Positions 1 through 30,765 of a DNA stretch of 30,765 nt are shown one piece after another (position 1 is the first letter of the stretch; the number at the start of each line of letters is the position of its first letter). The stretch is taken from positions 1-30,765 of IMG/VR virus record IMGVR_UViG_3300031873_000028; one strand, written 5' to 3'. The translations under genes and the position numbers were made by a program. A model generated the notes under the pieces. It ran no database searches. It had not been told where the DNA came from and saw only the letters and a list, made by a program, of their open reading frames with translations. Source of the stretch: a virus.

Positions 1-1
1 C

Positions 2-541
2 AGCCCTTAGCGGCTATTCATCTACTACAACGAACGGGTCATGGAGGGCTCGGTCAACGAGGACGCTGGAGCGGAAATCCGCGACGGTATGAAGTCGATC
101 TCAGTTCGCGGTGTTTGCCCTGAAACGATGTGGCCGTACGCTGTCTCCAAGTTCAGCACCAAGCCCCCGAAAAAGTGTTTCACCGCGGCTCTGCGGCATC
201 AGGCCCTTCAATACATGCGTGTCGGTCAGACGCTGGACCAACTGAAGGGTTGTCTCGCGGACGGATTTCCGTTCGTGTTTGGTTTCACGGTTTTCGATAG
301 CTTCGAGTCTGACAGGGTGGCGAAGACAGGCATGATGCCTATGCCGAAGAAGACCGAGCAGAATCTCGGCGGTCACGCTGTCATGGCGGTCGGCTATTCC
401 GAAGCGAAGAAGCGATTCCTCGTTCGTAACTCCTGGGGAACCGATTGGGCTCTCAAGGGCTACTTTTGGATGCCGTACGCGTACATGACATCGTCAGACC
501 TCGCGGACGACTTCTGGACATTGCGCACAGTAGAAGCCTAG
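2..541 (+). CDS. Papain-like (C1A) cysteine peptidase, 3' part of gene, in-frame amber at 8-10
   Basis: The reading frame from base 2 to the TAG at 539-541 encodes the C-terminal half of a C1A papain-fold peptidase. Counting from the ATG at 41, GGHAVMAVGY carries the catalytic His (about residue 112) and RNSWGTDW the catalytic Asn (about 130). The catalytic Cys would lie upstream of the window. The frame before the ATG reads RLFIYYNERV, which matches the usual family stretch (S)RLFIYYNER, so the ATG at 41 is probably not the native start; it also lacks a Shine-Dalgarno sequence. A TAG at 8-10 sits where the family normally has Ser (one base from TCG). The gene is therefore cut by the window edge and possibly broken by a nonsense change. 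Its stop codon overlaps that of the convergent gene in a shared CTAG. Role unknown: lysis, entry or virion maturation are possible. Confidence 0.75.
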
Positions 542-882
542 TTCTTCTTGAAGCACGCAAGTAGGGCGTCGCAGTCCTTCGCTTTGGCCACACACTCGGA
601 GTGAAGGTCAAACGTTGAATCCTGGCTGCGACAAACGTCTTCGCAGTGCTTCCCATTAGGCGTGTCTTTGCCGCTCGCGCCTTTGCATTGAAGTAGGCGT
701 TGATTGCGGCACGAGGCTTCGCACATGTCTGCAGCAGGACCCGCGTCATCCGAAATGACCGGAGGCGGGTTCGGCGGTGGAGTGTTGGAGCACGTACCTC
801 CTAGCGCGGACAGCGCGAAGAAGGTCAGCCCGAGATAACCGGCACGCCGTCGAAGACCCAGAAGTCGTGTGCGTACGCCCAT
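538..882 (-). CDS. Cys-rich probable lipoprotein or secreted protein
   Basis: This 114-residue protein has a basic N-terminus (RLLGLRRR), a hydrophobic stretch (YLGLTFFALSAL) and then GGTC, a weak lipobox with Cys near residue 31. A Pro/Asp-rich linker follows. The C-terminal domain has Cys pairs spaced CxxxC (CEASC, CEDVC) and more Cys near the end, suggesting disulphides outside the cytoplasm. I chose the ATG at 882 over the one at 897 because GGGAG lies 8 bases upstream of it. The gene overlaps the 3' end of the minus-strand peptidase gene by about 55 bases, so it is the last gene of the lysis block. Its stop overlaps the stop of the convergent plus-strand gene. Function unknown; a spanin-like or superinfection-exclusion lipoprotein is possible. 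The Thr before the Cys makes lipidation uncertain. Confidence 0.6.
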   Translation of the reverse strand: MGVRTRLLGLRRRAGYLGLTFFALSALGGTCSNTPPPNPPPVISDDAGPAADMCEASCRNQRLLQCKGASGKDTPNGKHCEDVCRSQDSTFDLHSECVAKAKDCDALLACFKKN

Positions 883-1589
883 GTGATGAACTCCCATGAA
901 ATTTTAGCGAGGCCGCCTTCACCCCAGTTGGTGTCCCAAGAATTCGCTTCAATGGCGTAGTCGGCGGTGTAGCCAACCAAGCAGCGCATGTGCGAACCCA
1001 GCCAAGGGCCTGTAGGAGGCCCCATGACCCCGCCTGAGTACTTCTCGTAGCCATCATCGATGGGCGAACCCCAGATGACCGGGCGGTCTTGGCTGAGCGC
1101 CTGCTTGATGCCCGCGATGAGTTCGTTCTGAACGCCGAAGAGCCGGTAGTAGCTCGTGATCAGCTTCTGGTCGAAGGCCGCAGTGTAGACGTCCGGAAGC
1201 GGCTGATTCAGCACCTGCGCTTCGATAAAGGGCCAATCACCCTCATCGCAAAAGCCTGCATCTGTAAGCGTTTGGAGCGCGATGCGGGGAATGCACCCGT
1301 TGTCACTGAAGCCGCGTCCCTGCTCTTTAAGCGTATTCCAGTACCCAAAAAGCACCGAAAGCCAGGCCGCCTTGGGGGCGTTTCTGGCTTTCAGGAAGAC
1401 TTTCACGGCTTGGGCGATGGACTGCCACACGCATGTGTTGGTCCCGCCTTGGTTGTGGATTTCGACGAGGGACACGAGCTTCGTGTACTCGTCGGGAACA
1501 GGCCCTGCAGCTCCAAGAAGCTGCTCAGCGGAGTAGTCTTTGCTGCTAGGGGGTGAGGGCAACAGGCCCTTTTTGAATTGTCCCGTCAT
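825..1589 (-). CDS. Papain-like (C1A) cysteine peptidase
   Basis: This 254-residue peptidase appears complete. The nucleophile motif is NQGGTNTCVWQS (Cys53, with the preceding Gln likely the oxyanion residue), the His motif is GSHMRCLVGY and the Asn motif is EANSWDTNWGEGG. All three catalytic elements of the papain fold are present in order. No signal peptide is evident, so it is cytoplasmic unless released by a holin. It overlaps the upstream transglycosylase-like gene by 44 bases and is followed by a Cys-rich lipoprotein gene. In this lysis-type operon it could cleave peptidoglycan cross-links or host envelope proteins; that role is inferred from context only. It is the second C1A peptidase in the window, facing the plus-strand one. 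Confidence 0.82.
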   Translation of the reverse strand: MTGQFKKGLLPSPPSSKDYSAEQLLGAAGPVPDEYTKLVSLVEIHNQGGTNTCVWQSIAQAVKVFLKARNAPKAAWLSVLFGYWNTLKEQGRGFSDNGCIPRIALQTLTDAGFCDEGDWPFIEAQVLNQPLPDVYTAAFDQKLITSYYRLFGVQNELIAGIKQALSQDRPVIWGSPIDDGYEKYSGGVMGPPTGPWLGSHMRCLVGYTADYAIEANSWDTNWGEGGLAKISWEFITWAYAHDFWVFDGVPVISG

Positions 1590-2169
1590 CGGTCGTCGAG
1601 ACTACCACCGGTTCGGTCGACTCGGCATAGAACTTGGCAAAACCAGGCTTGTGAGACAAGCGAATCTTGTTTTGCGCGAGTGACCACGTGAAGTAGCGGT
1701 ACTGGTTTGTCGCGCCCCGGCTGGTGAGCGACGGGCTTCCAGTGGCGTAACCTTGGAAGAGGGATTTTATCTCCCAGACACCCTTGTACCACGTGAGAAC
1801 GTTGAGTCCGAGTCGTGCTGCGAGAGCATCATCGGAACAAATATCCTTTTCGGAGTATTTCATCCGACCCGGACCATTAATCAGCTGGAAAGTGGAGATC
1901 GACCTACCTCCGTCACCCTTTCGACGGCAATCGCGGACTGCTTGATCGAAGTCTGACTCGTTCCGAGCGATGGCGACCAAAGCGATAGCAGAGGCCTCCT
2001 TTGCCGCAGGACCGTCGAAGGGTAGTTCTACGATCGGAGAATCAACAGCGGCGTTGATACCCTGTGCGATTGCTTCGTACGTCGCCATCTGCGCCGAATC
2101 AGGTTTCGGTCGCGCATTTGCCGGCATAAGGGCAATCATCACGCCCATAATCAGTTTGATGAGGCTCAT
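1546..2169 (-). CDS. Secreted lysozyme-like / lytic transglycosylase-like protein (candidate endolysin)
   Basis: This 207-residue protein starts with a hydrophobic segment (MSLIKLIMGVMIALMPANA) that looks like a signal peptide cleaved after Ala-Asn-Ala. The core contains ALVAIARNESDFDQ, where the Glu resembles the SLT-type catalytic Glu, and later GGRSISTFQL, resembling the G-x-S-x-G-x-x-Q motif of soluble lytic transglycosylases. The aromatic stretch GATNQYRYFTW follows. It likely cleaves the peptidoglycan glycan strand in the periplasm. The gene follows a TTGACAAT box and its ATG lies in a potential hairpin at 2163-2195. It overlaps the downstream peptidase gene by 44 bases. The call rests on motif resemblance, so a degenerate or different lysozyme fold is possible. 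Confidence 0.62.
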   Translation of the reverse strand: MSLIKLIMGVMIALMPANARPKPDSAQMATYEAIAQGINAAVDSPIVELPFDGPAAKEASAIALVAIARNESDFDQAVRDCRRKGDGGRSISTFQLINGPGRMKYSEKDICSDDALAARLGLNVLTWYKGVWEIKSLFQGYATGSPSLTSRGATNQYRYFTWSLAQNKIRLSHKPGFAKFYAESTEPVVVSTTDDGTIQKGPVALTP

Positions 2170-2195
2170 GGGGCGAATTGGTGCCCCATTCAGCC
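2163..2195 (-). promoter_or_regulatory. Hairpin enclosing the start codon of the transglycosylase-like gene
   Basis: On the plus strand ATGGGG (2168-2173) pairs with CCCCAT (2184-2189), and GGCT (2163-2166) pairs with AGCC (2192-2195) across a small internal loop. On the minus-strand mRNA the start codon (2169-2167) falls at the base of the inner stem. This could limit translation initiation of a lytic enzyme. No clear Shine-Dalgarno sequence is visible outside the stem. Confidence 0.4.
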
Positions 2196-2198
2196 AGG

Positions 2199-2206
2199 AT
2201 TGTCAA
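2199..2206 (-). promoter_or_regulatory. TTGACAAT promoter-like box (minus strand)
   Basis: The minus strand reads TTGACAATCCT here, an 11-mer also present at 5140 and 17005. It directly precedes the transglycosylase-like gene. TTGACA matches the sigma70 -35 consensus, but no convincing -10 follows at 16-18 bases. The box overlaps the U-tract of the upstream terminator. Confidence 0.5.
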
Positions 2207-2240
2207 ATAAAACCAGCCCAGCACGATCTTGCTGAGCTGG
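2205..2240 (-). terminator. Intrinsic terminator after the holin/lipoprotein pair
   Basis: CCAGCCCAGCA (2213-2223) and TGCTGAGCTGG (2230-2240) form an 11-bp stem with one G·U pair and a 6-base loop. On the minus-strand transcript the stem is followed by UUUUAUUU (2212-2205). This is a good rho-independent terminator for the transcript of 2915-2278. Confidence 0.75.
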
Positions 2241-2277
2241 TCGAACTTGTGGAATTTTAGGGGAAACCCCGAGAGAT

Positions 2278-2610
2278 CTACTTGGAAGCGTCGGGGGCGA
2301 CTACCGCGCCTTTGCTTGCGGCAGCGTCTGCAACGACAGCAACGCCGGCATCAGCAGCGGCCGGCTTCTTGCGACCCCCAAGAATCAGGTTGATGAAGGG
2401 CTTCAGCTCCTCCTCTTTGGCGCAGACCTCATTGGCTGGACCACTCGGACTGACATCCCGAACCAACACGCAAGCGGTGTCGGCTAGCGTGACCGTGTCC
2501 TTGGCGGTTTTGATGTCCTGTTGCTTGTTCCCTGAACAAGCCAGAGTCAACATCGACATCAGGGTCATGGAAAGTACGCCAGCAAGCGCGCCCGCTACGA
2601 AAGACTTCAT
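2278..2610 (-). CDS. Lipoprotein, candidate outer-membrane spanin
   Basis: This 110-residue protein has a lipoprotein signal peptide: MKSFVAG, a hydrophobic run, then LTLAC with Cys25 in a good lipobox context. The mature part is short, with an Ala/Asp/Val-rich tail (DAGVAVVADAA). It overlaps the upstream holin-like gene by four bases (ATGA), implying translational coupling. A small lipoprotein beside a holin fits an Rz1-like o-spanin, but it is not Pro-rich as many Rz1 proteins are, and no separate i-spanin was identified. A terminator lies 40 bases downstream. Confidence 0.6.
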   Translation of the reverse strand: MKSFVAGALAGVLSMTLMSMLTLACSGNKQQDIKTAKDTVTLADTACVLVRDVSPSGPANEVCAKEEELKPFINLILGGRKKPAAADAGVAVVADAAASKGAVVAPDASK

Positions 2611-2915
2611 GACTTCTTCTCCTCTGTGGTTGCGGTAGGTGCAACCTTCGGTGTAGTTGGGGACGCGTTCAGCGCTTTGGCCGTCACGTAATCCCGGACG
2701 TGGACAATGACGCTGACAAGATCAATTCCGAACGCGCGGAACAGAATGTTGATGGCCAGCGCGGCTTTCGGATTTTTCTTGGCGGCGTCTACCCAAGCTT
2801 GCGGTCCCTTGAGGAGCAGCAGCAGGTTTACCACCACAGAAACAGCCATCCAGACACTGATCCCTCCGATAAGAGATCCGTGTTGGCTGAAGAACTGCCG
2901 GATGAATTGTTCCAT
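2607..2915 (-). CDS. Holin-like membrane protein
   Basis: This 102-residue protein has a strong transmembrane segment at about residues 14-36 (SLIGGISVWMAVSVVVNLLL), a Lys-rich linker, and a second hydrophobic stretch at about 50-70 (LAINILFRAFGIDLVSVIVHV). The C-terminus is hydrophilic and charged, ending EEKKS. Size, two hydrophobic segments, charged tail and position at the head of a minus-strand lysis block support a holin, which would permeabilise the inner membrane. The sequence AAGGA.GCC precedes the start, a plausible ribosome binding site. It could instead be an antiholin or an unrelated small membrane protein. Confidence 0.55.
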   Translation of the reverse strand: MEQFIRQFFSQHGSLIGGISVWMAVSVVVNLLLLLKGPQAWVDAAKKNPKAALAINILFRAFGIDLVSVIVHVRDYVTAKALNASPTTPKVAPTATTEEKKS

Positions 2916-2986
2916 TGTGGCTTCCTTTCGCGCTCAATCTACACGCTCTTAGTCTAATCCGCGACACCGAGGTATACTGTGTTGGT

Positions 2987-3013
2987 CGTATAAACAACTC
3001 GATGCATTGTCAA
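2987..3013 (-). promoter_or_regulatory. Promoter of the minus-strand lysis block
   Basis: The minus strand carries TTGACA (3013-3008, within TTGACAAT) and a -10-like TATACG (2992-2987) at 15-base spacing. An alternative TACGAC sits at 17-base spacing. It lies about 75 bases ahead of the holin-like gene and diverges from the plus-strand gene at 3027. Confidence 0.5.
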
Positions 3014-3026
3014 AAGGGGTGAAAAA

Positions 3027-3233
3027 GTGGAGGTACGCTGCGCGGCATGTGGGAAGGACTTGGACAAGGGTTGCGAGGTTGTGAAGATCGATGTCGGTAA
3101 CCTTCGAGGGAAATCCCAAATATCAAACGCTGAATGCTGGGGTCTTCTCCATCGCAGTTGTTTCAACCGATCTATCGAATCACCCAAGGCTGCGATGGAC
3201 GAAATACGGCGTCTCGCCCGGAGTCCTTCTTGA
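3027..3233 (+). CDS. Small zinc-binding protein
   Basis: This 68-residue protein starts at GTG, preceded by AGGGG seven bases upstream. CAACGK near the N-terminus and LHRSC in the middle form a CxxC...HxxC pattern consistent with one structural zinc. No enzymatic motif is visible. It is the first plus-strand gene after the divergent lysis block, and its stop overlaps the TTG start of the next gene. The likely role is as a small regulator or adaptor; the function is unknown. Confidence 0.6.
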   Translation: MEVRCAACGKDLDKGCEVVKIDVGNLRGKSQISNAECWGLLHRSCFNRSIESPKAAMDEIRRLARSPS

Positions 3234-3436
3234 ATCGCACCCTGGAGCTGATACGAGAAGAGCTGGAACTGGAAGGGTACAACCCTGAGAGTCCTGAGTT
3301 CGATCGGATATTCTTGGCGCGAAAAGTCCTGAAGTGCCAAGAAATGCAACACGTGAAGGACTGCGCCAGCTGTCGCGCTTTCATTGACTGCGACCTCGCG
3401 CGGCAGCACATGATGAACGTCAAGTTCGGAGGATGA
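3230..3436 (+). CDS. Small Cys-containing protein of unknown function
   Basis: I start this gene at TTG 3230 because GGAG lies 6 bases upstream and the TTG overlaps the previous stop (TTGA). The 68-residue product has an acidic helical N-terminal half (ELIREELELEGY) and a Cys-rich C-terminal half (LKCQEMQHVKDCASCRAFIDC) that could bind a metal. An upstream ATG in the same frame (3134) lies fully inside the previous gene and lacks a ribosome binding site. The stop overlaps the first of three tandem ATG codons of the KH-domain gene. Function unknown. Confidence 0.55.
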   Translation: MNRTLELIREELELEGYNPESPEFDRIFLARKVLKCQEMQHVKDCASCRAFIDCDLARQHMMNVKFGG

Positions 3437-3438
3437 TG

Positions 3439-3792
3439 ATGACGACGGATGAGGTGCAGCAGCCTGCCGATTCGGCGCCGCTTGCTGATAGCGACCCTTT
3501 ACAAGAGTGGGATCTCTTGACTGAGATTGTGCTGGCCTTGGTTAGCCAACCAGGAAAAGTGTTTGTGGAAGGCCAAGAGGAAGAAAACACCTCGCACTTC
3601 TTGATTCACGTGGCACCAGAAGACTTGGGAAAAGTGATCGGGAGAAATGGAGAAACGGTTTCTACCATTCGAAAGTTGATCGGCCGGGTGTCGGCTGCTC
3701 GCGGCCGTAAAACCTTCATTCATATCGCCGAACCAGGCAAGCCGTTTCGGAAGCCCCCTCTACGACAAGATCGGCGAAATGTCGCAGCATGA
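3439..3792 (+). CDS. KH-domain RNA-binding protein (KhpA/YlqC-like)
   Basis: This protein of about 117 residues contains a single KH domain. The segment HVAPEDLGKVIGRNGETVST includes the GxxG RNA-binding loop as IGRNG (about residues 67-71), followed by a helix and FIHIAE as the last strand. The layout matches bacterial KhpA/YlqC proteins (about 75-80 residues), here with an extra acidic N-terminus and a basic Pro/Arg tail. KH proteins of this type bind single-stranded RNA and influence mRNA and sRNA fate. Three tandem ATGs follow GGAGG (3428-3432); the third (3439) has the best spacing. The gene sits among small regulators, so post-transcriptional control is a reasonable inference. Confidence 0.8.
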   Translation: MTTDEVQQPADSAPLADSDPLQEWDLLTEIVLALVSQPGKVFVEGQEEENTSHFLIHVAPEDLGKVIGRNGETVSTIRKLIGRVSAARGRKTFIHIAEPGKPFRKPPLRQDRRNVAA

Positions 3793-3875
3793 CATTTCTC
3801 ACCCTGCTTCTGATGGAGACTCCGCTTTTGGCGGGTGTCGGGTTGCTTTTCGCTGTCCGGCGCGGAGCGTCTAGG

Positions 3876-4409
3876 ATGGCACGGTCTAAGACCAAACTGA
3901 GCGTTCAATTGGATGTGGAGGTCTACAACCGTGTTCGTATCTGGGCTGACAAGAACGGCATGACGGTGTCGGAGTTCACGCGCAAGACTTTGATTGAGGC
4001 GATTCCACCAGAAGAAAACAAACGCTTCGACGACTCGGGCCAGAAAGAGAGTATTCTGGATCGGGCATTCGAAGAACTAGACAAAGCTGAAGACCCTTTC
4101 ACCGGAGTATTTTCCATGCCCCCTCGTACGCCTCAAGTCGGTGTTCCTACAGAAGCTGAACGAACACATCCCGCCCAGAGAGTGATTCGTTCATCGTTGA
4201 CCCAAGTGGCGTCTTCGGTTCCGCCCGGCCCTCACCCGTGCGTCCATCTCAGCGGCGTTGTTCCTCATCACCTGAAGGGCCAGTGCCAGGGCACCTGCAA
4301 TCAACAGCAGCAACGCGGAAAGCCCTGCTTTTGGGCTCCAACAACCGCACGAAGCTGTCAAATGTTCGAACCAAAAATGTCCGGTGAGCCTTTTAAGCAG
4401 GTTCGTTGA
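3876..4409 (+). CDS. Ribbon-helix-helix DNA-binding protein with Cys/His-rich tail
   Basis: Residues 1-43 (KLSVQLDVEVYNRVRIWADK, then NGMTVSEFTRKTLIEAI) match a ribbon-helix-helix fold: a beta strand, helix A, a turn and helix B, as in CopG/Arc-type repressors. The remaining 130 residues are Pro- and Cys/His-rich (HPCVHL, HHLKGQCQGTC, GKPC) and could bind metal. I chose ATG 3876, with GGAG upstream. An alternative ATG at 3789 overlaps the previous stop and would add a hydrophobic segment (TLLLMETPLLAGVGLLFAV), making a membrane-anchored form. Likely a phage transcriptional regulator. Confidence 0.55.
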   Translation: MARSKTKLSVQLDVEVYNRVRIWADKNGMTVSEFTRKTLIEAIPPEENKRFDDSGQKESILDRAFEELDKAEDPFTGVFSMPPRTPQVGVPTEAERTHPAQRVIRSSLTQVASSVPPGPHPCVHLSGVVPHHLKGQCQGTCNQQQQRGKPCFWAPTTARSCQMFEPKMSGEPFKQVR

Positions 4410-4434
4410 CAGGCTAAATCTCGACTGGTAGTTT
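4406..4434 (+). promoter_or_regulatory. Promoter candidate upstream of 4494 gene
   Basis: TTGACA (4406-4411) is followed after 17 bases by TAGTTT (4429-4434). The -35 is perfect and the -10 matches three of six consensus positions. It lacks the AAT extension of the recurring TTGACAAT box. It lies right after the preceding stop codon. Confidence 0.45.
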
Positions 4435-4493
4435 CCATCCCGAACATGGGTTTGCGAGAAGCTCTCGCATACGTTGTTCGCTAGGAGCTGATC

Positions 4494-5063
4494 ATGTCGA
4501 CACGTAAAATGAGTGTGGCGTCTGTCATCAAAAACGAGCTGAGCCCCTTCGGGCAAGGTCGGGTGATGCAGGCTGACCCCCGCGAAGTCCCCCTCACGGA
4601 TGTCACCGTTTCTTACGCGGTCATCAATCATCTGGAAAAGGTGATTGGTGCGCGTAAGAAGCAGTTGAAGCCGCATCTGATGTCGCAAGCCGAGACACAC
4701 GGTGAAACGACTGACAAAGGTGGAAGTTTGCTTGCGGTGGGTGAGGAAAAGATCGTCCGTGAACGGCGGCTCTCCTCCGAACCAAACGAGGACAAGCTGC
4801 GCGCTTTGCTCGAAACCAACGGCCTCGCGATTCTCGACTGCTTCGATGAAGTGAAGTCGGTGAAGCTTAATCCGAGCAAGTTGCAGTACTTGATCGATAT
4901 CGGGAAGCTGAAGAAGGAAGAGGTTGAGGGGTTGCGTGACGAGGTCTTCGCGTTGAAGGTTGACCCTGGACCGGAGCTGAAGGAGCTACTGCTCGCAGCG
5001 TGCGGTGCGGAGCCTGAAGACGTCGAAGACGAACGAGCCTCCCGCTCGCGTAAGCGACGCTGA
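4494..5063 (+). CDS. Conserved-looking protein of unknown function
   Basis: The 189-residue product is soluble and charged, with no domain I recognise. The middle is helical (YAVINHLEKVIGARKKQLKP), the C-terminal third is Lys/Glu-rich, and it ends in an Arg/Ser/Lys tail (SRSRKRR). The start is well supported by AGGAG five bases before the ATG. The gene stands alone between two promoter-like boxes. The basic tail could contact nucleic acid, but that is speculative. Confidence 0.6.
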   Translation: MSTRKMSVASVIKNELSPFGQGRVMQADPREVPLTDVTVSYAVINHLEKVIGARKKQLKPHLMSQAETHGETTDKGGSLLAVGEEKIVRERRLSSEPNEDKLRALLETNGLAILDCFDEVKSVKLNPSKLQYLIDIGKLKKEEVEGLRDEVFALKVDPGPELKELLLAACGAEPEDVEDERASRSRKRR

Positions 5064-5139
5064 GGGTGGTTGAGGCGGGGCGTCCTTGTCCTACGGGGCG
5101 AGGCGCTCCGACTCTCGTTCGCTAACCTGCGGTAACCTC

Positions 5140-5168
5140 TTGACAATCCTCTTTACTGGGTGATAGGC
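5140..5168 (+). promoter_or_regulatory. TTGACAAT promoter of the ATPase/VWA operon
   Basis: TTGACAATCCT starts at 5140. A weak -10, GATAGG or ATAGGC, follows at 16-17 bases (5162-5168). The start codon of the AAA+ gene lies about 27 bases further on. The 11-mer is shared with the boxes at 2206 (minus) and 17005. Confidence 0.55.
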
Positions 5169-5194
5169 TGACGCCTTTCCCTTCTGGGTCCTCC

Positions 5195-6052
5195 ATGCAA
5201 ATAGAGCGTTTAAGTGCGGATGAGTACGTAGCGAGAGAGGGTCTCGTCTACGTCGACACGCGCGAACTGCATCCGCTCTATGAGAAGCTCGCCTTTCGAG
5301 CGAACCTCATTCTGGTGGGTCCGAAGGGGGAGGGGAAGTCCCTCTCTGCGGCGGCCTTCTGTGCGAAGCACGGCTACCCGGTGATTACGTTCGACTGCTC
5401 GGAGGATGTCCGGCGGTCGCACCTCATTGGTACCTTCACTCTGCGCGGCAACGAGACTCCCTTCATCCTGGGGCCTTTAACGACGGCGTTCGAGGTGGCG
5501 AACGAGAAGGGTCACTGCGTCCTCATTCTGGAAGAGATCAACGCGCTGACTCCGCAAATGCAGAAGGTGTTGAATCCGATCGCTGATTGGCGGCAGGCGA
5601 TTGAGGTACCCGAAGCTAAACGCGTCTTTCGATTGAAGCCTGAAGCGAAGCTATGGATCGTTGGGACGATGAACACCGCGGTCTATGGCGGCGTCTACGC
5701 TCTCAACGAAGACTTGAAGAGTCGGTTCCGTATGGTTCCTATCGAGTACCCCAAGAAAGACGACGAGCGGAAGGTTCTTACGGAGGTGCTGCATCAGCGA
5801 AAGGTAGTCATCGAGAAAGGCGTCATGGACAAGCTACTGACGCTCGCGCAGGAATCGCGGCAAGGCTCGGTTGAGTATGCTTTCTCGACCCGCGACCTGG
5901 TGCAAATTCTCGAAGATGCGAACCTGATCGGAATCACGAAGGCACTTTGGATTGCTTCCGGGAAGTTCGAGGGGGCTGACCGCGTGATGATGGCCAAGAG
6001 GATCGAGTCTACGTTTGGGATTGCGGCGGCGCTGTTGACTGGGGCTCGGTGA
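5195..6052 (+). CDS. MoxR/CobS-like AAA+ ATPase
   Basis: This 285-residue AAA+ ATPase has Walker A GPKGEGKS (residues 42-49), Walker B LILEEIN (about 110-116) and sensor 1 GTMN (about 157-160), followed by an LKSRFRM arginine-finger region. This order is typical of the MoxR/CbbQ/CobS group, which remodel or insert metals into partner proteins. Its partner is usually a VWA protein, and one is encoded immediately downstream with a 1-base overlap (TGATG). CobS/CobT-like pairs occur in some large phages, where the function is not settled; a true cobalamin role is unlikely here because no other cobalamin genes are present. Confidence 0.85.
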   Translation: MQIERLSADEYVAREGLVYVDTRELHPLYEKLAFRANLILVGPKGEGKSLSAAAFCAKHGYPVITFDCSEDVRRSHLIGTFTLRGNETPFILGPLTTAFEVANEKGHCVLILEEINALTPQMQKVLNPIADWRQAIEVPEAKRVFRLKPEAKLWIVGTMNTAVYGGVYALNEDLKSRFRMVPIEYPKKDDERKVLTEVLHQRKVVIEKGVMDKLLTLAQESRQGSVEYAFSTRDLVQILEDANLIGITKALWIASGKFEGADRVMMAKRIESTFGIAAALLTGAR

Positions 6053-7896
6053 TGAATTCATCGTCGTCGGAGCTTCTGACGGCTGCCTTCAAGACCGTCG
6101 ACACGTTCAACGGCATCGTCAAGCGACGCATCTGGCTGAAAAACGGCAAGACCGCCAAAACGGACGGCAACGAAATCGTTGTTCCTTTCTCAGATCCAGA
6201 CTTCTACCTCTTAGTAGAGCGTCAGATCTCGCACATCCTCTTTCGATCGGACGCTAAAGCGAGAGAGCGGTTTGTTCAGGCCTTCTTGAACAAATCGACC
6301 AGCATTGCACAACGTGTGCAGGTTGACGCCGGCACTTTCGACACAGTCAAAGTGGTTATGGAGCGCGTCATCGATATTCTGGAGAGTCGACGCATCGAGA
6401 GTCTGTGGGGGATGATCTACCCCGGCAGCCACGCACGCTCCCGTGACCGGCTGCAGATGGAAACAGCGAAGCTGCTTCCACGAGCGCACGACACCTTCTT
6501 CGACCTTCTGATTTGTCTCGATGCCGGGTTGGATGTGCCGGCAGGGTCGCTGGACCGCTTCCGTCCCTACTTCGTCGAAGCATTGCGAAAGGTAGAACGC
6601 CGAGGGTTCACCGCGACTCTAGTGCTGGCTCGGTGGCTCATTGTTCACCTTGTAAACGAGCTATTACGGGAAGATCGAGACACTCCTCATACCAGCAAGG
6701 ACGACCCTCAGGGGTACCGTGCGGTACCTAGCTCCGATGCCTCGGATAAGGTGCAGGCGAGTACTCGCGAGCGCATGATGGCCTTTCAAAGCCTGGCGCA
6801 TCAATTCGGTACGATGGATCCGAAGATAGAGGCTCGCTACAACGACTACAGCCTTTCCACGAGAAAGAACGAAGACTTTTTCTCGGTCTCGAAGTCGGCA
6901 GCGCAGACCGCTCTTGAACTCGACATGAGCAATGAAGCGCTCGTGGAGGAAGTGCTCAACAACAGCGAGGAACACATGAAGTCGTTCCTCGACAGCGTTC
7001 AGAAGCAGCTCGTGCGGCCTGTCGACCACGACGATTGGTTGAAGAAGGACACGTTCTGCAAGCTGCACTTCGTTGATGTACGGCCTGAGGATTCTGAGTT
7101 CGGACAACCGCTGTCTACTGACTTGAGGTCGGAGGACTACGCCACGATTCAGCGTTTGCGATCGACATTTTTTCGCGTGATGGGTCGACGTTCGTCGAGA
7201 CTCGAAGAAACGGGGACTGAGGTTGATATCCCGGCCTTGATTGAACGACGGATCACTGGGCAGGCGCTCTCTTGTTTTCGAAATCAGACTTCAGGCCGCG
7301 GATTCCGGGCCACAGTGCTCATCGACCGCTCTCACTCGATGCGTAAAGGTCGTATCCAGCAGGCGGAGAGAGCGGCGAAAATCATCGTCGAAGCCTTAGA
7401 CTTCCCCTTCGTTGAGTTGAACTTGTGGGGATTTCAGGCGCTAGATGACGGGGAAGTGACCATCACGCGGTTTTCCACGAACCTCAATACTTTCCATACT
7501 GAGAAAGTCCCAGTTGACGGGCTTACGCCTCTGCACATTGCTTTACGCGTAGCGATTCGCGACCTGTCGGAGGGATCGGACAGCAAGCAGTTGCTGCTTT
7601 TGACAGACGGCGCCCCCATGTACGCCGGAATGAATCATCGGCTTGTCGCAGAACGACAGCTTCGACTGTTTGTTCGTGAAGAGATACACACGGCAAGACG
7701 TCGTGGTATCAACGTCACTGCACTTTTGATCGGTGATACCCGTGCCGGCCGGGTTCGCTTCGACGTCAACAATTCTGATCTATCTTTCATGTTCGGCTCG
7801 GAACGTTACTGGAAGTGCGTAGATGAGCACCGCTTCGGTGACGATCTCATCAAGGCTGTCAGTAGCAGCTTCATGTCCTATCTGAGCGCTAACTAG
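6052..7896 (+). CDS. CobT-like VWA-domain protein, partner of the MoxR-like ATPase
   Basis: The 614-residue protein has a C-terminal VWA domain with a complete MIDAS: IDRSHSM (DxSxS, about residues 424-430), GLTPLH (Thr) and LTDGAP (Asp). The N-terminal 400 residues are helical and lack a recognisable enzyme motif. The arrangement matches CobT and other MoxR-partner VWA proteins, which bind Mg2+ and a target through the MIDAS. The start at ATG 6052 overlaps the ATPase stop; GTG 6049 is an alternative. The pair may form a chaperone-like complex acting on a phage or host protein. The GGTACC dyad at 6713-6728 lies within this gene. Confidence 0.8.
   Translation: MNSSSSELLTAAFKTVDTFNGIVKRRIWLKNGKTAKTDGNEIVVPFSDPDFYLLVERQISHILFRSDAKARERFVQAFLNKSTSIAQRVQVDAGTFDTVKVVMERVIDILESRRIESLWGMIYPGSHARSRDRLQMETAKLLPRAHDTFFDLLICLDAGLDVPAGSLDRFRPYFVEALRKVERRGFTATLVLARWLIVHLVNELLREDRDTPHTSKDDPQGYRAVPSSDASDKVQASTRERMMAFQSLAHQFGTMDPKIEARYNDYSLSTRKNEDFFSVSKSAAQTALELDMSNEALVEEVLNNSEEHMKSFLDSVQKQLVRPVDHDDWLKKDTFCKLHFVDVRPEDSEFGQPLSTDLRSEDYATIQRLRSTFFRVMGRRSSRLEETGTEVDIPALIERRITGQALSCFRNQTSGRGFRATVLIDRSHSMRKGRIQQAERAAKIIVEALDFPFVELNLWGFQALDDGEVTITRFSTNLNTFHTEKVPVDGLTPLHIALRVAIRDLSEGSDSKQLLLLTDGAPMYAGMNHRLVAERQLRLFVREEIHTARRRGINVTALLIGDTRAGRVRFDVNNSDLSFMFGSERYWKCVDEHRFGDDLIKAVSSSFMSYLSAN
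6713..6728. repeat. Palindromic GGTACC dyad, copy 1
   Basis: GGTACC-GTGC-GGTACC is a perfect 6-bp dyad. The 16-mer GGGTACCGTGCGGTAC, which starts one base earlier, recurs at 14670-14685. This copy lies inside the VWA gene. It may be a protein-binding site or chance. Confidence 0.4.
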
Positions 7897-7904
7897 GATA
7901 ACCC

Positions 7905-8153
7905 ATGCCCAAACCCATCAATCCCGACTCGGTTACCAAAGCCTTGAACGAAGGCCCACAATCGAACCGCGAACTCCGTGAAACGCTGGGACTGTCTATC
8001 GAGAAATACGATCCTCGACTTGACCGCAAGCTGCAGCAGTTGCGTAAAGACGGTAAGATCCACCTCGTTGGTGGACGCTGGGCTTTGAACACCATTCTGA
8101 CTTGCCCGAGCTGTAAAGGGCGTGGGTGGGTCGAAAACGGCGGGCTGCTCTAG
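7905..8153 (+). CDS. Winged-helix-like protein with CxxC tail
   Basis: This 82-residue protein has a helix-rich N-terminal region (VTKALNEGPQSNRELRETLG) and a hairpin wing (KIHLVGGRWALN) consistent with a winged helix. CPSC (Cys67, Cys70) follows near the C-terminus, with only two Cys, so metal binding would need dimerisation or a partner. AGGATAACCC before the ATG is a plausible ribosome binding site. It follows the VWA gene by eight bases, so it is probably the last gene of that operon and may be a small DNA-binding regulator. Confidence 0.55.
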   Translation: MPKPINPDSVTKALNEGPQSNRELRETLGLSIEKYDPRLDRKLQQLRKDGKIHLVGGRWALNTILTCPSCKGRGWVENGGLL

Positions 8154-8155
8154 CC

Positions 8156-8185
8156 TTGACAATGCTATCGTACACCTGATATGGT
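8156..8185 (+). promoter_or_regulatory. TTGACAAT promoter for the 8194 gene
   Basis: TTGACA (8156-8161, within TTGACAAT) and TATGGT (8180-8185) are 18 bases apart; ATATGG gives 17-base spacing. The predicted start of transcription is near 8192, only about two bases before the GTG at 8194. It lies immediately after the stop of the winged-helix gene. Confidence 0.55.
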
Positions 8186-8193
8186 TGGGTACA

Positions 8194-8679
8194 GTGGAGA
8201 AGATCGACGCTAAAAAAGAGATCGACGCGTTGCTCCCTCATTGCGATGATGTAGAGCACTTCATCGGCTACACCGAGGTGACAGATCGCGAGGGCCACAG
8301 TGCTCGACTTGGCTACGTGCGTGTTCTTCTCAAGGGGGACGGGCCTTTGCGCGACTGGCCGGAGCAGCTCGTTTACCGGCGCGCGGTCGAAGCTGGTAGC
8401 GGTGTTCAACTGTTCATCATCTGCGCGCCAGGTGAAGTCCTGACGCCGCTAATCGCAACGGAGTGGGAAGATACCTTCCAAGCGTTTATCGACGCCGCTG
8501 AGAAGCTCAAGATGTTCGTGGTGGAGCTGGTTACTCCTACGAAAAAACGTCTTGCGATGATTTCCAATGGGCTTGTCCGAGACACATCGGAGCATCCCAT
8601 TACGCCTGAAGATTACGAATTCTTGTGCAACGGAGCGCATCGCGACTTCCCTGATGCTCCAAAAAACGAGACCTCGTAA
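8194..8679 (+). CDS. Protein of unknown function, possibly translated from a leaderless mRNA
   Basis: I start this gene at GTG 8194, giving about 161 residues. Earlier starts (GTG 8122) lie upstream of the promoter and overlap the previous gene. TTG 8185 is another option, but no Shine-Dalgarno sequence is visible. The protein mixes strands and helices (YVRVLLKGDGPLRDW, VQLFIICAPGEVLTPL) and resembles no family I know. The UTR would be only a few bases if the promoter is right. A minus-strand terminator-like inverted repeat overlaps the 3' end of this gene. Confidence 0.55.
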   Translation: MEKIDAKKEIDALLPHCDDVEHFIGYTEVTDREGHSARLGYVRVLLKGDGPLRDWPEQLVYRRAVEAGSGVQLFIICAPGEVLTPLIATEWEDTFQAFIDAAEKLKMFVVELVTPTKKRLAMISNGLVRDTSEHPITPEDYEFLCNGAHRDFPDAPKNETS

Positions 8680-8701
8680 AGCCGGTTTGTAGAAGGTCTC
8701 G
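8661..8701 (-). terminator. Terminator-like inverted repeat oriented to the minus strand
   Basis: CGAGACC (8667-8673) and GGTCTCG (8695-8701) form a 7-bp stem around a 21-base loop. On the minus strand the stem is followed at once by TTTTTT (8666-8661). On the plus strand no T-run follows. It could end a leftward transcript from the region ahead of the initiator gene. The long loop weakens the call. Confidence 0.35.
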
Positions 8702-8994
8702 GCTCGGTCGAACCTACCACCGATGGTGTCTCTGGAGAGGGCGGCGTCTAGTGATAGACACAACCTTCGTTGTGACGAATTCATCGATCAAATGCCTGGA
8801 AATGATCGACTTCTGGTTCCTTGACTCCGGCACTCCGGCTCTGCTACCGACACTGGTTCCTTCGAGCGTGACGATCTGAATATGTCGGGGCGGGGCTACC
8901 CTGAAAAACTTGCAAGATTCCGTTATACGGTCCCCGTGCTGACCCTCAAATTCCAACCGGAAACAGGATCTCTTCGGAGATTCGGGGGTTTTGC
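8680..8994. other. 315-bp region without a convincing gene
   Basis: The region holds a small hairpin CACAAC-CTTC-GTTGTG (8759-8774), a tandem ACTCCGGC pair near 8826-8841, two copies of CTGGTTCCTT about 40 bases apart, and TTATAC (about 8933-8938), a good -10-like sequence without a clear -35. A possible 42-residue plus-strand ORF runs from GTG 8751 to TGA 8879 with GGAG rather far upstream; I do not call it. A minus-strand frame (8956-8714, TTG start) also lacks a ribosome binding site. The region may hold promoter and control sites for the initiator gene. Confidence 0.5.
8966..8988 (+). promoter_or_regulatory. UUCG hairpin and Shine-Dalgarno sequence ahead of the initiator gene
   Basis: GGATCTC (8966-8972) and GAGATTC (8977-8983) pair over seven positions, one of them G·U, with a TTCG loop closed by C-G, an exceptionally stable RNA tetraloop. 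GGGGG (8984-8988) follows immediately and lies six bases before ATG 8995. The hairpin abuts the ribosome binding site and may influence translation of the initiator. Confidence 0.5.
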
Positions 8995-10236
8995 ATGGCG
9001 AAAGCGCAATACATCAATCCGTATCGGATGTTTAACGGGTCGATCATTCCGAATTGGTTGATGATTCGGAAGGAAATCAACTCGTCGACAAAGCTGGTTT
9101 ACGCGCGTCTCGGGCAATACGCAGGGAAAAAAGGCGTTGCCTGGCCGCAAAAAGAAACGCTCGCCCGTGAAGTAGGCTTGAGCAAAGACATGGTTTCGTT
9201 GTGCTTGGAGAAGCTCGCAGAGCACGGGCTCATCGAAGTCCGGCGGCGGCCTGTGGACGGCCGACCCAACCAATCGAATGAGTATCGCTTCCTCGAACAC
9301 GCGTGGTTCAACGAGGAAGACGAGAGTGACGATGGAGATCCGGAAGAGGGGGGAGGGGGGAGCCCGCTCCCTCCTAGGGGGGAGCCCGCTCCACCCAGAG
9401 GGGGGACTCCGATACGCCCTAGGGGGGAGCCGGCTACGGGCTCTTTAAGAGAACCATTGGAAGAGAGTCATCTTGGAAGAGAATCAAATGAAGCTTGCGG
9501 GCCGCTCGCTACGCTCGCAGCAGACTCGTCTCACCCCGAGAAGCTAGCTAGCCCGGCTCTCACGTCTCGCACCACCACCCCCGGTCAAGTCTCAGAGACC
9601 GCGGCGCCGGCCGAGGGTGGGTCGCCAACGGCTTCGGCGGTCGAGGACATCGTTGCGGCCACGGTTGCGAAGGTGGCGCGGGAGAAGCTGGAGCGGCTTG
9701 GCGCGATAGCCTCGGATGCGGGCAAAAAGACCGAGGAGGAAAAGGCACGAAAGAAAGCGAAGCGCTTCAAGGAGAAACCTTGGCAGCCTCCGCCTGGCGA
9801 GGTGGAAGAACTTTCTCCGGAAGCGGCGAAAGGAAGTCCAAAGGGGCAGCTAATGCGCGTTTGGCGCTCGGAAATGCAGTCGGTATTTCCGGATTCCCCT
9901 GTGTCCTCTGTCTGGGGACAACGCGAGTACGGGCAAGCGCAGTTGCTACTGGATCGTTACGAGCTGGATCGTGTAGAGGATGCTTTCAGGTACGTGATCC
10001 GTAATTGGCAAAAGATTCAGGAACGTATGTTCAAAGGCAGGGGTAGTCCGGTGCCGGGGATCGGCGTGGTGTTGGCCTTGCACGCGAGCCTCGTGCCGGA
10101 AGCGGCTGTGTGGGTGAAACATCGTGAGGTCATCGAAGAATACGAGAAGTTCGGCAGTGAATATCAGGAGCGCCCGCATGATTTGGTGTCGCGCTATCTT
10201 GAAGCCCAGAAGGACTTGAAGGCCCTCGGGCTTTAG
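8995..10236 (+). CDS. Replication initiator, O-like winged-helix protein
   Basis: The 413-residue protein has an N-terminal winged helix at about residues 30-85 (VAWPQKETLAREVGLSKDMV as the helix-turn-helix, EHGLIEVRRR as the wing), the architecture of phage O-type and DnaD-related initiators. A low-complexity Gly/Pro/Arg linker (about 115-145) is encoded by G-rich iterons. A Lys/Glu-rich stretch follows, then a helical C-terminal domain (about 285-413), which in such proteins contacts the loader or helicase. It is followed directly by a DnaC-like loader and a DnaB-like helicase, the lambda O-P order with a phage helicase added. It likely binds its internal iterons to open the origin. Confidence 0.8.
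   Translation: MAKAQYINPYRMFNGSIIPNWLMIRKEINSSTKLVYARLGQYAGKKGVAWPQKETLAREVGLSKDMVSLCLEKLAEHGLIEVRRRPVDGRPNQSNEYRFLEHAWFNEEDESDDGDPEEGGGGSPLPPRGEPAPPRGGTPIRPRGEPATGSLREPLEESHLGRESNEACGPLATLAADSSHPEKLASPALTSRTTTPGQVSETAAPAEGGSPTASAVEDIVAATVAKVAREKLERLGAIASDAGKKTEEEKARKKAKRFKEKPWQPPPGEVEELSPEAAKGSPKGQLMRVWRSEMQSVFPDSPVSSVWGQREYGQAQLLLDRYELDRVEDAFRYVIRNWQKIQERMFKGRGSPVPGIGVVLALHASLVPEAAVWVKHREVIEEYEKFGSEYQERPHDLVSRYLEAQKDLKALGL
9348..9482. other. Candidate replication origin: four iterons with flanking repeats inside the initiator gene
   Basis: Four repeats of GGGGGGAG(C)CCG(C) type have G-runs ending at 9360, 9382, 9405 and 9427, so they are spaced 22, 23 and 22 bases. Copies 1 and 2 share GGGGGGAGCCCGCTCC; copy 4 is GGGGGGAGCCGGCT; copy 3 diverges (GGGGGGACTCCG). 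An extra G6 run lies at 9348-9353. Because the spacings are not multiples of three, the copies fall in different reading frames. To the right lie CTCTTTAAGAG, a dyad, and two GGAAGAGA repeats in less GC-rich sequence, which could be the unwinding element. Iterons inside an O-type gene match the known lambda origin layout. Confidence 0.7.
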
Positions 10237-10244
10237 GAGGCAGC

Positions 10245-10862
10245 ATGGCGGAGCCCAGGAAGCTCGTGCACGATGACTTTGTTCGAATGAATCTGCCCAA
10301 AGAATTCTGGGCGGCGAGTTCTGACAAGATCCCTCGTTCTGCTTTTCCGAGTATCCGTAACTACGGAACCAAAGCAGAGGCCATGATCAAGGACGGGCTT
10401 GGATTCATTTTGGTGGGACCCGCAGGGGTGGGCAAAACGGGAATCGCGGCAGTCCTGGCCAAGATCGTCAAGTGCTACGGATACAGCGTACTTTTTGTGT
10501 CGGTGAGTGACCTTCGTGAAATGGTGCGGTCGCATATCGAGTTCGATGACCGTTCGATGTTGGAGCGGTGCAAGACCGTCGACTTTCTGGTTCTCGACAA
10601 CGTGCGCGAAGAGGATGCGAAGGAGTCGGTCATCCATGCGGCGTCGTTGGAGTCCTTGGCGGAACAGCGGGTTGCTTGGAGGCGCTCCACGGTCATTACG
10701 ACGCGACTCAAACCCACGGAGTTCACGAAGTTCTTTCCCGGCTTGTTTGAGGTGTTGAAAGCTCGGTCGCCGTTTCTTTTAGTGGAAGGGGAGAACCTTC
10801 GAAACAAGGCGGCGGAAGAAGTGAAGGCTCGTTTAGTGATCAATAAAAAAGAGGGCGTGTAA
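10245..10862 (+). CDS. DnaC/IstB-like ATPase, helicase loader
   Basis: The 205-residue P-loop ATPase has Walker A GPAGVGKT (about residues 58-65), Walker B VDFLVLDN (about 112-119), and sensor-type STVITTRLKP, as in the DnaC/IstB group of AAA+ proteins. It probably loads the helicase encoded next onto the origin opened by the upstream initiator. A strong ribosome binding site (AGGAGG) overlaps the stop of the initiator gene. There is no zinc-finger N-terminus. IstB-type transposition partners are ruled out by context, since no transposase gene is present. Confidence 0.82.
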   Translation: MAEPRKLVHDDFVRMNLPKEFWAASSDKIPRSAFPSIRNYGTKAEAMIKDGLGFILVGPAGVGKTGIAAVLAKIVKCYGYSVLFVSVSDLREMVRSHIEFDDRSMLERCKTVDFLVLDNVREEDAKESVIHAASLESLAEQRVAWRRSTVITTRLKPTEFTKFFPGLFEVLKARSPFLLVEGENLRNKAAEEVKARLVINKKEGV

Positions 10863-12227
10863 ATGGATTACAGCAAAGCCCTCGTCACCGCGATTCTGTC
10901 GCTTCCGCAAGACGAGGGGAAAAAGGCGTTCGAGCGTGCTTTGGCTCGCGGTGTCGGACCAAACCGCCTTCATGGCGAAGGCCTGCTCGCCTTCAATTTT
11001 TTGACGGAGTACGTAGCTAAATTCGGCGCAATGCCGATCCCCCAGCAGATTCACGGGAAGCTGGGCGTTTCACTTACCGATACCGATACCTTCATCTTCG
11101 ATGATGCACCTCCGCGCTCTGCTGATTGGTTCATTGACGAGGTCAACAACCAACACCTCCATGTCAAAATTCAAGAAGGCCTGGAGCAGGTTCTCCGGCT
11201 GCAGGGCGATCGACAGCCGGCTCAGGCGTACACAGAGTTAGAGAAACTGGTCGTAGCTCTGCGCTCAGAGCAGATTGGGCTCTCAAACGTCGAGAGCTTG
11301 TTCAAGCTGGGCCCGGAGATCAAAGAGTTCTATCTAAAGATCAAAGAGGGTCAGCGCGGAGTTCTGACGCCTTGGGCCAAGGTCAACGACATCACGTTGG
11401 GCTTTTGGCCGGAAGACCTCATTCTGTTCGTGGCGCGAGCGGGCGTAGGTAAAACGTGGACTGCGGTGCTCTTAGCCTTGCATGCTTGGAGAACGCCGAA
11501 GCCGATTACGGGTGAGCAGCGTCGCGTGTTGTTCATTACGACGGAGGTTTCGCGGATGCGCATTGGGATGCGCTTCTACGCAGCTATGGAGCGGCTTCCT
11601 TACGGGGAGTTCACGCACGGGCACCTTGACAGCGCTTTCACGGAGCCGCGCTTTTTCAAGGCGGTGGAAGACCTCTACAACGCGGAAGGTCTGTACATCA
11701 TTGGAGGCGATTTCGACTTTCAGATCGAGTCGGTCGCTTCGGCCATTGAGACTTGTAAGCCAGATCTCGTCATCCTGGATGGTGTGTACCTCTTGCGGGT
11801 GCAGGGGGCCAACCGCAACGAGCGTATGGCTAACGCCTTCGATGAGATGAAACGGTTGGCCAAGCGCAAGCGCGTACCCTTGGTCATCACGACGCAGTTC
11901 AACCGAGAGGTGAAGAAAGATCTGGCGAAGACGGTTCAGATGGAGTCCATTGCTCTCTCGGACGTCGGCGCTTGGAATGCTGATCTCATCTTCGGTCTCA
12001 TTCAAGATGACGGAATGAAGAACGAGAAGAAAATGATCCTAAAAGCGCTCAAAGTGCGTGAGGGCTCGGGAGACGAGGTCATGGTCAACTGGAACTTCGA
12101 TCGCATGGACTTTTCGGAGATAGTTACTTCTGGAGGGCAGGGCGGTGACGCAGACGAGTTCGGTGTCCCCAAGCTGGCAACGGATCCGCAGACCCCCTCG
12201 TCTGACCCTAACGACATGCCCTTTTAG
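10863..12227 (+). CDS. DnaB-like replicative helicase with SSB-tip-like C-terminus
   Basis: The 454-residue protein has a helical N-terminal half and a RecA-fold C-terminal half with Walker A ARAGVGKT (about 191-198), Walker B LVILDG (about 302-307) and VPLVITTQFNRE (motif H3-like, sensor Gln). This matches replicative DnaB/gp41-type helicases. The N-terminal region differs from bacterial DnaB. The protein ends SSDPNDMPF, which resembles the acidic C-terminal tip of SSB (DDDIPF). It lies between the loader and the Lys/Ala-rich protein, in one transcription unit with the initiator. Confidence 0.85.
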   Translation: MDYSKALVTAILSLPQDEGKKAFERALARGVGPNRLHGEGLLAFNFLTEYVAKFGAMPIPQQIHGKLGVSLTDTDTFIFDDAPPRSADWFIDEVNNQHLHVKIQEGLEQVLRLQGDRQPAQAYTELEKLVVALRSEQIGLSNVESLFKLGPEIKEFYLKIKEGQRGVLTPWAKVNDITLGFWPEDLILFVARAGVGKTWTAVLLALHAWRTPKPITGEQRRVLFITTEVSRMRIGMRFYAAMERLPYGEFTHGHLDSAFTEPRFFKAVEDLYNAEGLYIIGGDFDFQIESVASAIETCKPDLVILDGVYLLRVQGANRNERMANAFDEMKRLAKRKRVPLVITTQFNREVKKDLAKTVQMESIALSDVGAWNADLIFGLIQDDGMKNEKKMILKALKVREGSGDEVMVNWNFDRMDFSEIVTSGGQGGDADEFGVPKLATDPQTPSSDPNDMPF

Positions 12228-12229
12228 CC

Positions 12230-12709
12230 ATGGGTAATCCTGCAATCCCGACCATTGTGAAGCACATGACGGTAGCCATCTATCGTGAGGGGAAGATACC
12301 GGCCAAAACCAGAAAAGATCGCTTCCTGCAGTGCTTCGTGATCGCCAAGGCGCGGTGTTCGCAGTACGGCTTTATCGTTGTTCAGGGCAAGGACACCATC
12401 GCGCTTACAGGGAAAGGTCGAGCGGCGGAGTTGAGGCACAAATCGGAAGGGCGATCTAAAACGGTTCTTTTCGATACGCTATACGACGCATTTGATATGG
12501 ACGGCAAAAAGGCCGCGGCAGCTAAGAAACTTCAGGAAGAGACGGCTGCACGAGAGGCGCAGGCAAAACAAGATACGGCGATCGAAAAGAAAGCCACAGC
12601 ACCGCAGCCGGCCGCGAAGAAGCCTGCGGCTCCAGCCAAAGGCGCGCCCACTCCAAAAGCTCCGGCCAAGCCCAAGATAAAGCCCTACTCCAAGAAAGAT
12701 CTGCTCTGA
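12230..12709 (+). CDS. Unknown protein with Lys/Ala/Pro-rich H1-like tail
   Basis: The 159-residue protein has an N-terminal domain of about 85 residues with alternating strands (RFLQCFVIAKARCSQYGFIV) and a disordered tail rich in Ala, Lys and Pro (QPAAKKPAAPAKGAP), resembling histone H1-like or linker tails. The tail could bind DNA or tether replication proteins. The ATG follows the helicase stop by two bases without a clear ribosome binding site; an internal ATG at 12268 is a possible alternative. Its position between helicase and primase suggests a replisome accessory role. Confidence 0.55.
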   Translation: MGNPAIPTIVKHMTVAIYREGKIPAKTRKDRFLQCFVIAKARCSQYGFIVVQGKDTIALTGKGRAAELRHKSEGRSKTVLFDTLYDAFDMDGKKAAAAKKLQEETAAREAQAKQDTAIEKKATAPQPAAKKPAAPAKGAPTPKAPAKPKIKPYSKKDLL

Positions 12710-12713
12710 GTCC

Positions 12714-13748
12714 ATGGATTGCGCGAACATAGAAAAACTGTTGCATGCCTTAGGCTGTGACAAGGTTCGCGTGGGCAGTACTGGTTGGGTCTACGCAACA
12801 TGTCCGCTCGCGTTTCGTCACCTCAAGGGCAGCGACGCTAAGCCTTCCTTTGCGATTTCGATCGCTCCGGGAGGTGCCAGTCACTACAAGTGCCACGCCT
12901 GTCATTCAGTAGGGGAACTGCCTGGGTTGATCTGGGCCATTTCGAGTCATTACAAACGAGACATGACGGAGCTGATGAGACTCGTGCAAGTGCATAACGT
13001 ACCCTCGCCTGATGACTTAATGGCGCGGCTGAAGCGCATCAATGAAGGCGGCGAAGGTAAAGGCTACAAGCGTGATGAGGATTCGAAAGTAGCTGGCGTA
13101 CAGGTCTCTTCGCATCTTGCAGCGTCCGTCCCGAAAGACCTCAAATTTGAGACGCTTCCGGAAACCGCATTGGATGCGGTTAGAGTCGTGCCGCCCGACG
13201 TTATGGGTTACTTGCTCGGTCCTCGGCGACGTCTTACGCCGGAGAGCGTGAAGCAGTGGGAGCTGGGTTGGCATCCCGGTATGCGACGTGTAGCCATCCC
13301 GATTCGAGACTCTGAAGGGGCTCTGGTGGGTATCAGCGGTCGCGCCTTCTTTGATGCGCAGATGCCGAAGTACTTGCACTCCAGCGGGTTTCGTCGCGAC
13401 TACTATCTCTACGGCGAGTATCGGGTGCAGCGCGGTGTGCGTGGGTATCTTTGTGAGGGTTTCTTTGACGTCATCTACCTGCGTCAGATGGGGTACAACG
13501 CGGTCGCGATGCTGGGCTCGCACTTGAGTCGATTTCAGGCTGAGAAGATATCGAAGTTCTTTTCGGAGATCGTAATCGTACCGGACGGGGATGACCCTGG
13601 GTATGAGGCGGCCGAGAAGGCCCGAGCTTCGCTAACAACGAAGCTGTCTACGACTGTTGCCAAGGTTCCGTATGGAAAAGATCCGGACGAATTGGACAAT
13701 GACGAAATGATCGACATTCTCGGACCTGTTGATCCTTGTTCGGATTGA
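12714..13748 (+). CDS. dnaG: DnaG-like primase
   Basis: The 344-residue protein has a zinc-binding domain near the N-terminus (TCPLAFRH, then YKCHACHSVG), a CHC2-type variant, and a TOPRIM domain with CEGFFDVI (catalytic Glu) and IVPDGDDPG (DxDxxG). This is the DnaG primase layout without the C-terminal helicase-binding domain of bacterial DnaG, so it is much shorter. It would synthesise RNA primers at the fork with the helicase encoded upstream. It is the last gene of the replication core operon; the next promoter-like box begins at its stop codon. Confidence 0.87.
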   Translation: MDCANIEKLLHALGCDKVRVGSTGWVYATCPLAFRHLKGSDAKPSFAISIAPGGASHYKCHACHSVGELPGLIWAISSHYKRDMTELMRLVQVHNVPSPDDLMARLKRINEGGEGKGYKRDEDSKVAGVQVSSHLAASVPKDLKFETLPETALDAVRVVPPDVMGYLLGPRRRLTPESVKQWELGWHPGMRRVAIPIRDSEGALVGISGRAFFDAQMPKYLHSSGFRRDYYLYGEYRVQRGVRGYLCEGFFDVIYLRQMGYNAVAMLGSHLSRFQAEKISKFFSEIVIVPDGDDPGYEAAEKARASLTTKLSTTVAKVPYGKDPDELDNDEMIDILGPVDPCSD

Positions 13749-13773
13749 CAATCAAAAATGGTAGTGGTACTTG
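13745..13773 (+). promoter_or_regulatory. TTGACAAT promoter of the SSB operon
   Basis: TTGACA (13745-13750, within TTGACAAT) overlaps the primase stop. TACTTG (13768-13773) follows after 17 bases as a weak -10. The SSB gene starts 75 bases downstream, leaving room for a leader with an operator-like dyad. Confidence 0.5.
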
Positions 13774-13781
13774 GAAAGCTC

Positions 13782-13794
13782 CCCTCTAAGAGGG
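13782..13794. promoter_or_regulatory. Operator-like dyad CCCTCT-A-AGAGGG
   Basis: A perfect 6-bp inverted repeat around one central base lies near the predicted transcription start of the SSB operon. A repressor dimer could bind here. The RHH and MerR-type proteins in the window are possible candidates, without direct evidence. Confidence 0.4.
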
Positions 13795-13847
13795 ACACGA
13801 AGTAAATCTGTATTCTGTGCGGCGAAAGTGCCGAATTGGAGGCCAAA

Positions 13848-14630
13848 ATGGCGGAAGAGAAGAAGAGCTGGTACAGCACCGGCTATGAGGGGATCGATCG
13901 TGAGAAAGAGCGGCTGGCGCGGCTTTCGGGCCCCAACCGTTTTTGGATGAAAGAAGGTACGACGCGCGAAGTCGTCTTCATCGATGACGATCCCTTCTGC
14001 TGCTACGAACACAACCCGAAGTTGAACGGGAAGTGGACCAACTGGTTCACGTGCTTGAAGGACTCGAACGACATCATCTCGTGTTGCGAGAAGCTCGGCG
14101 AAAAGACCCGGTACTACGTCGGGTACTACACGGTTGTCGATCTGACTTCGCACACGGACGCCAAGGGCAACAAGTATCAGTACGAGGTGAAGCTGCTTCC
14201 GACGAAGCTGAAGACCCTCCAGCTGATCCGCCGCAAGAAGCAGGACCGCGGCTCGCTCATCGGCTGCGTCTTCAAGGTGCATCGTGACTCGCAAGAGGAT
14301 CCGAACTGCGGAGGCGAGTTCGAATTCCAGAAGGAAGGCGACCTCGGCAAGCTGTTCCCCCATGCGAACTACAAGGGCAAGAAGCTCGTCGAACTCTACA
14401 AAGAGGCGACGGAGAAGCCTGATACGCTTCAGCGTCTGAAGGACACGTTCCAGATGACCTTGGACTCCAACGGACATCCAGAGCCCAAGATCTTCTCGTT
14501 CAACTACATGTCCTTGCTCCAGCCGAAGGACCCGAAAGAGATTCGGAGCATCCTTGGTTCGGCCAGCATTGAAGCGTCTGGCGATGGAACGGAAGCCTCG
14601 GGCCCGGTCGACGACACCGTCCCGTTCTGA
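13848..14630 (+). CDS. ssb: Phage single-stranded DNA-binding protein (gp32-like) with SSB-type acidic tip
   Basis: The 260-residue protein has an N-terminal region (WYSTGYEGIDREKERLARLS) and a Cys-rich core (FCCYEHNP, NWFTC, ISCCE) of the type seen in phage gp32-like SSBs, where Cys residues may bind zinc. It ends ASGPVDDTVPF, close to the bacterial SSB tip DDDIPF that recruits partner proteins. It would coat ssDNA during replication and recombination. The start at ATG 13848 is fixed by GGAG six bases upstream; the TTG at 13836 is less likely. It heads an operon with dNMP kinase and the UvsW-like helicase. Confidence 0.78.
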   Translation: MAEEKKSWYSTGYEGIDREKERLARLSGPNRFWMKEGTTREVVFIDDDPFCCYEHNPKLNGKWTNWFTCLKDSNDIISCCEKLGEKTRYYVGYYTVVDLTSHTDAKGNKYQYEVKLLPTKLKTLQLIRRKKQDRGSLIGCVFKVHRDSQEDPNCGGEFEFQKEGDLGKLFPHANYKGKKLVELYKEATEKPDTLQRLKDTFQMTLDSNGHPEPKIFSFNYMSLLQPKDPKEIRSILGSASIEASGDGTEASGPVDDTVPF

Positions 14631-14643
14631 GGAGTTTCCTCGC

Positions 14644-14676
14644 GGTACCTAGGCGGTTCACCGCTGCCTGGGTACC
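14644..14676 (+). terminator. Strong hairpin after the SSB gene, terminator or attenuator
   Basis: GGTACCTAGGC (14644-14654) pairs with GCCTGGGTACC (14666-14676) with one T·G pair. The following sequence (GTGCGGTACTTATTT) has only a weak T-rich tract. GTACC (14672-14676) could alternatively pair with GGTAC (14681-14685), giving mutually exclusive hairpins. Confidence 0.5.
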
Positions 14677-14685
14677 GTGCGGTAC
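14670..14685. repeat. GGTACC dyad, copy 2
   Basis: GGGTACCGTGCGGTAC is identical over 16 bases to 6712-6727 in the VWA gene. Here it forms the right arm of the hairpin after the SSB gene. Confidence 0.4.
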
Positions 14686-14722
14686 TTATTTGGACGTCGG
14701 TGGTCGGGATCGGAGAGACGAC

Positions 14723-14938
14723 ATGGTCAAATTGCTCTTCGTTGTTCTTCATGAGAAAGAACAGCGGTTGGAGGTTGCTGTCGAGGATGCGACAGGTCGT
14801 AAACGACGTGTCGAGATTAACTGGCGCTCCAAGGAGCTAACGCCGGTTCCTTCCCACTGGTTTTCGATGGTCGAACAAGAGCTGAAGCTGCAGGACGACG
14901 AGGCCGCGCTTGAAGCTACAGGGAGGGTGTTGTTCTGA
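14723..14938 (+). CDS. Small protein of unknown function
   Basis: The 71-residue product starts at ATG 14723, with GGAG about eight bases upstream. It begins with strands (VKLLFVVLHE, RLEVAVED) and ends with an acidic helix (ELKLQDDEAALEATGRVLF). No motif is recognised. It overlaps the dNMP kinase start by one base (TGATG), so the two are translationally coupled. Confidence 0.55.
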   Translation: MVKLLFVVLHEKEQRLEVAVEDATGRKRRVEINWRSKELTPVPSHWFSMVEQELKLQDDEAALEATGRVLF

Positions 14939-15636
14939 TGCTTCTTGGGTTCTGTGGCGTTGCTGGTAGCGGGAAAGATACCGGTGCCAATTTTCTCGTT
15001 CAGCACGAGAACTTCGTTAAAGTTGCGTTGGCAGATCCTCTAAAGAGGATCTGTCGCGACACGTTCGCTTTTACGGATGATCAGTTGTGGGGTCCGAGTG
15101 ATTGTCGGAACGCTCCTGATGAGCGCTATCTTCGTATACCGGGTGGCGACAAGCGCTACGACCCTATGATTGGTCGCACATCGATCACCGTCGCGGAGTA
15201 CCTCACTCCTCGTTTTGCCTTGCAGCAGCTGGGTACGGAGTGGGGTCGTAACTGTTATGCCAACGTCTGGGTGGATTACGCGATCAGAACGGCGAAGAAG
15301 ATTCTTGGCCCTCCTAATGAGCATGGCAATCCCTACGGCTATAACGCTAAGACGGGGGTTTCAGATGAGTCGGGTCTTTGCGTCCGGTTTTCTGGCGTTG
15401 CCATCAGTGATGTGCGCTTTCAGAACGAGATAGATGCGATTCGCCGCGCCGGGGGGAAGTTGATTCGTCTGCTTCGTGGAGCAGGTCTGTCAGGGGCGGC
15501 AGGGGAGCATCGCAGCGAAGCAGAGATACGTGAGATCCCGGACTCAGAATTCGACGTGGTCATCGATAACAACGAGATGACGCTGCCCCAGTTTGAGGCT
15601 CACGTTCTTCAGGTTGTGCGGTCCTTCTCGCGATGA
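14938..15636 (+). CDS. Deoxynucleoside monophosphate kinase
   Basis: The 232-residue P-loop kinase has GVAGSGKDT (residues 7-15) at the N-terminus, ADPLKRICRDTF as the substrate-side segment, and ISDVRFQNEID later, a stretch typical of phage dNMP kinases (T4 gp1 type). It would phosphorylate dNMPs, often from degraded host DNA, to dNDPs for phage replication. It overlaps its neighbours at both ends (TGATG before, ATGA after). Dephospho-CoA kinase is a more distant relative and less likely here. Confidence 0.82.
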   Translation: MLLGFCGVAGSGKDTGANFLVQHENFVKVALADPLKRICRDTFAFTDDQLWGPSDCRNAPDERYLRIPGGDKRYDPMIGRTSITVAEYLTPRFALQQLGTEWGRNCYANVWVDYAIRTAKKILGPPNEHGNPYGYNAKTGVSDESGLCVRFSGVAISDVRFQNEIDAIRRAGGKLIRLLRGAGLSGAAGEHRSEAEIREIPDSEFDVVIDNNEMTLPQFEAHVLQVVRSFSR

Positions 15637-16997
15637 ACGTAAGGGTGGGTGAATGGGCTTGGATTCCAAAGTCGGAGCTAGCGTTCTCCGCGCTTCAGGC
15701 AATGAAGCACTCGCTCACGATTTATCCTAAAAGGATCACCGGTTTCGGGACAGACGACGACAAGGAGGACGAAGGCCCTATCGAGTTGTTCACGGAGACG
15801 GACACGGAGATCGGTGTCGCTCGTGAATACTTCTTGAGCAATCGTCGCGGCGAACACGAGATTCGTTACGAGTTGTCAGACGGCTCCAAAGCTTCATGGC
15901 CGGGCAATGTGGCCTTCACCAAAGAAAAGACACTCCGTCCCGAGCAACAGACCGGCTTGCTAGCTGTTTTGACTGCGTTTCGTGGAGGCAAGTTAGGCGG
16001 CATGGTGAAAGCCGCTCCGGGATGGGGCAAGACGACGTTTGCCTGTGCACTTATCGAGCGTCTTCAGATTCCGACGTTGGTGGTGGTTCACAAAGAGTTC
16101 CTGATGAGTCAGTGGATGGAGCGTATCGAGGAGTACCTGCCTGGTGCTCAAATCGGTATCGCTCAGCAGCAACGTTGTGAGTACGAAGGCAAGCACGTCG
16201 TCATCGGGATGGTGCACTCGCTCGCGCGCGGTGGGTACCCGAAGGCGTTCTACAAGTGGCCGGGCCTAATGATTGTGGACGAGGCGCATCGCATTGGAGC
16301 GCGAACGTGGGCTCCCGTACCCGCGCTCTTTCCGGTTCGCTACCGACTGGGTCTGTCTGCCACTCCACGTCGGAAGGACGGCGCCGACAACGTTTTTCAC
16401 TATCACCTCGGTCCCCCTCTCTTCGTGGCCAAGGAGCAGCGGCTCAAGCCGACGATCAAGCGCGTCTACACCAAGTTCAGGCTGGTCAAGACGCCCAATT
16501 TCAACCCCAACCTGGCCCCAGAAAGCCTGATCTTACGTTTCCTCTGCGCAAACGATCAGAGGAACAGGCGTATCGTGGAACTACTGATCGAGGCGGTCAA
16601 GGCTGGGCGGAAGCTATTGATCCTGTCCAAGAGGCTCAACCATTTGACCCGGCTCGAAGCCATGTTTAACCGCGAGTGGCGCGACGAGAAACTTGGACCT
16701 CCCGTATCAACAGGCTTCTACGTCGGCGGAATGACTGAAGACGAGAGGTACCGCTCTTCATTGTGCCGGGTGGTGTTTGCTACTGCTCAGTTCGCATCGG
16801 AAGGGTTGGACATCCCCGCGCTCGATACGCTTTTTTTGGTCAACCCCATGGGCGATGTGGAGCAGGCGGTAGGCCGCATCCTGCGTCCATGTGAGGGTAA
16901 GAAAAATCCCGTTGTTGTCGACATGCGGGACGACCTCGTTTCCTTGTTCGAAGCCTACGCCAAGAATCGAGAGAAGCTCTATGCACGCATCACTTGA
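15633..16997 (+). CDS. Superfamily 2 helicase, UvsW/XPB-like
   Basis: The 454-residue SF2 helicase has the Q-like LRPEQQTGL, motif I AAPGWGKTT (about 126-134), motif II DEAH (about 216), motif III LSATPRRKDG, motif V FASEGLDIPALD and motif VI QAVGRILR (about 411-418). This order fits UvsW and XPB/RapA-like phage helicases that migrate branched DNA and restart forks. A roughly 100-residue N-terminal region resembles the small fold before the helicase core in UvsW. It overlaps the kinase stop by four bases. It likely works with RecA and RuvC encoded downstream. Confidence 0.85.
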   Translation: MNVRVGEWAWIPKSELAFSALQAMKHSLTIYPKRITGFGTDDDKEDEGPIELFTETDTEIGVAREYFLSNRRGEHEIRYELSDGSKASWPGNVAFTKEKTLRPEQQTGLLAVLTAFRGGKLGGMVKAAPGWGKTTFACALIERLQIPTLVVVHKEFLMSQWMERIEEYLPGAQIGIAQQQRCEYEGKHVVIGMVHSLARGGYPKAFYKWPGLMIVDEAHRIGARTWAPVPALFPVRYRLGLSATPRRKDGADNVFHYHLGPPLFVAKEQRLKPTIKRVYTKFRLVKTPNFNPNLAPESLILRFLCANDQRNRRIVELLIEAVKAGRKLLILSKRLNHLTRLEAMFNREWRDEKLGPPVSTGFYVGGMTEDERYRSSLCRVVFATAQFASEGLDIPALDTLFLVNPMGDVEQAVGRILRPCEGKKNPVVVDMRDDLVSLFEAYAKNREKLYARIT

Positions 16998-17010
16998 CAA
17001 TTCTTTGACA
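16994..17010 (+). promoter_or_regulatory. Two tandem TTGACAAT boxes ahead of the MerR/RecA operon
   Basis: TTGACAAT occurs at 16994 and again at 17005, 11 bases apart, about one helical turn. The second reads TTGACAATCCT. No good -10 is seen at the usual spacing; GATAAA (17043-17048) is too far. The tandem array may be a promoter or a binding site. Confidence 0.45.
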
Positions 17011-17050
17011 ATCCTCCACCCTCACAGAGAAGGCAGAGAGTGGATAAACG

Positions 17051-17914
17051 ATGAGCGGCTTTTCGTTTCGGGATTGGTACGCAGCCAATGGCGAGCGGCT
17101 GAATGCGCAGCGCAAGGCCAAGTATCACAGCGACCCTACGTATCGAAAGCAGGTGCTGGAGACGAATCAGGAGAGTCGTCTCAAGCGCAAGAAGTCGGCG
17201 AAGGCGCAGCGCAAGGTGGAAACAAAAGCTGTTCGTTTGAGGCCGCACGAGAAGCGCTTCAAGACAGTGAGTGCGGTTATCGACGGTGTTTCGGAGAAGC
17301 TGTTTACCATCGGGGCGCTGGCAAGGGCTCTCGGGTGCAGCATTCAGGCGATTCGCTTGTGGGAACGGCAAGGGGTCATTCCCGCAACGCCGTTGCGCAC
17401 GGGCACCGGTCAGACAGGGGACCGCCTTTATACCGAGGCGATGGTCGACAGCATACGAACAATCCTTTTGGCGCAGGGTCGGTTGCGCGACCAAGCGGTG
17501 AAAGAGCGGCCGAAAGATCGAGCCTTGTTGCGCTTTATCCGTCTTTCAGACGGGCAGGTGAAGCAGGTATCCCTGTATCTGATTGGGGTTTTGGCCCGAC
17601 ACGTCGATCGCAATGTGGTGACGTTAGAGCAGTTGGAGGCGAAGGGCTTCCTCCCTCGAACTCCGTTCCGTGCATCTTCGGTAGGGCGTCGTCTGTACTC
17701 CGGCGCGATGATCAACGCCGTACGGAAAGCCTTCAAATCTCGTGGCGGAGAAATTCGTGGAGAGCCGGCGTGGAAAGAGTTCCATGCCGATGTGTTGGCG
17801 CAGTGGACGGCTCAGGGTGTGATGGACGCGGTATTGATCGAAGCGGCTCCCAAGAAAAAGGGTGTCGCCGATGACCGCGAAGACGACCGCGAAGCCGGAG
17901 CCCTCCCGAGCTGA
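17051..17914 (+). CDS. Double MerR-type helix-turn-helix protein
   Basis: The 287-residue protein has a very basic N-terminus (RLKRKKSAKAQRK) and two MerR-like winged HTH units. The first, at about 84-136, reads TIGALARALGCSIQAIRLWE followed by RQGVIP and a RLYTEAMVDS wing end. The second, at about 177-230, reads LIGVLARHVDRNVVTLEQLE then AKGFLP and RLYSGAMINAV. The parallel motifs point to an internal duplication. MerR proteins normally dimerise, and this one may bind a pseudo-palindrome as a monomer. No effector domain is present, so it could be a regulator or an architectural protein. It follows tandem TTGACAAT boxes. Confidence 0.7.
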   Translation: MSGFSFRDWYAANGERLNAQRKAKYHSDPTYRKQVLETNQESRLKRKKSAKAQRKVETKAVRLRPHEKRFKTVSAVIDGVSEKLFTIGALARALGCSIQAIRLWERQGVIPATPLRTGTGQTGDRLYTEAMVDSIRTILLAQGRLRDQAVKERPKDRALLRFIRLSDGQVKQVSLYLIGVLARHVDRNVVTLEQLEAKGFLPRTPFRASSVGRRLYSGAMINAVRKAFKSRGGEIRGEPAWKEFHADVLAQWTAQGVMDAVLIEAAPKKKGVADDREDDREAGALPS

Positions 17915-18227
17915 GCAGCATATTCCGACTGTCGCCTTTGTTCAGCGGCAGTTCTTTCGCGGCAAAGAGCCGACTTCTGAACTCGAAGTTAAAAACGAGA
18001 CCCTTCAGGTCCATCGGTTTTTAACGGAGCCTGCGAAGATCAACGTGTCCATGGGGTTGACACTCAACCTGGGCAACTTCGAGGCGGCGCGTATTGATGT
18101 TGGGTTGGTGGTTCCTTGCTATCGCGAGGAAACGGATGACGCGTACGTCTACGCCAAGAAGTGGGTAGAAACACGCCTTGGAACGGAAGTGCAGGACATC
18201 CGGGCCAACAAACCGAGTTTATTTTAA
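17871..18227 (+). CDS. Protein of unknown function encoded beside RecA
   Basis: The 118-residue product has a conserved-looking core (VSMGLTLNLGNFEAARIDVG, then LVVPCYREETDDAYVYAKKW) predicted as a beta sheet followed by a helix. I recall similar small proteins next to recA-type genes in large phages but cannot name a function. It starts at ATG 17871, overlapping the MerR-type gene by 44 bases, with AAGGG upstream. It lies 10 bases before the RecA gene, so a role with recombination is plausible. Confidence 0.55.
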   Translation: MTAKTTAKPEPSRAEQHIPTVAFVQRQFFRGKEPTSELEVKNETLQVHRFLTEPAKINVSMGLTLNLGNFEAARIDVGLVVPCYREETDDAYVYAKKWVETRLGTEVQDIRANKPSLF

Positions 18228-18237
18228 GGAGTTTTCC

Positions 18238-19380
18238 ATGGCGGCACGCAAGAAGACGGAAAATGTGGAGTCTGAGTCGCGTGCGACCAAAGTCTTGGCC
18301 AGCGAAGCACTCGCCAAGATCCTCAAAGCCCACGGATCAGAGATTCTCATTCGCGCATCTGATCACCGCCATCAGGAGGTGCCGCGTATCCCTTCGGGCA
18401 TCATGATGCTGGATTGGGGTCTGGGTGGTGGTTGGCCGGCGGGCCGGATCAACATCATCTACGGGCATAAGTCCTCGTCAAAAACGACGACACTGATGAA
18501 GACCATCGCGAACGCTCAGAAGATGTGCGCCGCTTGTTTTACATTTCCCAATGTCGACCTTGCTACGGGGGAAATTGGGGAGTGCAAGTGCGGAGAATTT
18601 CGTGAATCGGTGTGCGCCTTCATCGACGTGGAGGGCACGTTGGACATGAAGTGGGCGAGGAACTTGGGGGTTGATCCTGACCGCTTGCTTCTCTCTCAGC
18701 CTGAATTTGCGGAGGCTTCTCTCGACATTGGGGAGGCTCTGATTCGAAGTGGTGAGGTGGACGTCATTGTCCTCGACTCGCTGGCTTTTTTGACTCCGGC
18801 CAAGGAGATCGAGGAGTCTGTCGAGAAGGAAACAATGGGTGTTCAGCCGCGCCTCATCGGTAAAGGCATTCGCAAGTTCAACGCCGCGTTGAGCGCAGTT
18901 AAGAACGAGCACGGTCGCTACCCCACCGTTTTCTTCACGAATCAAATCCGTATGAAGCTGGGTGTGATGTTCGGGAACCCTGAGACTCAGCCGGGAGGGA
19001 TGGCGCCGGGGTTTGCTGCGACAACAGAGGTCAAGGTTTGGCCCGGCAAGTACTTGATCGATGAGAAGACTGGTCGGCCAGTACATGTCGACATCAACTT
19101 CCGAATCGAGAAGAACAAGAGCGCGCCGGCTAAGATGGAAGGCGAATTCCGGCTCATGCTCACGGATACTGAGACCAAGCACGCCGGGGACATCTACGAA
19201 GAGGACGCTATCGTCAACATGAGTCAGAAGTTCGGACTCCTTGAAGGACATGGGAATTCGTGGACATGCCTAGGCGAGAAGTACGGGGGCAAGTCGGTCA
19301 TCGAGCGCAAGTTGCTGACAGATCCGGCATACAAGAAGACGTTGAAGGAAGCCCTGATGAAGGTGCTCCTTGCGGCTTGA
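18238..19380 (+). CDS. recA: RecA recombinase with Cys-rich insertion
   Basis: The 380-residue protein follows bacterial RecA closely: IPSGIMMLDWGLGGGWPAGR before the P-loop, Walker A GHKSSSKT (76-83), AFIDVEGTLD with the catalytic Glu region, Walker B VDVIVLDSLAFLTP, and FTNQIRMKLGVMFG matching the L2 region. Between the P-loop helix and the AFID strand there is an insertion with CAAC (97, 100) and CKC (116, 118), a likely zinc site absent from standard bacterial RecA. AGGAG six bases before ATG 18238 fixes the start. It forms filaments on ssDNA and pairs homologous strands for recombination-dependent replication. Confidence 0.88.
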   Translation: MAARKKTENVESESRATKVLASEALAKILKAHGSEILIRASDHRHQEVPRIPSGIMMLDWGLGGGWPAGRINIIYGHKSSSKTTTLMKTIANAQKMCAACFTFPNVDLATGEIGECKCGEFRESVCAFIDVEGTLDMKWARNLGVDPDRLLLSQPEFAEASLDIGEALIRSGEVDVIVLDSLAFLTPAKEIEESVEKETMGVQPRLIGKGIRKFNAALSAVKNEHGRYPTVFFTNQIRMKLGVMFGNPETQPGGMAPGFAATTEVKVWPGKYLIDEKTGRPVHVDINFRIEKNKSAPAKMEGEFRLMLTDTETKHAGDIYEEDAIVNMSQKFGLLEGHGNSWTCLGEKYGGKSVIERKLLTDPAYKKTLKEALMKVLLAA

Positions 19381-19535
19381 GCCCCCGTGTCGAGCCTTGT
19401 CCGAAGTGCCCAGGACAGATGGTGGCGCAAGACGTGGACCCGGACTGGATGGGTTATCCGGTCCGCTTTCTGTGGCGTTGCGGAGGTTGTGCTTACGAGG
19501 AGATGCGTGTCGATGACTTCGCCGCCGACCCCTAG
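19377..19535 (+). CDS. Small zinc-ribbon protein
   Basis: The 52-residue product has CPKC and CGGC, a classic zinc ribbon. The start is TTG 19377, which overlaps the recA stop as TTGA; no ATG is available in frame near it. The frame also overlaps the start of the nuclease gene. It is likely a small DNA- or protein-binding factor coupled to RecA translation. Confidence 0.5.
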   Translation: MSPRVEPCPKCPGQMVAQDVDPDWMGYPVRFLWRCGGCAYEEMRVDDFAADP

Positions 19536-19932
19536 GAAGCGTCCAGTTCCTAAATCCATGGACCCGAATTACGACCGCTATCGTCGCTCCAAGAAGCATG
19601 AGGAGCGTTTGGGTAAGCAGTTGGGTGGAAGGCGCCTGCCGCGGTCGGGGGGTGTTTCTTGGTCTAGGTGGGACCTCTCCAAGGCAACCGGGTCCAACAT
19701 GACACTGGATGGGGACATTTCAACACCCTCGTTGCATCTGGAGCACAAGCGAACAGACGGGAAGTCTATTTCCGTGGCTAAGGACTGGCTAACCAAGGTG
19801 TCCGAGGGCGCTCGTCGAGTGGCTAAAGACCCTGGCGTCGTTCTGACCTTCGAGAAAAAAGGCCAAAAACCAGAGGACTGGGTTTTGATTCCTTTGGAGA
19901 TCTTGGAACGACTGCTCAAGCAGGCTCAGTAA
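19513..19932 (+). CDS. PD-(D/E)XK-type nuclease, phage Holliday-junction-resolvase-like
   Basis: The 139-residue protein has a basic N-terminus (RYRRSKKHEERLGKQLGGRR), then a core with GDIS and HLEHKRT, giving the D...ExK pattern of PD-(D/E)XK nucleases, and helix DWLTKVSEGARR. Residues before it (RLPRSGGVSWSRWDL) are the substrate-binding type of small phage endonucleases. It could cut branched DNA or repair intermediates. ATG 19513 is preceded by GAGGAG at about 10 bases; ATG 19558 is an alternative. It overlaps the zinc-ribbon gene by 23 bases. Confidence 0.65.
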   Translation: MTSPPTPRKRPVPKSMDPNYDRYRRSKKHEERLGKQLGGRRLPRSGGVSWSRWDLSKATGSNMTLDGDISTPSLHLEHKRTDGKSISVAKDWLTKVSEGARRVAKDPGVVLTFEKKGQKPEDWVLIPLEILERLLKQAQ

Positions 19933-19933
19933 A

Positions 19934-20272
19934 ATGCTGGTGAAGATCGACAAAGACGGTGCCAACATCGTTCCAGACGGCGCCGCTAAGGTGCGCGTCT
20001 GTTTTGAGATGGATCAAACCGGATCGAATCTAGAAGCGGTTTTCGAGTGTTTGGCTTGCGGCGACTTGTTAGTGTCGCAGGGCACGACTAAAGTGCGTTG
20101 GACCTGTCCTTCGTGCACCTACGAGCTTCATCCGATGGAAGCTGCGCTCGTAGTTAGACACGCGCGATTTCTTCTCGACCGGATGTCGGAGGTCTTGGTT
20201 CCAGTCAAAGGTAAGAAACAATGGGTTTGGGTAGTGTGGTTGCTGCGGCTTCTTCGGCTCAAGGCAGCCTAA
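19934..20272 (+). CDS. Zinc-ribbon protein of unknown function
   Basis: The 112-residue protein carries CLACG and CPSC about 20 residues apart, a zinc ribbon, flanked by strands. The C-terminus is Trp/Leu-rich and basic (WVWVVWLLRLLRLKAA) and could be an amphipathic or membrane-associated helix. It overlaps the next gene by 52 bases. No known function. Confidence 0.55.
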   Translation: MLVKIDKDGANIVPDGAAKVRVCFEMDQTGSNLEAVFECLACGDLLVSQGTTKVRWTCPSCTYELHPMEAALVVRHARFLLDRMSEVLVPVKGKKQWVWVVWLLRLLRLKAA

Positions 20273-21057
20273 AAAAGCTCATTCGCCTGCGTTTGGCGGA
20301 AGACCGAGAGGTGCCTTGGCTTGACGAGAAGTCGTATCTACGGGTCTCGGCTTTGGCCGACCTTTGTCCTCGTGAAGAGGTACTAGCCTCTACCTTTAAG
20401 GTGGCGCGCCGCCGAACAGTGGACCCAGACCTGGCCCTAATTTTCGCGCATGGGCACGCGCTTCACTACATTCTGCAGAACAAGGTGTTGGCGGAGACGG
20501 GGGCGCTTCTAGGTATCTGGCGTTGCGTGGAGTGCGCCAAGCAGTTCGGTAAGCTGGACGGCAACATCTCTGAATCTCAGACGCTGGTTCGTAAGCCCAA
20601 GAAGTGTGAATGCGGTTGCGAGGACTTTCATTATCGCGAGCAGCACTTCATCAACGAGGAGTACCGCATTGGTGGGCACCCTGACGGGTTTCTAGTGCTT
20701 CAAGGGATGCCGGGGATGGGGATTGTCGAGTGCAAGTCGATAGGATCACGCGGTGCGTGGGAAGTGCGCCAAACCCCCAACGTCGGTCATGTCGTTCAGG
20801 CTCAGTGCTACATGTGGCTCTCGGGTTTGCAATGGGCGAAGATCTTGTATTGGGAGAAGGGTGGGAACGGAGCCTCTGCTCTTATCGAGCACACGATTGA
20901 ACGAGACGAGGACACTCTCGATCAGGTAAGGCTACTAATTCGATCTATCTGGGACGGCATCTCCATAGGTCATTACCCCCAACGAATCTGTACTTCGGCG
21001 TCCTGTCCTAGAGCTGCAAAGTGCGCGCTGGTGGGGCCTTGTTTTGAGAACCCCTAG
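20221..21057 (+). CDS. Cas4/RecB-like PD-(D/E)XK nuclease with Fe-S-type cysteines
   Basis: The 278-residue protein has the exonuclease core motifs of the Cas4/RecB family: RVSALADLC (Cys49), HGHALHYIL (His), GGHPDGFLV (Asp), GIVECKSI (ExK) and QAQCYMW. C-terminal Cys at 257, 262, 268 and 274 together with Cys49 could ligate an iron-sulphur cluster. A CVEC...CECGC zinc ribbon is inserted in the middle. Such nucleases resect DNA ends. No CRISPR array or cas1/cas2 is present, so it is a phage recombination nuclease. The start at ATG 20221 has AAGG upstream and lies inside the previous gene. Confidence 0.75.
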   Translation: MGLGSVVAAASSAQGSLKKLIRLRLAEDREVPWLDEKSYLRVSALADLCPREEVLASTFKVARRRTVDPDLALIFAHGHALHYILQNKVLAETGALLGIWRCVECAKQFGKLDGNISESQTLVRKPKKCECGCEDFHYREQHFINEEYRIGGHPDGFLVLQGMPGMGIVECKSIGSRGAWEVRQTPNVGHVVQAQCYMWLSGLQWAKILYWEKGGNGASALIEHTIERDEDTLDQVRLLIRSIWDGISIGHYPQRICTSASCPRAAKCALVGPCFENP

Positions 21058-21064
21058 GAGTCAC

Positions 21065-21424
21065 GTGTCCAAGTCGGTAGATCTCCAAGGTCTGGTTGTT
21101 CGTCCGGTTCCGCCGGAGCTGCTGGACAAGGTCGTTTGTACGAACTGTCAGGAGAACCCTGCACGCTGGGACTTCGGTGAAAAAGCAGAATGGAACTACA
21201 CCTGTTCTTTTTGCTTTCTGTACAAACTGAAGTTGTTGTGTGATCAACGATCGAAGATCGATTGGTTGATTCGAGAAACGGAGAAGGTTCGCGGAGTAGC
21301 CTTCCTCTGTCACGAGAACGGGATCCTATCCAAAGAGGTGGACGCGGACTGCATTGCCTTCGCGATTGTTGCAGGGAACAAAGTGTTCGATGCTCGGCAG
21401 CAGCGTCTAGGGGGTTCCAGATGA
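21065..21424 (+). CDS. Zinc-type protein of unknown function
   Basis: The 119-residue protein starts at GTG 21065 with AGGAG four bases upstream. CTNC and CSFC form a zinc-ribbon pair, followed by a helical region (LYKLKLLCDQRSKIDWL). The stop overlaps the RuvC-like start by four bases (ATGA). Function unknown; location between two DNA-processing enzymes suggests a recombination role. Confidence 0.55.
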   Translation: MSKSVDLQGLVVRPVPPELLDKVVCTNCQENPARWDFGEKAEWNYTCSFCFLYKLKLLCDQRSKIDWLIRETEKVRGVAFLCHENGILSKEVDADCIAFAIVAGNKVFDARQQRLGGSR

Positions 21425-21981
21425 GTAAGAGCGTGTATCTGTTGGGAGTAGATCCCGGTCTCGCCAACATGGGTTGGTCCGTCCTTCAGTTGCTCCCAGA
21501 TCTGGAAGTCCTCGTTGATTGTGGTGTTCGACGCACTGAAAAGTCGAATGCCAAGCGGAAGGTGCTGGCTAGCGATGACAACCTGCGTCGGGCACGCGAG
21601 ATGGCGGCCGAACTCGATCGAGTCTTCAACCGCTTTCCTATTTCGGTGGTCTGCGCCGAGTCTATGAGCTTCCCGCGGAATTCCTCAGCTGCGGCTAAGA
21701 TGGCGATGTGTTGGGGTTCGTTGGCGACGTTTGTTCAGCTTCGGAATCTACCGATCGTTCAGTCTTCCCCTCAAGAGGTCAAGAAGGTGTTGTGCGGGAA
21801 TAAGAGCGCGTCGAAGGAGGAGATCGGCGCAGCGGTTAGAAACCGTTACGGGAATGCCGAGAAGCTGCTAGAGGCTGTGACTCCCTCAGTTCGAGAACAC
21901 GCGTATGACTCGATGGCGGCGGTTGTTGCAACGTTAGAGAATAGCGAAGTCATTCGCGCGCTTCGAAGCATGGCCGCATGA
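21421..21981 (+). CDS. ruvC: RuvC-like Holliday junction resolvase
   Basis: The 186-residue RNase H-fold protein has GVDPGLANMGW (catalytic Asp11), CAESMSF (catalytic Glu, about 80), and REHAYDSMAA (His160 and Asp163), matching the order of acidic residues in RuvC. It would cut branched DNA from replication and recombination before packaging. Its start overlaps the previous stop and its stop overlaps the next start, so it belongs to a tight operon. Confidence 0.82.
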   Translation: MSKSVYLLGVDPGLANMGWSVLQLLPDLEVLVDCGVRRTEKSNAKRKVLASDDNLRRAREMAAELDRVFNRFPISVVCAESMSFPRNSSAAAKMAMCWGSLATFVQLRNLPIVQSSPQEVKKVLCGNKSASKEEIGAAVRNRYGNAEKLLEAVTPSVREHAYDSMAAVVATLENSEVIRALRSMAA

Positions 21982-22307
21982 ATCGCGGCATCAATAGGGT
22001 CGCGATTTCGGGGGAAGTAGCAGGCCGCTTCAGCTTTAGCGAGACCACGAACAGTAGTGCTGCGGCTTCCTTTTACGTGCTCTGCGAACGGCACACGCAT
22101 GATTCTGTGGTTCGAGTTCGGGTGAAAATCAATGCGTATGGTGGAGGTCTCGTAACCGTCTTGCGAGTCAAGCTTGTATTGGGGGCTTACGTGCTTGTAG
22201 ATGGGGAGCTGATGAATCGGAAGGGTCAGCAGGAAGAGCTGATCGAGGTTCGGGCTACTCAAATTATTTTTCCATTGGAGGGTCGCAATGCAACAAGAAC
22301 GCTCTGA
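21978..22307 (+). CDS. Second OB-fold single-stranded DNA-binding protein, no acidic tail
   Basis: The 109-residue protein follows the bacterial SSB pattern: NRVAISGEVAGRF at the start (compare the N-V-x-L-x-G opening), central strands (RVRVKINAYGGG), and GAYVLVDGELMNR near the end (compare G-x-x-V-x-V-E-G-x-L). It ends without the acidic tip. It is distinct from the gp32-like SSB at 13848. It may be specialised for recombination or form mixed complexes. It overlaps the RuvC-like gene by four bases and the next gene by 20. Confidence 0.65.
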   Translation: MNRGINRVAISGEVAGRFSFSETTNSSAAASFYVLCERHTHDSVVRVRVKINAYGGGLVTVLRVKLVLGAYVLVDGELMNRKGQQEELIEVRATQIIFPLEGRNATRTL

Positions 22308-23208
22308 AGGTCTTACCGTCATCGAGGGGGGCAAGAGCGACCCCACGACTGCTCTGGACTTGTCCGATCAAAGTGGGCCGGTAGTAGGCTCCAAGGCTTG
22401 GTCGACGAAGGTTCGTCGTCGCGCCAAGGAGTTGGTGCAGCTCTTTGACTCGGGTTACATGGAGCTGGCTCGTATTTTTTACCAGGTCTGGGACACACCT
22501 GTGATGGGTGATGCGCGTCGGGCGGCTGTCTTTACGGCTTGGGGCTTCGAGAGCTTCAAGGACTACGCCGAACGCGAACTAGGGCTGCATTATAAGAAGG
22601 CCGAGCGCCTTCGTCGCATCTGGTTCGTTCTGGAAGTGCAGCTCAAAGACCTTTCACCTGAACTGAAGCAGCGGGTGGTGAATCTCGGCTATTCGAAGGT
22701 TCGCGAGCTGATCAAGGTTCTTACTTCTCGAAATGCCGAGGTGCTCATCTCGCAAGCCGAGACGATGAACTACAAGCAGCTGGAGGCCACTGTGGCGGAC
22801 GAGAACCGCCGTCGTGGAGTCGCGGAGGCTGAGTTGGGTGCGGGGGAGGATGACGACGGTGAGCCGCTTGCTGCGCTTCCTGAGGCCCATGTGGACGACA
22901 CCAACGCGGTTCATGAGAAGCCGACTCGGGAAGGTTTTGACCTTTTTCCGGCGCAGCTCGTGAACGTCCGTTTGGCGCTTTCACGGGCGTCGGAGCTGGC
23001 TCACTCTGACAAGAGGGGCCACCAACTCGATCTCATCTGCACCGATTTCATCGCGACGAACGACAGCATGGCTGGCGATTCCGACAAGCGTTTGCGTTAC
23101 ATCGCTAAAATCGAGCGAACGCTCGGTGTGCGCCTGATGGCGGTAGACCCGGAGTCGAAAGAGATCATCTACGGAATCGACACTCTGAAAATCATCGCGG
23201 GTGACTGA
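22288..23208 (+). CDS. Protein of unknown function with helical DNA-binding-like region
   Basis: The 306-residue protein has a basic helical region (STKVRRRAKELVQLFD), then AWGFESFKDYAERELGLHYK and KAERLRRIWFVLEV, a layout similar to phage or plasmid proteins with helical DNA-binding motifs. The middle is acidic and low-complexity (GAGEDDDGEPLAALPEA). The C-terminal domain ends with strands (GVRLMAVDPESKEIIYGID). GGAGGG before ATG 22288 is a good ribosome binding site. I cannot assign a family; involvement in replication is inferred from position only. Confidence 0.6.
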   Translation: MQQERSEGLTVIEGGKSDPTTALDLSDQSGPVVGSKAWSTKVRRRAKELVQLFDSGYMELARIFYQVWDTPVMGDARRAAVFTAWGFESFKDYAERELGLHYKKAERLRRIWFVLEVQLKDLSPELKQRVVNLGYSKVRELIKVLTSRNAEVLISQAETMNYKQLEATVADENRRRGVAEAELGAGEDDDGEPLAALPEAHVDDTNAVHEKPTREGFDLFPAQLVNVRLALSRASELAHSDKRGHQLDLICTDFIATNDSMAGDSDKRLRYIAKIERTLGVRLMAVDPESKEIIYGIDTLKIIAGD

Positions 23209-23436
23209 ATGCTGTCTATTTCCAAAGCCGTCCTGAAGGAAGAACTAACCCTCGCTCAACGCATTCTCAACAAGTGGCAACTGCGGTTGGATGAGGGTAT
23301 TCCTGGCGTCGACATTCCTGCTGGGGATGAGCTGCAGTTCGAAGCCTTTCGCAAAGAGATGGTGGGTGAGTTTCAGCTCATAGCCTCCAAATTCGATGGC
23401 CTAGCGAACATCATGGCGGAAGATCAAATGGCCTAA
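23209..23436 (+). CDS. Small helical protein of unknown function
   Basis: The 75-residue product is mostly helical (VLKEELTLAQRILNKWQLRL, MVGEFQLIASKFDGLANIMA). The ATG directly follows the stop of the preceding gene. No motif is recognised and no Cys is present. It is likely co-translated with the upstream gene. Confidence 0.55.
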   Translation: MLSISKAVLKEELTLAQRILNKWQLRLDEGIPGVDIPAGDELQFEAFRKEMVGEFQLIASKFDGLANIMAEDQMA

Positions 23437-23489
23437 TTCGTCCTGAAAACGGGTCGATTTCGAGCACGGTTCGTGCTTGTATTCGATCT

Positions 23490-24374
23490 ATGGGTAGGAA
23501 AAAGGCATCGGTAGAGGCGCAGGAGCCGGAGACTGCAAAGGTTTCTGCAGATCCCAAAAAGCGGAACATCGACTTCAAGTGGGTTCCGATAGACCAGATC
23601 ATTCCCAACAGCTGGAACGTCAACACGCAGGACGAGATAACGTTCAACATCCTGCAAGACGAGATCGCTGAGGTAGGGCTAATTGATCCGATTGAGGTCG
23701 TAGCTCTAGAAGAAGACGTGTACGTCATTTTGGGTGGTGAGCACCGCTGGCGTGCGGCTAAGAACCTAGGCTTCGAGGAGGTCCCCTGCATCCTTCTCAC
23801 GGATACGAAGTGGAAGGATCAAGACCTTCAGAAGTTCGTGACGGTGCGTCTGAACGTTATCCACGGCAAGGTCGACTCTGACAAGTTCGTGGTGCTCTAC
23901 AACGAGCTGGCCCAGAAGTATGGGGCGGACTCGATGCAGCGCTTGATGGGCTATGCGGATACGCAGCAGTTCCAGAAGATGTTGGGTTGGGTGAAGAAGG
24001 GGCTCAAGCAGTCTTTGCCCAAGGAGATGGGGCAACAAATCGAGGATGCAACCAAGGAGGTCAAGTCGGTGGCGGACCTCTCCAAGATCATTCAAGACCT
24101 GTTCAACAAGTACGGTGAGACCGTCAATCAATCCTTCATGGTGTTTACCTACGGCAAGCAGCAGCATGTCTACATCGCGATGGATGCGAAGCTGCGAAAG
24201 TCGATGGACCGGGTCATGGAATGCTGCCGGTTCACAGGACAGGACATCAATGACTTCCTGAGACCGATTTTTGACGAGTTTACGAAGAAGGCTGCAATCG
24301 ATATTGAACGGAAGAAACAAGAGGAAGCGGTCAACGGGTCGAGCGCCGTTGCTAGTGCCAAACCAGAGTGGTAG
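23490..24374 (+). CDS. ParB-like nuclease-domain protein
   Basis: The 294-residue protein has a ParB/Srx-type domain at about residues 30-115: WVPIDQIIPNSWNVN, GLIDPIEVVALEEDVYVILG, and GEHRWRAAKNLGFEEVPCIL, where GEHRWRA matches the ParB box II motif. The C-terminal half is helical and ends Ala/Ser-rich, with no obvious ParB centromere-binding HTH. No parA is present, so plasmid partition is unlikely. Phage proteins of this class can act as CTP-dependent DNA-binding proteins, modification-linked enzymes or regulators. Confidence 0.75.
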   Translation: MGRKKASVEAQEPETAKVSADPKKRNIDFKWVPIDQIIPNSWNVNTQDEITFNILQDEIAEVGLIDPIEVVALEEDVYVILGGEHRWRAAKNLGFEEVPCILLTDTKWKDQDLQKFVTVRLNVIHGKVDSDKFVVLYNELAQKYGADSMQRLMGYADTQQFQKMLGWVKKGLKQSLPKEMGQQIEDATKEVKSVADLSKIIQDLFNKYGETVNQSFMVFTYGKQQHVYIAMDAKLRKSMDRVMECCRFTGQDINDFLRPIFDEFTKKAAIDIERKKQEEAVNGSSAVASAKPEW

Positions 24375-24397
24375 CTTCGAAGTTTCGTGGGCCATCC

Positions 24398-24736
24398 ATG
24401 AAACAGAATCTCGAACAGATGCGGTCCTTGCTTCATTCAAGCGGGCTGTTGGCTGATACTGGGCCGGACGAATTCTGCTTGGTTGTGGTTCCTTCGCAGC
24501 GCGTTCGTGCGGGTAAATTTGCAATCCTGCTCCAGGACAACGGCGTGCGCTGTCGCGCTCTCGGTCACGGAGACGGTAAAGTGTGTGATCAGCGTGGTGT
24601 GGTGTCCAAAGTTCGAGGAATCTTGGTTTTGGCTGTACACCGCAGTGACGGCAAAAAAGCGGAACTGTATGCCCGCCTATTCGGGGTAACGGCCGTGCCG
24701 GTCGAACGAACAACCCCCGATAGCGATTCGTCCTAA
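24398..24736 (+). CDS. Protein of unknown function
   Basis: The 112-residue product starts at ATG 24398; GTG 24368, overlapping the ParB-like stop, is an alternative. No strong ribosome binding site is seen for either. The body has alternating strands and helices (EFCLVVVPSQRVRAGKFAIL, GILVLAVHRSDGKKAELYAR). No family is recognised. A 204-base intergenic region follows. Confidence 0.5.
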   Translation: MKQNLEQMRSLLHSSGLLADTGPDEFCLVVVPSQRVRAGKFAILLQDNGVRCRALGHGDGKVCDQRGVVSKVRGILVLAVHRSDGKKAELYARLFGVTAVPVERTTPDSDSS

Positions 24737-24940
24737 AGATCTGATTTTTGAATCAGCAAGGTCGAACTTCGATCTCGATCTTGACTTCGATGGATTTTCC
24801 ATCGTAGTGTCACTCCTTGCGTGTTGATCTTCTTCGGATTGTTCCAATTCAACAAGATCAATATGTATGAGCGGCTCCGAGGTTTTCTCGGCTGCTCTAC
24901 AACCAAGCGGTTTGACACCGCGCACTGAAGGAAGAATCCG
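24737..24940 (+). ncRNA. Structured intergenic region, candidate ncRNA or leader
   Basis: This gap is AT-richer by eye than its surroundings and has three hairpin candidates. CTGATT-TTTG-AATCAG lies at 24741-24756. CGATGGA-TTT-TCCATCG lies at 24788-24804. A compound hairpin at 24824-24861 has outer arms TTGATCTT/AAGATCAA and an inner stem GGATTG/CAATTC. No ORF with a ribosome binding site fits. It could be the 5' leader of the H1-like/PolA transcript, an sRNA or a protein-binding region. Confidence 0.35.
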
Positions 24941-25369
24941 ATGGCCGCTAAGAAGAAGAAGACAGCGAAAAAGGCCGCGCCGAAGAAGGCGGTCAAGAAG
25001 GTGGCAGCCGCCAAGAAGACGAAGGCGAAGAAGGTCGCCCAGGCGAAACCGGCCCGTAAGAAGGCAGCACAACCCACGAGCGGTCAAAGCGGACCGCCTG
25101 TTGATCTCGCGAAAGACAAGCTCAACAGCAAAGAATCACGTGTTGTGGCGGTGTTGGCCGGGGATGCCAATCCGGTCCCCATCAACGCTTTGGCGACCAA
25201 CTGCTTTGCCGACCAAGCCTCCTCGAAGGCAAACTCTTGGGTGAGGAACTCGCTCCGGCGCCTCGTGCGCGGCAAGTGGGTCGACAAGGTGGGCAAGGGC
25301 ACGTACCGCCTGTCCAACACCGGTCGCGCTCTCTTGGAGTCGCAAGCGGCTGCCGCTCAACCTGCATGA
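24941..25369 (+). CDS. Histone H1-like/winged-helix DNA-binding protein
   Basis: The 142-residue protein has a Lys/Ala-rich N-terminal tail of about 45 residues (AAKKKKTAKKAAPKKAVKK) like bacterial histone H1-like proteins, followed by a winged-helix domain (VVAVLAGDANPVPINALATN, SWVRNSLRRLVRGKWVDKVG, KGTYRLSNTG). It would bind DNA without strong sequence preference, possibly compacting phage DNA or protecting it. GGAAG precedes the ATG. The stop overlaps the PolA start by four bases. Confidence 0.7.
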   Translation: MAAKKKKTAKKAAPKKAVKKVAAAKKTKAKKVAQAKPARKKAAQPTSGQSGPPVDLAKDKLNSKESRVVAVLAGDANPVPINALATNCFADQASSKANSWVRNSLRRLVRGKWVDKVGKGTYRLSNTGRALLESQAAAAQPA

Positions 25370-27126
25370 ACACCTATGAGGTTGTCAGGCATGCGGAGCG
25401 TCTTCCGGCCATCGCGGAAGAGATAGCCCAAGCCGAGGTCATCAGCCTCGACTTGGAAACCACAGGCCTGACTCCTCATTCGTCCAAGATACGGCTTCTC
25501 AGCATCAACACCGGGAAAGGGGTCTACGTCATCGACGCGTTCGCGACGGGGACCCTAGAACCGGTCATTCAAGCGCTTCGTGATTCGAAAGGTGTGAAGG
25601 TTGGGCACAACCTGAAGTTCGATCAGAAGTTTTTGCTGCACTACTTTGATCTGGAACTCTGGCCCATCTTTGATACCTACCGCGCGTCTTGCCTTGTCTA
25701 TAACGGGCAATTCATGGGGAAAGGAACACAAGACCTCTACGCTTTGTATTCGCGTGAGTTGCAAATCGGACCTGAAGCTCCAGAAAATGGAGCCTCCGAT
25801 TGGACCTCGCCTGTTCTCAATCAAGGGCAGCTGGATTACGCCGCCGAAGACGTCATTCACTTGCCCAAGCTGCGGGATTCGCTGAAACCCAAGCTTCGAG
25901 AGAACCGTTTGAACTCGGTCGCGATGATCGAATTCCACGCGATTCTTCCAGAAGCGGCCATGGAGCTGGCGGGGTTTGCCTTCGACAAGGAGGCTTGGCT
26001 TCGGTTGGCCGAGTCGAACGGTGTTCAAGCGAAGAAGCTCCAACGTGAGCTGCTCCATGAGCTGCCGCATCCGGCAAAACAGATAGCTCTTCCCGGCTTC
26101 GATCCCGACTTCAACTTGAACTCGCCCGACCAACTACTCAAGTCGTTGCGGATGATTGGGTTGCGGATCGACAACACCAGCGAGATTACGCTGGCCATGT
26201 GCGCTAAAGACTTCCCCATTATCAAGAAGATCTTGGAGTGGCGTGGCTACTCGCAGTCGGTGAAGACCTTCGGTGTCGAGTATCTGAAGCACATCAGTCC
26301 GGTCACTCAGAGAATCCACACCAACTACTACCCTTTTACGGGAGCCGGTCGTTACGCCTCCTCTGACCCGAACCTGCAGCAGATTCCCAGAAAAAAGGAA
26401 TTCCGCGCCTGTTTTCGCGCACCGCCTGGTAAGAAGTTGGTCGTTTCCGACTATTCGCAAATCGAGTTGCGAATAGCCGCTGAACTGGCGGAAGACGAGA
26501 CGTTGATGGGTGTCTATCAGCGCGGCGAAGACGCGCATGCTCAGACCGCCAGTCTGGTTTCCAACATTCCTCTAGATCAGGTAAAAAAAGAACAGCGGCA
26601 GATGGCGAAGGCTGTTAATTTCGGATTGATCTACGGAATGGCGGCACCGAAGCTCGTTCAATACGCCCAAGCCAACTACGGCGTTTCCATGTCTGTTCCA
26701 GAAGCCGAGACTTTTCGAAACCGTTATTTCGAGGGCTATGCAGGGATAAAAAGCTGGCATCGAGACATCTTTAGCGACCACAACAAGCGCAGCGGGATGA
26801 CGCGAACAGTGGCTGGCCGGCTACGCTACCTCAAGCCCGAGTCCCACAATGAATTTGCAAATACTCCGGTGCAAGGAACTGGAGCCGATGGTTTGAAATG
26901 CTCGCTGTGGCTCGTGTATGAGCGAATGAAAAAGTACAACGGCGCCGCTCGGATGATTCACATGGTCCATGACGAAATCATTGTCGAAGCGGACGAAGAT
27001 CCTGATCTCCTTAAGTCGGTGCAACGGGATCTTGAAGAAGGCATGATTGAGGGGATTCAGCCCATGCTGCGTAAAGTTCCTGTCGTAGTTGAAGGAGGAA
27101 TCGGCGAGAGTTGGGCAGAGAAGTGA
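25366..27126 (+). CDS. polA: Family A DNA polymerase with 3'-5' exonuclease
   Basis: The 586-residue polymerase has a DnaQ-like exonuclease with DLETTGL (Asp29, Glu31), GHNLKFDQKF and YAAEDV (about 159). Polymerase motif A is VSDYSQIELR (Asp362), motif B is RQMAKAVNFGLIYGMA (Lys/Phe/Tyr pattern) and motif C is MVHDEIIVEA (about 534-540). There is no 5'-3' exonuclease domain, which fits a replicative phage PolA. Phe at the motif B sugar-selectivity position is the E. coli Pol I-like state. The start overlaps the H1-like gene; an upstream in-frame extension is ignored because ATG 25366 overlaps the stop. Confidence 0.92.
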   Translation: MNTYEVVRHAERLPAIAEEIAQAEVISLDLETTGLTPHSSKIRLLSINTGKGVYVIDAFATGTLEPVIQALRDSKGVKVGHNLKFDQKFLLHYFDLELWPIFDTYRASCLVYNGQFMGKGTQDLYALYSRELQIGPEAPENGASDWTSPVLNQGQLDYAAEDVIHLPKLRDSLKPKLRENRLNSVAMIEFHAILPEAAMELAGFAFDKEAWLRLAESNGVQAKKLQRELLHELPHPAKQIALPGFDPDFNLNSPDQLLKSLRMIGLRIDNTSEITLAMCAKDFPIIKKILEWRGYSQSVKTFGVEYLKHISPVTQRIHTNYYPFTGAGRYASSDPNLQQIPRKKEFRACFRAPPGKKLVVSDYSQIELRIAAELAEDETLMGVYQRGEDAHAQTASLVSNIPLDQVKKEQRQMAKAVNFGLIYGMAAPKLVQYAQANYGVSMSVPEAETFRNRYFEGYAGIKSWHRDIFSDHNKRSGMTRTVAGRLRYLKPESHNEFANTPVQGTGADGLKCSLWLVYERMKKYNGAARMIHMVHDEIIVEADEDPDLLKSVQRDLEEGMIEGIQPMLRKVPVVVEGGIGESWAEK

Positions 27127-27140
27127 TTTTAGCCTAGAAT
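27111..27140 (+). promoter_or_regulatory. Promoter candidate for the terminase genes
   Basis: TAGAAT (27135-27140) matches the -10 consensus at five of six positions. TTGGGC (27111-27116) lies 18 bases upstream as a weak -35 and sits within the end of polA. The next start is GTG 27163. Confidence 0.45.
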
Positions 27141-27162
27141 ACGGGGAGTTGAGGAGATCCCT

Positions 27163-27975
27163 GTGGAGCCCACACGAATGCCTGGCGTCAAAGCAAAAAG
27201 ATCCTACCGCATGCGGCCTCAAAGCCGAGAGCCTGGGCAGGGGCGCATTCGGAAATTGACCTGCTTTGATGAGGTGTACGGGCGCATCTTGGAGGGGTGG
27301 CCCCTCTCTGAGGTGGCTCGCTTCATTCAGGATGTCAAAAAAGAGGCGACCGATCTCACACGCGGAAGTCTGATGCAGTCCTTGCAGGACTTCCGTGGGA
27401 CCATCCCGCCTGCAGAACTTCTGAAGAAGCGCCTGACCCCTGTTTTTGTCGATGCCGCTAAAGAGGTCGAGGAGGGGCTAGACGAGCTGAGAGAAATAGA
27501 AAAGCTCTACAAGCTGCAGATGCGCCGCATTGATATTGATGTTCAAAACGAGAAGAACATCAAGAAACTGCTTCCTACGACAGGACAAGAGGTCCGTATC
27601 GCGAGAGAGATCTTGTCTACCTATGCTGATCTGAAGATGGATCTTGGCTTGTCTAAGAGACATCTAGGTCATATGGACGTGGATGCTCGTGTGATGGCCG
27701 ATGTGGCTCTTCGGTACAACAAAACCGAAGTGCAGACCGTGCTCAGCGATCCTCAGTCGCGTAAAAAAGTCCTGAGCTTGGTAGAGAGGCTCATGTCCAA
27801 ATCGGCTGGAGCCTTGGTTCAGGAACCGGTAGCGCAGGCTGTTATGGACGTGGAAGGGGAGCCTGTTGAAACGGTGGTGCTCGACGAAGAGCCTTTCGAG
27901 GGGAACTTGTTGGCGGAAGAGGACGAGTTGGACCCTCTAGCGGAGCCCATCGCTCCTTTGCCTGAAGAAGACTGA
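27163..27975 (+). CDS. Candidate small terminase subunit
   Basis: The 270-residue protein starts at GTG 27163 with GAGGAG six bases upstream. It has a basic N-terminus (KAKRSYRMRPQSREPGQGRI), a helical middle (VEEGLDELREIEKLYKLQMR) and an acidic C-terminus (EEPFEGNLLAEEDELDPLAE). Its stop overlaps the start of the large subunit gene, the usual place for a small subunit, and helical coiled regions with acidic tails fit such proteins. The family assignment rests on position and composition, not on recognised motifs. Confidence 0.5.
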   Translation: MEPTRMPGVKAKRSYRMRPQSREPGQGRIRKLTCFDEVYGRILEGWPLSEVARFIQDVKKEATDLTRGSLMQSLQDFRGTIPPAELLKKRLTPVFVDAAKEVEEGLDELREIEKLYKLQMRRIDIDVQNEKNIKKLLPTTGQEVRIAREILSTYADLKMDLGLSKRHLGHMDVDARVMADVALRYNKTEVQTVLSDPQSRKKVLSLVERLMSKSAGALVQEPVAQAVMDVEGEPVETVVLDEEPFEGNLLAEEDELDPLAEPIAPLPEED

Positions 27976-30765
27976 TGCCGATCCTTCTTAAAAATGGACG
28001 CGCGCGAAGCGAGCGGACTCCGGAAGAGGTGGAGGACTTGCTCCGCAAGGAGATGGAGCATCTTACGCCGGCCGAACGCGCGACTCTTGAGATCGTTCTC
28101 AAGGAGATGCAACAGAAGGCGCCGCAGGCACAAGAGCGGCGGCTCATCGATGTCCTCGGAAACGCGGAGTACAACACCCCTCCCGTTGACATCATGACCT
28201 TCATCAAGGACCCCTATTACTTGGGTGCTACCTGCGACGGTGTCTATCCGAAGCTGAAGGAAGATCTCGTCGAACTGTTTGAAGGCGGCTACTACGTTGA
28301 GGCGATTTTTACGGGGTCGATCGGTTGGGGTAAATGTGTGCATAGTACAACTGAGGTATTCGATCTGTCTTCGGGCAGACGGAGAACAGTTGCAGAAGCT
28401 GGTGAGTTCTGCGTCCCTTCCATGGACGCGAAAGGTAAGATCCTAAGCAAAGCCGCAAAGGCTTTTCCTTCAGGTAGAAAGTCCTGCGTTCGGCTGATTC
28501 TTGCCGGAGGCCAGCACCTCATACTCAGCACCGACCACAAGGTTTTCACTTCTCGTGGTTGGGTTGAAGCCGCTTTGATTGGCGAAGGAGATCTTGTAGC
28601 CACACCAAGATCTATTCCGGATCCGGAACGGTTCTGTGATGTGTCGGAGGATGAAGTAAAGCTGGCGGCCTATCTTCTCTCTGATGGCGGCTGCACGCAC
28701 AGCATCACGTTTACGAATGAGACGCCCAGTATTTTGGATGAGTTCGTGGGACTTGTTCGTACCGTAGGGTCGATTCGCAACGGCCTACCGCCCGATGCTC
28801 GTCCTGCCGCTCGTCAGAATGCTGGCAAGGCTACGACACTTAATGTGCGCGGGGTTATGGCCTTCGTTCGTAGGTGGGGTTTGGATGACCACTCACGGGA
28901 AAAAAGGGTTCCGGCCGAATTTTACGGGTTACGACGTGAACACCTCTCGGCCTTCCTCAATCGATTTTGGGCCTGTGATGGATCTCTTTCCGTACGTGCA
29001 CCGGCGAAAGCAGAAGTCACTCTAGCGTCGGAGGGTATGGTTGACGATCTTCGATTCATGTTGCTTCGGTTGGGCGTCCACGCTCGAAAGTACCCGAAGA
29101 CGAAATTCTACCGTACGCCTTCCGGCGAAAAACGTTCCTTTGCGGCTTGGTCGTTAACGGTCACCGGCGCCTCTAATCTGCTTCATTTCCTGGATGTTGT
29201 TGGGCCGGTTCTAGGGAAAGAGGCGACGTGCGAGGCGCTACGAGATGCGTGCTCGGGGATCAAATCGAATACGAACACGGATGTAGTGCCTGTCGGTTTT
29301 GACGAGCTTAAAGAGATTCGACACGAGCTAGGCAGCCAGGGTTCTGGTCTAACGGCGCGATTTGGGTGTCCCGAGGGCCAACTTTTCAGTCGTGCTCGGT
29401 TCGAGCGCTTGTGCGAGGAGACGCTGTATCAAGGCGAGCACGCTTGGTTGGCTCAATCCGATCTTCTTTGGGAGCACGTATCTTCCGTCGAACCTTATGG
29501 AGTGGCCGACGTTTACGATCTGTCAGTGAACGAGACTCACTCTTTTGTTGGCAACGGGATGGTGCTCCACAACACCTTCCTCGCTTCGATCGGGCTATGT
29601 CGGATTCTCTACGAGCTGTCTTGTATGAAGGATCCGCATGCCAGCTTCGGTCTGGCGAAGGACACCAACATCGCGTTGGTCTGTTTCTCTGTCAGCGAGG
29701 CGTTGGCCCAGAAGGTTGTCTACGAGAACATCGTTACGAAAATCAAAGCCAGTCCTTACTTCCAGGAGCACTTTCCGTTTGAGCCTACGAAGAAGGAGCT
29801 TCGATTCCCTAAGGCGGTCTGGGTGGCACCTCGCGCTTCGACCGACACTAGCGCGCTCGGCTTGAACACGATTGCTGGAATCATTGACGAGTCCAACTTC
29901 CTAGCGAAGCGCAAGACAGTGCTAGGCGAGGAGAGTCGAGCTGAGACGCTCTACAACACGATTAAGCGTCGTATGAAGAGCCGTTTCGAACGGCAGGGTA
30001 AGTTGCCGGGCATGCTCTTCGTGGTCTCCTCAAAGAAGACCAACGACGACTTCACGGCCAAGCGAATCAATGAATCGGTCAATGATCCGACGACGTTCGT
30101 TCGCGACTACGCTCTTTGGGACGTCAAGCCTGAGGACTATTTCAAGACGAAGCGCTTCTGGGTGCTTTGCGGTAACGCTGAAACAGCGTCCAAGATCTTA
30201 ACGGATGAAGAGGGGGAGCATTACAGGGACAACATTCCTGAAGGTTCTGCTGTCATCGATGTGCCGGAGGATTTCCGTCACGACTTTGAAGTGGACCTAG
30301 AAGGGGCCATTCGTGACATTGCGGGCGTAGCAACGGTCGCCGTTCACCCCTTCATTCAGCGTCGAGAGAAAATTAGAGAGGCTGTAGATCCTTCCCGCAA
30401 ACACCCCTTTTCAACCCTCGTTTACGACATGTCGAAGGGCGGTCGTTTTCTTTGGGATGAGATGGTGGCGATGAAGACGGAGAAGGCTCCGGGTCGGGTG
30501 GAGTTCCAGCGACTACGCCCCATCATTAGCCCTCATGCCGCGCGTCACATTCACATCGACATTGGTTTGCGGAAGGATGCCTTGGGGCTCTGTATGGGCC
30601 ATGTGGCGGGCTGGAAAGATGTTCGTCGTAGGACGGATGACGGCCGTGAGTTCGCCGAACGTGCTCCCATTTACATCATCGACTTGGCGCTTCGAGTAGT
30701 CCCTCCGATAGGCGGGGAAGTCTTGTTGTCGGAAGTTCGGCATCTGGTCTACGATCTGACCGCTC
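27975..30765 (+). CDS. terL: Large terminase subunit with intein in the P-loop, C-terminus beyond window
   Basis: The frame is open from ATG 27975 to the window end. The N-extein (120 residues, to 28334) ends FTGSIGWGK; after the intein the C-extein resumes TFLASIGLCRIL, so the spliced Walker A is GSIGWGKT. Walker B follows as TIAGIIDESNF (about 29865-29897). The nuclease domain begins with HIHIDIGLRKDALGL, with the RNase H-type Asp, and YIIDLALRV gives another acidic residue. This is a phage packaging ATPase-nuclease. The start overlaps the preceding stop by one base. The gene's 3' end is missing from the window. Confidence 0.88.
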   Translation, partial: MPILLKNGRARSERTPEEVEDLLRKEMEHLTPAERATLEIVLKEMQQKAPQAQERRLIDVLGNAEYNTPPVDIMTFIKDPYYLGATCDGVYPKLKEDLVELFEGGYYVEAIFTGSIGWGKCVHSTTEVFDLSSGRRRTVAEAGEFCVPSMDAKGKILSKAAKAFPSGRKSCVRLILAGGQHLILSTDHKVFTSRGWVEAALIGEGDLVATPRSIPDPERFCDVSEDEVKLAAYLLSDGGCTHSITFTNETPSILDEFVGLVRTVGSIRNGLPPDARPAARQNAGKATTLNVRGVMAFVRRWGLDDHSREKRVPAEFYGLRREHLSAFLNRFWACDGSLSVRAPAKAEVTLASEGMVDDLRFMLLRLGVHARKYPKTKFYRTPSGEKRSFAAWSLTVTGASNLLHFLDVVGPVLGKEATCEALRDACSGIKSNTNTDVVPVGFDELKEIRHELGSQGSGLTARFGCPEGQLFSRARFERLCEETLYQGEHAWLAQSDLLWEHVSSVEPYGVADVYDLSVNETHSFVGNGMVLHNTFLASIGLCRILYELSCMKDPHASFGLAKDTNIALVCFSVSEALAQKVVYENIVTKIKASPYFQEHFPFEPTKKELRFPKAVWVAPRASTDTSALGLNTIAGIIDESNFLAKRKTVLGEESRAETLYNTIKRRMKSRFERQGKLPGMLFVVSSKKTNDDFTAKRINESVNDPTTFVRDYALWDVKPEDYFKTKRFWVLCGNAETASKILTDEEGEHYRDNIPEGSAVIDVPEDFRHDFEVDLEGAIRDIAGVATVAVHPFIQRREKIREAVDPSRKHPFSTLVYDMSKGGRFLWDEMVAMKTEKAPGRVEFQRLRPIISPHAARHIHIDIGLRKDALGLCMGHVAGWKDVRRRTDDGREFAERAPIYIIDLALRVVPPIGGEVLLSEVRHLVYDLTA
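28335..29573 (+). mobile_element. Intein with LAGLIDADG homing endonuclease in terL
   Basis: This 413-residue in-frame insertion begins with Cys (TGT 28335) and ends VLHN (29562-29573), followed by Thr as the +1 nucleophile. Splicing block B is LSTDHKVFTSRGW (TxxH). The C-terminal block reads VYDLSVNETHSFVGNGM, then the terminal His-Asn. Two LAGLIDADG-type motifs, LAAYLLSDGG (about residue 110) and FLNRFWACDGS (about 206), mark a homing endonuclease, whose activity is unproven (SDG and CDG keep the acidic residue). It splits the P-loop between Lys and Thr, so terminase should be inactive until splicing. Confidence 0.92.

Follow-up and report, generated by a model that had tools for sequence, protein, structure and literature searches.

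The window, by which we mean the whole analysed stretch of 30,765 nucleotides, is a 30.8-kb IMG/VR virus contig that carries a replication module (DnaB, primase, helicase, RecA, RuvC, a Cas4-like exonuclease, PolA and ParB) and ends inside a gene for the large terminase subunit (TerL; Table 1); tRNA and Rfam searches of the window gave no match. Annotated phage terminases match the window TerL in tblastn with E values of 1e-59 to 1e-64; they belong to phages of Rhodobacter, Stenotrophomonas, Rhizobium and Vibrio (SIO-2-like). The gene product contains Walker A and Walker B motifs, the Asp-Glu of the latter (IIDE, 29886-29891 in the C-extein) being empty of the intein found there in relatives, as well as C-terminal acidic nuclease motifs, and in the longer contig L004 a portal gene lies downstream of the complete TerL (PHROG portal, E 2.4e-70). 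The joined extein, with the intein removed, matched no Pfam model and was weakly matched by PHROG TerL profiles (E 1e-3 to 2e-4), while a profile built from eight TerLs found no terminase among PDB sequences; thus, the terminase identity rests on the tblastn matches to annotated genes, the motifs and the portal neighbour. Two PHROG matches of the whole precursor, phrog_9666 and phrog_17415, were set aside, as both vanish with the joined extein and seem to be partly or more carried by the intein. A 270-aa protein is encoded directly 5' of TerL (27163-27975), with a PHROG of unknown function as its sole match (E 2e-7); it is possibly the small terminase subunit.

Table 1. Features of the window and of related terminase genes (a slash within a motif marks the point of insertion; positions in relatives follow the locus name)
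Feature	Position	Strand	Basis or remark
TerL gene	27975..30764	+	open frame running off the window end; L004 has the complete precursor of 1093 aa
N-extein, 120 aa, ending in the first Walker A part GSIGWGK (28314-28334)	27975..28334	+	aligned to intein-free L007-L010, L012-L015
Intein, 413 aa, class 1 (Cys1 ... His412-Asn413)	28335..29573	+	motifs, profiles, predicted structure
N-terminal splicing (HINT) part: block A (Cys1), block B (LSTDHKVFT, His68 codon 28536-28538)	28335..28616	+	Pfam Intein_splicing; Mtu RecA intein match; invariant columns
First LAGLIDADG motif, LAAYLLSDGG (D117 codon 28683-28685)	28662..28691	+	relatives' alignment; LAGLIDADG fold in model
Second LAGLIDADG motif, LSAFLNRFWACDG (D215 codon 28977-28979)	28944..28982	+	Pfam LAGLIDADG_3 at intein aa 204-290
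C-terminal splicing part: block F (DVYDLSVNETHSFVGNG, Asp395, His402) and block G (MVLHN)	29463..29573	+	NCBIfam intein_Cterm; alignment
C-extein, beginning with Thr+1 (nucleophile and Walker A residue)	29574..30764	+	alignment to intein-free relatives
Junction codons	Lys 28332-28334; Cys1 28335-28337; Asn413 29571-29573; Thr+1 29574-29576	+	
Site a	TG/SIGxGK		
Site b (the window's)	GK/T		
Site c	DE/TNF		Walker B
Site d	VRDY/xWDVK		
Site e	DLEG/SIRD		
Site f	HPxxG/SKD		nuclease domain
Walker B dual-frame inteins	L102:6588-7730 (=L214); L092:3849-5012 (=L217); L120:6546-7745 (=L219); L215:2658-3959; L218:2538-3950; L220:2634-4421; L221:1164-2921; L222:2529-3983; L225:2682-4448		
Paired P-loop inteins	L080:3393-5042; L108:3064-5433; L218		in L218 the first intein begins before the locus
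Site f inteins	L006:7767-8720; L012:3216-4169; L032:2329-3279; L112:4190-5140; L095:5628-6050		HPxxG/SKD
HNH inteins	L112:2213-3289; L102:8166-9236; L103:6987-8057		L112 at VRDY/xWDVK; L102 and L103 at DLEG/SIRD

The TerL frame of the window translation reads ...VEAIFTGSIGWGK / CVHSTTEVFD ... FVGNGMVLHN / TFLASIG..., and the insert is a class 1 intein with a two-motif LAGLIDADG endonuclease, placed exactly between the Walker A Lys and Thr. A preceding sequence-only reading had proposed such an intein, and its boundaries proved exact in translation; blocks B, F and G and the two LAGLIDADG motifs, which it had also recognised, were borne out by Pfam, NCBIfam and the alignment of relatives. Pfam Intein_splicing scored 56.8 bits on the window TerL (E 2.9e-15; cut-off 35.8 bits), and the intein itself was matched by Pfam LAGLIDADG_3 with 41 bits (E 2.3e-10; cut-off 22.5) and by NCBIfam intein_Cterm with 28.8 bits (cut-off 15.6), so that, with scores above the curated cut-offs, the intein assignment is no chance match. 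The class 1 residues C1, H68, H412, N413 and T+1 are all present together with the HINT splicing fold, and each of the two LAGLIDADG motifs supplies one acidic residue, D117 and D215 (the latter within FLNRFWACDG), which are conserved in 16/17 and 15/17 relatives, respectively. The block B residue three positions before His is usually Thr; in the window intein it is Ser, which is invariant across all 17 relatives. The GC3 of the intein is 0.53, versus 0.66-0.69 in the exteins, and a search of the window record found the intein in single copy in its own genome.

Single-sequence AlphaFold prediction of the intein reached a pLDDT of 37 and was discarded in favour of an AlphaFold2 run on 17 sequences from the alignment of relatives, which yielded a model with a mean pLDDT of 92.9 and a pTM of 0.91. 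The model displays an intein fold and a LAGLIDADG fold and matches solved inteins, the top PDB match being the endonuclease-bearing TliVMA intein 7qss (E 8e-24, TM 0.70), which is located in the P-loop of a V-ATPase (PMC8966425).

An identical intein occurs in three further IMG/VR contigs, and comparison of the four revealed 10 differences in the terminase gene, every one of them synonymous and located 3' of the intein; the Cys1, His-Asn and Thr residues are the same in all four and thus no assembly accident. Intein-free homologues align straight over the junction: the spliced window extein is gap-free across it with eight intein-free viral contigs (L007-L010, L012-L015) at 57-64% identity. 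Much closer pairs of filled and empty alleles at the window's site belong to sister inteins, namely L056 (filled) and L039 (empty), which are 96-97% identical on both flanks with an exact insert of 419 codons, and L005 (filled) and L009 (empty), with flanks 94% and 90% identical and an exact insert of 411 codons. As no empty allele from the window's own lineage is closer than about 60% identity, these comparisons do not capture the insertion event of the window intein. Searched alone against phage records, the intein gave no match above 60% identity, the matches being confined to Enterococcus, Listeria, Bacillus and Psychrobacillus phages and one uncultured record; 105 Gordonia phage records were rejected as intein relatives, because their match runs through the terminase. 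Its nearest relative is 56% identical, a distance at which dS would be saturated.

The distribution of these inteins is patchy. Of 71 distinct terminases that an intein-blind profile search found to span the P-loop, 8 have an intein there and 63 are empty. On the terminase tree of 84 TerLs, a set enriched by intein-guided search, the 18 carriers require 17 changes, which equals the value for shuffled labels; that is, presence is no more clustered than chance. Moreover, the window groups with L102, L103, L006, L056, L096 and L108 in the intein tree (support 100/100), whereas in the terminase tree it groups with L005, L043 and L044 (97/97), which carry another intein lineage. Holding the window, L005, L043 and L044 together, a group named from the opposite tree, was rejected on the intein data (AU p 0.0004), and the AU test of the conflict on the extein data gave p 0.02. 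Scattered carriers and disagreement between intein and terminase trees are as expected of a mobile element. Related inteins evolve under purifying selection (dN/dS 0.04-0.18 where estimable), which covers the endonuclease part too in the one pair allowing an estimate. In addition, a search with the intein profile turned up relatives inserted behind the Lys of further P-loop proteins of viruses, which from the flanking sequence look helicase-like in L118, DnaB-like in L128 and terminase-like in L123, L126 and L129. The view of the site as a highly conserved homing target held in part at the DNA level: in a scan of 24-bp windows along 58 intein-free terminases, the GSIGWGKT window is among the top 15, but the junction-centred one lies at the 73rd percentile. 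A TerL of the window's family with a related intein at a Lys/Ser site (37% identity) was also seen in a Phycisphaerae MAG contig (L134:3644-7006), a weak hint of a planctomycete host.

We read the window insert as a mobile class 1 intein that probably (we would say with a probability of roughly 0.87) brings its own LAGLIDADG homing endonuclease to the Walker A loop of a tailed-phage TerL. This reading brings together a precise in-frame insertion, complete splicing and endonuclease motifs, the folds, filled and empty alleles, patchiness and tree conflict. We infer that terminase and intein would be translated as a single precursor, and that the intein would excise itself through an N-S shift at Cys1, transfer to Thr+1 and cyclisation of Asn413, joining GSIGWGK to TFLASIG and rebuilding the ATP-binding loop. 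Before splicing the precursor would lack ATPase activity, the packaging ATPase remaining inactive until the intein is removed, and packaging can soundly be expected to depend on splicing, as the sequence-only reading had it. The free intein would, also at present, cut the corresponding site in the intein-free allele of a relative infecting the same cell, and repair would then copy the intein in.

It is also conceivable that the intein is retained for its use to the phage, with slow or conditional splicing (responding to redox, temperature or ATP) as a timer that delays packaging. The ATP loop is split by the intein, hence the unspliced protein should be inactive, and conditional splicing is documented for the P-loop inteins of DnaB and RadA (PMC6195587, PMC5790916). 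A lineage should keep a useful regulator, however, whereas here close relatives are without the intein, 63/71 distinct TerLs are empty at the site and presence is unclustered on the tree, which makes a timer improbable. Inheritance of the window intein by descent only, with splicing intact and the endonuclease dead, would be less far-fetched, and decay of this kind does occur: an intein at the same site in L006, which shows what would be the decayed end of the homing cycle, has lost about 80 residues and both catalytic Asp, and that of L112 has lost the second endonuclease Asp. The window copy retains both Asp, a full-length endonuclease and a confident predicted fold, so that we consider this explanation unlikely. 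Lastly, a metagenome contig ending within its TerL gene might raise the suspicion of a chimeric assembly or of a terminase gene decayed to a pseudogene, which the identical sequence in four contigs with synonymous differences only, and the complete frame of L004 with its adjoining portal, effectively rule out.

The window intein sits in a member of a gene family that is unusually intein-rich, with at least six intein positions (sites a to f in Table 1) and up to three inteins per gene, as in L102 (b, c, e), L112 (b, d, f), L218 (a, b, c) and, judged by profile gaps, L225 (b, c, f). Since all mycobacteriophage terminase inteins were placed in the ATPase domain (PMC5050341), site f in the nuclease domain falls outside the known pattern. 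One of its occupants (L095) is a 141-aa mini-intein without an endonuclease, with L083 as intein-free partner at 93-96% DNA identity, and the site f intein of L032 likewise has an intein-free partner in L025 (89-91% DNA identity). Besides, two inteins can share one P-loop, separated by a six-residue middle extein, SIGWGK or SIGFGK (TG/intein/SIGWGK or SIGFGK/intein/T); spacings quoted between inteins are 48 and 85 residues (PMC8966425). Several further inserts came to our attention. The terminase of Rhodobacter phage RcTiptonus, annotated as 'terminase' only, has an insert at Lys/Thr (L017:2170-3174) that starts with Arg, has a Cys in block F and ends in THN, and which looks like a class 3 intein. 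The TerL of Gordonia phage GordTnk2 (L133:1159-4194) bears a long insert after ...YAEEAWN/CVDEKTQILS, which seems to be a further intein in another position, and the very similar TerL genes of L220 and L221 differ by a short Lys/Thr mini-intein present in the former and absent from the latter.

At Walker B, nine distinct inteins keep the splicing frame continuous and contain, in addition, an open frame of 256-489 codons in +1 of the same DNA. In the three that were scanned, the +1 frame matches NUMOD3 (E 4e-17 to 8e-6) and a TnsA-like endonuclease (E 2e-10 to 9e-10). Between L102 and L092, conservation is higher for the +1 product (51%) than for the product of the terminase frame (32%). For each of the nine, the terminase frame was left open in 0/2000 synonymous shuffles of the +1 frame, with 6.5-24.8 stops expected; thus, selection seems to maintain the open terminase frame. 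A stretch resembling a Shine-Dalgarno sequence precedes an internal ATG in some of these inteins (ggaggagaagcgATG in L218). The +1 frame of L218 would start at position 2860. The nearest precedent for dual frames in the open-licence literature searched is the ShiLan domain, an out-of-frame endonuclease within an in-frame insertion (PMC11855218). Its likeness concerns the Walker B inteins of the relatives and not the window intein, and it differs from them in having an HNH nuclease and no splicing domain, whereas they have a splicing domain with NUMOD3 and a TnsA-like nuclease. We consider it likely that several intein lineages without relation to one another, LAGLIDADG and HNH ones included, use the terminase family as an array of targets, the six positions lying within active-site motifs or close to them. 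The Walker B inteins would represent a new design, with a predicted splicing domain in the terminase frame and a predicted NUMOD3 and PD-(D/E)XK (TnsA-like) endonuclease in +1, three relatives would carry two inteins flanking the six-residue middle extein, and the window intein would be the commonest occupant.

P-loop inteins at Lys/Thr are already known, and the exact terminase site is so too: mycobacteriophage TerL1-a inteins lie between the invariant P-loop Lys and Thr, which was called a 'classic' P-loop insertion (Kelley et al., mBio 2016, PMC5050341). The window intein likewise sits in a large terminase at this position and shares the Lys/Thr insertion of the TerL1-a group but not its type of extein, as TerL1-a exteins are Terminase_1 proteins of actinobacteriophages, whereas the window extein is without a Pfam terminase match and belongs to another terminase lineage. 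Thus, the window adds a new case in another lineage to a published site. VMA-b inteins (TliVMA and PhoVMA; 7qss, 7qst) provide the best fold match and are among the best PDB sequence matches, sharing the P-loop site and the combination of HINT and LAGLIDADG endonuclease domains, although their host protein is an archaeal V-ATPase and their identity to the window intein is about 20%. MCM-a inteins of Haloarchaea are inserted after the Walker A lysine, with neighbouring sites in one gene and patchy presence, and MCM and VMA are named at a position equal to the window's (PMC10643990). The window intein and its family resemble them in all three respects, but MCM-a interrupts a cellular helicase in host DNA and the window intein a phage gene. 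Finally, two inteins occur in the TerL of a crAss-like phage (PMC7886860), so that this terminase, like those of the window's relatives, bears more than one; those inteins are of the Hint-Hop type and from gut phages, whereas the window TerL has one intein and its relatives up to three.

Taken alone, the window is one more case of inteins gathering at ATP loops; its terminase lineage is remote from that of the actinobacteriophages for which the Lys/Thr terminase site was described. More novel than the window intein itself are the six sites in this one family, the paired P-loop inteins and the putative +1-frame endonuclease genes at Walker B. In the relatives, the same gene occurs as natural alleles with and without an intein that reach 97% identity, shows both intact and decayed endonucleases at a single site, holds as many as three inteins at once and includes inteins with a putative second gene in another frame. 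Such natural variants allow direct tests of homing among phages in the same cell, of how neighbouring inteins interfere with one another and of the translation of the hidden endonucleases.
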